Assembly: GCF_002865985.1 (NCBI RefSeq)
Contig: NZ_LNDD01000004.1
Span: forward strand, 186,001-250,000
DNA length: 64,000 bases
Source of the DNA: Thermotoga sp. SG1
Lineage (GTDB): Bacteria > Thermotogota > Thermotogae > Thermotogales > Thermotogaceae
Direction of reading: 5' to 3'
Part shown: piece after piece, positions 1 through 64,000 of the stretch
Layout: each line of letters opens with the position of its first letter
Position numbering within the stretch: position 1 is the stretch's first letter
Made by a program: the position numbers and the translations under genes
Notes under the pieces: generated by a model
Told to the model about the DNA's origin: nothing
What the model saw: only the letters and a program-made list of their open reading frames with translations
Databases searched by the model: none

Positions 1-2
1 AT

Positions 3-302
3 ATCTTGGAAGTCCACAGGTTCGATCCATCGGACACGGTGTTGATCTTTTGTGTGCATCTGACCATGCAGGAACTTCCACTTCTTCTCAAGATGAGATC
101 AAAAGTTTCAAAACTGATCGTTTTTGTCATACCGTATGGTTTGCGAGATCCGAACACGAAACCTTTCAGAAGTTACCTTCTCATGCGAAGGGATCTACAG
201 GATCTTCTGGAGAAAGCAAAGCTGCTGGAAGAAAACCACGTGATAGTGAGAGGGATAAGGGAAAACATGACCTTTCAGGAGGCTCTGGACAGTGTTCCCT
301 GA
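3..302 (+). CDS. C-terminal fragment of a DUF58-like protein (5' end outside window)
   Basis: This reading frame is open from the first bases of the window to a TGA at 300-302, so only the last ~99 codons are present; the TTG at 6 is probably internal. The piece has an alternating beta/alpha pattern (hydrophobic strands VLIFCVHL and LIVFVIPYG) compatible with the von Willebrand-like fold at the end of DUF58 proteins. It overlaps the next gene by 11 bases and that gene carries a DUF4129 region. DUF58 and DUF4129/transglutaminase-type genes commonly follow a MoxR ATPase gene, which is the main reason for the family guess. The fragment alone does not prove the family. Confidence 0.45.
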   Translation: MLEVHRFDPSDTVLIFCVHLTMQELPLLLKMRSKVSKLIVFVIPYGLRDPNTKPFRSYLLMRRDLQDLLEKAKLLEENHVIVRGIRENMTFQEALDSVP

Positions 303-1560
303 TGTGTTGTTCGCAAGTACGCTTTTTCTGTCTGGCATGAAATATCTTGATCTTCCCATATTGGGGATAATTTCGGCTGTGATCCTAGTAATCACGCTCA
401 AAAGATTTTCCATGGCTTATCTGATAATCCTGCCGGTTCTGGGGTTTCTTCTCTGGATCACTCTGAAAGACAGAGATCTTATGATCTCTTCTCTTGTCAC
501 CAGTGTCTTTTTGATCTTTTCTGACTTTGAAGATGAAAGATCGAAAGTTCCATCTCTTCTTGTTTTTTTTGCAATGGTGGTACTTTTTGGAAAGAATACG
601 TTCTCACCAATACTCGTTTCTGGAGCGCTCTCCCTTTACTTTATCTATGAAAAAAGGTATCTGTACTCTCTGATCTCTCCCTTTTTAATGTTTGTTCCGC
701 CTTTCAATCTTCCTTCGTTCTCGTTTGGAGGCAGACAGAAAACGGAAATCGCGGAATCCTCACAAGAATCGATGAAGAACGTGATTGTAATGATGGAAAG
801 GTTCTTTCAAGAAGAAAACCCACTCATGGGAATACTGTGGGGTATTATCTTTTGGATCGTCGTGGTGAGTACGATCTTTCTCTTTCTGACCTTTCTGAAA
901 AAATTCCGCATAAACATGAAGGTTCCCCACTATGTACTCATCTTTCTTGTCATTCTTGTGGTGGTCTTGTACGCTTTCTTATTATTCGTGAATCTTGTGG
1001 TTCAGAACATGAACTTGGAAATCGGTGTACCAGAACTCACCCCGATCGGCCGGATGTTCTCCTCCTCTTCACCCGCCTCTGTAACCATTATAGAGATCGA
1101 AAGAAAGCCCTCATGGAACAGTGTGAGATGGGCTCTGACCATCGTCACTTTTGTTGTGGCAATCTTTGTCCTCTATAGCACACTGAAAATCTTCCTGAAA
1201 GCAGTAAGATCAACGACCAGCAAGCTAGAAACAGAAGAAGAGATGGTGGAGAAAGCAAAGGAAAAATTCACAGGGGATGAAAAGCAAATTGAAAGGAGAG
1301 AAATTCACAGCGTGGAAGAGGCTTATCTGTTTCTAAGAAAGAGGTTTTTCCCCGGGAAAGACCAACTCACTCCGTACGAACTGATAGAAGGAGAAAGATA
1401 TCGCCACTTCAGAGAGCTCACAGAAAGATTTACGAGAATAAGATACTCACGTATAAAACAGGAAACACCTTTTTCTGAAGTGAAAAAGCTCTTCCTGGAG
1501 TCAGAAAAAGAATTGAATTATAAGAACAAAAACAAGAGAAATATGCAAAAAGAGGCATAA
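292..1560 (+). CDS. membrane protein with C-terminal DUF4129-like domain
   Basis: A 422-residue protein. About the first 130 residues are strongly hydrophobic (several membrane segments), two or three more segments lie near residues 180-300, and the last ~110 residues are charged and cytoplasmic. The stretch VEEAYLFLRKRFF followed by TPYELIEGERYRHFRELTERF resembles DUF4129, normally the tail of transglutaminase-like membrane proteins; no transglutaminase Cys-His-Asp domain is visible. GTG at 292 is chosen because AGGAGG lies at 277-282, nine bases upstream; an ATG at 337 has no such site. It is translationally coupled to the preceding gene by an 11-base overlap. Its role is unknown; by context it may take part in MoxR-type assembly at the membrane. 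Confidence 0.7.
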   Translation: MFPDVLFASTLFLSGMKYLDLPILGIISAVILVITLKRFSMAYLIILPVLGFLLWITLKDRDLMISSLVTSVFLIFSDFEDERSKVPSLLVFFAMVVLFGKNTFSPILVSGALSLYFIYEKRYLYSLISPFLMFVPPFNLPSFSFGGRQKTEIAESSQESMKNVIVMMERFFQEENPLMGILWGIIFWIVVVSTIFLFLTFLKKFRINMKVPHYVLIFLVILVVVLYAFLLFVNLVVQNMNLEIGVPELTPIGRMFSSSSPASVTIIEIERKPSWNSVRWALTIVTFVVAIFVLYSTLKIFLKAVRSTTSKLETEEEMVEKAKEKFTGDEKQIERREIHSVEEAYLFLRKRFFPGKDQLTPYELIEGERYRHFRELTERFTRIRYSRIKQETPFSEVKKLFLESEKELNYKNKNKRNMQKEA

Positions 1561-1642
1561 ATCTTCAAAACAGGAAAGTGTTTAGAGTCCATCAAAAACT
1601 GTTCAAGAAAATTGAATTCGAAAAAATTAACCCACAGAAAAG

Positions 1643-1660
1643 TTTGAATTAAGATTCAAA
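1643..1660. promoter_or_regulatory. inverted repeat upstream of the liv promoter, candidate operator
   Basis: TTTGAAT and ATTCAAA form a perfect 7-bp inverted repeat separated by TAAG. It ends eight bases before the -35 box of the liv promoter, so its centre would lie near -52 of the expected start. The position suits an activator or a repressor; no regulator is encoded next to it. The function is inferred from position only. Confidence 0.35.
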
Positions 1661-1668
1661 AAGATTCC

Positions 1669-1697
1669 TTGACGACTTTTTAGAAAGCCTGTAAAAT
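1669..1697 (+). promoter_or_regulatory. promoter of the branched-chain amino acid ABC operon
   Basis: TTGACG (1669-1674) and TAAAAT (1692-1697) are separated by exactly 17 bases, a near-consensus sigma-70-type (SigA) promoter. Transcription would start near 1704, giving a leader of about 32 bases that contains the ribosome binding site GGGGAGGG (1721-1728) eight bases before the ATG of the binding-protein gene. Confidence 0.8.
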
Positions 1698-1735
1698 ACT
1701 CATAAAAATCATTCTCGAAAGGGGAGGGAAAAGCT

Positions 1736-2848
1736 ATGAGGAAAGCTGTTTTGACTGTTCTTCTTACTCTGATGGTTGTGAGTCTCTTTTCTGCGGTCAA
1801 GATCGGTGTGATTCTTCCAATGACTGGTGGTATTTCCGCGTTTGGAAGGATGGTATGGGAGGGAATCCAGATCGCCCACGAAGAAAAACCCTCTGTTTTT
1901 GGAGAAAACGTGGAACTCGTTCTCCTCGACACAAGAAGTGAAAAAACAGAGGCAGCCAACGCAGCAGCAAGAGCGATCGATAAAGAAAAGGTCCTTGCCA
2001 TAATCGGTGAAGTTGCAAGTGCGCACTCTCTCGCCATTGCACCCCTTGCAGAAGAAAACAAGGTTCCTATGGTAACACCCGCTTCCACGAACCCACTTGT
2101 GACACAAGGAAGGCAATTTGTCTCCAGGGTGTGTTTCATCGATCCATTCCAGGGGGCAGCGATGGCGGTCTTTGCCTACAAAAACCTTGGTGTTAAAAGG
2201 GTGGTCGTATTCACAGACGTCGAACAGGACTACAGCGTGGGTCTTACGAACTTCTTCATAAACAAGTTCACCGAACTTGGCGGACAGGTGAAAAGGGTGT
2301 ACTTCAAGAGTGGAGACCAGGATTTCTCCGCACAACTTTCCGTTGCGATGGCGTTCAATCCTGATGCGATCTATATAACAGGATACTATCCAGAGATCGC
2401 TCTGATCGCAAGACAGGCAAGACAACTTGGTTTCACCGGTTACATCCTCGCCGGTGATGGTGCAGACGCGCCAGAGCTCATCGAGATCGGTGGAGAAGCA
2501 GTCGAAGGACTCCTCTTCACCACCCATTACCATCCGAAGGCAGCGAGTAATCCCGTCGCCCAGAAGTTCGTTGAAACCTATAGGAAAAAGTATGGAAAAG
2601 ACCCGGCCGCTCTCAACGCACTCGGATACGATGCGTACATGGTCCTTCTCGATGCGATTGAAAGGGCAGGAAGCTTCGACACAGAAAAGATCGCCGAAGA
2701 GATCAGAAAGACAAGAAACTTCGAAGGAGCAACAGGCATCATCAACATCGATGAGAACGGAAACGCTATCAAATCCGTGGTCGTGAACGTGGTGAAGAAC
2801 GGAACCTTTGACTTCGAAGCTGTCATAAATCCATCCGATATCCAATAG
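1736..2848 (+). CDS. livK: branched-chain amino acid ABC transporter, substrate-binding protein
   Basis: A 370-residue Leu/Ile/Val-type periplasmic binding protein (Peripla_BP_6 fold). Residues 1-20 form a signal peptide (MRKAVLTVLLTLMVVSLFSA) and the mature part begins VKIGVILPMTGGISAFG, the typical first strand and ligand loop of this family. It captures extracellular amino acids and delivers them to LivHM. It is the first gene of a five-gene operon behind a near-consensus promoter and is separated from livH by a stem-loop at 2871-2895, which would let the binding protein be made in excess. Substrate is inferred from family and operon; other amino acids or amides are possible, since this family binds varied ligands. 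Confidence 0.92.
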   Translation: MRKAVLTVLLTLMVVSLFSAVKIGVILPMTGGISAFGRMVWEGIQIAHEEKPSVFGENVELVLLDTRSEKTEAANAAARAIDKEKVLAIIGEVASAHSLAIAPLAEENKVPMVTPASTNPLVTQGRQFVSRVCFIDPFQGAAMAVFAYKNLGVKRVVVFTDVEQDYSVGLTNFFINKFTELGGQVKRVYFKSGDQDFSAQLSVAMAFNPDAIYITGYYPEIALIARQARQLGFTGYILAGDGADAPELIEIGGEAVEGLLFTTHYHPKAASNPVAQKFVETYRKKYGKDPAALNALGYDAYMVLLDAIERAGSFDTEKIAEEIRKTRNFEGATGIINIDENGNAIKSVVVNVVKNGTFDFEAVINPSDIQ

Positions 2849-2870
2849 TTCTTTTCAAAAAAACAACCAG

Positions 2871-2903
2871 GCGGGGCCCCGATATGGGGCTTCGCTTTAT
2901 TTA
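2871..2903 (+). terminator. stem-loop with T-rich tail between livK and livH (attenuator)
   Basis: GCGGGGCCCC (2871-2880) can pair with GGGGCTTCGC (2886-2895) through a 10-bp stem with two G-U pairs and a GATAT loop, followed by TTTATTTA. This looks like a partial terminator or processing barrier between the binding-protein gene and the permease genes. Confidence 0.65.
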
Positions 2904-2925
2904 GTTGAGAAAGGAAGGTGAAAGG

Positions 2926-3825
2926 GTGGTATTTTTTCTGCAGAACCTCTTCAACGGGATCATGCTCGGCGGACTGTACGCACTCATAGCGATCGGCTAC
3001 ACGATGGTCTACGGTATTCTGAGACTCATCAACTTTGCCCACGGTGACGTGATGATGATGGGAGTGTACTTTGCATTCTACGCTGCCACCCTTCTTTCGT
3101 TGAGTCCCCTTCTTTCTGCCGTTGTCGCGATACTTGGTGCGGCACTCCTTGGATTTCTCATAGACAGGGTGGCATACAAACCTCTGAGGAACGCTCCAAG
3201 GATTTCCGCACTGATCACGGCAATTGGAGTTTCCTTCTTTCTTGAAAGTCTTGCCGTTGTGATATTTGGTGCTATTCCCAAGTCGTTTCTGAACGTCTTC
3301 AAAGACAGAACAATATTGAACAAGGTGCTGATCGTTGCCGGTGCCAGAATACCCCTTCTCACGTTCCTTGTCATATTCATCACCGCTGTCATCCTGGTGG
3401 TGCTCTTTTTCATAGTCTACAGAACAAAGATCGGAATGGCGATGAGGGCAATTTCCATGGACATACCAACGACATCCTTGATGGGAGTCAACGTGGACGC
3501 CGTCATCGGTTTCACCTTTGCTCTCGGTTCTGCCCTGGCTGCTGCAAGCGGAATCATGTGGGCGATGAGGTTTCCAAATGTGCACCCTTACATGGGTTTC
3601 ATGCCAGGGCTCAAAGCGTTCATCGCCGCGGTTTTTGGAGGAATAGGTTCGATCCCAGGAGCCGTTCTTGGTGGAGTCCTTCTTGGTCTTATAGAGATAT
3701 TCCTTGCAGCCTACTTCCCATCCGTTATGGGATACAGGGATGCGTTTGCCTTCATCATATTGATCATCATTTTGCTTGTTAAACCGTCTGGTCTTCTTGG
3801 CAAAAAAATCGTGGAAAAGGTGTGA
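2926..3825 (+). CDS. livH: branched-chain amino acid ABC transporter, permease LivH
   Basis: A 299-residue inner membrane permease of the LivH family, with about eight hydrophobic segments and the family hallmarks LYALIAIGYTMVYGILRLINFAHGD near the N-terminus and AAVFGGIGSIPGAVLGG near the C-terminus. It forms the channel heterodimer with LivM. I start it at GTG 2926, where AAGGAAGGTG lies just upstream and the protein then begins MVFFLQNLFNGIMLGG like other LivH proteins; the TTG at 2905 would add seven charged residues and lies next to the upstream stem-loop. It overlaps livM by four bases. Confidence 0.92.
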   Translation: MVFFLQNLFNGIMLGGLYALIAIGYTMVYGILRLINFAHGDVMMMGVYFAFYAATLLSLSPLLSAVVAILGAALLGFLIDRVAYKPLRNAPRISALITAIGVSFFLESLAVVIFGAIPKSFLNVFKDRTILNKVLIVAGARIPLLTFLVIFITAVILVVLFFIVYRTKIGMAMRAISMDIPTTSLMGVNVDAVIGFTFALGSALAAASGIMWAMRFPNVHPYMGFMPGLKAFIAAVFGGIGSIPGAVLGGVLLGLIEIFLAAYFPSVMGYRDAFAFIILIIILLVKPSGLLGKKIVEKV

Positions 3826-4901
3826 TAGAGATGGAGAAGAAACTGTCGGCGCGCACAAACTTCATCCTCACGGTCATCTTTGTTCTCTTCATGGTCTTTC
3901 TTCTCTATCTTGCAAGCAAGTACATGGACAGTTACAAACTCAGAGTTGTGAGACTCATCGCCATATACGGGATCATGGCGGTGAGTTTGAACCTGATAAA
4001 CGGTATCACGGGTATTTTCTCGCTCGGGCACGCCGGTTTCATCCTGATCGGTGCTTACACCGCCTCGCTCCTTACACTTTCACCCGAACAGAAAGCGATG
4101 TCTTTCATAATAGAGCCCATCGTTCCATGGCTTGCAAACGTTCACACGGATTTTCTCACCGCTACTCTTGCAGGAGGAGCACTGGCGGCAGTCTTTGCCT
4201 TTCTCATAGGATGGCCCGTTTTGAGACTCTCCGGTGATTATCTTGCCATAGCGTCGCTTGGTTTCGCCGAAGTGATCAGAATCGTCGCACTGAACGCTAT
4301 CAGCATAACAAACGGGCCATTAGGACTGAAAGGAATACCAGAATACTCGAACATCTGGTGGTGTTACGGATGGCTCTTCGTCACCGTTTTGTTCACGGCA
4401 AGCCTTGTGAACAGCAGCTACGGCAGGGCTTTGAAAGCCGTCAGAGAAGATCGCATAGCGGCAGAAGCTATGGGAATAAATGTTTTCAAGCATCAGCTCC
4501 TCTCTTTTGTCATAGGGGCGTTCTTTGCAGGGGTTTCCGGTTCTCTCTACGCTCACTGGCTCACAACGATAGATCCCAGGATCACCACACTCGGGCCCAT
4601 GCTCACCTTCTATGTCCTCATCATGATCGTGCTCGGAGGCCTTGGCAGCATCTCGGGGTCACTCATAGGAGCGGCACTCTTTGCGATTCTTTTCGAATGG
4701 CTCAGAGATCTGGAAGAGCCTTTCACGTTCTTTGGGATACACGTTCCCGGTATAAAGGGAATGAGAATCCTTGTGATATCTGCCATATTCATCCTCGTGA
4801 TGATCTTCTGGCAGAGGGGTATCATGGGAAGGGAAGAACTCACCTGGAACAACCTCTACCGGTGGCTCTTTGCTCGTCGCAAAGGTGGTGAAAAGAAATG
4901 A
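3822..4901 (+). CDS. livM: branched-chain amino acid ABC transporter, permease LivM
   Basis: A 359-residue multi-spanning permease, the LivM partner of LivH. The family motif region runs SLNLINGITGIFSLGHAGF around residues 50-70 and VREDRIAAEAMGIN marks the cytoplasmic coupling loop that contacts the ATPases. Its GTG at 3822 shares GTGA with the livH stop; an ATG three codons later (3831) is an equally possible start, with AAAAGG at a better distance. The C-terminal tail is basic (RRKGGEKK). It overlaps livG by four bases, so the operon is translationally coupled. Confidence 0.92.
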   Translation: MIEMEKKLSARTNFILTVIFVLFMVFLLYLASKYMDSYKLRVVRLIAIYGIMAVSLNLINGITGIFSLGHAGFILIGAYTASLLTLSPEQKAMSFIIEPIVPWLANVHTDFLTATLAGGALAAVFAFLIGWPVLRLSGDYLAIASLGFAEVIRIVALNAISITNGPLGLKGIPEYSNIWWCYGWLFVTVLFTASLVNSSYGRALKAVREDRIAAEAMGINVFKHQLLSFVIGAFFAGVSGSLYAHWLTTIDPRITTLGPMLTFYVLIMIVLGGLGSISGSLIGAALFAILFEWLRDLEEPFTFFGIHVPGIKGMRILVISAIFILVMIFWQRGIMGREELTWNNLYRWLFARRKGGEKK

Positions 4902-5752
4902 CGGTCACGGATCTTTCGAGAAAACCCCTTCTCATACTGGATCATGTGACGATGCAGTTCGGTGGGCTCGTTGCGGTCGACGATTTCACAAACGAGATCA
5001 GAGAAGGAGAGCTCGTCGGGCTCATAGGGCCAAACGGTGCCGGGAAAACAACGGTGTTCAACGTGATAACGGGTATCTACACTCCCACAAGAGGCAGAAT
5101 CATTTTCGATGGTATAGATATTACCGGTTTAAAACCTTATCAGATCACACACCTCGGTATCGCAAGGACCTTCCAGAACATCAGACTCTTCTCCGACATG
5201 ACCGTCCTGGAGAACGTCCTCGTGGCACAGCACCATATACTTTCCAACCCGGACGCAGACAGGATCCTGGTGAAACATGGGAAAAAGAAGAAGGGAGAGG
5301 GACGTTTCTGGTTCTGGAGGGCGGTCACCAAGATCGGATACCTGAGAAAAGAAAGGGAAATGGTGGAGAAGGCAAAGGATCTGATAAGAAGAGTGGGGCT
5401 GGAAAAGGTGATGTACGAAAAAGCCTCTTCGCTTCCATACGGTGATCAGAGGAAACTGGAGATAGCCCGCGCCCTTGCGACGAACCCGAAACTGATCCTC
5501 CTCGATGAACCTGCTGCAGGTATGAACCCGAAGGAAACAGAAGATCTCATGAAGTTCATAAAACAGATAAGGAAAGATTTCAACCTGACCGTTTTTCTGA
5601 TAGAACATGACATGAAAGTGGTCATGGGAATCTGCGAGAGAATAATCGTGATGGATTATGGCAGAATCATAGCAGAGGGAACACCAAAGGAAGTACAGAA
5701 CGATCCCAAGGTGATAGAGGCCTACCTTGGAAGGGAGTGGGAAGGTGTCTGA
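4898..5752 (+). CDS. livG: branched-chain amino acid ABC transporter, ATPase LivG
   Basis: A 284-residue ATP-binding subunit. Walker A is GPNGAGKTT (about residues 44-52), the ABC signature appears as LPYGDQRKLEIARAL, and Walker B is LILLDEPAAGMNP. Between Q-loop and signature is the insertion that separates LivG from LivF; here it is long and basic (a KKKKGEGRFWFW stretch near residue 130). It powers transport through LivHM together with LivF. ATGA overlap with livM upstream; the end overlaps the livF start. Confidence 0.93.
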   Translation: MTVTDLSRKPLLILDHVTMQFGGLVAVDDFTNEIREGELVGLIGPNGAGKTTVFNVITGIYTPTRGRIIFDGIDITGLKPYQITHLGIARTFQNIRLFSDMTVLENVLVAQHHILSNPDADRILVKHGKKKKGEGRFWFWRAVTKIGYLRKEREMVEKAKDLIRRVGLEKVMYEKASSLPYGDQRKLEIARALATNPKLILLDEPAAGMNPKETEDLMKFIKQIRKDFNLTVFLIEHDMKVVMGICERIIVMDYGRIIAEGTPKEVQNDPKVIEAYLGREWEGV

Positions 5753-6464
5753 TCTTGTCCTTGAAGTGAAGTCTTTGCATGTTTACTACGGTGCGATACA
5801 CGCCCTCAAGGGAATAGACCTGCAGGTTCCAAGAGGACAGATAGTAACGCTTATTGGTGCAAACGGTGCGGGGAAAACAACCACCCTCTCTGCCATCGCA
5901 GGGCTTGTGAAGGCTCAGAAGGGAAAGATCATCTTCAACGGCCAGGACATCACGAACAAACCTGCCCATGTGATAAACAAAATGGGAATAGCACTCGTTC
6001 CAGAGGGAAGAAGGATCTTTCCAGAACTTACAGTGTACGAGAACCTCATGATGGGAGCGTACAACAGGAAGGACAAGGATGGTATAAAACAAGATCTGGA
6101 ATGGATATTCTCTCTCTTTCCAAGATTGAAGGAAAGATTGAAACAGCTGGGAGGGACCCTCTCTGGTGGAGAGCAACAAATGCTTGCGATCGGAAGAGCA
6201 TTGATGAGTAGGCCTAGGCTTTTGATGATGGACGAACCGTCACTGGGACTTGCTCCTATACTGGTCTCAGAAGTTTTTGAGGTCATTCAGAAGATCAACC
6301 AGGAGGGGACCACGATCCTTCTTGTGGAACAAAACGCCCTTGGTGCCCTAAAAATAGCCCACTATGGATACGTTCTGGAGACGGGCAGAATCGTACTTGA
6401 AGGTAAAGCCAGTGATCTTCTGGACAACGAGATGGTCAAAAAAGCCTATCTTGGTGTTGCATGA
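5745..6464 (+). CDS. livF: branched-chain amino acid ABC transporter, ATPase LivF
   Basis: A 239-residue ATP-binding subunit with Walker A GANGAGKTT (about residues 38-46), signature LSGGEQQMLAIGRAL and Walker B LLMMDEPSLGLAP, the standard LivF pattern. GTG 5745 is preferred because AAGGGAG lies about eight bases upstream and the protein then starts VSDLVLEVKSLHVYYG as in relatives; a TTG at 5727 would add six unlikely residues. It overlaps the end of livG by eight bases. Its stop TGA lies within an ATGA at 6461, but the next gene probably starts slightly downstream. Confidence 0.92.
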   Translation: MSDLVLEVKSLHVYYGAIHALKGIDLQVPRGQIVTLIGANGAGKTTTLSAIAGLVKAQKGKIIFNGQDITNKPAHVINKMGIALVPEGRRIFPELTVYENLMMGAYNRKDKDGIKQDLEWIFSLFPRLKERLKQLGGTLSGGEQQMLAIGRALMSRPRLLMMDEPSLGLAPILVSEVFEVIQKINQEGTTILLVEQNALGALKIAHYGYVLETGRIVLEGKASDLLDNEMVKKAYLGVA

Positions 6465-6475
6465 GGGGGGAAAAC

Positions 6476-7123
6476 ATGCTGGTAAAGGACTTCATGACGA
6501 GAAATCCGATCACCATCACACCAGAAACGTCGTTCACTGAAGCTCTGAAACTCATGAAAGAGAAAAAGATCAAACGTCTCATTGTGATGAAAGGAGAAAA
6601 GATCGTCGGTATCGTCACAGAAAAAGATCTTTTGTATGCCTCTCCATCGAAGGCAACCACTTTGAACGTGTGGGAACTTCACTATCTTCTGTCAAAACTA
6701 AAAATCTCAGAGATCATGACGAAAGATGTCATAACGGTGAACGAAAACACACCGATAGAAGACGCAGCACGGATAATGGAAGAACGCGACATAAGCGGAC
6801 TCCCCGTGGTCGACGATGCGGGAAAACTCGTTGGAATCATCACACAGACCGATATATTCAAGGTCTTCGTGGAGATATTCGGGACCAAGAGAGAGGGAAC
6901 CATAAGGTACACAATGGAGATGCCGGACAGACCAGGAGAACTTCTCGAGGTGGCAAAGAGGATATACGAAGCGGGTGGAAATATCATCTCCATTGCGACG
7001 CTTTTTGAGGAAGGAAAAGACTCGTACCTTGCCACACTCAGGGTTGAAAACATCGACCACGAAAAGTTCATAAAGTCACTCGAGGAGATCAATGTAAAAC
7101 TCCTGTACTACCACTCGAATTGA
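6476..7123 (+). CDS. CBS-CBS-ACT domain protein, putative small-molecule sensor of the liv operon
   Basis: A 215-residue soluble protein. Two CBS domains (about residues 5-57 and 72-130, each with a motif of the form KDFMTRNPITI or SEIMTKDVITV) form a Bateman module that usually binds adenosine nucleotides. Residues ~142-215 look like an ACT domain (MPDRPGELLEVAKRIYEAGGNI), a fold that often binds amino acids. ATG 6476 follows GAGGGGGG by five bases; an in-frame ATG at 6461 overlaps the livF stop but has a poorer site. As last gene of the liv operon it may report amino acid and energy status, although no DNA-binding domain is present. AcuB-like proteins share this architecture. Confidence 0.8.
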   Translation: MLVKDFMTRNPITITPETSFTEALKLMKEKKIKRLIVMKGEKIVGIVTEKDLLYASPSKATTLNVWELHYLLSKLKISEIMTKDVITVNENTPIEDAARIMEERDISGLPVVDDAGKLVGIITQTDIFKVFVEIFGTKREGTIRYTMEMPDRPGELLEVAKRIYEAGGNIISIATLFEEGKDSYLATLRVENIDHEKFIKSLEEINVKLLYYHSN

Positions 7124-7129
7124 TCTGAT

Positions 7130-7148
7130 CCCCCTCATCCCGAGGGGG
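7130..7148 (+). terminator. stem-loop ending the liv operon
   Basis: CCCCCTC (7130-7136) and GAGGGGG (7142-7148) form a 7-bp GC-rich stem with a 5-base loop directly after the CBS-ACT gene. The sequence that follows is only moderately T-rich, so termination may be incomplete. Confidence 0.55.
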
Positions 7149-7156
7149 AAGTTCTG

Positions 7157-7165
7157 TGTTATAAT
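7157..7165 (+). promoter_or_regulatory. extended -10 promoter for the ccdA-like gene
   Basis: TG-T-TATAAT is a consensus -10 with the upstream TG of extended -10 promoters. No good -35 box lies 17 bases upstream, where the terminator stem is found. Transcription would start near 7172, about 30 bases before the ATG at 7204, which is served by AAAGGAG. Confidence 0.55.
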
Positions 7166-7203
7166 TATTTTTAGACTTTTTTGGTAGAAAAAGGAGAGAG
7201 AAC

Positions 7204-7854
7204 ATGGCTTTCTCCGTTGTTGAAGTGAGTTACTGGATGGCCTTGGGATACGGGATTCTTGCGTTTTTCAGTCCCTGTGCTTTTCCTCTGATACCTGCTT
7301 TCTTTGGTGTGTTGTTCTCATCTAGGGGAGACTTTTTCAAACTTCTTGGATTCTTCTTTGGAATCTCATCGTTTTTTTCTCTCATGGGAGTGCTCTTTGG
7401 ACTCTTTGGAAACTTCGTTCCGTCCTACGTTCTCACATGGGTTTCTGGACTTGCTCTTGTAGCTTTTGGTCTGATTTACCTTTTCGACGTTGAAATTGTG
7501 AAAATGAAGAAAAATCCGAACGTATGGAAATTCAAAGGAGGAGGTTTTCTGAACGGTTTTCTTCTTGGAGGAAGTGTCGGCCTTGTGTGGATTCCTTGTT
7601 CAAGTCCCATACTGGGAAGTATCCTTGCCATCGTGGCAAGCGGTAGGGAACCCGTGAAGGGTGGAATGCTTCTTTTTCTGTACTCCCTTGGAATATCGAT
7701 TCCGTTCATCCTAGCAGGAGGATTTGTCAACAGGTTGTTGAGCAGGATCAGTTTTAAAAAGCCCGTTTGGATGAAGATCTTGAAAATAGTGGGTTCTGTC
7801 TCTCTTATCTCAATTGGAGTGCTCATCTTGACAGGAAAGTTCATTACATACTGA
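7204..7854 (+). CDS. ccdA: CcdA/DsbD-type membrane thiol-disulfide transporter
   Basis: A 216-residue protein with about six membrane segments. Two prolines-and-cysteine motifs, SPCAFPLIPAF near residue 23 and IPCSSPILGSIL near residue 125, are the paired redox cysteines of the CcdA/DsbD transmembrane domain, which carries reducing power from cytoplasmic thioredoxin across the membrane. The next gene, 15 bases downstream, encodes a secreted thioredoxin-like protein with a CYYC site, the probable acceptor. The usual bacterial roles are cytochrome c maturation or reduction of exported disulfides; no cytochrome c genes are visible here, so the second is more likely. Confidence 0.85.
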   Translation: MAFSVVEVSYWMALGYGILAFFSPCAFPLIPAFFGVLFSSRGDFFKLLGFFFGISSFFSLMGVLFGLFGNFVPSYVLTWVSGLALVAFGLIYLFDVEIVKMKKNPNVWKFKGGGFLNGFLLGGSVGLVWIPCSSPILGSILAIVASGREPVKGGMLLFLYSLGISIPFILAGGFVNRLLSRISFKKPVWMKILKIVGSVSLISIGVLILTGKFITY

Positions 7855-7869
7855 TAGGAGGATGGTATT

Positions 7870-8532
7870 GTGAAAAGGATAGTTCTTTTCGTGCTGATTG
7901 TTCTGGGTGCTTTGTCTTTTGCACTCAGTCTGGACGACGCATATAAACTTGCAAACCTCACACAGAGAAAACTCATCATCATGTTCTCGAGTCCAACCTG
8001 TTACTACTGCAACCTGTTTAAAAAGGAAGTGCTTCCGAAAGAAGACTTTCAGGAAATTCTTGTTCCAAACTTCATTCTAGCAGAGATCTATGCTACCGAT
8101 GAAAAGACAACGCTGTTTGCAAAAGAAGTGATTGGAGAAAGCTCCCTTTCCTACAGAGAACTCTTTCAGGGCTTCGGTGTGAGAGGAACTCCCACGTTCT
8201 TTTTCTTCAAGGGAAAAGAAGGTCTTGGATACCTTCCTGGCTATGTGGAAAAGGAGATGTTCATAAAGATCCTCAAGTATGTTGCTCAGGAGTTGAAGGA
8301 AGATTTCGAGTCTTACATGAAAAAGAACGATCCGTTCGTGGGAGATCCGATGATTGTAAAAGTTTCTAAAGAAGAGGCTGAATTTGTTCTGGAAAAGGAC
8401 AAAAACGCTGTGAAAGTTGAAAGTGTTCCAGGCAAGGTGAGGAAAGACAGAATATATGTGACGGAGGATCCTAGTCTGGCAAGCAAACTCAAAGATATGG
8501 GAGCGATGAGAATTTTGGTGGTCAAAGATTAA
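7870..8532 (+). CDS. secreted thioredoxin-like protein
   Basis: A 220-residue protein with a signal peptide (residues 1-20, VLIVLGALSFALS) and a thioredoxin fold with CYYC (within SSPTCYYCNLFKKEV, about residues 41-55) and the cis-proline region GVRGTPTFFFFKG. The length between motif and cis-Pro fits the SoxW/thioredoxin_2 group. The last ~70 residues are an extra, lysine-rich segment of unknown role. GTG start at 7870 has AGGAGG at 7857-7862, right after the stop of the membrane thiol transporter, so the two genes are surely co-transcribed and probably form one periplasmic reducing relay. Confidence 0.82.
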   Translation: MKRIVLFVLIVLGALSFALSLDDAYKLANLTQRKLIIMFSSPTCYYCNLFKKEVLPKEDFQEILVPNFILAEIYATDEKTTLFAKEVIGESSLSYRELFQGFGVRGTPTFFFFKGKEGLGYLPGYVEKEMFIKILKYVAQELKEDFESYMKKNDPFVGDPMIVKVSKEEAEFVLEKDKNAVKVESVPGKVRKDRIYVTEDPSLASKLKDMGAMRILVVKD

Positions 8533-9802
<1,270 letters not shown>

Positions 9803-9804
<2 letters not shown>

Positions 9805-9826
9805 GCGGGATCTTCCCGCTCTTTTT
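9803..9826 (+). terminator. Rho-independent terminator of icd
   Basis: GAGCGGGA (9803-9810) and TCCCGCTC (9814-9821) form a perfect 8-bp stem with a TCT loop, followed by TTTTT. The stem begins within the icd stop codon. The convergent oppB gene ends at 9826, so the T-run touches both genes. Confidence 0.9.
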
Positions 9827-10833
9827 CAATATCTCACCCTCGGATCTATCAGGGCGTTTATCACATCCACAAGGATGCTGATCACCACGACAATAACGGC
9901 AAAGAAAACCACCGTTCCCTGAATGGCAGGGAAATCCCTGTATCTGATCTTCATCACAAGATAGCTTCCAAGACCGGGCCATGAGAAGGTGGTCTCGGTG
10001 AGGACTGCTCCTCCCAGAAGGAGCGCAAACTGAAGTCCCATCATGGTGAATATGGGAACCAACGCGTTTTTGAGGGCGTACCTGAACAGAACTACCCTTT
10101 CTTTGAGGCCACGGGCCCGTGCGGCCTTTACAAAATCCTGTGCCAGCGTCAGAACGGTGTTGTTTCTCACCATGCGAACGAAGATACTGGATATCACAAG
10201 CCCGAGAGTGAGTCCTGGAAGGAAGAGATGTTCGAAGACATCTTTCAGAGCCTGCCAGTTACCCGTCAAAAGAGCATCTATCGAATAGATACCCGTTATC
10301 ACCTTCAGATCGATCGTGGGTGAGATCCTTCCTCCCACAGGAAGCCATCTCAGAACAACACCGAAGACATACTGTATCATGAGGCCAAACCAGAATACCG
10401 GAACAGCGTACATCACCATCGAGAACATCCTGGCACCTATGTCGACACCGCTGTCCCTTCTGTACGCAGCAAAACTTCCCCAGAAGATACCCACAAGAAC
10501 GGCTATGACAAAGGAAAAGAGCGTGAGTTCCAGCGTTGCAGGAAACCTTTCTTTGATCTCATCCCAGATGGGTCTTCCGGTCAGTGTGGATTTTCCGAGG
10601 TCACCCCTTAAAAGGTCTCCGATGTAGTCAAAAAACTGAACAACGATGGGTTTGTCCAGTCCCAGTTCGTGTCTTTTCTGTTCTATAACTTCCTTTGGAG
10701 CCTTTCCTCCAAGGATGGCGAGCACAGGATCACCCGGTATGATCCTGAGAATCAAAAATATCAGAGCAAGCAAAATGAAAACCATTGGAACAGCAAGAAC
10801 AATCCTCGTTATCACGTAGTTCTTCAGAGACAT
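9826..10833 (-). CDS. oppB: peptide ABC transporter permease, OppB/DppB type
   Basis: A 335-residue permease with six membrane segments. MSLKNYVITRIVLAVPMVF at the start and RIIPGDPVLAILGG (the GDP motif near residue 35) are typical of DppB/OppB. The coupling motif ARARGLKERVVLFRYALKNAL lies near residue 235. It pairs with the OppC-type permease at 14330-15235. The ATG at 10833 follows GGAGGTG by five bases; upstream in-frame starts would run through a stem-loop. It is the last gene of the operon, after the binding protein, an unusual order in which the two permeases sit at opposite ends. Confidence 0.9.
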   Translation of the reverse strand: MSLKNYVITRIVLAVPMVFILLALIFLILRIIPGDPVLAILGGKAPKEVIEQKRHELGLDKPIVVQFFDYIGDLLRGDLGKSTLTGRPIWDEIKERFPATLELTLFSFVIAVLVGIFWGSFAAYRRDSGVDIGARMFSMVMYAVPVFWFGLMIQYVFGVVLRWLPVGGRISPTIDLKVITGIYSIDALLTGNWQALKDVFEHLFLPGLTLGLVISSIFVRMVRNNTVLTLAQDFVKAARARGLKERVVLFRYALKNALVPIFTMMGLQFALLLGGAVLTETTFSWPGLGSYLVMKIRYRDFPAIQGTVVFFAVIVVVISILVDVINALIDPRVRY

Positions 10834-10850
10834 CACGGCACCTCCAGAAA

Positions 10851-10871
10851 GCCGCCCCCTAGGGGGGCGGC
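10851..10871 (-). terminator. GC-rich hairpin between oppA and oppB
   Basis: GCCGCCCCC (10851-10859) and GGGGGCGGC (10863-10871) form a perfect 9-bp stem with a 3-base loop, in the gap after the oppA stop. On the minus strand it is followed only by TTTC, so it is more likely an mRNA stabiliser or partial terminator than a full stop. Confidence 0.6.
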
Positions 10872-10876
10872 GTTGC

Positions 10877-12382
10877 TCACTCTTCCCAGTAGAGTATGTA
10901 GTACCTGAATATCTGTGTTGGTTCAAGCAAGATTCCCTTCACCTGCTTTTTCGCTGCACAGGTGGCAACACCCTGCCAGAGCGGTATGTAGGGAACGTCT
11001 CTAGCGAGGATCTCCTGGACTTTGTAGTAGATCTCTTCTCTTTCCTTTTGGTCTGTGAGTTTCCTTGCTTCTATCATGAGTTCTTCGACTTCAGGATTTG
11101 CGTAGAAACTTCCAAGAGATTTCGCACCGCTTTCGCTCAAGAAAGGCCATACGTAGTCGTCCGGATCGAGATAATCTGGATACCATCCAAGCAGGAAAAG
11201 ACCCATCGTTCCGTTCAGGAAATACTCAACGTAGGTGGACCACTCAGCGTATTTCAAGTTCACCTTTATGACGCCTGTTTCTTCGAAGGATTCTTTCAGC
11301 ACCTGAGCGACATCTGCTTCCGTCGTTCCGTAATGTGTCGGTGTGTACCAGAGATCGATCACAAGCGGATTTTTTTCATCGTAACCGGCCTCTTTGAGGA
11401 GAGCTTTTGCTTTTTCCAGGTCTCTTTCAGGAAAGACGTTTTTGTGTCCCCACATGCCCTCTGGAATCATTGAGTAAAGCGGTTTTGCAAGCCCTGCAAA
11501 CACGTCTTCAACGATGACGGATCTGTTCACTGCATAAGCGAGCGCTTGTCTCACTTTCACTTTGTTGAACGGTGGTTGCGTCACGTTTATTACGAGATAC
11601 CTTATCTGTGGACTGTTACCCTTGTAGACGACGATGTCCTCTCTTCCCTCAAGATCGATGATGTCCCTTGGATCCAGGTGTCTGTAGGCAACGTCGATCT
11701 CTCCTGTTTCGAGTGCCAATCTGAGGGTGGAGGCACTCTCGTAGAAGTTGATCACAATGGTCTTTGTCTTTGGCTTTTCACCGAAGTAGTTCGGATTGGC
11801 TTCAAGAACGATCCTCACGTCTCTGATCCACTCTTTGATCTTGTAGGGACCGGAGGCCGAAGGTATTCCTTCGTAGAAGGAATCGGCTGGATAAACCTTC
11901 GGGTTTACCGGATAGGCCACGGTGTAGCCAAGAACGGAGACGAAAGCGGAGAACGGGTACTTCAGTGTTACACGGAAGGTGTAATCGTTCACCACTTCCG
12001 TTTTCTCAACCACATCCGAAAGTAAAAATGCAGGATCCCCGTTGAGTCTCATGACCCTGTCGAAGGAGTACTTGAACACGTGTGCGTCGATGGGAGTTCC
12101 GTCTTCAAACTTTGCATCCTTTCTCAAATAAAATGTGTAGACCTTTCCTGTTTCGTCGACTTCCCATCTCTCCGCGAGCACCGGTTTCAGGTTGCTGGTT
12201 CCTACCTCGTAATCAACCAGTCCAACCATGACGTTCTGAAGTATGTTCGAGGAAAAGTAATCATAGCAGTTTGCAGGATCGAGAGTCCTGATTTTGTCCG
12301 TGGTACCCACCACGATGATGTCTTTTGCCGCAAAGGAGAGAGTCACCGCCAGAATCAGAAACAACCAGACAAGCTTTCTCAT
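10877..12382 (-). CDS. oppA: peptide ABC transporter, substrate-binding protein (family 5)
   Basis: A 501-residue extracytoplasmic binding protein of the SBP_bac_5 family. Residues 1-18 are a signal peptide (MRKLVWLFLILAVTLSFA). The family motifs follow: DIIVVGTTDKIRTLDPAN at the mature start, LAERWEVDETGKVYTFYLRKDAKFEDGTPI near residue 90, and the closing region DVPYIPLWQGVA. ATG 12382 is eight bases after GGGAGGT; GTG 12388 would be too close. The family binds peptides, nickel or, in Thermotoga, often oligosaccharides, so the ligand cannot be fixed from sequence. The gene is followed by a stable hairpin, suggesting higher mRNA levels than its permeases. Confidence 0.9.
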   Translation of the reverse strand: MRKLVWLFLILAVTLSFAAKDIIVVGTTDKIRTLDPANCYDYFSSNILQNVMVGLVDYEVGTSNLKPVLAERWEVDETGKVYTFYLRKDAKFEDGTPIDAHVFKYSFDRVMRLNGDPAFLLSDVVEKTEVVNDYTFRVTLKYPFSAFVSVLGYTVAYPVNPKVYPADSFYEGIPSASGPYKIKEWIRDVRIVLEANPNYFGEKPKTKTIVINFYESASTLRLALETGEIDVAYRHLDPRDIIDLEGREDIVVYKGNSPQIRYLVINVTQPPFNKVKVRQALAYAVNRSVIVEDVFAGLAKPLYSMIPEGMWGHKNVFPERDLEKAKALLKEAGYDEKNPLVIDLWYTPTHYGTTEADVAQVLKESFEETGVIKVNLKYAEWSTYVEYFLNGTMGLFLLGWYPDYLDPDDYVWPFLSESGAKSLGSFYANPEVEELMIEARKLTDQKEREEIYYKVQEILARDVPYIPLWQGVATCAAKKQVKGILLEPTQIFRYYILYWEE

Positions 12383-12397
12383 GCCCACTACCTCCCT

Positions 12398-13375
12398 TCA
12401 GGTGTAGAGATGACACGCCACTCTGTGATTTCTTTCGACTACCTTGAGTTGAGGTTCTTCTCTTGTACACACATCCATCCTGTAGGGACATCTGGGATGG
12501 AATCTGCATCCAGATGGAACATCTATGGGATTTGGGGTTTCTCCTTCAGGTATGAACTTTTTCTTTTTCCTGAGCGTGGGTTCGGGTACTGCAGAGATGA
12601 GTGCCTGCGTGTAGGGATGCTTTGGATTCACATAAATATCTTCGAAACTGCCTATCTCCACTATTTTTCCAAGATACATGACAGCGATCTCATCGCACAC
12701 GTACTTCGTTGTGGCAAGGTCGTGTGTGATGAAGAGCATTGTGAGGTTGAATTCTCTTCTAAGGTCCTGAAGGAGTTTCAACAGTTGGGATCTCACAGAT
12801 ACATCGAGCATGGCCACTGCCTCGTCAGCTACAACAAAACGAGGCTTCAAGATCAATGCTCGGGCAATAACCACCCTCTGTCTCTGCCCTCCTGAAAGTT
12901 CCCTCGGATACCTCCTGTAGAACTCTTCTGCAGGCTCTAGATTCACCTTCCGAAGCATCTCAAGGACCATTTCCTTCCTCGCCAATCTGTCACCGATTCC
13001 ATGTATCTCGAGGGCGTGTTCTATGGCCCTTCCTACTCTCATGTAAGGGTTCAGGGAAGCCATAGGATCCTGGAAGATGATTTGCATTTCCTTTCTGAGT
13101 TTTCTCATCTCTTCCTTTGAGAGCTTTGTGATGTCCTTTCCATCGAACAGTATCGTTCCATCGGTTGGCTCTTCCAGTCTCAGAATCACCCTGCCGGTCG
13201 TGGTTTTACCAGAACCGGACTCCCCCACCAGTCCCAGGCTCTTTCCTTCTTCGATACAAAAACTCACACCGTCCACCGCTTTCACGTACTTTTTTGGTTT
13301 TCTCAGTATCGCATCGATAGGTCCACGCCTTACAGGAAAGTACTTCTTCAGGTCTTTCACTTCAATCAGAGCCAT
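12398..13375 (-). CDS. oppF: peptide ABC transporter ATPase, OppF/DppF type
   Basis: A 325-residue ATPase: Walker A GESGSGKTTTG (about residues 54-64), signature LSGGQRQRVVIARAL, Walker B FVVADEAVAMLDVS, and the family-specific C-terminal extension with CRFHPRCPYRMDVC, an OppD/F cysteine motif that may bind an Fe-S cluster or zinc. The signature-adjacent ADEAVAMLD replaces the more common DEPTSALD, so the residue after the Walker B Glu is Ala rather than Pro. The ATG at 13375 follows GGAGGAG. It overlaps oppD by 14 bases. Confidence 0.9.
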   Translation of the reverse strand: MALIEVKDLKKYFPVRRGPIDAILRKPKKYVKAVDGVSFCIEEGKSLGLVGESGSGKTTTGRVILRLEEPTDGTILFDGKDITKLSKEEMRKLRKEMQIIFQDPMASLNPYMRVGRAIEHALEIHGIGDRLARKEMVLEMLRKVNLEPAEEFYRRYPRELSGGQRQRVVIARALILKPRFVVADEAVAMLDVSVRSQLLKLLQDLRREFNLTMLFITHDLATTKYVCDEIAVMYLGKIVEIGSFEDIYVNPKHPYTQALISAVPEPTLRKKKKFIPEGETPNPIDVPSGCRFHPRCPYRMDVCTREEPQLKVVERNHRVACHLYT

Positions 13376-14333
13376 TCTGATCTCCTCCGTAAAGCCAGCA
13401 TTTCACGCGAGTTCCATCTACTTCAAATTCTGGAGGTTCTTTTTCCTGACAGACTTTCATCACCCTTTCACATCTTGGAGCGAATCTGCAACCTTTCGGT
13501 GGATTTGAAAGATCGGGGGGAGAACCGGGTATGTACTTCAGTTCTCTATCGTTTATGTCAGTGTTTGGTATGGATTCCAGCAGTGCAACCGTGTAGGGAT
13601 GAAGAGGTTCGGTGAAGATCTTCTCCTTGGTCGACAGTTCCACCAGATGGCCTGCGTACATCACACCGATTCTATCTGCCGCCTCGGCGACCAGTCCCAT
13701 GTCGTGGGTTATCAGTATCATGGACATGTTGTGCTCTCTGGAGAGTTTTTCGAGCAACTCCATTATCTGAGCCTGAACGATCACATCCAAAGATGTTGTA
13801 GGCTCGTCTGCGATCAGAACCGCCGGGTTCAAAACGATGGAGAGGGCGATCATCACCCTTTGTCTCATTCCTCCACTGAACTGAAATGGATAATCTCTCA
13901 GTCTGTTCCTGTTTATACCAACGTCTTCCAACGCTTTTGCTGCAAGCTCCTTGGCCTCTTCTTTACTGAGCTCAGGCCTGTGCGTGAGGATCATCTCCAC
14001 AAAATGATCTTCTATTCTGAGAATTGGATTGAGTGAGGTCATAGGATCCTGGAATATCATGGAAACTTTCGAGCCTCTGATTCGTCTCATTTCTTCGTTC
14101 GACAGTGAAGAAACATCAATCTCGTCCACCTTTATGCTTCCTTCCACGAGTGTTCCCTCTGGAAGAAGTTTCATTATAGCAAAGCCAAGGGTCGATTTTC
14201 CACATCCAGATTCACCAACAAGCCCTAGCGTCTCTCCCTTCTTCAGATCAAAGGAAACACCCTCGACGGCCTTCACAAAGCCCTTCTCCGTTCGATATCT
14301 CACACTCACATTCTTCAGTTCGAGTACCTTCAT
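13362..14333 (-). CDS. oppD: peptide ABC transporter ATPase, OppD/DppD type
   Basis: A 323-residue ATPase with Walker A GESGCGKSTLG (about residues 38-48), signature FSGGMRQRVMIALSI, Walker B VLIADEPTTSLDV and the C-terminal motif GCRFAPRCERVMKVC shared by OppD/DppD. It forms the ATP-hydrolysing heterodimer with OppF. GGGAGAG lies before the ATG at 14333, which overlaps the oppC stop by four bases. Confidence 0.92.
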   Translation of the reverse strand: MKVLELKNVSVRYRTEKGFVKAVEGVSFDLKKGETLGLVGESGCGKSTLGFAIMKLLPEGTLVEGSIKVDEIDVSSLSNEEMRRIRGSKVSMIFQDPMTSLNPILRIEDHFVEMILTHRPELSKEEAKELAAKALEDVGINRNRLRDYPFQFSGGMRQRVMIALSIVLNPAVLIADEPTTSLDVIVQAQIMELLEKLSREHNMSMILITHDMGLVAEAADRIGVMYAGHLVELSTKEKIFTEPLHPYTVALLESIPNTDINDRELKYIPGSPPDLSNPPKGCRFAPRCERVMKVCQEKEPPEFEVDGTRVKCWLYGGDQNGSD

Positions 14334-15235
14334 TTGTTTCTCTCCCCAACGTTTGGATTGATGATCTCGCTTATACCCTCACTGAACATGGAGAAACCAA
14401 GCACAGAAGTGATGATGGCAAGTCCGGGAAACAGAACACCCCACCATGCTCTGCTCAGGATGAACCTCTGTCCGTTGCTCAGATCGAATCCCCAGTCTGG
14501 AGTAGGAGGAGCTATTCCGAGTCCTAGAAAGCTGAGTCCTGCTTCCGTCATGATCGCATCCGCAAGGTTCATGGAGAGAACCACCACAACAGAGGGGAGT
14601 ACGTTGGGAAGAACATACTTTATGAGGATTTCCCAGTCCTTCGCGCCGAGGGCCCTCGCTGCCTCCACGTAGAGTTCGTTTTTCACGCTTGCAACCTGGT
14701 TTCTGACCACCCTGAAATAGGTGGGAGCGTAGACAACGGCTATGGAAACGGCTATGTTCATTATGCCAGGACCCAATACCGCCGCGACCGCTATGGCGAG
14801 GATCAGACCTGGAAAGGAGTAGATGGCATCCATCACAAGGGTCAAAACACGATCGAATACACCCCCAACGTAACCGGAAAGAAGTCCCAGGGGAATACCT
14901 ATGGCAGACGCTATGAGAACGGCAAAGAACGCCACCATCAAAGCGATTCGAGAACCGTATATCACCCTGCTGAAGATGTCGCGACCCAGGTTGTCCGTCC
15001 CGAACAGGTGCTTCTCAGAAGGAGGTTGAAGAGATCTTCCCACACGGACGGTGGGATCGTAGGGTGCGATGAACGGTGCAAATATCGCAAGAAAAACGTA
15101 GAACAGAAGAATGACCATTCCGATGAAAGCCAACATTCCTGTTCTTTGTCTAAACAACTTGAAAACCGGTCTAAAGATTCTTTCGGAGACCACACTCTTC
15201 AACCTCGCTTTTCTTTTTTCATAATAATACCACAT
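14330..15235 (-). CDS. oppC: peptide ABC transporter permease, OppC/DppC type
   Basis: A 301-residue permease. The charged N-terminus is followed by a first membrane segment (MLAFIGMVILLFYVFLAIFA) and the OppC hallmark PYDPTVRVGRSLQPPSEKHLFGTDNLGRDIFSR near residues 55-90. Further segments and the coupling loop EAARALGAKDWEIL near residue 195 are present. The ATG at 15235 has GAAGGT about eleven bases upstream. It is the first transporter gene of the operon, 25 bases after the pgl stop with no terminator between, so it may be co-transcribed with zwf and pgl. Confidence 0.9.
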   Translation of the reverse strand: MWYYYEKRKARLKSVVSERIFRPVFKLFRQRTGMLAFIGMVILLFYVFLAIFAPFIAPYDPTVRVGRSLQPPSEKHLFGTDNLGRDIFSRVIYGSRIALMVAFFAVLIASAIGIPLGLLSGYVGGVFDRVLTLVMDAIYSFPGLILAIAVAAVLGPGIMNIAVSIAVVYAPTYFRVVRNQVASVKNELYVEAARALGAKDWEILIKYVLPNVLPSVVVVLSMNLADAIMTEAGLSFLGLGIAPPTPDWGFDLSNGQRFILSRAWWGVLFPGLAIITSVLGFSMFSEGISEIINPNVGERNK

Positions 15236-15260
15236 ATTGGAATAACCTTCAAATTCCGAA

Positions 15261-15920
15261 TTATTCTTCCACGAACCAGACGGTTTCTTCTTTGCCTTTC
15301 ACGAAACCTGCGGGGAGTGGCTCTCCTTTCAGGATTTCAGCCAGTCTGTTCTTCTTTTCTTTCCCTCTGATGAGAAAAAGGATGTACCGGGAAGAGTTCA
15401 ACGCTTTAAAGGTCATGGTGACTCTTGGAACCATCGGATCGCCAGATGGTGGGGTGAAGGTTACCGCTCTTTCAATCTTTCCCGTCTTCAGATCGAAAAT
15501 GGAGGCAACGTGCCCATCAGGTCCCATCCCGAGGATGGAAAGATCGAATTTATCTGCCGTTCTTATCTCCCTCTCGTACCTTTCACAGGCTTTCTCAACA
15601 GAAAGGAAGGTGTCAACGAAGTGAATGTTTTCGGAGGGAATTTCTATTCTGCTGAAAAGAACCTCGTTTATGTTTTTGAAATTACTCTGATCCGAATTAA
15701 GAGGAACGTACCGTTCATCGCTCAAAAAGAAATGAATACGATCCCACGGAAGATCCAGCCTTGCCAGTTCTTCATAAACAGGAAGAGGAGTCTTCCCTCC
15801 TGCAAGAACGGCGAAGACCCTTTCTTTTTCTTCAAGGAGTTTCTTCAATTTTTTATGGATTTTTTCCACAACAAGCTCAACGTATTTTTCATCCAGTACA
15901 TATATCACGGTTTTCGCCAT
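15261..15920 (-). CDS. pgl: 6-phosphogluconolactonase
   Basis: A 219-residue enzyme that hydrolyses 6-phosphogluconolactone, the second step of the oxidative pentose phosphate pathway. The family motifs [15 protein letters not shown] (about residues 39-53), [12 protein letters not shown] (about 74-85) and [14 protein letters not shown] (about 148-161, with the catalytic His) are all present. It overlaps the end of zwf by 16 bases, which couples the two consecutive pathway enzymes. It belongs to the DevB/SOL type, not the YbhE beta-propeller type. Confidence 0.95.
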
Positions 15921-17404
15921 TTTCTGCCATCCCTTTCTATGAGAAGATCTGCCTCTTTCGGACCCCAGGTCCCAGATGGGTAGATATAAGGGGCAAAGCG
16001 CTCTGGATCACTCTCCCACGCTTTCAAAACAGGATCGAGGAGCTCCCACGAGACTTCAAGATCGTCCCTTCTCATGAAGAGTGTCGTATCCCCGAGTATC
16101 ACATCCAGCAGAAGTCTTTCGTAAGCATCTGGAAGTTTCACACCGAAATAGTCCTCGTATCTGAAATCCATACTGAGAAGCTGGGGAACCATACCAGGGC
16201 AGGGTCTTTTCACCTGAAACTCCAGTGAGATCGCCTCGTTTGGCTGTATGGTGAAAACGATCGTGTTGGGTTCGAGGTCTCTCGAGGGTACGTTGGGGAA
16301 GATAGAGTGCGGAATCCTCTTGAAAACTACAGCCACCTCCGTTACTTTCTTTGGAAGTCGTTTTCCTGCCCTCAGGTAGAAAGGAACTCCACTCCATCTC
16401 CAGTTGTCTATGAAAAGTTTCATGGCAACGAACGTTTCGACATTGGAACTTTTCGACACCCTCGGCTCTTCTCTATAGGCGGGAACTGCTCTTCCGTTCA
16501 CAGTTCCTCTTCCGTACTGCCCTCTGACGATCCAGTTTTCGAGATCTTCCACAGGAAACGGTCTGACGGATCTGAGAAGTTTCACTCTTTCGCTTCTGAA
16601 GCTTTCTCCGTTGAAGGAAGAAGGAGGTTCCATGGTGATGAGTGCGAGGATCTGAAGCATGTGGTTTTGAAAGATGTCTCTGAGAAGTCCTGTGCTTTCG
16701 AAATACCCCGCCCTGTGTTCCACACCGATATCCTCTGCTATGGTGATCTGAACGTGATCCACGAACTTGTTGTTCCATATCTCTTCGAATATGAAGTTTG
16801 CGAACCTGAACACCAGGATGTTCTGAACGGTTTCCTTTCCAAGGTAATGATCGATCCTGAATATCTGGTTTTCTTTGAAAGACTTCTGAAGCACCTCCTC
16901 CAGCTTTCTTGCAGACTTCAGATCCTTTCCAAACGGCTTTTCTATCACAATGCGGGATGTCTCCGTGTTCAATCCGGTTCTTGAGAGATTCTCGATTATG
17001 GGAACGTACACATCGGGTGGAACGGAGAGATAGAAGATTAAATTCCTGACTCCGAGTTTTTTCATGAGGTCGTCAACGATTCTTTTCAGCGACTTAAAGG
17101 TATCAGGGTTTTGATAGTCCACGCTTGTGTAACTGAAGTGTTTCAAAAGGTCAGGCTGGGCGTTGAATCTGGATTTGAATTCCTCATCATTCATCTTCGT
17201 TCTTGCTGCACCGAGAACAAAGAAGCGCTCTGGTAAGATTTCGGCTTCAAACAACCTGTTCAAAGCCGGGACGAGTTTCCTCTTCGTGAGATCCCCTGAA
17301 GCACCGAATATTACCATCCCAAAGGGATGTTCGATTTTTGGAAAACAACGAAGAATTCCTGCGTCGTTTTTCGGGCATTCCTCCAGTCCCAGTCTACACC
17401 TCAT
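15905..17404 (-). CDS. zwf: glucose-6-phosphate dehydrogenase
   Basis: A 499-residue enzyme oxidising glucose 6-phosphate. The nucleotide-binding motif [11 protein letters not shown] starts near residue 34, [11 protein letters not shown] and the active-site motif RIDHYLGKE (with the catalytic His pair region) follow. The first ~27 residues form an extension containing three Cys (positions 3, 10 and 20) before the Rossmann fold, not typical of the family. AAGGTGAGAGG lies directly upstream of the ATG at 17404, and a TGG-TAAAAT extended -10 lies 23 bases before it. It begins a minus-strand run of zwf, pgl and five peptide-transport genes. Confidence 0.94.
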
Positions 17405-17426
17405 CCTCTCACCTTCTTTGAGAAAA

Positions 17427-17435
17427 ATTTTACCA
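17427..17435 (-). promoter_or_regulatory. extended -10 promoter of zwf
   Basis: Read on the minus strand, TG-G-TAAAAT lies 23 bases before the zwf start. No convincing -35 box is seen. The promoter is arranged back to back with the one for the PspC operon, about 30 bases away. Confidence 0.5.
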
Positions 17436-17463
17436 CAAAATAAGGAAAATCTAATTTCTTCCG

Positions 17464-17472
17464 TGTTAGAAT
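17464..17472 (+). promoter_or_regulatory. extended -10 promoter of the PspC operon
   Basis: TG-T-TAGAAT is followed by GGGGGG and the ATG at 17494. The same nine bases recur upstream of mgtE and of the Fe-S aldo/keto reductase gene. No clear -35 box is present. Confidence 0.5.
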
Positions 17473-17493
17473 TCTCTAAAAGGGGGGATGTTC

Positions 17494-17871
17494 ATGAATC
17501 AGCTGAAAAGATCGAAAAAGAACAGGATCATAGCAGGTGTCTGTGGTGGAATCGCCGAGTACTTTGGTGTTGATCCCACGCTTGTAAGGCTCATCTGGGT
17601 CCTCATCACACTCGCCTGGGGTGCTGGTCTTTTGCTCTACATCGTCGCGTGGCTGATCATGCCAGAGGAAGAGGGAGAAGAGGAAACCAGACCATTTCAA
17701 AACACAGAGGGACTGAAGATTCTTCTTGGAGGTTTACTCGTTCTTCTTGGGGCGATTCTCCTTGTTTCAGCCTTCGTTCCCTTTCTGTTCAGTGTATCCT
17801 GGAAGGTGGTTCTCGCCGTTTTGCTACTGATATTCGGTGTTCTTCTTCTTTTGAGGAGGAGTGAAAAATGA
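17494..17871 (+). CDS. PspC domain membrane protein
   Basis: A 125-residue protein. Residues 1-60 are a PspC domain: KRSKKNRIIAGVCGGIAEYF then DPTLVRLIWVLITLAWGAGLLLYIVAWLIMPEE, with its amphipathic stretch and one membrane span. Two further hydrophobic spans occupy residues ~70-120 and resemble the N-terminal region of LiaF-like proteins. PspC proteins act in envelope stress responses; no PspA/B or sigma-54 enhancer protein is nearby, so only an envelope role can be inferred. ATG 17494 is six bases after GGGGGG; an ATG at 17488 is too close. It overlaps the next gene by four bases. Confidence 0.8.
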   Translation: MNQLKRSKKNRIIAGVCGGIAEYFGVDPTLVRLIWVLITLAWGAGLLLYIVAWLIMPEEEGEEETRPFQNTEGLKILLGGLLVLLGAILLVSAFVPFLFSVSWKVVLAVLLLIFGVLLLLRRSEK

Positions 17872-18659
17872 GGGTGATATTCGGTATTTTTCTTGTCTTC
17901 GTCGGTGTTCTTCTACTTCTGGCCACGTTTCTGGACTTTCTTACTTTTTCGTTCTTTGAAAGGATATTTTACAACCTGAATTTGTTCTGGCCCTTGATTC
18001 TGATAACCGTTGGAGTGTATTTTCTCTATCTTGGTCTGAAAAAAAGATGGCTGTATTTTCTAAGTGTTGGAGTGTTCACTGCCTTTCTGGTCCTTCTTCT
18101 TGTGTGGCCTTATGGGTCAACGCTTGAAAGGTCCCAGGTGTTCACGGGTGTGGAGAAGATCTTGTTCAAAAGTGGTGGCATCGCAGTTAAGTTCTCCGAA
18201 GGAGAAGAGTTCAGAGTATCCACGTCTTATGGAGTGGAGGTGTCAAAGGCAGGACCGAATCTGATCGTGAAGGGCCAGTCCTGGAGAAGATTGGAACTGA
18301 ATGTAGTAGAGATTGAGTTGCCAAAAGACACTCTCGAGCTTTCTTTGGAAAATGGTGTCTTCAAACTGAAGGGTGAGTTCGAAGAGAACAGGTTCACACG
18401 GATAGAGGCGAGGAACTGTGTTCTGAATGTGAACTTCGACTTTCAAAAAGTTACGGTTCCTCTTTACTTTGAGGCGGAAGACTGTGTTCTGGAGACTCTG
18501 TTCAAACTACCGAATGGAACCTCTTATTTCGCCGAGAAAAGTAAAGGTCTTCTTTTAAAAACCATCGAAGGGAATCTCATCGAATCTGATCTCAATCCTA
18601 GACTCTTTTTCAAATTAAATGACGGTGTCTTCCATATCCGTCTTGAAGGAGGTATCTAG
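17868..18659 (+). CDS. membrane protein with LiaF-like organisation
   Basis: A 263-residue protein. Three hydrophobic segments (about residues 3-25, 38-56 and 60-80) precede a soluble domain of ~180 residues made mainly of predicted beta strands, with alternating hydrophobic and charged residues. The layout (short helices plus a beta-helix-like tail) resembles LiaF/DUF5668 proteins that accompany PspC proteins in envelope-stress modules. The ATG shares ATGA with the stop of the PspC gene, so the two are translationally coupled. I do not recognise a catalytic motif. Confidence 0.6.
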   Translation: MRVIFGIFLVFVGVLLLLATFLDFLTFSFFERIFYNLNLFWPLILITVGVYFLYLGLKKRWLYFLSVGVFTAFLVLLLVWPYGSTLERSQVFTGVEKILFKSGGIAVKFSEGEEFRVSTSYGVEVSKAGPNLIVKGQSWRRLELNVVEIELPKDTLELSLENGVFKLKGEFEENRFTRIEARNCVLNVNFDFQKVTVPLYFEAEDCVLETLFKLPNGTSYFAEKSKGLLLKTIEGNLIESDLNPRLFFKLNDGVFHIRLEGGI

Positions 18660-18660
18660 T

Positions 18661-19344
18661 GTGAGAGTGCTTGCCATAAGACACGTCGAAATAGAGGATC
18701 TTGGTATGATGGAAGACATTTTCAGGGAGAAGAAATGGAGTTTTGAATATCTGGACACCCCAAAAGGGAAAAAACTTGGAAGACCCATTGAGGAATACTC
18801 CCTCGTGGTGCTTCTTGGAGGTTACATGGGGGCCTACGAAGAAGAGAAATATCCTTTTTTGAAATACGAATTTCAGTTGATAGAAGAGGCTCTGAGAAAA
18901 GAAATTCCGTTCCTTGGAATCTGTCTGGGATCTCAAATGCTTGCCAGAGTTCTTGGGGCGAACGTTTACAGAGGGAAAAACGGTGAGGAAATAGGCTGGT
19001 TCTTCGTTGAAAAGGTCTCTGACGATAACCTTTTTAGTGACTTTCCAGACAGGCTACTGGTGTTTCAGTGGCACGGGGACACTTTCGATCTTCCACATGT
19101 AGCAACCAAAGTCTTCACTTCTGAAAAGTACGAAAATCAGGGATTCGTCTACAGAAAAGCCGTTGGACTTCAATTCCACATAGAAGTGGGTTCCAGAACT
19201 ATGAAACGCTGGATAGAAGCATACAGAAGGGAACTCAAAGAGAAGAATATAGATCCTAAAGTTCTTCTTGAGACGGCAGAGAAAGAAGAGAAAACACTGA
19301 AAGATCTTTTGAAGTCTCTTCTGGAAAGGATGGTGGAGAGCTGA
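18661..19344 (+). CDS. class I glutamine amidotransferase-like protein
   Basis: A 227-residue single-domain GATase of the GMP-synthase-like group. Nucleophile elbow GICLGSQ places the catalytic Cys at residue 88, and FHIEV near residue 174 supplies the His and Glu, so the triad is complete. QWHGDTFDLP, typical of the free-standing YLR126c-like branch, is also present. No synthase partner is encoded next to it. The true acceptor is unknown; gamma-glutamyl hydrolase activity is an alternative. GTG 18661 follows AAGGAGG by nine bases; the longer frame from 18619 lies inside the previous gene. Confidence 0.8.
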   Translation: MRVLAIRHVEIEDLGMMEDIFREKKWSFEYLDTPKGKKLGRPIEEYSLVVLLGGYMGAYEEEKYPFLKYEFQLIEEALRKEIPFLGICLGSQMLARVLGANVYRGKNGEEIGWFFVEKVSDDNLFSDFPDRLLVFQWHGDTFDLPHVATKVFTSEKYENQGFVYRKAVGLQFHIEVGSRTMKRWIEAYRRELKEKNIDPKVLLETAEKEEKTLKDLLKSLLERMVES

Positions 19345-19357
19345 GGGAGTGTTCTCT

Positions 19358-20080
19358 ATGACATCTCCTCAGATTCACATCCTGGATTTCGACGGGGTGT
19401 ACGAAAATCAGACCGCTCTGAAAAGTCTGGCCACCCATGTCTTCTTCGAAAACATGACTGGTGTCAGGTACGTGATCCTTCCGGAAAAAATAGCCGAGGT
19501 GGAGAGAATACTTCCTGAAAGACCAGGTATCACTTTTCTCGGTGATGGGGAGTTCCACCATCTTACTTATTTGATCATCAAGAGAATAAAAAGGCCATTT
19601 GTTCTTCTCGTCTTCGACCATCATCTTGATGCCAGAGAAGGAGAGTTTCTCACCTGCGACAACTGGATCAGAAGATCCTTGAGACTGAAACACCTGTTGA
19701 GAGTGGTGATTGTCGGTGCTCAGGAACAGGAAAAGATCCACAGGGTGTTCTACTCTGAACCAGATCCACACAAGGTTCTAAAACTTCTTGGAAGACACCC
19801 GGTTTATCTGAGCATCGACAAGGATGTTCTGGACGTGGATGTGACAGGATGGGAAAGAGGAAACATCCTTCTGGAAGATCTTCTGAACGTTCTTCGGTCC
19901 ATCCCTAAAAGGAAGATCCTGGGGGTGGATATCTGTGGAGAGCCCGATCCCGTCGATGTGTGGCGACTGAAGTTGAGTGAGAAAATGAATCTTTCAATTC
20001 TTCACACCCTGATCTTTGACGAGTTTCACCACGTACCGGGCAACGATCATCTGGAAAGGAAGCCAGCTCACATGACTTGA
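19358..20080 (+). CDS. arginase/agmatinase-fold protein
   Basis: A 240-residue protein with the metal motifs of ureohydrolases in modified form: DHHLDAR at residues 87-93 (canonical DAHxD) and SIDKDVLDVD near residue 147 (canonical SxDxDxxDP). The family is usually about 300 residues, so this is a short version. It may hydrolyse an amidino or acyl-amide bond, but substrate residues cannot be assigned; formiminoglutamase or deacetylase-like activity is also possible. ATG 19358 is eight bases after GAGGGAG; the in-frame GTG at 19349 overlaps that site. Its last 87 bases overlap the convergent hydrolase gene. Confidence 0.65.
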   Translation: MTSPQIHILDFDGVYENQTALKSLATHVFFENMTGVRYVILPEKIAEVERILPERPGITFLGDGEFHHLTYLIIKRIKRPFVLLVFDHHLDAREGEFLTCDNWIRRSLRLKHLLRVVIVGAQEQEKIHRVFYSEPDPHKVLKLLGRHPVYLSIDKDVLDVDVTGWERGNILLEDLLNVLRSIPKRKILGVDICGEPDPVDVWRLKLSEKMNLSILHTLIFDEFHHVPGNDHLERKPAHMT

Positions 20081-20944
20081 GGGGACCTTTATTCTCCTTG
20101 GCTTTCCCAGATGTTCCCAGAGGATCTTCCTTGTGCTCTTTGGAAGAGCCTTGTCGAACATGGCCTCTATCATGACGATTCTGGAGGTGTCCACAAACTT
20201 CGCATAGGCAAGAGGATCGATCTTCAAAAGGGAATGAATATCAGAAGAGAGCATCTCCCGAATCGATGAAAACTCGCTGAGTCTTTCCAGGTCCTTCCTG
20301 TAAAGTTCGAAAAATGTGTCCTCTTCAGTCATTCCGTGCTCTTTTCCCTTTCCGCTTCTAAGTTCCCGTCTCACAAAAGATAGGGTGGGAGATTTCCAGA
20401 ACAGTGTGGCAAAGTCCCCACCTGCCATCATGATCACCGTCTTTTTGAAATCATCGCTCAGAGCGTTGAGTAAAACGGCTATCATTCCACCCAAACAGTA
20501 ACCAAAGAGGCAGTTTTTCTCGTGCCACATGTTCTTTGCTTTCAAAAGTTCTACAAGGCTCAAAAGATCCACAACGGCGTGTTCCCAGAACCTGGTCATT
20601 TTGTCCAGATCGGTAGAAAAGTAATCTTTCCCACTCACAGAGCCTTCGGCAACACGGGTGAAGTTTCCCGGAAGAATTGGAAGAATTGCCTCTATCCCTC
20701 TTTTTGAAAGATAGTGTGCCATCCAGATGAGATACAGCACGTTTTGACTTCCGAGGCCCTGGAGTATCATCACCGAGCCCTGCTTTTTCCTCTTTGGAGA
20801 AAAGATGTAGACCTCCACTGGGTTCGTACCTTTTTCTGCTCTTGAGTAGGTTGACTCGAACTTTAAGATAGAAACACGTATCTTCTTTCCCCTGTGGAGG
20901 TATCCCAGCGAATACCCGGAGGGTATTCTTACATCCTCGAACAC
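19994..20944 (-). CDS. alpha/beta hydrolase with predicted Cys nucleophile
   Basis: A 316-residue protein with an alpha/beta-hydrolase pattern: strand plus oxyanion region SVMILQGLGSQN near residue 60, nucleophile elbow FGYCLGGMIA around residue 150, and a probable His in PSSHVSWL near residue 290. The elbow residue is Cys where most esterases have Ser, as in dienelactone hydrolase and PhaC. GYCLGG also matches the PHA synthase lipase-like box (G-x-C-x-G-G), and IVMIEAMFDKALPKSTRKILW could hold the acid. A small PhaC-like or dienelactone-hydrolase-like role are both possible. GTG 20944 has GAGGTG eight bases upstream, overlapping the previous stop. Confidence 0.65.
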   Translation of the reverse strand: MFEDVRIPSGYSLGYLHRGKKIRVSILKFESTYSRAEKGTNPVEVYIFSPKRKKQGSVMILQGLGSQNVLYLIWMAHYLSKRGIEAILPILPGNFTRVAEGSVSGKDYFSTDLDKMTRFWEHAVVDLLSLVELLKAKNMWHEKNCLFGYCLGGMIAVLLNALSDDFKKTVIMMAGGDFATLFWKSPTLSFVRRELRSGKGKEHGMTEEDTFFELYRKDLERLSEFSSIREMLSSDIHSLLKIDPLAYAKFVDTSRIVMIEAMFDKALPKSTRKILWEHLGKPRRIKVPSSHVSWLPFQMIVARYVVKLVKDQGVKN

Positions 20945-20950
20945 TCCGTT

Positions 20951-21871
20951 TCACCTCTTCAAGAAGGAAACAGTTTCGTAGAGAAACTTCGCGGTCAGAG
21001 AATCTTTCAGAACGAATTCGAAGCCGTGTTTTCCTTTGGGATGAAGTCTCAATTTTGCAGCGACACCGTTTTCCCTGAGTTTTTTATACATTTTAACAGA
21101 AGAGATGTAGGGGATGACCTCGTCCTTCATTCCGTGAACCAGCATGGTAAGAGGTGCTTTCGGAGTCACCCAGTTAACAGGTGAGTAGAATTCGTAATCT
21201 TCTCGCTTTCTCAGTGGAAGACCTTTCAGTGTTGTTGCAACGGAAAACCTTGCAAAGAGAGATGTCGTTTCCAGGCTCCAGAGGTCAAGGAGATCACACG
21301 GAGCATACCATGCAACCACGTGCCCGTCGAAATCCTTTTTCTCTTCTTTTGAAACTCTCATAGCGTGGTACAAAACAAGATGTCCACCGGCGGAAAGTCC
21401 CATAAGGTTCAGTGTCTTCACCATCAAGTACTCTTTGTTTTCGTTCAGGAAGGATATCGCACTTTTCAGATCCTCCAGAATGTCTTCGATGAAATGAAAA
21501 TAACCGTATCTGTAATCGAAGGTGGCCACGGCAAAACCGTTCGCGTTGAGAAATCTGTACCATGAGACGTTGTTTGGTTGTCTTCTGTAACCCGAGATCC
21601 ATCCACCTCCGTGTGCAAAGAGAACGAAAGGGTAACTTTCTCTCTTCACAGATGGATAGTAAATGTCCATCTTCAGGCCTTCTTTGTACTCGTACGTGTA
21701 AACCTTTCCTGTGACACTCTTTTTGAGTTTCACAGGGAGCCTTCCAAGGACAGCGTTCCTCACCAGGGGTAGTGAAAGAAGGAAAAAGAAGAAAAGCCCA
21801 AGAAGGGCGTTCGAGAAAAGCACAACAAAAGAAAATATCAGAAGAACCGTTTTGATCATCAGCTTGATCAT
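20951..21871 (-). CDS. membrane-anchored alpha/beta hydrolase (esterase/lipase, HSL/BD-FAE type)
   Basis: A 306-residue protein with an N-terminal hydrophobic stretch (residues 5-35, probably an uncleaved anchor) and a hydrolase domain: FAHGGGWISGY (oxyanion HGGG, about residues 86-96), nucleophile elbow GLSAGG (Ser160), Asp in VHGMKDEVIP and His in HPKGKHGFE, giving a complete triad. HGGG places it with carboxylesterases of the hormone-sensitive-lipase/xylan-esterase group. It lies 12 bases after mgtE and 6 bases before the Cys-type hydrolase gene, so all three are probably one transcript. Confidence 0.82.
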   Translation of the reverse strand: MIKLMIKTVLLIFSFVVLFSNALLGLFFFFLLSLPLVRNAVLGRLPVKLKKSVTGKVYTYEYKEGLKMDIYYPSVKRESYPFVLFAHGGGWISGYRRQPNNVSWYRFLNANGFAVATFDYRYGYFHFIEDILEDLKSAISFLNENKEYLMVKTLNLMGLSAGGHLVLYHAMRVSKEEKKDFDGHVVAWYAPCDLLDLWSLETTSLFARFSVATTLKGLPLRKREDYEFYSPVNWVTPKAPLTMLVHGMKDEVIPYISSVKMYKKLRENGVAAKLRLHPKGKHGFEFVLKDSLTAKFLYETVSFLKR

Positions 21872-21883
21872 CGTTTCCCCTCT

Positions 21884-23224
21884 TCATGTCAGGAAACTGT
21901 GAACCACGTAGAAGTATATCATGATACCCGTCACATCAACGATGGTGGTGAGAAGTGGTCCCGCCATGAAGGCTGGGTCTATCCTGAAAACCCGAGCGAT
22001 GAACGGCAAAATTGCCCCCATCACATTCGCGTACAGTATCAATACAAGAAGGGCAGTCGCAACGGCGAAATTCAACGTGGGGTCAGAAGAGATCAGAAAA
22101 GCCCTCAGATAGAGAACACCCGCGAGGATCAGACCCAGAATGGATCCAATCAGCGATTCTCTCAGCAAAACCTTCCACCAGTCCCTTATGGTCACCTCGT
22201 TCAGTGTGAAACCCCTTATCACAAGCGCCGAAATCTGAGCGCCCGTGTTTCCAGCGGAACCAATCATGGTGGGAATAAAAGCTGCTATCACCGGTATCGA
22301 GGCGAGGAATTTTTCGTAACTTGAGATGATGTTACCGTTCACACTCTCGAGAAGAAGCAGGACAGCAAGCCACGGAGATCTTTTGAGGATGAGTTTCCAC
22401 GTGGGAGTATGAAAATAAGACGTGTAGGTTGCACTCATTGAGGCCATCTTCTGGATATCTTCCGTTGCCTCTTCTTCGATGACGTCCACTATGTCATCGA
22501 AAGTGATCACACCTATCAATCTCTCTTCACTGTCAACCACCGGTAGCATGAGCAGGTCGTACTTCTTCATGAGTTCTGCTGCGACCTCCTGGTCGTCAGT
22601 GGCATGAACGAATACAGGCTCTCTATCCATGATCTCTGAGATTTTCTGATTCGGTTCGGCGGTGATCAGGTCTCTGAGTTCAACGGTTCCTTTGAGTTTT
22701 CTCGTTCTGTCTATCACAACAAGAGAGTAGATGTTCTCTTTTTTCTTTCCTTCTCTTCTCACCCTGTCCAGTGATTCCTGAACCGTCAAGTCCTCGAAAA
22801 GCTCCACGTACTCTGTGGTGGCAAGTCTTGCAGCAGAGTCTTCCGGGTAGTTGAGTATCGCCAGGATCTCTTCTCTTTCCTTTGGAGAAAGATAGGACAG
22901 AAGTTTCTTCACCACATTAGCCGGCATCTCTTCGAGCAGTTCTACTCTGTCGTCCGGGTCCATCGACTCGAAGATCTCTTTCAGTCGTTCTTCTCTGAAG
23001 AGCTTTATGAGTTCAATCTGATCATCCGGTTCAAGTTCGCTGAACACTTCGGCTGCCTTGTCTTTGGGGAGGAGTCTGAAAACCACAACCTTCAAATCGG
23101 GTGGGAGTTTTTCGATCATTTCCTCCACATCGGCAGGATCTTGCTGCTCCAGAACCCTCTTCAACGTTTTGAAGTCGCCTTTTTCGATCAGTTCCTGAAG
23201 ATCGATCTCCACTCTTATCTTCAT
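21884..23224 (-). CDS. mgtE: magnesium transporter MgtE
   Basis: A 446-residue Mg2+ channel. Residues ~1-125 form the acidic N domain of repeated helices (PADVEEMIEKLPPDLKVVVFRLLP), ~130-255 two CBS domains (SEIMDREPVFVHATDDQEVA, then LLMLPVVDSEERLIGVITFDDIVDV), followed by a plug helix and five membrane helices with the pore motif GSAGNTGAQISALVIRG. The CBS and N domains close the pore at high cytosolic Mg2+. ATG 23224 is preceded by GGGAGGTG at 23230-23237; GTG 23230 lies in that site. A leader of about 80 bases with a possible regulatory peptide precedes it. Confidence 0.95.
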   Translation of the reverse strand: MKIRVEIDLQELIEKGDFKTLKRVLEQQDPADVEEMIEKLPPDLKVVVFRLLPKDKAAEVFSELEPDDQIELIKLFREERLKEIFESMDPDDRVELLEEMPANVVKKLLSYLSPKEREEILAILNYPEDSAARLATTEYVELFEDLTVQESLDRVRREGKKKENIYSLVVIDRTRKLKGTVELRDLITAEPNQKISEIMDREPVFVHATDDQEVAAELMKKYDLLMLPVVDSEERLIGVITFDDIVDVIEEEATEDIQKMASMSATYTSYFHTPTWKLILKRSPWLAVLLLLESVNGNIISSYEKFLASIPVIAAFIPTMIGSAGNTGAQISALVIRGFTLNEVTIRDWWKVLLRESLIGSILGLILAGVLYLRAFLISSDPTLNFAVATALLVLILYANVMGAILPFIARVFRIDPAFMAGPLLTTIVDVTGIMIYFYVVHSFLT

Positions 23225-23248
23225 TTTCACACCTCCCTGTCTTTATTA

Positions 23249-23275
23249 CTACGGGGGAAGACTGGTGCTTTCCAC
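23249..23275 (-). CDS. possible mgtE leader peptide (8 codons)
   Basis: In the mgtE leader, GGGAGGTG (23284-23291) is followed after eight bases by GTG and the codons for V-E-S-T-S-L-P-P, then TAG and two more in-frame stops (TAA TAA, 23243-23248). The stops end only six bases before the second GGGAGGTG that serves mgtE. Three stops in tandem after so short a frame are unlikely by chance but not proof. Proline-rich leader peptides control Mg2+ transporter genes in enterobacteria (mgtL, mgtP), so the terminal Pro-Pro is suggestive. The spacing from ribosome site to GTG is slightly long. Expression is untested. Confidence 0.4.
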   Translation of the reverse strand: MESTSLPP

Positions 23276-23312
23276 TTGAAGATCACCTCCCGGAAAGGAT
23301 TTACGCAAAACA

Positions 23313-23321
23313 ATTCTAACA
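23313..23321 (-). promoter_or_regulatory. extended -10 promoter of mgtE
   Basis: On the minus strand TG-T-TAGAAT lies about 90 bases before the mgtE start, giving a leader of roughly 80 bases. TGGAGA, 17 bases further upstream, is a weak -35 candidate. The leader holds the duplicated GGGAGGTG and the possible peptide described above. Confidence 0.5.
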
Positions 23322-23398
23322 CCACGGAAGAAAAATCTCCAGTTAATGGAAGGAAAAACTTCTTTGTCTATCCCTCAATCGTTAATTTCAAAAAAGAG

Positions 23399-23404
23399 TA
23401 TAAT
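23399..23404 (+). promoter_or_regulatory. -10 box of the UPF0173-kor operon
   Basis: TATAAT lies 22 bases before the ATG at 23426. No recognisable -35 box stands 16-18 bases upstream. The region is divergent from mgtE. The ribosome site AGGGGGGTGG lies between this box and the gene. Confidence 0.5.
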
Positions 23405-23425
23405 CTGAAATAGGGGGGTGGTATC

Positions 23426-24106
23426 ATGAAAATCACGTTCCTTGGTCACGCCACCGTGCTTGTAGAAGGAAAGAAAAACCTCATCATCGATCCTTTCATA
23501 ACGGGAAATCCGGTGTGTCCTGTGAAACTGGAAGACCTTCCAAAGATCGATTACGTACTTGTGACACACGGGCATGGAGATCATCTGGGAGACGCCGTGG
23601 AGATAGCGAAGAAAAACGATGCCACGGTGATTTCCAACTACGAGATCTGCCAGTATCTTGGGAAAAAAGGTGTGAAGACACATGCCATGCATATTGGAGG
23701 AAGTTATCTGTTCGACTTTGGAAGGGTGAAGATGACACCCGCTGTTCATGGATCTGGCATTCTCGATGGTGAAAGTATTATCTATGGAGGAAATCCTGGT
23801 GGCTTTCTCATCACACTCGAGGAAAAGAAAATATACCACGCCGGGGATACGGGTTTGACTAAAGAAATGGAACTTCTGAAAGAAGAGAACGTGGACGTGG
23901 CTTTCCTTCCGATCGGTGGAAATTTCGTCATGGATGTGGAAGATGCTGTCAGGGCAGTTTCAATGATAAACCCGAGGAAGGTCGTTCCCATGCACTATGG
24001 AACATGGGAGATCATCTTCGCCGACGTGGAGCTCTTCAAGAAGAAAGTGGAGAAAATGGGTGTTGAGTGTGTGATTCTGGAACCCGGTGAATCGCTGGAG
24101 TTGTGA
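23426..24106 (+). CDS. metal-dependent hydrolase, UPF0173 (beta-lactamase fold)
   Basis: A 226-residue metallo-beta-lactamase-fold protein. [10 protein letters not shown] (His48, His50, Asp52, His53) is the first metal-binding motif; further ligands are probably in [21 protein letters not shown] and the final MHYGTWE. The pattern is that of UPF0173, whose substrate is unknown. The start ATG 23426 follows AGGGGGG. It is the first gene of a six-gene operon with a diguanylate cyclase and a 2-oxoacid oxidoreductase, 12 bases before the next gene. Confidence 0.82.
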
Positions 24107-24118
24107 GGAGCTGAGATA

Positions 24119-25579
24119 ATGTATGTGTTACTTTTTTCCTCTCTTGCGGTACTTGCGTTTTCCATCTTTCTTTTCTTTCTTGCGGTAAAGCGAACAAAAG
24201 ACTATTCACAGCTTGAAAAGAGGTTCAACATCATCGTAGAGGGTCTATCGAAACTCGATCCAGATATGTTAGAGGAGGCTTTCTTTCAAGCAATACTGGA
24301 TATCGCCATGTCTGTGGTACCTGAAGCGACCAAAGGTAGTGTGTCACGTATCACAGATGAAGGAGACTGGATCTTTGTCTCCTCAAGAGGACACACAATG
24401 GATCTCTACGGAAAAAGGTTTCCTGCGAGGTACCTGTTTCGTGCCGGAAAGGAACCTGTCGAGGTGAACTTTCTGGAATACGATAAAGATCTTCTACCAG
24501 ACGATATGTGGAAGTTCTTTGAAAAGACTCTCCGAGGAACAAGAAAGAGTCTTGTTGTTGGCCTGTTCGCTGGGGACGAGTTTCTCGGAAACATCGCCCT
24601 CGACTCCCCACACAGCCAGTTTTCTGATCTTTCGAAGAAGACCCTCAAACTCCTTGGAAACCTTGCAAGTACCTACCTTCTTTTGAAAAGATCTCTGGAA
24701 AAGGAACACCGTTTTCAAAAGATCATGGGCACGATTTTGACACTTTTGCTTCTTTTCAGAAAACAGATCTCTGTCGAGGATTTCCTGAAAGAATCACTTC
24801 AAAAGATGATAGAAGCAAGCGAAATTTTCTCAGGCGGAGCTGTTTTCAAAGAGAACGTAATTGTTTTTTCCATCGGTCTTGAACGAACGGAGCTTAATTT
24901 CAAGAAGACGACAGAAAGGATAGAGGAGTTCCAGATAGAAAACACTCACTACGTTTCTATCCAGTTGAAGGGCGAAGGATTTCCACTCTATCGCCTTGTT
25001 TTTGTTTCAAAAACAAAAATACCACCTTTCATCTTTGGTGTTCTCAACACCTTTGCAGAAGTGATCTTTCTTTACTTAAGAGAGTATCAGCTTCACAAGA
25101 AGTATCAGGAAATGGCTATGAGAGATTCATTAACCGGTGCTTACACGAGACACTATTTCAACGAATGGATCTTCTCCCACATGGCTTGGCTCAGACGAAA
25201 CCAGAAGAAATCTATTCTGGTGATACTGGATGTGGACGGCCTCAAGATGATAAACGACACTTATGGTCATTTGATGGGAGATAGAGCGCTCAAGGAATTC
25301 GTGAAAATCTTGAAGGACACGGTTCGGGAATCAGATCTCGTCTTCAGATACGGAGGTGATGAATTCCTTCTTGTTCTTACAGAAAGCAGTCAAGAAAACG
25401 TTCATCCCGTCCTGGAACGATTGAAAGAAAATCTGAAAAGACTCGATCTTCCCTTTGAGTTGAGTTTTTCTTTTGGCTACGAGGAAATAGACGGTTTCAT
25501 ACCGATCGAGAGGGCTCTTGGAAAAGCCGATGATCTTCTGTACAAGAACAAATTCAAGAAGAGAGGTGTAAAAGAATGA
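24119..25579 (+). CDS. membrane-bound diguanylate cyclase with GAF-like sensor region
   Basis: A 486-residue protein: one N-terminal membrane segment (residues ~2-24), a long central region with a GAF-like pattern (~50-180, KGSVSRITDEGDWIFVSSRG), a further segment ~200-310, and a GGDEF domain from ~335. The active-site motif is intact (RYGGDEFLLVL), and the inhibitory I-site RxxD is present exactly five residues ahead (RESD), so both synthesis of cyclic-di-GMP and product inhibition are expected. It overlaps the start of the next gene, a 2-oxoacid oxidoreductase subunit, by four bases, so its output may be tied to that operon. Confidence 0.85.
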   Translation: MYVLLFSSLAVLAFSIFLFFLAVKRTKDYSQLEKRFNIIVEGLSKLDPDMLEEAFFQAILDIAMSVVPEATKGSVSRITDEGDWIFVSSRGHTMDLYGKRFPARYLFRAGKEPVEVNFLEYDKDLLPDDMWKFFEKTLRGTRKSLVVGLFAGDEFLGNIALDSPHSQFSDLSKKTLKLLGNLASTYLLLKRSLEKEHRFQKIMGTILTLLLLFRKQISVEDFLKESLQKMIEASEIFSGGAVFKENVIVFSIGLERTELNFKKTTERIEEFQIENTHYVSIQLKGEGFPLYRLVFVSKTKIPPFIFGVLNTFAEVIFLYLREYQLHKKYQEMAMRDSLTGAYTRHYFNEWIFSHMAWLRRNQKKSILVILDVDGLKMINDTYGHLMGDRALKEFVKILKDTVRESDLVFRYGGDEFLLVLTESSQENVHPVLERLKENLKRLDLPFELSFSFGYEEIDGFIPIERALGKADDLLYKNKFKKRGVKE

Positions 25580-27252
25580 AAGACGTGAGCATCGTTTTGA
25601 GTGGTGAAGCGGGTCAGGGTATTCAGACCGTTGAACACGTTCTCACTCGCATTCTGAAGAACTCCGGATTTCACGTGTTTGCCACTAAAGAATACATGTC
25701 CCGTGTAAGAGGAGGAAACAACACCACCGAAATCAGGGTCTCCTCTGAAAGAGTGCGAGCTTTCGTTGATAGAATAGATATCCTCGTTCCTCTTGGAAAA
25801 GGCGCCACAGAAAGGTTGAAAAAACGCATCACAGAAAAGACCCTAATAGTCGGAGAAGGAGAGTTCATAGGAGAGGAAAAAGGTGAAAAAATAGTGGTTC
25901 CATTTCTAGAAATAGCAAAGCAGGTCGGAAACAGAATATACGCAAACTCTGTAGCAATAGGTTTTCTCTCCGGACTTCTCGGAGCGGAAAGATCTGCCAT
26001 CGAAGAGCAAATCACAAGACAGTTCAGAGAAAAGGGAGAAAACGTGGTGAGAGACAACATTCGAGCCGCAATGGAAGGGTACAGAAGAGGGCAGGAATTT
26101 TCAGAGAAGGTTGGTTTCGATGTTGAGAAAGATCCTTCGATAAAGGACGAAGTTCTTCTGAATGGAGCAGAAGCGGTAGGACTTGGAGCCATAGCAGGAG
26201 GGTGTAACTTCGTTTCCTCTTATCCCATGTCTCCTTCTACTTCAGTTCTGGTCTTTCTTGCCCTGCACAAAAACGATTTTGGAATCGTAGTGGAACAGGC
26301 AGAAGATGAGATCTCTGCCATGAACATGATTGTAGGTGCATGGTACGCCGGTGCTCGGGGACTCGTTACCACCTCAGGCGGTGGTTTTGCTCTCATGGAA
26401 GAAGCGTTGAGCCTTGCAGGAATGATAGAATCTCCTGCTGTAATACACCTTGCACAAAGACCCGGTCCTGCCACAGGACTTCCTACAAGGACAGAACAGG
26501 CTGATCTGAACCTTGCCCTCTATGCGGGACATGGGGAATTTCCGCGGGTCATATACGCTCCCGGTAACATAGAAGAGGCGTTCTATCTCACCCAGAGGGC
26601 GTTCAACATGGCAGATAGATATCAGGTTCCTGTTTTCATCCTGACCGATCAGTATCTGGTGGATTCGTTCTACAACCTTCCAGGTTTCAATTTAAACGAA
26701 CTGAAAGTCGAAAAGTACACTGTAAAGACTTCCAAAGATTACATCAGGTACGCCATAAACGAGGATGGCATATCTCCACGAGGGGTTCCAGGCTACGGCG
26801 AGGGACTCGTAAGAGTAGACAGCGATGAACACGATGAATTTGGTCACATTACAGAAGATTTCGACATCCGTGTGAGGATGGTGGATAAAAGGCTCAGAAA
26901 AGGTGAGACGTTGAAAAAAGATACCATCAAACCAAAGTTGATCGGAGACGAAAACTACAGGGTTCTCCTGGTTGCGTGGGGTTCCACACTGGAACCCATA
27001 AAGGAGGCAATTGAAGGTATGAGTGGCGTAGCACTCCTTCATTTCTCCCAGGTCTGGCCGATCGATGATTCTGTTGTGGAACATCTGGAAAGGGCAGAAA
27101 AGGTTGTCGCAATAGAAGGAAATGCAACCGGGCAGTTTGCAAATTTGATTCGACAGGTGACGGGCTTCCATATAAAGGACAGAATCCTGAAATACAGTGG
27201 GCTCCAGTTCTCTGTGGAAGAGCTGAAAAAGAAGATTCTGGAGGTGATGTGA
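25576..27252 (+). CDS. korA: 2-oxoacid:ferredoxin oxidoreductase, fused gamma-alpha subunit
   Basis: A 558-residue subunit in which the gamma domain (about residues 1-185, SGEAGQGIQTVEHVL and MSRVRGGNNTTEIRVSS) is fused ahead of the alpha domain (about 195-558, NGAEAVGLGAIAGGCNFVSSYPMSPST and later the transketolase-like C-terminal part). The KorA-type Pro-Met-Ser-Pro-Ser-Thr motif is typical of 2-oxoglutarate or general 2-oxoacid enzymes that use coenzyme A and ferredoxin. It abuts the beta-subunit gene. The exact substrate (2-oxoglutarate, 2-oxoisovalerate or others) cannot be read from sequence. Confidence 0.9.
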   Translation: MKDVSIVLSGEAGQGIQTVEHVLTRILKNSGFHVFATKEYMSRVRGGNNTTEIRVSSERVRAFVDRIDILVPLGKGATERLKKRITEKTLIVGEGEFIGEEKGEKIVVPFLEIAKQVGNRIYANSVAIGFLSGLLGAERSAIEEQITRQFREKGENVVRDNIRAAMEGYRRGQEFSEKVGFDVEKDPSIKDEVLLNGAEAVGLGAIAGGCNFVSSYPMSPSTSVLVFLALHKNDFGIVVEQAEDEISAMNMIVGAWYAGARGLVTTSGGGFALMEEALSLAGMIESPAVIHLAQRPGPATGLPTRTEQADLNLALYAGHGEFPRVIYAPGNIEEAFYLTQRAFNMADRYQVPVFILTDQYLVDSFYNLPGFNLNELKVEKYTVKTSKDYIRYAINEDGISPRGVPGYGEGLVRVDSDEHDEFGHITEDFDIRVRMVDKRLRKGETLKKDTIKPKLIGDENYRVLLVAWGSTLEPIKEAIEGMSGVALLHFSQVWPIDDSVVEHLERAEKVVAIEGNATGQFANLIRQVTGFHIKDRILKYSGLQFSVEELKKKILEVM

Positions 27253-28101
27253 ATGAGACTCGATGAATACATCAGCAAGGACATCGCGTGGTGCCCAGGA
27301 TGTGGAAACTTTGGGATAAGAACAGCACTGATGAAAGCACTGGAGGAACTGAACGTTGATCCGCGAAAAGTGGTCATAGTCTCTGGGATAGGTCAGGCAG
27401 CAAAGATGCCACAGTACGTTGGAGTACACATGTTCAATGGCCTTCATGGAAGAGCCCTTCCTGTGGCAACGGCGATAAAGACAGCAAACCCTAATCTTTT
27501 AGTGATCGCAGAAAGTGGAGACGGATGTATGTACGGTGAAGGTGGGAACCACTTCATCCACACGATAAGAAGAAATCCGGATATCGTGAACATCGTGCAT
27601 GACAATCAGGTTTACGGTCTTACCAAAGGGCAAGCATCACCAACCAGTCTGAAGGGATTCAGGACACCCGTTCAGGTGGATGGTGTGATTTTGGAACCAT
27701 TCAATCCCATAGCGGTAGCCATAGCCCTCGATGCTTCTTTTGTTGCCCGAACCTTCATAGGAGACGTGGAGTTCACAAAAGAGATTCTTAAAGAGGCGAT
27801 GAAGCACAAAGGATACGCACTGGTGGACATCCTTCAGCCCTGTGTCACCTTCAACAAACTGAACACCTACGAATGGTACAGGGAGAACACGTACTATCTG
27901 AAAGATCACGATCCTACAGACAGAGAACTTGCCTTCAAAAGAGCCATAGAAACAGAAAAACTTCCACTTGGGATATTCTACATCAACAAGAACAAGGAAA
28001 CCTTCGAAGAACTCTCAAGAAAGGGTGATAAAACACCTCTCTACGAGTACAAGGTAAACTTCGAGAAATTGAAAGAACTGATCGAGAGCAAAAAATCATG
28101 A
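27253..28101 (+). CDS. korB: 2-oxoacid:ferredoxin oxidoreductase, beta subunit
   Basis: A 282-residue thiamine diphosphate subunit. The N-terminus has [14 protein letters not shown] (Fe-S/TPP region with two Cys), then [14 protein letters not shown], and the TPP motif [13 protein letters not shown] followed by [13 protein letters not shown] about 30 residues later. It starts on the base after the alpha-subunit stop. No ferredoxin-like delta subunit is encoded with it, so electrons leave through a separate ferredoxin, as in other two-subunit enzymes. Confidence 0.92.
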
Positions 28102-29222
28102 GATTGGCGGTGTACGTACACATACCCTTCTGCAAAAGAAAGTGCGTGTACTGTGACTTCTACTCCCTTGTTTCTGAAGATTTTGAAGAGTATCTGTCTC
28201 TCGTCTTTGAGGAGATAGAACTCTACAGGGATGTACTGGAAGAAAGTGAGATAGAGACGGTATATTTCGGTGGGGGAACGCCTTCACTTGTTCCCCCTTC
28301 TTTTCTGGAGAAGATTTTAGAGAAACTGGAAAAGGTCTCAAAGAAGTTTTCACCACATGAGATAACGATCGAGGTCAATCCAGAGTCCGTTGATCGGGAA
28401 AAACTGAGATCTTACAGAAAGATGGGTATAGACAGAATCAGTCTGGGCGTTCAGTCCTGTGACGACGAGGTGCTGAAAAGGTGTGGCCGTCTGTACGATG
28501 AGAAAATGATCAAAGAGAAGGCAGAACTCGTTCTGGAGGAATTCGACAACGTCAATTTCGATTTCATACTCGGCCTTCCCGGTGAAACGGACGAAACGAT
28601 GAGGAAAAACCTTCATTTTCTTGAAAAGTTCACCCCACAACATGTGTCCCTATACTTCCTCGAAGTGGATGAAAACACCACGTTGCATAGCCTTTTAAAG
28701 AAGAATCTTTTGACGCTGCCGGATTCCGAGGAAGTGGAAAGAAGGCACGATGCATTCGTTGAATTTTTGAAATCCGGAGGTTTTTCAAGATACGAAATCT
28801 CGAACTTTGCCAAACCGGGAAAAGAATCAAAGCACAATCTCTTTTACTGGAGAAATCATGACTATCTGGGCTTTGGCCCTTCCGCAGGTGGTCACTTTGG
28901 AAGATTTCGATACACTAACGTTTCTGACCTTCCCATGTACACCAAAATGGTGAAGGAAAAGGTCTTTCCATACGACTATCAGCACGAAAACACAGAAGAA
29001 GAGGAAGCTCTGGAGACCCTCTTCATGGGGCTCAGAACGAAAGAAGGGGTGGAACTGAAACGCGTAGAAAAGCTCATGTTTCTGGTGAAGAAGTTACAAA
29101 AAGAGTATGCTTGTTATGTGAAGGTGAAAGATGGTAAAATTTTTTTGAGCGAGAAGGGTATGGACCTGTCGAAAAAGATCTTCGAAGATCTGATCGAATG
29201 GTACGGGGAGGCTGAAAAATGA
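28098..29222 (+). CDS. hemW: HemW-like radical SAM protein (coproporphyrinogen oxidase family)
   Basis: A 374-residue radical SAM protein. [16 protein letters not shown] holds the CxxxCxxC motif (Cys12, Cys16, Cys19) and the extra residues typical of HemW; GGGTPS follows near residue 60 and the HemN_C-like tail fills the last ~80 residues. HemW is now known as a heme chaperone rather than a coproporphyrinogen oxidase. The ATG shares ATGA with the korB stop. Whether this organism makes heme cannot be told from the window, so the symbol reflects family only. Confidence 0.85.
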
Positions 29223-29785
29223 CACACATAATCCACAAAGGACTCGATTTCTTCGTCAAACCAAAGAAGATCTCACTCAATCTCAACATGAAGATCGGAA
29301 GTGCGAAGGTTCACCCGGAAGATCTAAAAATTCTGATGAAGAAAGTCCCCGTTTTCATGATGAGTTACTACGACAGCAAGGCCTTCATGGAAAGAGAACT
29401 CGAGATCTCCTCGGCGGATTTTCCAAACGGTACCATCTTTTTCTCGTACTACGAACCCGTTCCAGCAGAACTGAACTGGGATGTGGACAAAAATCTCATC
29501 TCTCAACTTGCCAGGTATTTCCATCTCTACGATCTTGTCTCCTCCATGAACTCTCTCATAGACGAGTCGAAGAGCCTTTCCATCGGTCTCTACGAAGAGT
29601 GGCTCGAGACCACCATGGTGAAGGTGCCAGGCGAAAACGCAGAAGAACTCAGGAACATGCTCTCGAAGTTCTCACTCATGTACACGACAAAAATCCTCTG
29701 GAAGATGTTCCATGGAGATCTTGAAGAGCTGAAAAGAAGAACACACGAGATAGCTTACAAGTTCTATGAAGTGGCAGGATTTTGA
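29219..29785 (+). CDS. conserved protein of unknown function
   Basis: A 188-residue soluble protein, no signal peptide or membrane segment. I do not recognise the family. The N-terminal ~110 residues show mixed strands (FFVKPKKISLNLNMKI, VFMMSYYDSK, GTIFFSYYEPVP); the C-terminal half is mainly helical and charged, with the conserved-looking tail RRTHEIAYKFYEVAGF. There is no Cys, so no metal-cluster role is suggested. The ATG shares ATGA with the hemW stop, which places it in the kor-hemW transcript as its last gene. Confidence 0.65.
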   Translation: MTHIIHKGLDFFVKPKKISLNLNMKIGSAKVHPEDLKILMKKVPVFMMSYYDSKAFMERELEISSADFPNGTIFFSYYEPVPAELNWDVDKNLISQLARYFHLYDLVSSMNSLIDESKSLSIGLYEEWLETTMVKVPGENAEELRNMLSKFSLMYTTKILWKMFHGDLEELKRRTHEIAYKFYEVAGF

Positions 29786-29817
29786 ATCCCGCCATCTCTC
29801 CTGCCAGGTTTAAAGTT
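29773..29817 (+). terminator. possible terminator with alternative stems after the kor operon
   Basis: GGCAGGATT (29773-29781) can pair with AATCCCGCC (29785-29793, one mismatch), or GGCAGGA can pair with TCCTGCC (29799-29805). The two pairings exclude each other. The second is followed within ten bases by a short T-run. The stop codon of the preceding gene lies in the loop of the first stem. Confidence 0.35.
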
Positions 29818-29850
29818 TTTCTCCAGAATGTTTACAGAAATATTTTTTAA

Positions 29851-29879
29851 TTGACACCATCTTATAATCAACGTAGAAT
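29851..29879 (+). promoter_or_regulatory. consensus promoter of the glycogen phosphorylase gene
   Basis: TTGACA (29851-29856) is a perfect -35 and TAGAAT (29874-29879) stands 17 bases later. A TATAAT at 29863-29868 lies in the spacer but is too close to this -35 to be used with it. The start would be near 29886, about 30 bases before the GTG at 29917. Confidence 0.8.
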
Positions 29880-29916
29880 ACTTCTGAAAGAAACTTCCCC
29901 GAGAGGAGGAGAAATT

Positions 29917-32388
29917 GTGCTGAAGAAGCTTCCGGAGAACCTTGAACACCTTGAAGAACTCGCTTACAACCTCTGGTGGAGCTGGTCCAGGCCAGCTCAG
30001 AGACTCTGGAGAAAGATCGATCCGGAAGGCTGGGAAGAACACAGAAACCCCGTTAAAATACTGAAAGAAGTCTCTGATGAGAGACTTGAAGAGCTTTCGA
30101 AGGATGACGATTTCATATCTCTCTACGAGCTCACCCTCGAAAGATTCAAAGACTACATGGAAAAGGAAGACACCTGGTTCAACGTGAACTACCCCGAATG
30201 GGACGAGAGGATCGTTTACATGTGTATGGAGTACGGTTTGACCAAGGCCCTTCCGATCTACTCCGGTGGTCTTGGGATCCTCGCAGGAGACCATCTCAAA
30301 TCCGCAAGCGATCTTGGGCTTCCTCTCATAGCGATCGGACTTCTCTACAAGCACGGATACTTCACTCAGCAGATCGACAAAGACGGAAGACAAATAGAGA
30401 TCTTCCCTGATTACAACCCAGAGGACTTACCCATGAAACCCCTGAAGGATGAAAAGGGAAACCAGGTGATCGTGGAGGTTCCTCTCGACAGTACCGTGGT
30501 GAAGGCACGCGTATTTGAAGTGAAGGTAGGAAGGGTGAGTCTGTATCTGCTCGATCCAGACTTCGAGGAAAACGAGGAAAAATACAGAAAGATCTGCAAC
30601 TACCTTTACAACCCGGAACCCGATGTGAGGGTCTCCCAGGAGATACTCCTTGGAATTGGAGGAATGAAACTTCTCAGGGCGCTGAACCTGAAACCAGGAG
30701 TCATTCATCTGAACGAAGGACATCCAGCGTTTTCTTCTCTCGAGAGGATAAAGAACTACATGGAAGAAGGATATTCTTTCACAGAGGCTCTCGAGATCGT
30801 AAGGCAAACCACGGTGTTCACAACACACACACCCGTTCCCGCGGGACACGACAGATTTCCCTTTGACCTCGTGGAAAGGAAACTTTCGAAGTTCTTCGAA
30901 GGCTTCGAAAAGAAAGACCTTCTCATGGATCTTGGAAAAGATGAAACAGGCAGTTTCAACATGACGTACCTTGCTCTGAGAACGTCCTCCTTCATAAACG
31001 GCGTCAGCAAGTTGCATGCTGAAGTTTCCAGAAAAATGTTCAAGAGCGTATGGCAGGGCGTTCCAGTGGAAGAAATACCGATCGAAGGGATAACGAACGG
31101 CGTTCACATGGGAACCTGGATCAACCGTGAGATGAGAAAACTGTACGACAGGTACCTCGGAAGGGTATGGAGAGATCACACCGACCTTGAAGGTATCTGG
31201 TACGGTATCGACAGGATTCCAGACGAAGAACTCTGGCAGGCTCACTTGAGAGCGAAGAAGAGATTCATCGAGTACATAAAAGAATCAGTAAGAAGAAGAA
31301 ACGAGAGACTGGGAATCGACGAAGATGTGCCGAACATCGATGAAAATTCGCTCATCATAGGCTTTGCAAGAAGGTTTGCCACTTACAAGAGAGCAGTTCT
31401 TCTGCTCAGCGACCTGGAAAGACTCAAGAAGATCCTCAACGATTCAGAAAGACCCGTTTATGTAGTCTATGCGGGGAAAGCCCATCCAAGAGACGATGCG
31501 GGGAAGGAATTTTTGAAACGTATCTACGAAGTCTCGCAGATGCCTGAGTTCAAAAACAGGATCATCGTTCTGGAAAACTACGACATCGGAATGGCACGGC
31601 TCATGGTGTCGGGAGTGGACGTGTGGCTGAACAACCCGAGAAGACCCATGGAAGCAAGTGGAACGAGCGGAATGAAGGCAGCAGCCAACGGTGTTCTGAA
31701 CGCGAGTGTCTACGATGGATGGTGGGTTGAAGGGTACAACGGTAGAAACGGCTGGGTCATAGGCGATGAAAGTGTTCTTCCGGAAACAGAAGCGGACGAT
31801 CCCAGGGACGCGGAAGCACTCTACGATCTCCTCGAAAACGAAATCATTCCAACCTACTATGGAAACAGGGAAAAATGGGTCTTCATGATGAAAGAGAGTA
31901 TAAAGAGTGTTGCACCAAGATTCAGCACCACCAGAATGCTAAAAGAGTACACGGAGAAGTTCTACATAAAAGGACTTGTGAACAAAGAGTGGCTCGAAAG
32001 AAGAGAAAACACCGAAAAGTTAGGTTCCTGGAAGGAAAAGATACTCAAAAGCTGGAACAACGTCTCCATAGAACGAATCGTTCTCGAAGACACAAGAAGT
32101 GTGGAAGTGACGGTGAAACTAGGAGATCTTTCACCGGATGATGTGTTGGTTGAACTTTTGATTGGAAGAGGAGAAAGCATGGAAGATCTGGAGATCTGGA
32201 GGGTGATACAGATAAGAAAACACAGAAGAGAAGGAAATCTGTTTGTCTACAGTTATGTCAACGGCGCCCTCGGCCATCTTGGCTCTCCTGGATGGTTCTA
32301 CGCGGTGAGGGTATTACCTTATCATCCGAAACTCCCCACCAAATTTCTGCCAGAAATACCTGTGGTGTGGAAGAAGGTTCTCGGATGA
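29917..32388 (+). CDS. glgP: alpha-glucan (glycogen/maltodextrin) phosphorylase
   Basis: An 823-residue GT35 enzyme that uses phosphate to release glucose 1-phosphate from alpha-1,4-glucans. The pyridoxal phosphate lysine is in SGTSGMKAAANG near residue 590, after MARLMVSGVDVWLNNPRRPMEA; HLNEGHPAF and TTHTPVPAGHDRF are further family motifs. The short length and the N-terminus (ENLEHLEELAYNLWWSW) place it in the short, thermophile/archaeal-type branch that lacks the extended regulatory N-terminus of muscle or E. coli enzymes. GTG 29917 follows GAGGAGG; the frame from TTG 29851 would start inside the -35 box. Confidence 0.93.
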   Translation: MLKKLPENLEHLEELAYNLWWSWSRPAQRLWRKIDPEGWEEHRNPVKILKEVSDERLEELSKDDDFISLYELTLERFKDYMEKEDTWFNVNYPEWDERIVYMCMEYGLTKALPIYSGGLGILAGDHLKSASDLGLPLIAIGLLYKHGYFTQQIDKDGRQIEIFPDYNPEDLPMKPLKDEKGNQVIVEVPLDSTVVKARVFEVKVGRVSLYLLDPDFEENEEKYRKICNYLYNPEPDVRVSQEILLGIGGMKLLRALNLKPGVIHLNEGHPAFSSLERIKNYMEEGYSFTEALEIVRQTTVFTTHTPVPAGHDRFPFDLVERKLSKFFEGFEKKDLLMDLGKDETGSFNMTYLALRTSSFINGVSKLHAEVSRKMFKSVWQGVPVEEIPIEGITNGVHMGTWINREMRKLYDRYLGRVWRDHTDLEGIWYGIDRIPDEELWQAHLRAKKRFIEYIKESVRRRNERLGIDEDVPNIDENSLIIGFARRFATYKRAVLLLSDLERLKKILNDSERPVYVVYAGKAHPRDDAGKEFLKRIYEVSQMPEFKNRIIVLENYDIGMARLMVSGVDVWLNNPRRPMEASGTSGMKAAANGVLNASVYDGWWVEGYNGRNGWVIGDESVLPETEADDPRDAEALYDLLENEIIPTYYGNREKWVFMMKESIKSVAPRFSTTRMLKEYTEKFYIKGLVNKEWLERRENTEKLGSWKEKILKSWNNVSIERIVLEDTRSVEVTVKLGDLSPDDVLVELLIGRGESMEDLEIWRVIQIRKHRREGNLFVYSYVNGALGHLGSPGWFYAVRVLPYHPKLPTKFLPEIPVVWKKVLG

Positions 32389-32411
32389 GGGGCTCTTTGC
32401 CCCTCTTTTTT
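32387..32411 (+). terminator. Rho-independent terminator of glgP
   Basis: GAGGGGC (32387-32393) and GCCCCTC (32399-32405) form a 7-bp stem with a TCTTT loop, followed by TTTTTT. The stem begins within the glgP stop codon. Confidence 0.9.
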
Positions 32412-32414
32412 CTT

Positions 32415-33128
32415 TCAGAGGGGAAATCTCGAAAGACCCCCATCCACGACAATGGTTTGTCCAGTGACGTAGGAAGCCCTTTCAGAACACAAAAACGCCA
32501 CTACATTTGCTATTTCCTCTGGCTTTGCCATTCTCTTCATAGGAATCTGTGATTCCACCTGTCTTTTCCTGTTCTCATTGAGGAGCTCTTTCACTCTCTC
32601 CGTTTCTGTCCAGCCGGGTGCCACACAGTTGACCGTGATGTTGTAGGGTGCCACTTCAAAAGAAAGGGTCTTCAGAAAACCTGTGAGGGCCATTCTTGCA
32701 GAGTTCGAGGTGTAGAGGTTCTCCAGAGGAGAAACAACAGAAAAAGAGGTGATGGCAACGATTCTTCCCCAGCGTTTTCTTTTCATTCCAGAAAGATATC
32801 CCCTCACAACCTTCACCATGTTCAAAAACAAGCTGTCGATGGCATCCTTGAAATCTTCATCCGTCAACTCATCGAAGTATCCCGGTTTTGGTCCTCCCAT
32901 GTTCAAAACGAGGATGTCCACCTCTTTTACCTTTTCAAATAACCTGTCTGGTTCCCTTTTCAGATCACAGACCACGTACTCGTGTCCTGTTTTCTTCAAC
33001 AGTTCCTCATTTCTTGAACAGACCACAACATTGGCACCTTCTTTTCTCAGGGTATCTGCAACTGCCTTTCCTATTCCCCTGCTTCCTGCAAGAACAAGAG
33101 CATTTTTACCCCTGATGCCCAGTTCCAA
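32415..33128 (-). CDS. short-chain dehydrogenase/reductase family protein, divergent active site
   Basis: A 237-residue SDR, similar overall to 3-oxoacyl-ACP reductases. The cofactor motif is GSRGIGKA (residues 15-22), NMGG replaces NNAG near residue 76, and ITSFSVVSP supplies the Ser. Where Y-x-x-x-K is expected, the protein reads S-N-S-A-R (residues 141-145), so both catalytic Tyr and Lys are replaced in this alignment. A divergent SDR branch with this pattern exists, so activity is uncertain. It starts at TTG 33128 behind GGGGGGAG and overlaps the preceding phosphodiesterase gene by 23 bases, so it is the last gene of the crp operon. Confidence 0.8.
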
Positions 33129-34953
33129 GATCTCCCCCCTTCCTCAAAAACTCGATGAACTTTTCCACGATCACAGGATCAAACTGTCTTCCAGCGTTTC
33201 TGAGAAGCTCCTGAATTGCCTCTTCAACGGTCTTTCCCTTCTTGTACGGTCTGTCACTTCTCATCGCCTGGTAGGAATCTGATACACACAGGATACGTGC
33301 TTCAAACTCTATCTCTTCACCCTTCAGGCCATCGGGATAGCCTTTCCCATCCCATCTTTCGTGGTGGTGTCTTATCCAGAGTGCCACGTCTTCGAAACCA
33401 TCTATTTCCTTGACCAGTTCGTACCCCTTCGCGGGGTGTATTTTTATCACATCGAACTCACGTTCGTTGAGCTTATCGGTTTTGTTAAGAATAATCTGGG
33501 GAACGTATATCTTACCGATATCGTGAAGAAGTCCAGCCCAGTAGAGCTTTTCCAGTTTTTTGCCATCCATGTTGAACATCTTTCCGATCTCAACGGCATA
33601 ATACGCCACTTCTTCAGAGTGTCCCTTTGTGTAGTAATCGTAGTACTCGAGTGCCCTCACCCACGTTCTCACGATGTCTCTGTGCAGTTTCTTTTCCTTC
33701 CTCACCAGTTCTCTGTAGGTATGAATGGCAGAGACGATGTTCAGAAAGGCTCGAAGAACCTCTCTTTCGTCCTCGCCCAAATCACCTTCTATCATCACAT
33801 AACCGTGACTTTTCTTTGAATGGGAGATCTCAAAGGTTTCTCCATTTGCTTCCCCAAACGTTTGATCGTCCAGTACCACCTTCACGTTCTTTGCCTCAAG
33901 GAGGTCTCTGATTATCTCCGCAAGTTCAGAGGCAAATTTCGAAGTATCCTCTATGAAAACCAGTTTCGAAAGTTCCTTGATCGAGTACCTAAATCTTTCG
34001 TTCAGTTCTCTGATCTCGCTGTAGAGTCTTTCTATCTCTTCCTGATTCGCTGAGACTTCCTGATAGAGAGCCTCTATTTCTTCGTTTTGGGCTTCCAATT
34101 CTTCGTTTTTCAGTTTCAGTTGGTAAGTTTGCTCTTCTACCTTTCTTCTAAGAAGATAAACGAAAGCAACGGAAATACCAAGGGCTACCGAGAACACGAC
34201 AGAACCATAAAAGATTACCTTCATCAACCATGATGGAACTACCACAACAAGTGGGATGTATCTTCTTATAATCTTGTTCTTCTCATCTTCGGATACAAGA
34301 GATAAACCTGAATTTATAACTTCCAGAATGCTCTTGTTTTCCTTTAAGACAGCAACATAGAGGTTGTTCGTCTCGAGGTGAAGTGTTAAAAAATCAGAGA
34401 GAAGCTCTTCCTTTGAAAGGTAGTATCTGGCAACGATGTCGTCTCCAAGAAAAACAGATATCTCTCTTTCTTTGAGAGCTTTCATCAAGGAAGAGTAGTT
34501 ATCGAAAAATTCAAACCGCACATCTGGATTTTTCTGAAGGAGAGTACTTACCATGCCTTCTCCCCTGAGGGCACCGACAACGTATGAAGAAAGATCGGAA
34601 AAGTTCTCTACGGGAAGGTCCTTTCTGAAAAACACACAGGATCTCATCTCAAAGACGGGCTTGGAAAAAGAAAGCAACTTTTCTCTTTCCGGGGTTTTGA
34701 AGATCTGATCGATGGCATCTACCTGTTTTTCGAGGACCATCTGCTGAGCCAGTTGCCATTTCGCAGGGACGAGTTCCACCTCTATCCCCGTCTTCTCAGA
34801 AAAGAGTTTCCAGAAATCAATGGAGATACCAACAAAATTTCCGTTCTCATCGTAAAAGGAGAAAGGAGCGTAGTCTTCATCGAGGGCTATTCGAAGATGC
34901 TGCGAAAAAACAAAAACAGATAGAATCAGAAAGAAAAAAGCAACGCCCCTGAT
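33106..34953 (-). CDS. HD-GYP phosphodiesterase with periplasmic amino-acid-binding-like sensor
   Basis: About 615 residues if started at ATC 34953. Order: signal peptide ([16 protein letters not shown]), SBP_bac_3 domain ([19 protein letters not shown], residues ~18-240), membrane segment (~244-268), coiled coil rich in Glu (~270-325), a linker domain, and an HD-GYP domain with HD in LLHDIGK (~475) and [10 protein letters not shown] (~540). It should hydrolyse cyclic-di-GMP in response to a small periplasmic ligand. No ATG, GTG or TTG exists in frame between the crp stop (34975) and the signal peptide; ATC follows AGGAGGGGGG at seven to eleven bases. GTG 34779 would cut the sensor domain. 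Initiation at ATC, or readthrough, are inferences. Confidence 0.8.
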
Positions 34954-34974
34954 CCTATTACCCCCCTCCTTTGT

Positions 34975-35580
34975 TCAGATTTTACCATTCTCCAGGAAAT
35001 TTCTCAGAACCTTTATCCTTCTTCCCTTCTTCTCTATGAAACCCTCTTTTTCAAGATCCTGGAACACTCTGGAGAGTGCCGGCCTAGCACATCCAAAGAT
35101 TCTGGAAAGCTCTTCCACACTCACAGGAAGCACCACCTCTCCATCACTGTTCATGTGATGAACGAGGTAGTGAACAACCTTTTCCTTGAGCGTCTTTGTA
35201 GTGAGAAAGAAGAGTTTTTCAGAGACGATCCTGAAGTGCTCCGACACGTCTTCAAGGAAGAAAAGAAGGAGATTTCTGTCTTTCATGAGAAGTTCAAGGA
35301 ACCTCTCCTTCGGTATCGATAGAACCTTTGAATCTTCTTTCGCTATCACGTTCACCGGATACACTGGTTTTCTGGAAAAAACAAGGCCGGATGCTATTAT
35401 CTGAACGGGCTTTATCACATCGATCTCAAGAACCTTTCCATTTTCAGAGACGTGTTCTGTTCTCAGAGAGCCCTCAAGAAGGACGAGGATATCGTCTATC
35501 GGGTCCCCCTGATATCTGACTGTTTCACCTTCTTTGAATGTGAGTATTTGGCCGTGTTGTAGGAGCTTTTCTAATAACAC
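34975..35580 (-). CDS. Crp/Fnr family regulator, probable HcpR-like regulator of hcp
   Basis: A 201-residue regulator. Residues ~5-125 are a cupin-like effector domain ([19 protein letters not shown]), ~125-145 a dimer helix, ~150-195 a winged helix with [28 protein letters not shown]. The cyclic-AMP pocket motifs (GE-x-S, RTA) are absent and only one Cys is present, so it is neither a Crp proper nor an Fe-S Fnr; a heme/NO-type effector would fit. It is divergent from hcp, with a palindrome at 35591-35608 between them, and heads an operon with the HD-GYP and SDR genes. GTG 35580 follows GGGGGTGAG. Confidence 0.85.
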
Positions 35581-35590
35581 TCTCTCACCC

Positions 35591-35608
35591 CCGTAACAAT
35601 TGTTACGG
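35591..35608. promoter_or_regulatory. perfect 18-bp palindrome, operator of the Crp/Fnr-type regulator
   Basis: CCGTAACAATTGTTACGG is a perfect 9+9 dyad. With the -10 of hcp at 35630-35635 the expected start is about 35641, so its centre (35599.5) falls at about -41.5, the classical class II activator position. It also overlaps where RNA polymerase would bind for the divergent crp gene, which suggests autorepression. The GTAAC-N4-GTTAC form is typical of Crp/Fnr-family sites. Confidence 0.75.
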
Positions 35609-35629
35609 ACAGAGTAATCACAACCTAAT

Positions 35630-35635
35630 TATAAT
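35630..35635 (+). promoter_or_regulatory. -10 box of hcp
   Basis: A consensus TATAAT with no -35 box at 17 bases; instead the regulator palindrome covers this place, as in activator-dependent promoters. The leader to the ATG at 35670 is about 28 bases and holds GAGAGGAGG. Confidence 0.7.
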
Positions 35636-35669
35636 CTACGTGAAAGCCTTAACGAGAGGAGGGAAAAGT

Positions 35670-36965
35670 ATGCAGATGTTCTGTTACCAGTGTTCACAGA
35701 CGGCAAAGGGTGTGGGTTGTACCGAGTACGGAGTCTGTGGAAAAAGCCCAACACTCGCGAGACTCCAGGACAACCTCATATTCGCCATAAAAGGAATCTC
35801 TGCCTACTATTACCACGCAAGAGAACTTGGTTACGATGATCCTGAGATCGCTGGCTTTCTTGACGAAGCACTCTACAGTACCCTGACCAACGTGAACTTC
35901 GATGCACAGTCTTTCGTGGAGTACGCCCTTGAAGCGGGAAGAATGAACTTGAAGGTGATGAAACTTTTGAAAAAAGCCCACATCGAAACCTATGGTGAGC
36001 CAACCCCCGTTGAGGTGGAAACAGGAACCAAAAAGGGAAAGGGAATCATCGTAACAGGCCATAACCTGAAGGCTCTTGAAGAACTCCTGAAACAGGTTGA
36101 GGGAACTAACGTCTACGTTTACACTCACTCTGAAATGCTACCGGCACATGGATATCCCGGTTTGAGAAAGTACAAGAACCTCGCTGGAAATCTTGGAAAG
36201 GCATGGTACGATCAGAAAAAACTTTTTGCGGAGTACCCGGTCGCCATCCTGGGAACCTCCAACTGTGTGCTGATACCGAGCGATTCCTACAGGGACAGGA
36301 TGTTCACAACAAGCATAGCAAGACTTCCCGGTGTGAAACACATAGATGGTTATGACTACACCGAAGTGATAGAAAAGGCAAAGAGCCTTCCCGATCTTGA
36401 AGAAAAACCAGGTGATTACAAACTGAGAACGGGTTTTTCAACGTCCGTTGTGGCTTCCCTCGCAGATAAAATAAAAGAACTCGTTGAAGCCGGAAAGATC
36501 AAACACTTTCTCGTCGTTGGAGGTTGTGACGTTCCGTTCAAAAGGAATGAATACTACAGAGAATTCGTTCAGAAACTTCCAAAAGAGACGGTTGTCATCA
36601 CCCTTGCCTGTGGAAAGTTCAGAATAAACGACCTGGATCTTGGAGACATAGAAGGAATCCCAAGACTCATCGATGTGGGACAGTGTAACGATACGATCGT
36701 GGCCATAGAGATCGCGGAGGCACTCGCGAAGACCTTTGGTGTTCCGGTCACAGAACTTCCTCTCACACTCGTTCTCACCTGGATGGAACAAAAAGCAGTA
36801 GCGATCCTGTGGACCCTTCTTGCGCTCGGCTTGAAAAACATCTACGTTGGTCCCATTCTTCCAGCGTGGGTGAACGAAGACATCCTGAAAGTGCTCACCA
36901 CGGAGTTTGGGTTGAAGACGATTTCAGAACCGGAAAAGGATATAAAGGAAATACTCAAAGTTTAA
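35670..36965 (+). CDS. hcp: hydroxylamine reductase (hybrid cluster protein), class III-like
   Basis: A 431-residue hybrid cluster protein. The N-terminal Cys motif is CX2CX8CX5C (Cys5, 8, 17, 23), the [4Fe-4S] type. Hybrid-cluster ligands are seen in [48 protein letters not shown] and [11 protein letters not shown]. Classes I and II are about 530-560 residues; the ~110 residues missing after the N-terminal cluster mark class III. The protein reduces hydroxylamine in vitro and is thought to act as NO reductase in vivo, so it serves nitrosative stress. ATG 35670 follows GAGGAGGG. Divergent from a Crp/Fnr-type gene that probably activates it. Confidence 0.93.
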
Positions 36966-36990
36966 ACCCCGCCAGGCGGCGGGGTTTTTC
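36964..36990 (+). terminator. Rho-independent terminator after hcp
   Basis: AAACCCCGCC (36964-36973) and GGCGGGGTTT (36978-36987) form a 10-bp stem with an AGGC loop, and TTTTT runs through the end of the right arm. On the minus strand it could also serve the HdrA-like gene, but with only TTTAAA after the stem. Confidence 0.88.
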
Positions 36991-37348
36991 ATTTCATGAG
37001 TTCCAAGGCTTCCTTTATAGCACTCACGGCTTCCTCTGTTGACATGTTCCTTATATCAACACCCACGTGTTTTTCTTTGTCAAAACCCACAGCCTCAAAT
37101 GCATCTTTGAACATCTTCTTTTGCATCGTAGGATCGCATCCTGCCACGTACAGTTTATCCACATCTGCGTCTTTGAGGAGTTCTTTGAGGAAGGCATCAC
37201 CATCGTCTGCACAAAGTTGTGGATGTATCGCCACAAAATCAACCGCTTTTTCTCTTCTGAAAGTGTTCAACACTTCGAATATGTTCATCTTATGAAATGA
37301 GGGACAGGTTCCCTGACAGACACACAGAAGTAGGCCCTTCTTACCCAT
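36989..37348 (-). CDS. HdrA-like small Cys-containing protein
   Basis: A 119-residue protein with five Cys: three near the N-terminus (CVCQGTCPSF, Cys9, 11, 15), one in HPQLCADDG and one in VAGCDPTMQKKMF. The pattern resembles the N-terminal part of heterodisulfide reductase subunit A, where such residues hold an Fe-S cluster. The rest of HdrA (FAD domain) is absent. It overlaps the ferredoxin gene by eight bases and likely exchanges electrons with it. Convergent to hcp across a shared terminator. GGAGGTG precedes the ATG at 37348. Confidence 0.6.
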   Translation of the reverse strand: MGKKGLLLCVCQGTCPSFHKMNIFEVLNTFRREKAVDFVAIHPQLCADDGDAFLKELLKDADVDKLYVAGCDPTMQKKMFKDAFEAVGFDKEKHVGVDIRNMSTEEAVSAIKEALELMK

Positions 37349-37553
37349 TGACGTTCACCTCCGCAGAATAATTTATCGCTCCGACTGGACAGATCTTCTG
37401 ACAACCCCTGCAGAACTCCACACACTCATCCGGATTGGCAACCAGCGGCTTTCCATCTTTAACCGCGTAGACACCGTGCGGACAGAAATTCGCGCAGGTC
37501 AAACATCCGGTACACCTATCATAATCGATCACTGGATACCAGTTCTTCGCCAT
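37341..37553 (-). CDS. 2[4Fe-4S] ferredoxin-type protein
   Basis: A 70-residue protein with two cluster motifs. The first is CTGCLTCANFCP (Cys14, 17, 20, 24). The second is CVEFCRGCQKICP, which reads CX3CX2CX3CP, one residue longer between its first two Cys than the usual CX2C. A WYPVIDYDRC start is typical of subunit-type ferredoxins of oxidoreductases. It sits three bases after the ArsR gene and overlaps the HdrA-like gene, so it probably acts as the electron donor or acceptor for that protein. Confidence 0.82.
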   Translation of the reverse strand: MAKNWYPVIDYDRCTGCLTCANFCPHGVYAVKDGKPLVANPDECVEFCRGCQKICPVGAINYSAEVNVNG

Positions 37554-37556
37554 TTT

Positions 37557-37826
37557 TTATTTCCTCCCTTCGACAATTTTTTCCGCAAGTTCTATGAGTT
37601 CAAGAACGCGCGGATCTTTCAAAATAAGTCTTTTTCTCTTTCCCTCACGAATCATATCCACCAGTCCTGCTCTCTTCAGGACGGATACGTGTCTTGAAAG
37701 TGTTGATGGATCAAGATGGTCCATTGCTTCCATCTCGCACATACAAAGGTCCTTTTTTGCGATCTCCCTAAGTATTTTCACTCTCCATTTGCATGAGAGT
37801 GCTTTGAAGATCTCCTCAACACTCAT
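37557..37826 (-). CDS. ArsR-family transcriptional regulator
   Basis: An 89-residue winged-helix repressor. LDPSTLSRHVSVLKRAGLVDM is the helix-turn-helix and wing. Helix alpha-3 region has DLCMCEM (Cys28 and Cys30), reminiscent of the CVC arsenite/antimonite motif of ArsR, with a third Cys at position 12. A thiol- or metal-responsive repressor is likely. The operator at 37839-37864 overlaps its own promoter, so autoregulation of the arsR-ferredoxin-HdrA-like operon is expected. Confidence 0.85.
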   Translation of the reverse strand: MSVEEIFKALSCKWRVKILREIAKKDLCMCEMEAMDHLDPSTLSRHVSVLKRAGLVDMIREGKRKRLILKDPRVLELIELAEKIVEGRK

Positions 37827-37838
37827 TTTCCCACCTTC

Positions 37839-37864
37839 CTTGTATAATTGTACAACAATACAAG
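37839..37864. promoter_or_regulatory. 26-bp nested dyad, operator of the ArsR-type regulator
   Basis: The outer arms CTTGTAT (37839-37845) and ATACAAG (37858-37864) are perfect inverted repeats, and TTGTACAA (37848-37855) is a perfect palindrome on exactly the same axis (37851.5). The dyad covers the -10 box and most of the spacer of the arsR promoter. Confidence 0.7.
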
Positions 37865-37875
37865 TAACGTTCCAA
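37847..37875 (-). promoter_or_regulatory. promoter of the arsR-ferredoxin-HdrA-like operon
   Basis: On the minus strand TTGGAA (37870-37875) and TACAAT (37847-37852) are separated by exactly 17 bases. The expected start is near 37840, about 14 bases before the arsR ATG. The operator dyad covers the -10. Confidence 0.65.
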
Positions 37876-37905
37876 TGATCAAACGTATAACTTCCATGTA
37901 AAACC

Positions 37906-38580
37906 TCACAGAAGTTTCAGGATCTTCTTCAGTTCTTTAAAATTTCTCGCAATGGGAAATTCTGTTGGAACACTTTCCGAAGGTGAGAAAAGAACAAAAT
38001 CGATTCCAGCGTTTCTGGCTCCTTCAAGATCACTTGCTGGATCGTCTCCTACGTAAAGAACGTCTTCTCTTTTCAATCCCATCCTCTCGAGAGCAATCCA
38101 GAAAATGCGTGGATCTGGTTTTTCAGCCCCTGCTTCCTCTGAGGTAAGGACGAACTCGAAGAACCTCTCAAGACCGAGTTTTTTGCTCCTTCTTTCCTGA
38201 ACGGATCGGACACCGTTCGTGACTGCAGCCATTCTAACACCGTTTCTTTTCAACTCTTTCAGGAAATCCTCGGCACCGGGGAGAAAATGCGCTTCCTCTG
38301 AGAGGAATTCAAGGTACTCCCTTGCCACAATTTCAGGATCCAGAGAAGATCTTATTTTTCCCAAAAACTCCTCGAACCTTGCAACGACAACTTCCTCTTT
38401 GGATACCTTCTTTTCTGCGAGCATCTTCCACCATTTTCTGTTTATTTGCTTGTACAACAGCACTTGTTCCTCAGTGAGAGGAATCCTGTGTCTCAGAAAC
38501 GTCTCTTTCAATGCCATTTCTTCGCTTTTTTCGAAGTCGAGTATGGTACCGTCCAGATCGAACAGTACAGCCTTTCTCAA
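37906..38580 (-). CDS. HAD-superfamily hydrolase (YjjG-type nucleotidase/phosphatase)
   Basis: A 224-residue phosphatase: motif I LFDLDGTI (Asp8 nucleophile, Asp10), motif II TNGV near residue 115, motif III lysine in GAEKPDPRIF and motif IV VGDDPASDLEGARNAG. The helical cap between motifs I and II (about residues 18-95) is the C1 type. YjjG/HAD_IA proteins often dephosphorylate nucleoside monophosphates or sugar phosphates. Start TTG 38580 overlaps the GNAT stop in TTGA. It is the last gene of the smc operon. No terminator is obvious downstream. Confidence 0.8.
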   Translation of the reverse strand: MRKAVLFDLDGTILDFEKSEEMALKETFLRHRIPLTEEQVLLYKQINRKWWKMLAEKKVSKEEVVVARFEEFLGKIRSSLDPEIVAREYLEFLSEEAHFLPGAEDFLKELKRNGVRMAAVTNGVRSVQERRSKKLGLERFFEFVLTSEEAGAEKPDPRIFWIALERMGLKREDVLYVGDDPASDLEGARNAGIDFVLFSPSESVPTEFPIARNFKELKKILKLL

Positions 38581-39416
38581 ACCAGTCTCAACTCCATCTC
38601 GTACTGTGTGAGCATCCTCTGAAAGCCGTTCGCCTCAAGAGCATGGGAAAGTGGATCGTCCTCAGGAACGGCCGTGCAGGTCACCAGACTCTTTTTGCTT
38701 TCTTTCTGGATATGATCGACACATTCTCTGATGAACTCATCCAAGTTTCCACGAAAGGCGAAGGCATCGACGATGAAAGAACTTTGTGGAGTTTCCCCCC
38801 AGACCAGGTATCCTTCCCCGTCCTTCCAGCTTGCCCTTTCCATTCTGTACCGTTTGTCTGCAAGAAGAAGCGTTAAACTCTCTCTCTGCCAGTTTGGATT
38901 CCTGTTGAAGTCTGTCTTCGCTTTCAGAGAGTACATGTGGATTCTTTTTTCGTCCGTTTCGAAGAATCTCACATCGCCTGTTCCTTCGACGATTCTGTCC
39001 AAAACGAAGCTATGAAGATTTCTCTTCTTTTTGAATCCGTTTTTCTCGTAGAATCTAACCGCCCTTTGATCCGTTGAAACCACTTCAAGAACGACGCTCT
39101 TTACACCTTTCCAAACGAGGTGTTCCAGAGCGTGCTTCAGAATCATATCGGCAAGGCCTGTGCCTCTTCTGGGCTTTATCACTCCCATGGAATCTATCCT
39201 TCCCCGATCCTTTCTTATGCACAGAAGAACAAATCCCACCGGCTTTTCTTCCTCGAAGAACACGAAGGAATCCTCCAGGGAAATGGAATTCTCCCTCACA
39301 TCGAGGTTGAAGTTGTACACATCCCAGTTCACAGGAACCGCGTAATCTTTGAAGATCTCGTTCACAAGATTCACAAGGTCAATGACGGAAACCTCGCTCG
39401 CCCTTTTTATGGTCAC
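38577..39416 (-). CDS. GNAT-family N-acetyltransferase
   Basis: A 279-residue protein. Residues ~1-140 form a GNAT domain: FVFFEEEKPVGFVLLCIR (beta 2-4), then MGVIKPRRGTGLADMILKHAL with the acetyl-CoA loop RxxGxA/G, and AVRFYEKNGFKKKRNLHS. The last ~130 residues hold a second, weaker domain, possibly a degenerate GNAT half, giving the tandem layout of some acetyltransferases. The substrate is unknown. GTG 39416 overlaps the fliS stop in GTGA, so translation is coupled. Confidence 0.72.
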   Translation of the reverse strand: MTIKRASEVSVIDLVNLVNEIFKDYAVPVNWDVYNFNLDVRENSISLEDSFVFFEEEKPVGFVLLCIRKDRGRIDSMGVIKPRRGTGLADMILKHALEHLVWKGVKSVVLEVVSTDQRAVRFYEKNGFKKKRNLHSFVLDRIVEGTGDVRFFETDEKRIHMYSLKAKTDFNRNPNWQRESLTLLLADKRYRMERASWKDGEGYLVWGETPQSSFIVDAFAFRGNLDEFIRECVDHIQKESKKSLVTCTAVPEDDPLSHALEANGFQRMLTQYEMELRLV

Positions 39417-39826
39417 CCCATGAGATTCAGTCCCCCCTGCTTTTTTTCCGAAGAAGTTACATTTCCTGCCTTTTTCATGGCTTCTTTCCAGACTTCCAGA
39501 AGTTCCGAGAGCATACCTTCGACCTCTCTGATCTTCTCAAGATCTTTCTTCACGTTACCTTCGACCAGTCTCTGGAACATGTAGTTGTAAAGTGCTCTCA
39601 GGTTCTGAGCGATGGTGCCGCCTTTTTCCATGTTCAGAGAAAGATTGAGCTCTGTGATTATGTCCTGTGCACGTGTGACCTTCTCACTGAACTCAACGAA
39701 TTTTTTCTCCTCCAACAACTTTTCTGCCTCTTTCAGAACCTCTATCGCTTTTTCGTAAAGCATCTGGACGAGTTTTGCCGGACTTGCTGTCATGACCATC
39801 TTTTCAAGGTAGGTATTCTCCTTCAT
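39413..39826 (-). CDS. fliS: flagellin export chaperone FliS
   Basis: A 137-residue all-helical protein. TYLEKMVMTASPAKLVQMLYEKAIEVLKEA is the standard FliS N-terminus, followed by RAQDIITELNLSLNMEKGGTIAQNLRALYNYMFQRLVEG. It binds flagellin and keeps it unfolded for export. ATG 39826 follows GAGAGGTG by five bases; the frame from TTG 39841 adds only five residues. No flagellin or fliD gene is nearby; the gene is instead within the smc operon, overlapping the GNAT gene. Confidence 0.92.
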   Translation of the reverse strand: MKENTYLEKMVMTASPAKLVQMLYEKAIEVLKEAEKLLEEKKFVEFSEKVTRAQDIITELNLSLNMEKGGTIAQNLRALYNYMFQRLVEGNVKKDLEKIREVEGMLSELLEVWKEAMKKAGNVTSSEKKQGGLNLMG

Positions 39827-39837
39827 TCTTTCACCTC

Positions 39838-40437
39838 TCAAGATGGTTCTCTTTTGAGAAGATCCTCGACCTTTCTGAAGAACTCCTCGTAATAGGTGAA
39901 AACGTCCTTCAACTCTCCATCTATGAGATCGGATATCTTCACAAGATCTTTACTCTGAAGGGCGTTCACAAAGTCTGTCAGGATACCTACAAGATGATCT
40001 TCGCTCACGCTCAGACCCAGTTCCTTCGGGCTGATGCCGGTGATCCTGATGGTGTTCATTCGAACGTTCTCCATTGCGTTGAGCCCTTCCGCAAGATCGT
40101 TTATGCTCCTGTATCCTTCATTGGTTCCTGCTATAACGGCGTCCGCTACCTTTCCAAGCAAAGGCTTTACTCGTTCTATGTATCTGAGAACCTCTTCTAT
40201 CGTCTCAAGCAGAAACTCCTTCAAAGGAGAAAGCAAAAGTTCTATCTCCATATCATCACTGATCTCCACTTGCTTCAACTCTTCCAGCCTTGTAAGGGGA
40301 TACTCCTCGTTGTTTATCACAATTCTTTTCACCACCATGTTTTCTTTTCCCTTCCTGACACGCTCCAGAAGATCTCCAAAAGTCCTTACATTTTCCACGT
40401 CGATGGTGATCTCTTCACCGTTCACGATGATTCTCAT
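39838..40437 (-). CDS. unknown protein, predicted beta-grasp N-domain and helical C-domain
   Basis: A 199-residue soluble protein. I do not know the family. Residues 1-72 read like a ubiquitin/ThiS-like beta-grasp: MRIIVNGEEITIDVENVRTF (hairpin), GDLLERVRKG (helix), VVKRIVINNEEYPL (strand), DDMEIELLL (last strand). It has no C-terminal Gly-Gly. Residues 73-199 are almost all helix and may form a bundle. Its stop is 11 bases before the fliS ATG and its ATG shares ATGA with the Nudix stop. A FliS/flagellin-associated role is one possibility because of position; this is inference only. Confidence 0.6.
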   Translation of the reverse strand: MRIIVNGEEITIDVENVRTFGDLLERVRKGKENMVVKRIVINNEEYPLTRLEELKQVEISDDMEIELLLSPLKEFLLETIEEVLRYIERVKPLLGKVADAVIAGTNEGYRSINDLAEGLNAMENVRMNTIRITGISPKELGLSVSEDHLVGILTDFVNALQSKDLVKISDLIDGELKDVFTYYEEFFRKVEDLLKREPS

Positions 40438-40973
40438 CCTATCACTCCCTTTGAAAGGAAATATCGTGTCAAGGCACAGATTGTCTTTGAATCTTCTATC
40501 TCCGCGTTCTTGAGTAAAGACAGCACTTTCTCCACGGGGATCTTCTTCACTTCGATGAATTCATCGGGATCGGTGTTCTGGGTGGTTTTTTCCAGTTCTT
40601 CTGCTGCAAATATATGTATCACCTCCGTTGTGAAACCGGGCGTTGTGAAGATCTTCCCAAGATAGGAGAACCTCTTTGCCCGATAACCCGTCTCCTCTTC
40701 GAGTTCTCTCCTGGCACATTCCTCGGGGGATTCTCCGAGGTCCATTTTCCCGGCAGGGAGTTCGAGGAGCATCTGCTCAATGGGGTATCTGTACTGCTCG
40801 ACGAAGATGATCTCTTCCCCCAGGACCGGAACGATCACAACCGCACCGGGATGGTCCACGACTTCACGGGTCGACTCCTCACCGTTTGGAAGTTTCACAC
40901 GATCGATCCTCACACTTATCATCTTTCCCTCGAAGATCCTTTTGCTTTCGATCTTCTCTTCGTAGAACTTCAC
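40434..40973 (-). CDS. Nudix hydrolase, ADP-ribose pyrophosphatase type
   Basis: A 179-residue hydrolase. The Nudix box is complete: GKMDLGESPEECARRELEEETGY (about residues 76-98, GX5EX7REUXEEXGU). The N-terminus (SKRIFEGKMISVRIDRVKLPNG) and VVDHPGAVVIVPVL match the ADP-ribose pyrophosphatase subfamily. GTG 40973 has GGAGGTG with seven bases spacing; GTG 40979 lies too close to that site but would overlap the smc stop. It clears ADP-ribose or related nucleotides. Confidence 0.88.
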   Translation of the reverse strand: MKFYEEKIESKRIFEGKMISVRIDRVKLPNGEESTREVVDHPGAVVIVPVLGEEIIFVEQYRYPIEQMLLELPAGKMDLGESPEECARRELEEETGYRAKRFSYLGKIFTTPGFTTEVIHIFAAEELEKTTQNTDPDEFIEVKKIPVEKVLSLLKNAEIEDSKTICALTRYFLSKGVIG

Positions 40974-40975
40974 CG

Positions 40976-43900
40976 TCACACCTCCAGAATCTTTTCCACT
41001 TCAACAGGTACTATGGCCGACACACCGTTCACCATGGTCACACCATGCAGAAGATCCGCTGCTTCCATGACGATTTTGTTGTGGGTAATCACAATGAACT
41101 GAGTCTGCCTAGCATTTTCTTTCAATAGCATCTTGAATCTCTCCGCGTTGTAATCGTCGAGGGGGGCATCCACCTCATCCAGTACGTAGAAAGGACTTGG
41201 TTTTATCTCCATGAGAGCAAAAAGAAGGGCGATTCCCACAAGCGCCTTTTCCCCACCGGAGAGAAGGTTCAGTTTTTGATCCCTTCGACCGGGTTTTTTT
41301 ATGGATATCTCGAATCCCGCGTCGAGAATACTCTTTGTCTCGGAAACTACGTTGATCCTTCCTTCCCCACCGAAAAACAGAAGTGAGATCAATCTGTTGA
41401 AACTCTCGTTCACCCTCTGATAAACGTCGAAGAGAAGGCTTTCGGCTTCACGATCCGTTTTCTCTATGATCTCTTCGAGTTTTCTTTTCGCCTCCTCAAG
41501 GTCTTCTTTTTGCTTCAGGATCTCTTCGTATTCCTCCCGCAGTTTTTCGTACTCATCTATTGCCGTGAGATCCACCGGACCAAGGTACTTTATCTTGTTT
41601 TCAAGATCTTTAATAGATTTGTATATCTCTTCCAGCTTTTCATCGGAAAGTTCTTCCACCTCTTCTTCGTTTCCGGAGAACTCTCCCAGGATGTTTGCTA
41701 TCTTCATTCTGCTTTCCTGAAGTGCCAGTTCCACTTGGTGAAGGTGGTTTCTCAGCTTTTCCTTTTCCTCTTTCAACTCGTTCATTCTTCTTTCAGTCTC
41801 CTGAAGCTCTTTCATCTTCTCCTCTTTTCCCGTTCTGTGAAGCCTCATGGTCTCGAATATACTGTCCATCTCTTTTTTTAGGTGCTCTATTTCCCGTTCG
41901 TGCTCCCTTATCGTCTGTCTGTACTTTTCCATTTCTTCCTCAAGTGCTGACATCTGGGATTTCAGGTCTTCCATCTCCTCGTCGAAGCGTTCTATCGTTC
42001 TTCGTGTGTCCTGCATTTCCTTTTCGTAACGCTCTTTTGTTTCAAGAAGGTTCCCCACTTCCGCTTTGAGACCGAAGAGTTTTTCGTTTATTTCGTCGAT
42101 GATCTTTCTTTCCTTTTCCAGTTCTTCAGAATACTCAGAGAGCACCTCCTGGAGCGAGTTTCTTCTCTCTCTCAGTTTGTCCATCTCTTCGAAGATCTTC
42201 TCTCTTCGTGCTTTCAGGCCCTCTTCCTTTGCCCTGTACTCTGCAAGGAGATTTTCCAGGTTCTGCACTTCGTCCTGCATCTGATTTATGGATCTCAGTA
42301 TCTCGGAAAGGATCGTCTTCGTTGAGGAAGATTTCTTGGAGAGATCAAAGAGTTCTCTCTGAACGATCGTTTCCTGTTTTTTCAGATCCTCCTGCTCTGT
42401 TTTCAGGGAGGCGAGTACTTCCTTCTTTTCGAGGATCGATTTTTCCGTCTCTTCTATCTCATGCTCCACGTGTTTCAATCTTATTCGTCTTTCGAAGACG
42501 TTCCCGGATCTTTCTTCCCTTCCACCCGTGATGGCACCCCGTCCACTTATCAGTTCTCCATCTAAAGTTGCCATCCTCGTGCTGAGACGATACTTCTTCT
42601 TTATCCTTATCGCATCGTCGAGTGTTTCCACTACAAAGGAGTTTCCGAACAAAAATCCAGAGAGCACTTCTAGATCGGGGGGGAGTTTCACAAGATCGAC
42701 GGCGTAACCGATGAAACCTTTTTCCTTCTCCAGTTCAGGTATTCTGCTGAATGAACCATCTATCAGATCGAGTGGAAGTATGGTGGCCCTTCCCAGTGCG
42801 TTTTGTTTCAAGAACTCGACGATCGCCTTCGCCGTATCTACATTCTTCACAACGAGGTTCTGTGACATTCCACCAAGAAGAACGCTGATAGCGAGTGAGT
42901 ACTCCTCTTCCACCTCTAGAAGGTTCGCCACCACATCAATGAGTCCTGGAAACCTTTCTTTTTCATCGAACACGGCCCTGACCGCCCTTGAAAAACCCCT
43001 GTATTCCTTCATTTCCCTTTCCAGCATTTCTTTTTCGAACTGAAGTTCTCTCACTCTCTTTTCCAGGTCCTCTATCTCGTGGGAAAGTTCTCTGATCTTT
43101 CTTTCAGTTTCTTCGATGCTTTCTCGAACAACCTTCAGTTCTTCTGTGAGTTTTCTTTCCTCCTCATCGAACTCTTCCACGCGCTTTGATATCTCCCTGA
43201 ACTCTTCTTTCTTTTCTTCGAGTTCTCTTCTTCTTGCGGAGATCTGATTTTCAGTGATCTTCCTTCTCTTCTCCAGATCTTCGAGGTTTTCGGCGATTCT
43301 GAGAAGCTCGTTTTCCATCTTGAGGATCTGCTTTTCTATGCCCGACGCCTCCTCTCTGAGCCTCATGAATTCCTTTTCCTTCTCATCGAACCTCGAAAGG
43401 ATGGATTCCTTCTCTTTTTCCAGAGAGGCAAGCTCGCTCGATTTTTGCTCGTACTCGCCCGCTATCCCCTTGAAGATGTATTCCATTTCCTCCAGTCTCT
43501 TCGCGTACTCCTTCTTCCTTTTTTCCAGTTCATCGAGTCTTGTGGATATCTCGACGTATCTGTTCTCACTGCTTGAAAGTCTCGAAGAATAAAGATTCTT
43601 CATCTCCTGAAGATCACTCTGTCTCTTTTTGTAGTCTTCAAGCAGTCTTGTATACCTTTCTATCTCCTGATCCATCTCTCCAAATTCATTTCTCAGGGTG
43701 CTCCACCTTGTCTCGAGTTCCACAAGTTCCTTCTGAATATCCCTTATCTTCCTGTTGGTTCTTTCTTCCTCCTCCTGGTAGAACTCCAGTTTTTTCCTTT
43801 CCCTCTTCAAGACGTTTCCGTAGTAGAGTTTCTGAAGTTTTTCGAGTTGAGAGGAGTACTCTCTGTACCTTTCTGCTCTCTTTGCTTTGAGATACAGAGA

Positions 43901-44488
43901 CTTCATCTGGCGCTCTCTCTCGTACAGGACATCCTTTACCCTGTCGAGATTGACCTTTGTTCTTTCGAGGTTTACCTCCGTTTCTTTCTTCTTTTCCCTG
44001 TAGATCGAGATGCCTGCGGCCTCTTCCAGGAGGAGTCTCAGTTCTTCAGGAGAAGCGTTGACTACTCTGTCTATCTGTCCCTGTCCCACAATGGAGTAGA
44101 AGTCCACTCCAAGACCCGTTCCTGCGAAGCGATCTTTTATATCCTTGAGCCTGACGGGACTTCCGTTCAGGTAGTAGGTGTTCTCTCCCGTTCTCTTCAG
44201 TTCACGGGCAACCGTGATCTCCTCTCCGTTCTCTTCGAAGACGAGCTCTACGTAGGCAGAACCTGCGGGAGGAAGGTTTTCCGAGCCGGAGAAGATCATG
44301 TCGAACTTTTCACTGGCCCGAAGTTCTTTCTTCGACTGTTCACCGAAGACCCACTTTATAGCGTCTATGATATTCGATTTTCCACTACCGTTCGGCCCGA
44401 CGATGGCGGTCACACGATCGGAGAAGGTGATTAGAGAAGGTCTCCCGAACGACTTGAAACCCTTTAAAAAGAGTTTTTTCAATCTCAA
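40976..44488 (-). CDS. smc: chromosome segregation protein SMC
   Basis: A 1170-residue ATPase with the full SMC layout: N-terminal head with Walker A GPNGSGKSN (31-39), long coiled coil (~170-500, rich in Glu, Lys, Arg), hinge (~505-640, FPGLIDVVANLLEVEEEYSLAI, then ISGRGAITGG), returning coiled coil (~650-1010), and C-terminal head with signature LNLLSGGEKALVGIALLF and Walker B FYVLDEVDAPLD. It organises and segregates the chromosome with ScpA/ScpB, not encoded here. TTG 44488 is preceded by AGGAGGGG. A TGA-TAAAAT extended -10 lies at 44512-44520 on the minus strand. It heads a six-gene operon. Confidence 0.96.
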   Translation of the reverse strand: MRLKKLFLKGFKSFGRPSLITFSDRVTAIVGPNGSGKSNIIDAIKWVFGEQSKKELRASEKFDMIFSGSENLPPAGSAYVELVFEENGEEITVARELKRTGENTYYLNGSPVRLKDIKDRFAGTGLGVDFYSIVGQGQIDRVVNASPEELRLLLEEAAGISIYREKKKETEVNLERTKVNLDRVKDVLYERERQMKSLYLKAKRAERYREYSSQLEKLQKLYYGNVLKRERKKLEFYQEEEERTNRKIRDIQKELVELETRWSTLRNEFGEMDQEIERYTRLLEDYKKRQSDLQEMKNLYSSRLSSSENRYVEISTRLDELEKRKKEYAKRLEEMEYIFKGIAGEYEQKSSELASLEKEKESILSRFDEKEKEFMRLREEASGIEKQILKMENELLRIAENLEDLEKRRKITENQISARRRELEEKKEEFREISKRVEEFDEEERKLTEELKVVRESIEETERKIRELSHEIEDLEKRVRELQFEKEMLEREMKEYRGFSRAVRAVFDEKERFPGLIDVVANLLEVEEEYSLAISVLLGGMSQNLVVKNVDTAKAIVEFLKQNALGRATILPLDLIDGSFSRIPELEKEKGFIGYAVDLVKLPPDLEVLSGFLFGNSFVVETLDDAIRIKKKYRLSTRMATLDGELISGRGAITGGREERSGNVFERRIRLKHVEHEIEETEKSILEKKEVLASLKTEQEDLKKQETIVQRELFDLSKKSSSTKTILSEILRSINQMQDEVQNLENLLAEYRAKEEGLKARREKIFEEMDKLRERRNSLQEVLSEYSEELEKERKIIDEINEKLFGLKAEVGNLLETKERYEKEMQDTRRTIERFDEEMEDLKSQMSALEEEMEKYRQTIREHEREIEHLKKEMDSIFETMRLHRTGKEEKMKELQETERRMNELKEEKEKLRNHLHQVELALQESRMKIANILGEFSGNEEEVEELSDEKLEEIYKSIKDLENKIKYLGPVDLTAIDEYEKLREEYEEILKQKEDLEEAKRKLEEIIEKTDREAESLLFDVYQRVNESFNRLISLLFFGGEGRINVVSETKSILDAGFEISIKKPGRRDQKLNLLSGGEKALVGIALLFALMEIKPSPFYVLDEVDAPLDDYNAERFKMLLKENARQTQFIVITHNKIVMEAADLLHGVTMVNGVSAIVPVEVEKILEV

Positions 44489-44511
44489 ACCGATCCCCTC
44501 CTACACGTTAG

Positions 44512-44520
44512 ATTTTATCA
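44512..44520 (-). promoter_or_regulatory. extended -10 promoter of smc
   Basis: On the minus strand TG-A-TAAAAT lies 23 bases before the smc start, with the divergent promoter of the aldo/keto reductase gene next to it. No strong -35 is visible. Confidence 0.45.
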
Positions 44521-44528
44521 TCCTTTGA

Positions 44529-44537
44529 TGTTAGAAT
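44529..44537 (+). promoter_or_regulatory. extended -10 promoter of the AKR-DGC-mgsA operon
   Basis: TG-T-TAGAAT, the same nine bases as upstream of the PspC operon and mgtE. It lies 22 bases before the ATG at 44560, which follows CAGGAGGTG. Confidence 0.5.
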
Positions 44538-44559
44538 TAACATGACAGGAGGTGAAAGC

Positions 44560-45699
44560 ATGCAGTACAGAGATTTTGGAAAAACCGGAGTGAAAACATC
44601 GCTTCTTGGTTTTGGAGCGATGAGACTTCCCGTGATAGGAGAGGACCACTCAAAAATCGACGAAGAAAAGGCAATTGAGATGATCAGGTATGCGATCGAC
44701 CACGGTGTCAACTACGTTGACACGGCCTATCCATATCACGGTGGAAACAGCGAAAAAGTTGTGGGAAAAGCCTTGAAAGATGGCTATCGAGAGAGGATCT
44801 TTCTTGCCACGAAGTCTCCCGTCTGGCAGGTGGAGAAACACGAGGATTTCTACAGGTACCTGGATGAACAACTCGAGAAACTCCAGACGGACCATGTGGA
44901 CATGTACCTGATGCACGCGTTGAATAAAGAAAGATGGGAAAAGATAAAAGAGCTCAGGTTCTTTGAATTCTTCGAGAAGATGAAGGCGGAAGGAAAGATA
45001 AGGTTCGCCGGTTTTTCCTTCCACGACAGGTATCCCGTTTTCAAGGAGATCGTGGATGGGTACGACTGGGATTTCTGTCAGATACAGCTAAACTACATGG
45101 ATGAAAACTATCAGGCCGGCCTGAGAGGTTTGAAATACGCCGGCTCGAAAGGTCTTGCCGTTGTGATCATGGAACCTCTGAAGGGTGGAAAACTCGCAAG
45201 ACTTCCTGAGAAAGTGATGAAAGTTCTTGAAAAATACGGAAAAGACTGGTCTCCCGTTGAGCTGAGTTTCAGGTGGCTTGGACACCACCCGGAAGTTTCC
45301 ACGATACTGAGTGGTATGAGCACACTAGAACAGGTGAAGCAGAACGTAGAGATCATGAGTAAAATCACACCAAACAATCTCACAGAAGAAGACATGAAGA
45401 TGATAGAGGAGATAAAGAAAACACTCGAATCTTTCGCTGTGATAAACTGCACAGAGTGTGGATACTGCATGCCCTGCCCGAACGGAGTAGGCATTCCTGG
45501 AAATTTCCGATTGTACAACGAAACCGTGATGTTCGAAGATTGGGAAGGTGGCAGAAGAACGTACAGATGGTTCGAGAGTCAAAAGTCCTCTGCTTCCTTC
45601 TGTGTTGAGTGTGGAGAGTGTCTCAGCAAGTGCCCCCAGAAACTCGATATACCGAACCTTCTGAAGAGGGTGCACAGGGAGCTGGCGGAGGTCAAATGA
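44560..45699 (+). CDS. aldo/keto reductase with C-terminal 2[4Fe-4S] ferredoxin domain
   Basis: A 379-residue protein. Residues ~1-265 are an aldo/keto reductase TIM barrel: DTAYPYHGGNSEKVVGKAL (Asp, Tyr), LATKSPVW (Lys) and DMYLMHAL (His) are the catalytic set. Residues ~290-370 hold two Fe-S motifs, CTECGYCMPCPNGV and CVECGECLSKCPQ, so the barrel is linked to a one-electron donor rather than only NADPH. ATG 44560 follows AGGAGGTG; the longer frame from 44542 is unnecessary. It overlaps a diguanylate cyclase gene by four bases. Substrate unknown; methylglyoxal reduction is suggested by the mgsA gene in the same operon. Confidence 0.88.
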   Translation: MQYRDFGKTGVKTSLLGFGAMRLPVIGEDHSKIDEEKAIEMIRYAIDHGVNYVDTAYPYHGGNSEKVVGKALKDGYRERIFLATKSPVWQVEKHEDFYRYLDEQLEKLQTDHVDMYLMHALNKERWEKIKELRFFEFFEKMKAEGKIRFAGFSFHDRYPVFKEIVDGYDWDFCQIQLNYMDENYQAGLRGLKYAGSKGLAVVIMEPLKGGKLARLPEKVMKVLEKYGKDWSPVELSFRWLGHHPEVSTILSGMSTLEQVKQNVEIMSKITPNNLTEEDMKMIEEIKKTLESFAVINCTECGYCMPCPNGVGIPGNFRLYNETVMFEDWEGGRRTYRWFESQKSSASFCVECGECLSKCPQKLDIPNLLKRVHRELAEVK

Positions 45700-47633
45700 A
45701 GAAGATCCTCTGGCTGGCACTCCTTGCGGGTGCCGGTTTTCTCATCATCCATTCCCTTTTGAACGGTATCTTTCTTCATACGGATCTTGAGATCTACTGG
45801 AGAACCATTTTCTCCAGAGTTGTTTTCCTTTTTGCGTCTTTTCTTCTTATCGTTCTGTTTCATCTGGTCGATATGAGCATTGCATTTACGGGGGCTGTTT
45901 CGTTGTTTCTTGGTGCACTGATGAACTTTCTGGAGGTCTTTTTTCTCTTTCCCAACTCGTTTTATCTGGTGAAGTTCGTTTTCTACTTAGCCGGTTCTTC
46001 CCTGATCTTCTTCGAAACCTTCAGAGTGATGCTCAGGCTGAAAAGACTCACCCTGATGTTCAGAGGTCTCTTCAACGAAAACAACGACATGGTGATCTTC
46101 TACGATGTGAACGGAAAGATCGTCGAAGTGAATCCCGCTGCCGAGAAATTTCTGAAGTACACAAAGGAAGAGTTGATTGGTAAAACTCTGGAGAAGATCT
46201 CTTCCACAAATGGATTAGACACCATGTTTCAGATGATGTCTCTTTCTTTCACAGAAAGAACACTGGAAAGAGAATTCGTCACAAAGGATGGAGAAACTGT
46301 CCTATGTGAAAGTAAAATAATACCCATCGTGGATGGAAAAAAGATCGTTCTGATTCAGGAAATCGCAAGACCCATTTCCGAGATAAGAAAAATAGAAGAC
46401 CAGATCAGAAGGGAAAGGCGAAGGTTCCTCACATATTTCAACAACATACCCGTTCTGAGCGTTATTTTGAGAGAGGATAGAACAGTGGAAGACATAAACG
46501 AAGCCGGATGTAAACTTTTGAACATAGATCGTGGAGATCTTTTGAACAAGAATTGGTTCGAACTCTTTCCTGAAAGCTTTCCAAAAGAGCTCTTTGAGAA
46601 GGCTTTCAAAGAAAGAGTCGTTCATGAAGGTATCATCAGAGACGGAGGAGAAAGAATCGTACGATGGGTGTTCATTCCGCTCGAGGATAATCGTTTGATG
46701 GTAGCCGGTATCGATATAACCGAGGAAAGAAAGAACCTCCTTTCTCTGGAGAGAGACAGAAAGTTTTATCACCTTCTTCTTCATCTATCAAGCAGCCTCT
46801 TGTCACTTGGATGGAACGCTTTTGTGTTCAAACAGTATTTACCATTGATCGCAGAGGTGTTCGATGCAAAAGGTGTAGCTTTCTATGAGAAAGAAGATGG
46901 AAAGTACCTTCTCAAAGCTTATCTTGGCATCCCTTTTGAAGAGAGCCTATCCAACACTTCAAATGCTATCGCATGTGAAAATGACATCCTGAAAATTCCT
47001 CTGGAACACGAAACAGAAACCTTTGCGTTCCTTCTCATCACATGCAAAGAACCTGGCAAAGACATTTTTGAAATGGCAAAACTTTTGAAAAATCAACTGG
47101 AACTCGTTTACTGGAAACTGAAGGGTGAAGAGAGAATCCTCTGGCTTGCAGAACACGATCCACTCACGGGTGTTTACAACAGAGAGGCGTTCGAAAGCAG
47201 ACTGGCTTATCTGATGAATCTTTCAAAGAGGTACAACAGAAAACTTTCCTTCATCTTCATCGATCTGGACGATTTCAAGCGCATAAACGATTCAAGGGGA
47301 CATCTCGTGGGAGATCGTGTTCTGAAAGAGTTCGCCAGAACACTCTCCACGCTCTTGAGAAAATCAGATATAATTGGAAGACTCGGTGGGGATGAGTTCG
47401 GGATTGTTCTTCCTGAGACAGATTTCAACGGAGCAGAAACCATGATCAGAAGGATAAAAGATCGCTTCAAAGAGCCTGTTGTCGTGGGTGAAGATCAGTT
47501 CTTGGTGAAGTTCAGTTACGGAATCAGCGTCTTTCCCGACGATGGCGAAAACATAGAAGAACTCATGAAGGTCGCAGATGAAAGAATGTACATAAACAAA
47601 TTCAGGAAAAAGGGGGAAAAAGATGGTGGATAA
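45696..47633 (+). CDS. membrane diguanylate cyclase with two PAS domains
   Basis: A 645-residue protein. Four to five membrane segments lie in residues ~1-125; a PAS domain (~135-250, [32 protein letters not shown]) and a second (~260-375, [23 protein letters not shown]) follow, then a GAF-like region and GGDEF from ~480. The active site is intact ([13 protein letters not shown]) and the I-site RxxD (RKSD) stands five residues before it. PAS domains suggest redox, heme or small-ligand control of cyclic-di-GMP synthesis. ATG 45696 shares ATGA with the aldo/keto reductase stop and the end overlaps mgsA by 11 bases. Confidence 0.88.
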
Positions 47634-48117
47634 ACCAAGAAGGTACAAGATCTTCATGGACAGAAAGAAAAGAATTGCCCTCATAGCACACGACAGAAGA
47701 AAGCGAGACCTTCTCGAGTGGGTGAGTTTCAATCTTGGAACGCTCTCTCAACACGAACTGTACGCCACCGGCACCACAGGGGCCCTTCTTCAGGAAAAGC
47801 TCGGTCTCAAGGTACACAGGCTGAAAAGCGGTCCTCTCGGTGGTGATCAACAGATTGGTGCGATGATAGCCGAGGGAAAGATAGACGTTCTCATCTTCTT
47901 CTGGGATCCCCTGGAACCACAGGCACACGATGTCGACGTGAAAGCACTCATAAGAATCGCCACAGTGTACAACATCCCCGTTGCCATCACAAGGTCAACG
48001 GCGGACTTTTTGATTTCTTCACCTCTCATGAACGATGTGTACGAGAAGATCCAAATAGATTATGAGGAAGAACTAGAACGAAGGATCAGAAAGGTAGTCG
48101 AGGGAGAAGAAGACTAG
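47623..48117 (+). CDS. mgsA: methylglyoxal synthase
   Basis: A 164-residue enzyme that converts dihydroxyacetone phosphate to methylglyoxal and phosphate. Recognised motifs: [15 protein letters not shown] (His and Asp), [33 protein letters not shown] (catalytic Asp in GGDQQ) and [15 protein letters not shown] (second His). ATG 47623 follows AAGGGGG and overlaps the cyclase gene by 11 bases. It ends against the convergent FmdB-like gene with four bases shared and no visible terminator. Confidence 0.95.
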
Positions 48118-48320
48118 CCACATCCAGAGCAGCCACCGCAACTACCACCACACGAAGAAGAAGAAGAACCACCTTGAACGGAGAAGGATACTTTTTTGTA
48201 CACCCTTTCTTTCTCTTTTGAACCACAATGAGGACATTTCACCTCCTCCACCTTACTGTAAGAGGTGAAAATGGTGTATTCCTTCCCACAGTTTTTACAT
48301 CTGAACGTATAAGTGGGCAT
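48114..48320 (-). CDS. FmdB-like zinc ribbon protein with Cys/Gly/Ser tail
   Basis: A 68-residue protein. Residues 1-45 are a zinc ribbon of the FmdB/putative regulatory protein family: [18 protein letters not shown] then CPHCGSKE, giving CX2C...CX2C. The tail (residues ~50-68) is Gly, Ser and Cys only, with four Cys in [13 protein letters not shown]. This kind of tail occurs in some members of the family. It is probably co-transcribed with the permease gene that starts upstream, four bases away. Function is unknown; zinc or other metal binding is likely. Confidence 0.85.
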
Positions 48321-48324
48321 CGTT

Positions 48325-49290
48325 TCATCCTCCCATCACGTAATGTTTCCAGTAGTTTTTCAGAAAGACCAGAAAAGGAAGTGCTATGAGAACACCACCA
48401 AAACTGAAAAGATCACCGAATATGAGAATAGTGATCAGTATTATGAACCAGTGGATGTTCAAAGCACTGCTCTGTATCCTGGGGGCCAAAATCCACATCT
48501 CCAGTTGGTTCGCCGCCACGAGGATAACTGTTCCTATGAGAAGTCCGTACAGGCCGTGCACGGAAAAAGAAAGCATCAAAAGAGGAATGGCCGAGATGAT
48601 GACACCAAGGTATGGAACAAAATCCGTTATAAACGCAAGCATCCCAAGAAAGAAGGCACTGGGAATCCTGAAAATAAACGCACCAACTCCCACGAACACC
48701 CCTACGAATATTGCAACCAGAACCTGACCACCCACGAACCTTTCAAACTCAGAGTAGGTGGTTTTTAAGAAACGTTTTCCATCTTTGGGATCTTTCGGAA
48801 AAAGATAAGAAACGTTCTCCTTCACAAGTTTCTTCAGTGACGAAACGATAAAAGACGTAATCACTATGAGAACTGCGGCCGTTATGAAGGACGGTACATA
48901 CCCCACAATACGGTTCACAAGAGAAAGCGCCCCTTCTGAGAACGAAGCACTGATGTTGCCTATGATGGAACTCACCCATTCTGGTATCTCCATGTTTTCA
49001 AGCCCTGTCCTGACCCTATCTATCTCTGAAAAGACCCTCTGAGCCTCTTTTATGATAACGGGAAAGAAATTGACAGCAGAGTAGGCTATCATGAGAAATA
49101 TTAACACATTCGCCAGAACACGAGAAAGAGATTTTGGCTTTCTTATGAAAACTTCCAGAAAACGTGTCACATAGTCAACTATTATCGAAAGGTACATCCC
49201 CATTACCAGAGCGGTTATAATGAAAGGAGAGAGTTTTGCAAGAACCAGAAACGAGGCAAGATACAAAAGCGCAAAGTGCTTGTTTTTCAC
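48325..49290 (-). CDS. AI-2E family membrane protein (PF01594)
   Basis: A 321-residue protein with about seven to eight membrane segments and the PF01594 features: a central soluble part (~80-150, EIDRVRTGLENMEIPEW) and the conserved FLGMLAFITDFVPYLGVIISAIP (residues ~215-240). The family was named for autoinducer-2 export but includes Na+/H+ antiporters and peptidoglycan-related transporters, so the substrate is open. GTG 49290 follows AAAGGAG. Extended -10 TGC-TAAAAT (49312-49320, minus) lies ahead of it. Confidence 0.82.
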   Translation of the reverse strand: MKNKHFALLYLASFLVLAKLSPFIITALVMGMYLSIIVDYVTRFLEVFIRKPKSLSRVLANVLIFLMIAYSAVNFFPVIIKEAQRVFSEIDRVRTGLENMEIPEWVSSIIGNISASFSEGALSLVNRIVGYVPSFITAAVLIVITSFIVSSLKKLVKENVSYLFPKDPKDGKRFLKTTYSEFERFVGGQVLVAIFVGVFVGVGAFIFRIPSAFFLGMLAFITDFVPYLGVIISAIPLLMLSFSVHGLYGLLIGTVILVAANQLEMWILAPRIQSSALNIHWFIILITILIFGDLFSFGGVLIALPFLVFLKNYWKHYVMGG

Positions 49291-49311
49291 CTTTTCACTC
49301 CTTTCGATACT

Positions 49312-49320
49312 ATTTTAGCA
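49312..49320 (-). promoter_or_regulatory. extended -10 promoter of the AI-2E family gene
   Basis: On the minus strand TG-C-TAAAAT lies 22 bases before the GTG at 49290. No -35 is obvious, because the divergent acyltransferase gene begins there. Confidence 0.4.
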
Positions 49321-49333
49321 GAGGTGAATTCAT

Positions 49334-50344
49334 GTGGAGACAACAAGAGGTCTTTTGATCCTGTTCGTTCTTGTGGGACACGCCATCGTTTCGGTGTACA
49401 GGGATCTGACGTTTTTCATTCCTTTTCTCAGGTTTGTTAGTCCATCTGTCTTTGTGTTCGTCTATCTCTTTGGCTATTCGCAGGGAAGGATGAAGAAAAG
49501 ACCTTTGAAAGTCGTTCAAAAGGCACTATCTTTTTTTCTCTTCTATCTGTTCTGGGCTTCTGTTTCATTTTTTCTTTACACTCTGCTAGATGAGAAATAC
49601 TCTTTAGTCTGGATAACAAAGAGGATCTTCAACGTCAACGATTCCATAGTAAAAAAATACCTTCTCACCGTCTTTTCTTTCAGCGGATCGTGGCAGTATT
49701 ATTTTGTCTTCGTTGTGATCTTCCTGCTTTTTGTGTCCATTTTCTTAAAAAATCCAGGAAAAATTCTTCCTTTCTCTTTTGCCGGTGCTGCTGTCAATTC
49801 CTCGATTGTGAGTCTCTGGTTTTTGACAAAGAATGAACTCCTTCCGCCGGTCGAAGGAGCGCTCATCACCTATATGAATCCCATTCACTGGCTCTTTCCC
49901 TTTGTTCTAGGATACAAAGATGCCTATGAAGGAAAACAGAGAACGTTGAAGAAAACCTCACTGATCGTTTATTTGCTCTTCTTTCTGATAGGGTCTCTGG
50001 AGTACTGGAACTCTTACAGAAGATTCCACACCTTCGTGGGAGTGGATCAGTTCTCCCTTCCTGGAGTTGTCCTCGGGATATACAGCATCGGAGTGTTATC
50101 GTGGATGGCGGAAAAAATGAATCTTCGAATCCTAAAGAGAATGGGACGGTATTCCTTTCTTCTCTTCATGATTCACATGCCGTTTCAGTGGATGTTTTAC
50201 GTGTTTCTGGACACGTTCATCGATCTTCCTGAATGGTGCTGGGTACTGATCATGGTGGGGTTTTCTGTTTTTCTCATGGAGATGCTCCTCAGACTGTCAA
50301 GACTACTTCCAAAGACACTTCGAAAACTGATCGTTGGTTTTTAA
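49334..50344 (+). CDS. acyltransferase 3 family membrane protein
   Basis: A 336-residue protein with about ten membrane segments and few polar loops. TRGLLILFVLVGHAIVSVYR is the family start, with the conserved Arg and His (within GHA) that form the acyl-transfer site. RMGRYSFLLFMIHMPFQWMF near the C-terminus is also typical. Members O-acetylate sugars of polysaccharides or lipopolysaccharides. GTG 49334 is served by GAGGTG eight bases upstream; ATG 49332 is in another frame. Confidence 0.8.
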   Translation: METTRGLLILFVLVGHAIVSVYRDLTFFIPFLRFVSPSVFVFVYLFGYSQGRMKKRPLKVVQKALSFFLFYLFWASVSFFLYTLLDEKYSLVWITKRIFNVNDSIVKKYLLTVFSFSGSWQYYFVFVVIFLLFVSIFLKNPGKILPFSFAGAAVNSSIVSLWFLTKNELLPPVEGALITYMNPIHWLFPFVLGYKDAYEGKQRTLKKTSLIVYLLFFLIGSLEYWNSYRRFHTFVGVDQFSLPGVVLGIYSIGVLSWMAEKMNLRILKRMGRYSFLLFMIHMPFQWMFYVFLDTFIDLPEWCWVLIMVGFSVFLMEMLLRLSRLLPKTLRKLIVGF

Positions 50345-50385
50345 GGTTTTTTCAACTTTTTCCTTCATTTTACCATCGTCCCCAC

Positions 50386-50414
50386 TTGAAATTTCTGAGA
50401 GTGTATAGTACAAT
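50386..50414 (+). promoter_or_regulatory. promoter of the tRNA-Asn gene
   Basis: TTGAAA (50386-50391) and TACAAT (50409-50414) are 17 bases apart. Transcription would start near 50421, seven bases before the tRNA. Confidence 0.7.
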
Positions 50415-50427
50415 TATCCCTGGAGGT

Positions 50428-50503
50428 TCCGGCGTAGCTCAACCGGTAGAGCGCCTGGCTGTTAACCAGGTGGTTGCAGGTTCGAGTCCTGCCGCCGGAG
50501 CCA
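50428..50503 (+). tRNA. tRNA-Asn (anticodon GTT), CCA encoded
   Basis: The cloverleaf folds cleanly: acceptor TCCGGCG with CGCCGGA, D arm GCTC with GAGC, anticodon stem CCTGG with CCAGG around CTGTTAA (anticodon GTT at the loop centre), T arm GCAGG with CCTGC around TTCGAGT. The discriminator is G and CCA is in the DNA (50501-50503). A T-rich run (TTTTT) follows at once and may end transcription. Confidence 0.97.
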
Positions 50504-50513
50504 TTTTTCGTTT

Positions 50514-52073
50514 TTATACACTTCCTCTTTTCTTTCCCTCCTTCATCCTGTACATGAGTTCATCAACCTTCACTAGGGTTTCATTCAGGGAACCCGTGAA
50601 AGGATAAATGCCATATGAAAACGTTGGATGAAACCTGGACTTCTCGAAATCAGAGAGGATCTTTCTGGTGATTTCTTCTGCTTTTTCGGGAGGGCACCCC
50701 CTGAGAATTATGAGAAATTCATCTCCACCCATTCTCACAACAACATCGGACTGTCTTATGTGATTTTTCACTATCTGAACCAGGTTTCGCAAAACTTCAT
50801 CACCTGCATCGTGGCCGTGGGTGTCGTTTATCTCCTTGAAACCATCTATGTCTATATAAACAAACGTGTCTCCTTCATTCAGTTGAATTTCCGCGAAAAT
50901 TCCCCGATTGTATGCACCAGTCAGTGAATCGATCAGGCTTTTCGTGTGGACAATGGTGAGTTTTGTTAGTAAATCTCTGTAATGTGTGACCAGAAAGTAA
51001 GTGAAACCTATGAACATTGCCACCATTCCATGATTGGAGATGAGTTTCATACCTTTCAGAGAGAAAATTATCACCAGGGCATCGTTTAAAACACACATTA
51101 TAAAAAACAAAACAGAACCAAGCAAAACACGTGATTGGATACGATGAAGATGAAAGATAAGATAGATTGCATTCAAGATGAGAACTAATGCCAGGCTACT
51201 GATAAAACGTTCCATAGTGATGAGATCTGGAGCCATCCAGAAAACAACACCGTTGATCAGATTCAACACAAGAATAACCCAGTCTACGAAACCTTTTCTT
51301 TCCTTTGAAAGGATTCCGTAAAGGCCAAGCAGTAAAGAGAAAAAAGCAAGATAAGCAGAACTTATTGTGGCTTTTCGAAACAGAAGCAGGAAAAGGGAGG
51401 AGTGCATATCTGAAAAATCGATTAGATCGAAAAGCCAGACAGACCCCAGAACGCTGGCGATTCCAAGATACATGTAAACCCTTCGCTCTTTGGAAGAAAG
51501 AGAGTTTGAAAGAAGAAACATAACAGTTCCTATAGCAAGAGAAAGACCGATCGTTATTGGGATAAGAACTCTAACCATAAAAGAAAGCACCATGTATTTC
51601 CCCGTTTCGGATGAAGGTACGATGTAGACACCTGTCTCCGTTCCCACCCTGTACATACCACTGATTTCGAGGGTGATCTCACCGAATTTTTCTGGAAGTT
51701 CGAAAATGAGCGGCTGATTCCAGAAATATCCGGACCTTTTGTCAACAAACCCGTGACTTCCTATTTTCACCCCATTGGCAAAAACGGCAAGGTAGGGATG
51801 GTACATCTGTGGAATGTACAGATACAGAGGCCCAGAGAAAGGTACCTCATCTCTGGAAATCCTGGCTGTCAAAAAGACCGTGAAAGGTTCCTTTGAGAAC
51901 CTTTGAAAGGTTGATCCTATCTCCACATGTTCATTTTCAAGAACCCAGCTTTCTATCAAAAAACCGTTCACCTTTGTCATGGAAAAGAAAAGGAAAAACA
52001 CCAACAAAAAGAGAAGGAAACTGACAGCAAAAGAGGGGAAGTGATACTTAAAATACGATGTGATCCTCAACAT
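50514..52073 (-). CDS. diguanylate cyclase with 7TMR-DISM sensor
   Basis: A 519-residue protein. An N-terminal membrane segment (~14-34) and a periplasmic jelly-roll-like region (~40-170, FSGPLYLYIPQMYHPYLAVFANGVKIG, the DISMED2 type) precede seven membrane segments (~175-375) and a GGDEF domain from ~385. The active site is intact (RMGGDEFLIILRG) with an RxxD I-site (RQSD) five residues ahead. DISM sensors usually bind carbohydrate-like ligands, which fits the galactoside operon next to it. ATG 52073 follows GGGAGGTAG by a few bases; the 14 extra codons upstream have no ribosome site. Confidence 0.87.
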   Translation of the reverse strand: MLRITSYFKYHFPSFAVSFLLFLLVFFLFFSMTKVNGFLIESWVLENEHVEIGSTFQRFSKEPFTVFLTARISRDEVPFSGPLYLYIPQMYHPYLAVFANGVKIGSHGFVDKRSGYFWNQPLIFELPEKFGEITLEISGMYRVGTETGVYIVPSSETGKYMVLSFMVRVLIPITIGLSLAIGTVMFLLSNSLSSKERRVYMYLGIASVLGSVWLFDLIDFSDMHSSLFLLLFRKATISSAYLAFFSLLLGLYGILSKERKGFVDWVILVLNLINGVVFWMAPDLITMERFISSLALVLILNAIYLIFHLHRIQSRVLLGSVLFFIMCVLNDALVIIFSLKGMKLISNHGMVAMFIGFTYFLVTHYRDLLTKLTIVHTKSLIDSLTGAYNRGIFAEIQLNEGDTFVYIDIDGFKEINDTHGHDAGDEVLRNLVQIVKNHIRQSDVVVRMGGDEFLIILRGCPPEKAEEITRKILSDFEKSRFHPTFSYGIYPFTGSLNETLVKVDELMYRMKEGKKRGSV

Positions 52074-52113
52074 TCTACCTCCCGACATTCTGCGATCCAC
52101 ACACAAGTATATC

Positions 52114-52137
52114 AAAAAAGGGAGCTCATGCTCCCTT
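52114..52137 (-). terminator. Rho-independent terminator of the galactoside operon
   Basis: Read on the minus strand, AAGGGAGC and GCTCCCTT form an 8-bp stem around ATGA, followed by TTTTTT (plus-strand A-run at 52114-52119). It lies right after the galK stop. Confidence 0.88.
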
Positions 52138-53189
52138 CAGATCTTCTGAACACCATCTGCACTCTCTATCTCATGGAAGGTGAGTTCTATTTTAAAACGA
52201 TCCCTGTAAGCATCATTCAACTCTTCTTTGATCTTTTCAAAAAAGCTCTTTTTTGAGAGAACAATCACACCTCCACCAAAGCCACCTCCGACCATCCTCG
52301 CACCAAGAATACCCTCTTTTCCTTTCAAGAAATCCACAATGAAGTCCGTCTCTTCACAGGAAACCTCGTACAAGTCCCTCAGACTTTCATGAGAAGCGAA
52401 AAGAAGCTTTCCAAGCGTTTCGAAGTCTCCTTCCTTCAAGGCTTGAACGCTTCTTAGCACCCTTTCGTTTTCTTCCAGAACGTGCTGGGCGCGCTTTTTC
52501 AGAACCCCGGGAAGTTTTTTCAGATCCTCTTTTGTCACTTCACGAAAGCCTCTTTTTCCAAGAACTTTCAGTACCTCTTCACACTCCTGTCTTCTTTTGT
52601 TGTACTCGGACGAGGAAAGTTCGTGTTTCACATTGGAATCGACGAGGTTTATCTCGTAGCCTTTCAGTTTCAGGGGAACGTACTCGTATTCAAGGGTCAT
52701 TGTGTCCAGAAAGATCGCGTGGTCCTTTTTCCCGAAAGCGGAAGTGAACTGGTCCATGATCCCACATCTGACACCGACGAACTCCACCTCCGCCTCACGT
52801 GCGATCTTCACAAGTTCCAGTTTAGGTAGATGGAAACCGAAGTACTCTGAGATCGCATAGGCAGTTGCCATCTCAAGTGCCGCAGAACTTGAAAGCCCCG
52901 CACCCATGGGAAGGTTGGAGGAAACTGATATCTTCACAGGAGACACCCTATAGCCTCTTTTCTCGAAGGCTTTTATAACACCCAAGATGTAGTCCGTCCA
53001 TTTGTTCAGTTTTTCTATCCTTTCCATCTCCACCGTCTCGTTCATGTTCTCTGAGTGAAAGACAAACTTTTCTGAGTCTTCTATCGTAAGAAAGACGAAC
53101 CTGTTCACGGCGAAAGGAAGAACGTACCCGTCGTTGTAGTCGGTGTGCTCTCCGATGATGTTTATCCTGCCCGGTGCCTTCACCTTCAT
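52137..53189 (-). CDS. galK: galactokinase
   Basis: A 350-residue GHMP kinase that phosphorylates galactose at C1 with ATP. The galactokinase signature is GRINIIGEHTDYNDGYVLP (about residues 6-24), the ATP-binding motif PMGAGLSSSAALEMA lies near residue 95, and GGGFGGGVIVL near residue 310 is GHMP motif 3. ATG 53189 follows GAGGTGGAG and overlaps the galT stop by four bases; the longer frame from 53258 lies inside galT. Last gene of the operon, followed by a terminator. Confidence 0.95.
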   Translation of the reverse strand: MKVKAPGRINIIGEHTDYNDGYVLPFAVNRFVFLTIEDSEKFVFHSENMNETVEMERIEKLNKWTDYILGVIKAFEKRGYRVSPVKISVSSNLPMGAGLSSSAALEMATAYAISEYFGFHLPKLELVKIAREAEVEFVGVRCGIMDQFTSAFGKKDHAIFLDTMTLEYEYVPLKLKGYEINLVDSNVKHELSSSEYNKRRQECEEVLKVLGKRGFREVTKEDLKKLPGVLKKRAQHVLEENERVLRSVQALKEGDFETLGKLLFASHESLRDLYEVSCEETDFIVDFLKGKEGILGARMVGGGFGGGVIVLSKKSFFEKIKEELNDAYRDRFKIELTFHEIESADGVQKI

Positions 53190-54142
53190 ATCTCCACCTC
53201 CGTCTCTCTGAGTTGTTTTGCTGCCTCCTCTGGAACAACGGGGTTGATGAACGTCCAAGTTCCAGTTTCAACGCTCGCCATCCACTTCAATTTGTCCCTG
53301 TCTCTTTTTGGTGGATTGAACTCCACATGAAAATGGAAGAAGTGAGAAACATCCTCATCGTTGAATGGTGCTTGAAAGAACATCATCATGTACGGGAATT
53401 CTTGATCGAAAAGTTTGTCGTACTTGGCGGTCACCACCTTCAGTACCTCTGCGAATTCTTTCTTCTCTTTCTTAGAAAATTCAGGGAGTGTGCTCACATG
53501 TCTTTTGGGATAGATGTGTACCTCGTATGGAAATCGTGCGTAGAAGGGAACGAGTGCGATGAAGTTCTCTGTTTCGTAGACTTTCCTTTCTTCCCCTTCG
53601 TTTTCCAAGATTTCACAGATGGGACATTTGCGATTTTTCTCGTACCACTTTCTCATTGCATCCATCTTCACTTCGATTCTTTTTGGAAGGAACGGAAAGG
53701 CGTAGATCTGACCGTGCGGATGAGGGAGTGAGGCACCGACTTCCTTTCCGCGGTTTTCGAAGATGAAGATGTATTTTACAAAATCGTTCTGAGAAAGGTC
53801 TCTGGTTCGATCTACCCACATCTCGACGAGTTTCTCTATCTGTTTCAAAGGCATTCCAGGAAGTGCGGTGTTGTGATCGGAGGTGTAAACCACCACCTCA
53901 CAGATACCACGAGATTCTTCTTTTTTGAAAGGACCTTTCTCCTTCCAATCCACAGGAGGTGGATCTTTCCTGAGCGAAGGGTATCTGTTCTCGAAAGTGA
54001 CAAGATCGTACCCTTCGGGAAGTTCCAGTCCTCCCACACATATAGGACACTCTGTTTTGGAAGGCTGAACTGGCCTTTTCTGAGTGGCCGCAGAGACGAT
54101 CACCCATTCGTCCGTGAGTGGGTTGTATCTGAGTTCCATCAT
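53186..54142 (-). CDS. galT: galactose-1-phosphate uridylyltransferase
   Basis: A 318-residue enzyme that exchanges UMP between UDP-glucose and galactose 1-phosphate. The active-site motif is [12 protein letters not shown] (His-Pro-His). CPIC appears twice (near residues 33 and 175); the first pair is probably a zinc site as in the E. coli enzyme. The length is on the short side (E. coli GalT 348), as in other thermophilic class I enzymes. ATG 54142 overlaps the galA stop. There is no galE in the window, so the epimerase must lie elsewhere. Confidence 0.95.
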
Positions 54143-55797
54143 TCTCTCTCACCCTCTTCGTAGAAGTAGAAGTTTCTTCCATCTTCTCTTTTAACGATCC
54201 TTTTTTTCAGAAAGGTTTTTCCTTCTTTTTCCAGGTGATACTCTTTGTTTTCAAGATTGACCACTATCTTGGCGTTTCCAGAAAGTGTTCCAGACGAGAT
54301 GATCTCGTACTTCAGATCTTCCGTCAAAAGGTTCAAAACACGCGGTTTTCCACCGAGAAGATCCAAGGTTTCTCTTAGAACCCTCCTTCCATGCTCTTTC
54401 ACAAGCGACAGATCGTCACTTTCTATGATCATGTTGTCAAGAACACCACAGGTGTAAGAGTAGAGTTCTCTTTCTTTTTCGGTGAGTTCTGTTTTCTCCT
54501 CTCGAAGAATGAGACAGTCTGGATCGTTCAGCCAGAGTCTGTCGTGCATGAAGTAGCGTGTGATGGCATTTCTCAGAGCCCACTTTGCAGCGGGTGCTCC
54601 GTTGTCTTCTATGTGATCTCCCCAGAAGGGTGTGGTGTCCGGTCCTATCCTCATGCCGTCAACGTACCCAACGGCAGGAAGAAGAGGAGAACCACACCCG
54701 AGTATGAAAGAGTTGTCTCCTACCGCCTTCCTGATCACTTCCATCCCTTTTCTGAACGCCTGAATGGGTGTGATGTTTTCTTTCCTCTCACCCGGAATCG
54801 CTCCAGCAAAGAGAAAGTCGATCTTGAAGTATCTGTAGCCCATCTTCCTGAGAGAGCTGAAAAGATCAAGGAGCCAGTCCAGTACCTCTTTGTTTGAAAG
54901 ATCAAGGGCGTATATCTTTTTGTTCCAGTTTCTGTAGGCCATTTTGGGACTTCCGTTCTCCTTTACAACCCAGTCCGGGTTGGTGTTGAACACGTCCGAT
55001 GTTTCCGAGACACTGAACGGTGCGGTCCATATACCAGGAACGAATCCTTTTTCCTGTATCGTCTTTGCCATCTCTTCCACCGATGGGAAGTCTCCTTTTG
55101 TGATGAGCCAGTCTCCGATGTCCTTTTCGTACGCGTCGTCTATCTGAAAGACCTCGAAGGGAAACTCCCTTGCAAGTTCCAAATTCTTGAGAGTCTCCTT
55201 CCAGGTGAGATCAAGGAAATAGTGGTACCAGCTGCACCATCCAACTGGCGTGTGTTTTGAAAGCCTTGCACCGTTTTCTTTTCCAACAAGTTCCGCGTAT
55301 TTCTCCAGAAGAAAAGAAGTGTTTAAATCTTCAAGGACAACGAAAGGTTCTAAGGGAACGAAATCATCGAACACCACTCCGAAATATTCAAGATATGCAA
55401 CGAGTTCTTCGTTTTCCACAGTGAAGAAAGGATGTGCTATCTTAGAACTCAAAAAGCCGTACACTCTTTTCTCTTCGGCGACAAAGTAGTCACTTTGAAG
55501 GAACCTTTCAAGGATCTCTGGTACCACAGAGGCCGTGTAGCGCCAGTTCGGATCTATCGTGGGTGGTGTGAAGGAGGAAACGTCCACCACCCTACACGGT
55601 CCCCAGGACTGCCAGTTGTTCACAAGGAGTTTCTTCGGTGCTCTCGTTCGAAAGACCTCCAGTCTTCCAGGATTTCCCTTCACTTTCCCAGAAACTTTCC
55701 ATCCAAGATGTATCTTTTCCACTTCTAGTTCGACGGTGTAATCTTTTTCTTCAAAGACAAATCTTCCTTCTTTGAAAGATCGTCCGAAGATCTTCAC
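54139..55797 (-). CDS. galA: alpha-galactosidase (GH36)
   Basis: A 552-residue GH36 enzyme, the length I remember for T. maritima Gal[18 protein letters not shown] opens the barrel; the nucleophile Asp lies in [12 protein letters not shown] and the acid/base Asp in [13 protein letters not shown], and the characteristic [17 protein letters not shown] is present. It removes terminal alpha-1,6-galactosyl groups, for example from raffinose or galactomannan side chains. GTG 55797 is chosen since GAGGTGAG stands upstream and the N-terminus then reads MKIFGRSF; the reading frame also extends to GTG 55806, which overlaps the lacZ stop. Confidence 0.94.
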
Positions 55798-55802
55798 ATA
55801 TC

Positions 55803-59087
<3,285 letters not shown>

Positions 59088-59099
59088 TTACTAGATTTT

Positions 59100-61052
59100 T
59101 CAGCGTTTCTTTTCTTTCCAAATTGCAAGACTGTAAGGTTGAAGTTTGTGACTACCTAGAATAATCTGAGATTCTTCCGGAATCTCTACTTCAATCTCTT
59201 CTGGAGTGAAGTTAAAAGCAAAGACAACATCGCCTCTTCGCTGGATCCGAACTCCCTCTGGAAATCTTTTCACTGTGAGTCCTATTTCCTTCGCCAATTC
59301 CTCAAAGAAATCTATGAGGAACTCCCTGTCTGGCCAGAATGCCAAATAGAAGACGTTTTCTTTTTGAAACATCGCACCGTATTCATCCTTGAACTTTGCC
59401 ACCACTTCCGTTATAGTGGGATCCACATCTTCTCTCCAGATTGTCACGGGATATTCTTTCCCTTTCCAGAGAAGAGTCTCAACGTTTTTCAATCCAAGAC
59501 TTTCGACTTGTTTCACCTCTACAGGTATGAGTTCTTTCAAAAGACCCGGCGGCATCTCTTCGGGGATCTGGAAGGTTCCTGTTTTACTCCCGCTTCTTGG
59601 ACCGAACACAAGAACACCGTTGTATTTCTTGAAGTTTTCCAGAACTTCCTCTTTCACAATCGCAAGACTCGGTACAACAACTATCCTGTAACCATCCAAA
59701 GAAGATTCAGGTGGTATAACATCTACGTTCAAACCGAGTCTTCTGAGGGCGCTGTAGAATCTGAAGACCAAATCAAGGTAATTCACACCTTCTCCGTGAG
59801 GTTGGATAGAGAAAACCCACGCTGTTTCGTAATCGAAGACAAGGGCAACTTCACTCTTCACCGCTTTGTTCAGGTCAACGCCTTTCAGTTCCTCAAAGAC
59901 TTGCTTTACTTCCTGATATCCCTGCGATGGAGATGAGTCTGGAGCAAGAAGTCCAGAATGCATCTGTTCCTGTGCAAAAGGTGCCTGCCTCCATCTGAAG
60001 TATGAAACCACCTCTGCACCGTGGGCAAGTGCCTGCCAGGTCCAGAGCCTCACCGCTCCTTTTGCCGGCCAGAGATTGTAAGGAGCCCAGTTTACAGGCC
60101 CTGCCTGTTGTTCCATCACCCAGAACCTTCCCTTACCAACTCCGCGGTATAGATCGTGTGAGAAGGAGATTATATCGGGATGTCCTACTCTGTCGAAGGG
60201 ATTTTGATGTTCACCCTTATTTCTCAAAAAAACGAGTGTGTGTCCAAGTGGATAGTTGTCCCACGAGGCAAAATCCAAATCCCTCGAGAGCTTGTAGTGG
60301 TCGAAATCCGTAAATCCAGACATGAAGTTGTGAGTGACGAATCTCCCTGGAGAATACTCTCTTATTATCTGAACCTGCAATCTGTTGAACTCTACCACCT
60401 GGTCCGACGCGAATCTGTAGTAATCGAGAAGATGTGAGGGGTTCGGATCAGCGGGTGTGAGGTTGGGAAGTTCTATCTCATCGAAAGATCTGTATTCCTG
60501 ACTCCAGAACGCCGTTCCCCAGGCCTTGTTCAACCTCTCTATGTCCCCACCGTATTTCCTTTCGAGCCATTTCTGGAAAGCTTTTTTACACCTTGGACAG
60601 TAGCATCTCACTGTGTCGTGACAACCGTATTCGTTGTCAGTCTGCCAACCTACAACAACTGGATGCTTTCCGTATCTTTCTGCTACAATGGAGACGATTC
60701 TTTTCACCTCTTCTCGATACACGGGGCTGGAAAAACAGTAATGCCTTCTGGATCCGAAATTCTTCACCCTCCCGTGTTTATCAACAGGGAGTATTTCCGG
60801 ATGTTCATCTACGAGCCACTTTGGAGGTGTAGCGGTGGGAGTTCCCAATATGATCTTCAATCCCAGTCTTTCAGCTGCTTCCAACGTCTTGTCGAGCCAT
60901 CCCCAGGTGAATTTTCCACGCTCCGGCTCTATCCTGCTCCAAGCGAACTCCCCGATTCTCACATATTCTATTCCGAGCTCTTTCATCTTTTTGAAGTCTT
61001 CTTCTACCTTCTCAACTCCCCAGTGTTCTGGATAATAACAGACTCCGAGCAT
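59100..61052 (-). CDS. beta-galactosidase (GH42)
   Basis: A 650-residue GH42 enzyme. The barrel starts LGVCYYPEHW; the acid/base Glu is in QTDNEYGCHD and the nucleophile Glu in FWVMEQQAGPVNW. A zinc-like Cys group, CYCPRC with a Cys in YGCHD nearby, is that of thermophilic GH42 enzymes. Domain B (~390-590, trimerisation) and a small beta-sandwich C-terminal domain follow. GH42 enzymes act on beta-1,3/1,4-galactosides or galacto-oligosaccharides and arabinogalactan fragments. ATG 61052 follows AGGAGG. It follows the permease genes directly, 21 bases apart. Confidence 0.93.
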   Translation of the reverse strand: MLGVCYYPEHWGVEKVEEDFKKMKELGIEYVRIGEFAWSRIEPERGKFTWGWLDKTLEAAERLGLKIILGTPTATPPKWLVDEHPEILPVDKHGRVKNFGSRRHYCFSSPVYREEVKRIVSIVAERYGKHPVVVGWQTDNEYGCHDTVRCYCPRCKKAFQKWLERKYGGDIERLNKAWGTAFWSQEYRSFDEIELPNLTPADPNPSHLLDYYRFASDQVVEFNRLQVQIIREYSPGRFVTHNFMSGFTDFDHYKLSRDLDFASWDNYPLGHTLVFLRNKGEHQNPFDRVGHPDIISFSHDLYRGVGKGRFWVMEQQAGPVNWAPYNLWPAKGAVRLWTWQALAHGAEVVSYFRWRQAPFAQEQMHSGLLAPDSSPSQGYQEVKQVFEELKGVDLNKAVKSEVALVFDYETAWVFSIQPHGEGVNYLDLVFRFYSALRRLGLNVDVIPPESSLDGYRIVVVPSLAIVKEEVLENFKKYNGVLVFGPRSGSKTGTFQIPEEMPPGLLKELIPVEVKQVESLGLKNVETLLWKGKEYPVTIWREDVDPTITEVVAKFKDEYGAMFQKENVFYLAFWPDREFLIDFFEELAKEIGLTVKRFPEGVRIQRRGDVVFAFNFTPEEIEVEIPEESQIILGSHKLQPYSLAIWKEKKR

Positions 61053-61073
61053 GACAATACCTCCTCTTGGCCT

Positions 61074-61910
61074 TTAACCCTTCACACTTCCAAGTGTCAA
61101 TCCTTCTATGAAATACCTCTGGAAGATCAAAAAAACAACGATTGGAACCAACGCAGCGAGGTTCGCCCCGGCAGCGATTACATTCCAACTTGTAACCCAC
61201 TGACCTTGAAGGGTTGTCAGACCAAGTGTAATTGGCTTTAAAGAGTCACTCTGAATAAGAACAAGAGACCACAAATAGTCGTTCCATATCCAAGTGAACT
61301 CAAGAATCCCGAGCGCTGCAAGAGCTGGTACAACCAACGGTATGATAATCTTTCTGTATATAAGAAAATCACCTGCTCCATCAATCTTAGCAGCTTCAAA
61401 AAGACTTCTTGGTATTGTTATCATGAAATTTCTTAGGAAAAAAGTACAGAATCCCGTTTGAAAGGCTATGTGGAAGAGTATTACTCCCCAATATGTATCG
61501 TACAAACCGGTGTTCACTGAAAATCTGTAAACTGGAATCATAAGCATTTGAAAAGGTATCAACATTCCTGCAACAAACATGATCAACAAAGGTTTTTTTA
61601 GTTTGAATTCGTACCATGACAGAGCAAAAGCACTCAAACTGGAAACAAATAAAGCTCCTACAACAGAGAATCCAGTAATTATAAGGGTATTCAAGAAATA
61701 CCTGTTCATGTTTGCTTCTTTCCAAGCTATTATGTAATTTTCAAAAGTCGGGTTCTCCGGTGGTTGCCACCATTTTATTCCTAACAATACTTCATCCATG
61801 GATTTTAAAGACGTGAATATCGATATCACAAAAGGAAGCATCCAGATTATGACAAGAATACTTCCCAAAACATAGAAAATGATTGCCCTAAAAATTTTTC
61901 TTTTATTCAT
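61074..61910 (-). CDS. sugar ABC transporter permease, MalG type
   Basis: A 278-residue permease with six membrane segments. The coupling motif EAAKIDGAGDFLIYRKIIIPLVVPAL (EAA-x3-G-x9-I-x-L-P) is near residue 190; the N-terminus IFRAIIFYVLGSILVIIWMLPF and the C-terminal KG end are typical of MalG. It pairs with the MalF-type protein and shares four bases with its gene. The ATPase is not encoded in the operon, which is common for Thermotoga sugar transporters that share one. Base composition is more AT-rich than in the galactosidase genes. Confidence 0.9.
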   Translation of the reverse strand: MNKRKIFRAIIFYVLGSILVIIWMLPFVISIFTSLKSMDEVLLGIKWWQPPENPTFENYIIAWKEANMNRYFLNTLIITGFSVVGALFVSSLSAFALSWYEFKLKKPLLIMFVAGMLIPFQMLMIPVYRFSVNTGLYDTYWGVILFHIAFQTGFCTFFLRNFMITIPRSLFEAAKIDGAGDFLIYRKIIIPLVVPALAALGILEFTWIWNDYLWSLVLIQSDSLKPITLGLTTLQGQWVTSWNVIAAGANLAALVPIVVFLIFQRYFIEGLTLGSVKG

Positions 61911-62788
61911 GTTACTTCTTCCTCCTTCCTGAGTGTGTAAAGAAGGTACAATATAATAAATCCCAACGTTATGAGAAACTGTATGACGGCTATAGTAGAA
62001 CCATATCCCATTCTGTAGTTATGGAAGGATTGAACGTACATATAATTGGCCATTACGCTAGAAGAGTAAAATGGTCCCCCACGGGTCATCACATAAACGA
62101 TATCGAATGCCCTCAAAGAGTCTATTATGTTCACAGTTACAGCTATTACCATTGCCGGTCTCAAAGATGGAAGAATGACATACCAAAATCTCTGCCATGC
62201 GTTCGCACCATCAACATAGGCAGCCTCTACAAGTTCTGTTGAAACATTCTTTAGCCCCGCCAGGAAAAGAACCATAGCGTACGCAATCTGCCTCCAAAGT
62301 GCAGCGACTATCAAAGCCCAGGTAACGATTTTGGGATCACTCAACCACGGCTTTGCAAAACTTCCAAGCCCAACTGCTCTTAAGAATTCATTTAATACTC
62401 CGCTTCTTGGTTCTAAAATCCAGGACCATATCTGTCCTATTACAACGAAGGACAAAGTCATTGGTAAGTAGATAAGGGTTTTAAAGACTTTGTTTCCAGG
62501 GAATTTCTGGTCAAGAAGCAGTGCCATACCGAGTCCTGCTGGTATCGCAATGATTACAAATGAAATTAACCACTTTATATTATTTTTCAAGGACAGCCAC
62601 AAATAAGGATCTTCGAAAAGGCGTTTGTAATTTTTTAATCCCACAAAACTGAATTTAGGACTAACCCCATCCCAATCGGTAAAACTCAACATCACTGTCT
62701 GAAATATTGGAAAAATAACCCATATGAAGTACAGAAGAAGAGGTAAAGATAAAAAAACATAAGGAATCCACCATCTTTTTTTTGACAC
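61907..62788 (-). CDS. sugar ABC transporter permease, MalF type
   Basis: A 293-residue permease with six membrane segments. The coupling motif EAAYVDGANAWQRFWYVILPSLRPAM sits near residue 190, and the periplasmic loop SFTDWDGVSPKFSFVGLKNYKRLFED near residues 35-60 is typical of MalF/UgpA-like proteins. GTG 62788 follows GGGAGGGGA. Between it and the binding-protein gene lies a 26-bp perfect inverted repeat, which likely sets the stoichiometry. Confidence 0.9.
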   Translation of the reverse strand: MSKKRWWIPYVFLSLPLLLYFIWVIFPIFQTVMLSFTDWDGVSPKFSFVGLKNYKRLFEDPYLWLSLKNNIKWLISFVIIAIPAGLGMALLLDQKFPGNKVFKTLIYLPMTLSFVVIGQIWSWILEPRSGVLNEFLRAVGLGSFAKPWLSDPKIVTWALIVAALWRQIAYAMVLFLAGLKNVSTELVEAAYVDGANAWQRFWYVILPSLRPAMVIAVTVNIIDSLRAFDIVYVMTRGGPFYSSSVMANYMYVQSFHNYRMGYGSTIAVIQFLITLGFIILYLLYTLRKEEEVT

Positions 62789-62815
62789 AAGTTCCCCTCC
62801 CTCCGCAATCTTTAA

Positions 62816-62841
62816 ATGAGCGGGGGAATTCCCCCGCTCAT
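62816..62841 (-). terminator. 26-bp perfect inverted repeat between the binding protein and the MalF permease
   Basis: The arm ATGAGCGGGGG is followed by AATT and the exact reverse complement, so an 11-bp GC-rich stem with a 4-base loop forms. On the minus strand TTTAAAG follows, a weak T-run. It probably causes partial termination or protects the upstream mRNA end of the binding-protein message. Confidence 0.65.
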
Positions 62842-62845
62842 AAAA

Positions 62846-64000
62846 TCACTTCCCAAATATTCTCTGTCTCTCCTTTTCCAGATTTTCAAGTATCTGGTCA
62901 AGTCTCTCCGGATATATCATGAATTCTACAAAACCGTTCATGCCAACAGTTGCCATCTCAGGATTCGTATCCCTATCGTAGAACTGGGAAACACCATCGG
63001 ATTCGAGGATCATTTGTAATCCTTTTGCTGCATGATCATCTGGTGGTGGAACATCTTTGTTTGCTGCTAGCCTTCCAAGTTTCTTTGCAAAATACTCTTG
63101 AATGTCTTTCTCAGCAATGAATTTCAAGAAAACTTTGGCTCCTTCTTTGTTTTTGGCTTTAGCAGGAATCATGAATCCATCTATGGGAGTTTCTTCGTAA
63201 AGTCCTACGCTTTCATCTATGACAGGAAATCTGAAGAAATCAAGGTCATCCTTTACTGACGCTGGAGCAACATCCTTTATGAACTGACCTATAAGGTACA
63301 TTCCAGCTTCTCCCCTGAAAAGAAAAGCTGCTGCTTCCTGCCAGGTGTAGGAAGAATGATTTTCCAAGAAGAAACCTTTATCAACTAACTGCTTCCAATA
63401 CTCGAAAACCTTTTTAACTCTTGGATCAGTGTATGGAATTTCCCCAGCCGTGAGTTTCATGTGGAAATCTAAACCGTTCACTCTCAAATCAAGGTAGTCA
63501 AACCAACCAGCTGCGGGCCATAGGTACTTCGTTCCTATCGTTATTGGTGTTATACCGTTTTCTTTTAGCTTTTCACAAACCTTTATGAATTCATCCCAGT
63601 TTTTTGGAGGAGTTATCCCGTATTTTTCAAAGACAGATTTTCTGTAATAAACCCCCCACCAATACCAGCTTTGTGGGATAAAATAGATTTTTCCGTTGTA
63701 TTCACTGGCACTTCTGAAAGCAGCCGGGAAGAAATCTTCGAATTTTTGTGGTACAAAAATATCATCGAGAGGTTCGAGTAATCCCTTACTTGCAAAGTAC
63801 CTCATCCTTTCACCAGCGAACCAAGTGACGACATCTGGTGCTTCATCTGAATTCAACCAAGTCCTGAGAAGGGTTTTGAAATCTTCGTGTGGGAACGTGT
63901 TAACAACTACATCGTACTGTGGATATTTTTCTTCAAACATCTTTACCAGTTCAGCGAAAACTTGCCTTGGAACAGGATCAGATATGTAGGAGTTTACTAC
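62846..64000 (-). CDS. sugar ABC transporter, substrate-binding protein (family 1), N-terminus outside window
   Basis: The last 384 residues of a family 1 (MalE-like) binding protein; the frame is open through the edge of the window, so the signal peptide is missing and ATG 63940 is internal. Typical features are SPEVVTWFAGERMRYFASKGL-type loops (here DEAPDVVTWFAGERM), KIYFIPQSWYWWGVYYRKSVFEKYGI, FLFRGEAGMYLIGQFIKD and the C-terminal FMIYPERLDQILENLE. It should bind galactosides or galacto-oligosaccharides, given the operon, but the ligand cannot be read. The stop precedes the inverted repeat at 62816-62841. Confidence 0.88.
   Translation of the reverse strand, partial: VVNSYISDPVPRQVFAELVKMFEEKYPQYDVVVNTFPHEDFKTLLRTWLNSDEAPDVVTWFAGERMRYFASKGLLEPLDDIFVPQKFEDFFPAAFRSASEYNGKIYFIPQSWYWWGVYYRKSVFEKYGITPPKNWDEFIKVCEKLKENGITPITIGTKYLWPAAGWFDYLDLRVNGLDFHMKLTAGEIPYTDPRVKKVFEYWKQLVDKGFFLENHSSYTWQEAAAFLFRGEAGMYLIGQFIKDVAPASVKDDLDFFRFPVIDESVGLYEETPIDGFMIPAKAKNKEGAKVFLKFIAEKDIQEYFAKKLGRLAANKDVPPPDDHAAKGLQMILESDGVSQFYDRDTNPEMATVGMNGFVEFMIYPERLDQILENLEKERQRIFGK

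Follow-up and report, generated by a model that had tools for sequence, protein, structure and literature searches.

Is the short stretch of DNA that precedes the gene of the Mg2+ transporter MgtE in Thermotoga sp. SG1 a regulatory leader, and if so, how could it act? Outside enterobacteria, the control of Mg2+ importers at the RNA level is mostly credited to the M-box riboswitch. In the window (the whole stretch of 64,000 nucleotides that was analysed), mgtE occupies positions 21884–23224 of the minus strand; the gene matches NCBIfam TIGR00400 with 451 bits, above the curated cut-off of 232.75, and PF01769 (4.9e-33). Its start is most likely ATG 23224, the alternative being an in-frame GTG at 23230. 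A sequence-only reading of this locus had noted that the mgtE leader contains GGGAGGTG twice, with a GTG-started frame of eight codons, VESTSLPP, between the two copies, and these elements are indeed present. The first copy (SD1, minus strand, 23291–23284) is the ribosome site of the leader frame, which runs from 23275 to 23249 on the same strand (GTG GAA AGC ACC AGT CTT CCC CCG TAG). Its two proline codons, CCC CCG (23257–23252), stand immediately 5' of the stop, and the second copy (SD2, 23237–23230), 14 nt past the first base of the leader stop, is the ribosome site of mgtE. The three in-frame stops that had been described are there as well, the TAG being followed by TAA TAA down to 23243; they end five bases before the second GGGAGGTG, not six, and the triple stop is not conserved, since in most relatives one stop codon (TAA, TAG or TGA) closes the frame.

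A sigma-70-like promoter (TGGAGA-17-TAGAAT, with TG 5' of the -10) is predicted on the minus strand at 23341–23313. It is a consensus match only, one match being found for 0.4 expected, and TGTTAGAAT of this region is present in Thermotoga relatives as well. Since the predicted promoter ends at 23313, the leader would be about 80 nt long, with little in it besides SD1, the frame and SD2. We found no intrinsic terminator in it, and a search against Rfam returned no family and no M-box even at E-values up to 5, in agreement with the earlier proposal that any control would not be of the M-box type. Counted over both strands, the window has 148 SD-led frames of 5–20 codons, of which the mgtE leader alone ends in Pro-Pro-stop; together with its conservation in the phylum (below), this makes the frame more than a chance feature.

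We looked for MgtE in 45 genomes of the order to which the window belongs and in 103 genomes of Thermotogota, and read the DNA upstream of 57 genes. An SD-led leader that ends in Pro-Pro-stop precedes 40 of these 57 genes, and 28 of the 29 in the window's order. The alignment of leaders that had been put forward as the way to refute the first reading thus supports it in this respect: 28 of 29 loci in the order, and loci in other orders too, retain the frame with its SD, its two terminal Pro codons and its stop. The frames are 8–18 codons long, start with GTG, TTG or ATG, and are preceded by an SD-like match in all 40 cases. Their peptides are VESTSLPP, VEGTSLPP and VESNNLPP in Thermotoga and its sister genus, of the LESTSSSFSLPP and LEGTSNSISLPP types in a second family (f2), of the VEYPSYSSNKPP, VDYPSCCNPLNKPP and VECPSYSGNQPP types in a third (f3), and MEDYPGSRPP, MGEDYPSSRPP, MDSTGSFFEFSDLPP, MDSASSSSIEYANQPP, MEDPLSSYSNKPP and MDNCDSSKQKPP in other orders. 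Common to the predicted peptides are a Ser-rich body, Pro-Pro directly 5' of the stop and an early acidic residue: 25 of the 26 distinct ones have Asp or Glu at one of positions 2–5.

The variation shows that it is the peptide, rather than the RNA, that is under selection. The mean pairwise identity is 0.85–0.91 inside the frame, compared to 0.29–0.51 upstream and after the stop and 0.41–0.68 between SD1 and the leader start; within the frame it reaches 0.90–0.95 at codon positions 1 and 2 and falls to 0.70–0.82 at position 3. With the frame conserved across the phylum, variation concentrated in third positions and Pro-Pro-stop retained, we regard it as almost certain, from the alignments, that the leader is a real frame of the translated type. 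A conserved peptide could also be a working small protein with an effect in trans, on the transporter for instance, rather than a cis-acting leader. We consider this very improbable: the product would have 8–18 residues and a body that varies freely, only the start, the acidic residue and the Pro-Pro-stop being constant, the frame is in every case found immediately before the transporter gene, and two unrelated transporters (see below) would need the same partner.

The leader is also old. In a tree of 56 MgtE proteins, it is present in 39 of the 44 rows of one clade (support 100/99), its presence and absence require four label changes in all, and the more distant MgtE paralogues are devoid of it; its carriers are thus concentrated in one clade, which points to an ancient origin. 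Some upstream regions depart from this pattern. A leaderless mgtE in the window's own family (L028, genome G034) sits on a very long branch, and is a fast-evolving or acquired copy. Two second mgtE paralogues (L054 and L055, genomes G082 and G090) have a different, longer acidic frame about 130 nt upstream (MEEDLPDSYKI... and MSNEDSVPDSSC...), which in L054 runs into an A/T-rich inverted repeat that resembles a terminator and suggests a version based on transcription attenuation. In L022, L024, L025 and L026, an out-of-frame ATG lies four bases 5' of the mgtE ATG (ATGRATGAAGG), closer to the SD; extra control or competition between start sites is possible there.

MgtE is not the only transporter concerned. 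In several genera of the order mgtE is missing, and CorA belongs to an unrelated transporter family. Short CorA proteins have about 310 residues, and the one that was tested is nearer to the CorA of Methanocaldococcus jannaschii than to that of T. maritima. The genes of short CorA have a leader in 33 of 41 cases in Thermotogota, and in 25 it ends exactly in Pro-Pro-stop. In three genera without mgtE (g12, g13 and g14), corA is directly preceded by an SD-led Pro-Pro-stop leader (MSSESYTSSYSDEPLPRPP, MESYGSYSDEPLPRPP, MSSDSFSRYSDEPLSRPP and MNSESFSSYSDDPLPRPP), and in two others (g2 and g5) the corA gene has no leader; further examples at short corA are MDYFSCSEDPLSRPP, MELYSSEGDLPP and MESASNTEIPLRPP. 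The corA leaders of genus g27 end in EPPL-stop (seven), EPPP-stop (two, counted within the 25) or AMPN-stop (one), so that eight corA leaders of family f9 in this genus end in PPL or MPN rather than in PP-stop, which counts against the explanation proposed below. One corA leader (L203, genome G050) has ACG at the expected start, an apparent loss of ATG, with a GTG two codons later.

On the contrary, the long CorA proteins, which are the orthologues of T. maritima CorA (orthology was tested for the genome of the window), have no leader in any of 35 upstream regions. T. maritima CorA is reported to be selective for Co2+ and unable to regulate Mg2+ homeostasis, a claim made in the title of Xia 2011 (reference 21 in PMC6972854). 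The leader, present at mgtE and short corA and absent from long corA, therefore follows the likely Mg2+ importers and not a gene family, and its distribution suggests which CorA subfamily serves Mg2+ uptake in these cells. That the same leader occurs at short corA genes strongly supports a non-M-box control tied to Mg2+ transport.

The pattern GGWG..TGGA..CCNCCNTRA retrieves from the genomes of the order the mgtE leaders and a few in-frame coincidences, which by inspection resemble pieces of coding genes and of which none is common to different genera. A more generic leader pattern gave 24 matches in the genome of the window, compared to 22 in the control (this pattern demands TAA or TGA, so that the window's own TAG leader falls outside it). 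In the genomes of the order, the predicted leader accompanies the genes of two unrelated Mg2+ importers and was found at no other gene. The mgtE upstream regions that were sampled in other phyla (14 genome contigs and six plasmids) contain no such leader, and searches of the open-access literature turned up no account of a leader peptide before either importer gene, mgtE or corA, in Thermotogota.

The two terminal Pro codons are the most constant part of the leader, as expected if it senses charged tRNA-Pro or the supply of proline, rather than Mg2+ directly, like MgtP of the Salmonella mgtCBRU operon (PMC8092293). However, nine forms of the Pro-Pro codon pair occur among the 40 mgtE leaders (CCACCA in 16, CCGCCA in 10, CCTCCG in five, and six others), and their stops are also mixed (27 TAA, nine TAG and four TGA). 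The identity of the Pro codons thus differs between species, the constant ones are confined to the last two positions of the frame, whereas amino-acid attenuators have runs of them, there is no terminator, and both gene families linked to the leader encode Mg2+ importers; we therefore hold proline sensing to be quite improbable. A tRNA-Pro attenuator proper was considered and rejected, because Thermotoga has two terminal Pro codons only, no terminator, and a codon identity that varies.

How, then, could the leader influence mgtE? The sequence-only reading relied on RNA pairing: CTTCCC (minus strand, 23260–23255), which covers Leu and Pro codons of the frame, can indeed pair with either GGGAGG copy. 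In its simplest form, the untranslated leader would hide SD2 through CTTCCC/GGGAGG, and a ribosome stalled at Pro-Pro would cover CTTCCC, free SD2 and turn mgtE on. Several observations are in line with this switch. The CTTCCY/RGGAGG pairing is intact in the eight sequences of Thermotoga and its sister genus (100% paired), and one of the six CTTCCC/SD2 pairs changes on both sides (U-A in six sequences, C-G in two). At 80 °C, SD2 is open less often in Thermotoga (0.18–0.54) than in most other families, and in f9 corA an anti-SD 3' of the frame can mask the corA SD, as in Salmonella mgtQ (PMC8092293).

However, the covarying stems that had been anticipated amount to this single pair: the other five never vary, nor does the pairing of SD1 with the Pro codons, and the pairing is restricted to Thermotoga and the sister genus. 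In the remaining families, Pro-Pro is mostly encoded by CCG CCA or CCA CCA, which mismatch the SD. The leaders hardly fold at 80 °C, with energies of 0 to about -5 kcal/mol. A second helix, CTTTCC/GGAAAG, had been suggested to enclose SD1, and its upstream arm is lost in the relatives in the leader alignment. The CTTCCC/GGGAGG switch does not hold as a general mechanism, and as an account of the leader we consider it improbable. The pairing between the Leu-Pro codons and SD2 may nonetheless add to the control in Thermotoga, where, weak as it is, it may reduce the basal translation of mgtE when the frame is not translated; it is not the conserved principle.

The geometry of the leader leads to another proposal. 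A ribosome with the leader stop in its A site would have its P site at 23254 and its edge at about 23239, that is about 2 nt before SD2, which begins at 23237. This would leave little room for another ribosome, contrary to what the pairing switch needs, and with the edge of a held ribosome next to SD2, it is no less likely that mgtE translation would be blocked than that SD2 would be freed. The distance from stop to start is 14–36 nt for mgtE and 23–34 nt for most short corA, so that a held ribosome would block or crowd the ribosome site of the importer in most species.

There are reasons to think that ribosomes are held. Pro before a stop, Pro-Pro being among the favoured pairs, draws tmRNA tagging, which indicates that termination is slow, and most bacteria avoid Pro-Pro at the C-terminal ends of their proteins (PMC3985003). 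A conserved Pro-Pro-stop is therefore best read as programmed slow termination. As for the acidic start, acidic and Pro residues destabilise the ribosome on the leaders MgtL and MgtQ and lower their translation in low Mg2+ (PMC11282234, PMC8092293), and by analogy the acidic residue of the Thermotogota peptides may be linked to Mg2+; translation of upstream frames represses corA and mgtA in E. coli (PMC11552253). These precedents led us to propose that the importer is off at high Mg2+ and on at low Mg2+.

We suggest that Thermotogota probably control magnesium import through the slow translation of a short peptide, as follows. The leader peptide would control in cis the translation of the adjacent Mg2+ importer. 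Release would be slowed by Pro-Pro-stop, and the ribosome that has finished the peptide would pause while the stop codon occupies its A site; its front would then adjoin or cover the SD of the transporter gene and exclude a second ribosome. When Mg2+ is plentiful, the leader would be completed, the ribosome held and the importer off. In low Mg2+, ribosomes would drop off early, owing to the acidic beginning of the peptide and to a weakened joining of the subunits, or release would be faster; either would free the SD, and the importer would be made.

The comparison establishes the conservation of the frame, the genes that it accompanies and its spacing, while arrest, a response to Mg2+ and the direction of that response are inferences. 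These steps do not deserve the same confidence. That the leader acts in cis on the adjacent importer is very likely, and slow release at Pro-Pro-stop is only a little less so. Mg2+ as the signal is reasonably likely. The relief of the block in low Mg2+ is a tentative step to which we give slightly less than even chances; the sign of the regulation and the physical sensor are the least certain parts of the scheme. For the explanation as a whole (a cis-acting leader peptide, slow Pro-Pro-stop, a held ribosome that blocks the SD of the importer, and relief in low Mg2+), we have moderate confidence, somewhat above even.

Simple occlusion is not the whole story, as the spacing between stop and start is variable. 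A stalled ribosome would miss the SD in some species, of family f3 and at f9 corA, whose leaders are longer, with 69–93 nt from stop to start; in g27, the leader frame is followed by conserved sequence that includes an anti-SD (ACCTCCTTCT). The read-out may differ between lineages, as the long f9 corA leaders with their anti-SD illustrate. The short distances found elsewhere, with little stable structure between stop and start, would also suit translational coupling, in which the terminating ribosome re-initiates at mgtE and the slow release at Pro-Pro-stop sets the frequency of this event, with or without a Mg2+ signal. We consider coupling unlikely, since the transporter genes carry a strong SD of their own, which makes it unnecessary for initiation, and since the spacing extends to 69–93 nt in f9.

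The leaders of Thermotogota appear to be a separate solution to the control of Mg2+ import, conserved throughout a deep-branching phylum and present at two unrelated importers, which suggests that the reporting of Mg2+ by the ribosome itself has arisen more than once. With 8–18 codons and termination as the likely control point, these leaders make a small system for studying the effects of Mg2+ on release at Pro-Pro-stop, for which nature supplies a set of variants (PP, PPL and PPP ends, and differing peptide bodies).

Among known systems, the M-box riboswitch, which regulates Mg2+ uptake from the mgtE/ykoK leaders of Bacillota and mycobacteria (PMC12810186), is also found before mgtE. The leader described here differs in that it matches no Rfam family, is far too short, and conserves codons rather than RNA pairs. 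The mgtE motif of Thioalkalivibrio (PMC11109978) is likewise a candidate control element before mgtE, but it is a structured RNA, reported only from that genus, and no leader peptide has been described for it. The likeness to TnaC, as described in PMC8092293, lies in the last sense codon, which is Pro, and in the stop codon in the A site of the held ribosome; stalling is putative in our case, and unlike in TnaC there is no Trp sensor residue, the peptide has 8–18 residues only, and there is no tna-like operon.

The closest parallels are MgtL, CorL, MgtP and MgtQ of Salmonella and E. coli, which are also short SD-led frames with acidic or Pro codons before a Mg2+ importer. In enterobacteria, translation of the leader varies with Mg2+, inversely to the expression of the importer for mgtL and corL (PMC11552253, PMC8092293, PMC11282234), and two unrelated importers (mgtA and corA) are under leader control, as in Thermotogota. 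Unlike in MgtL and CorL, the genes concerned encode MgtE and short CorA, the last two codons before the stop are both Pro, the leader stop adjoins the SD of the importer, and the leader of about 80 nt in Thermotoga, with no intrinsic terminator and little predicted structure at 80 °C, is apparently devoid of the stem-loops or Rho sites described for enterobacteria; there is no evident similarity between the peptides. The Thermotogota leaders would thus work like the enterobacterial Mg2+ leader peptides without belonging to them by sequence or visible leader structure. We offer, as a possibility somewhat short of even, that they are ancient, phylum-wide, ribosome-based Mg2+ sensors, made of short acidic Pro-Pro-stop peptides and slow termination, using no riboswitch and hardly any RNA structure, which evolved independently of the leaders of enterobacteria.
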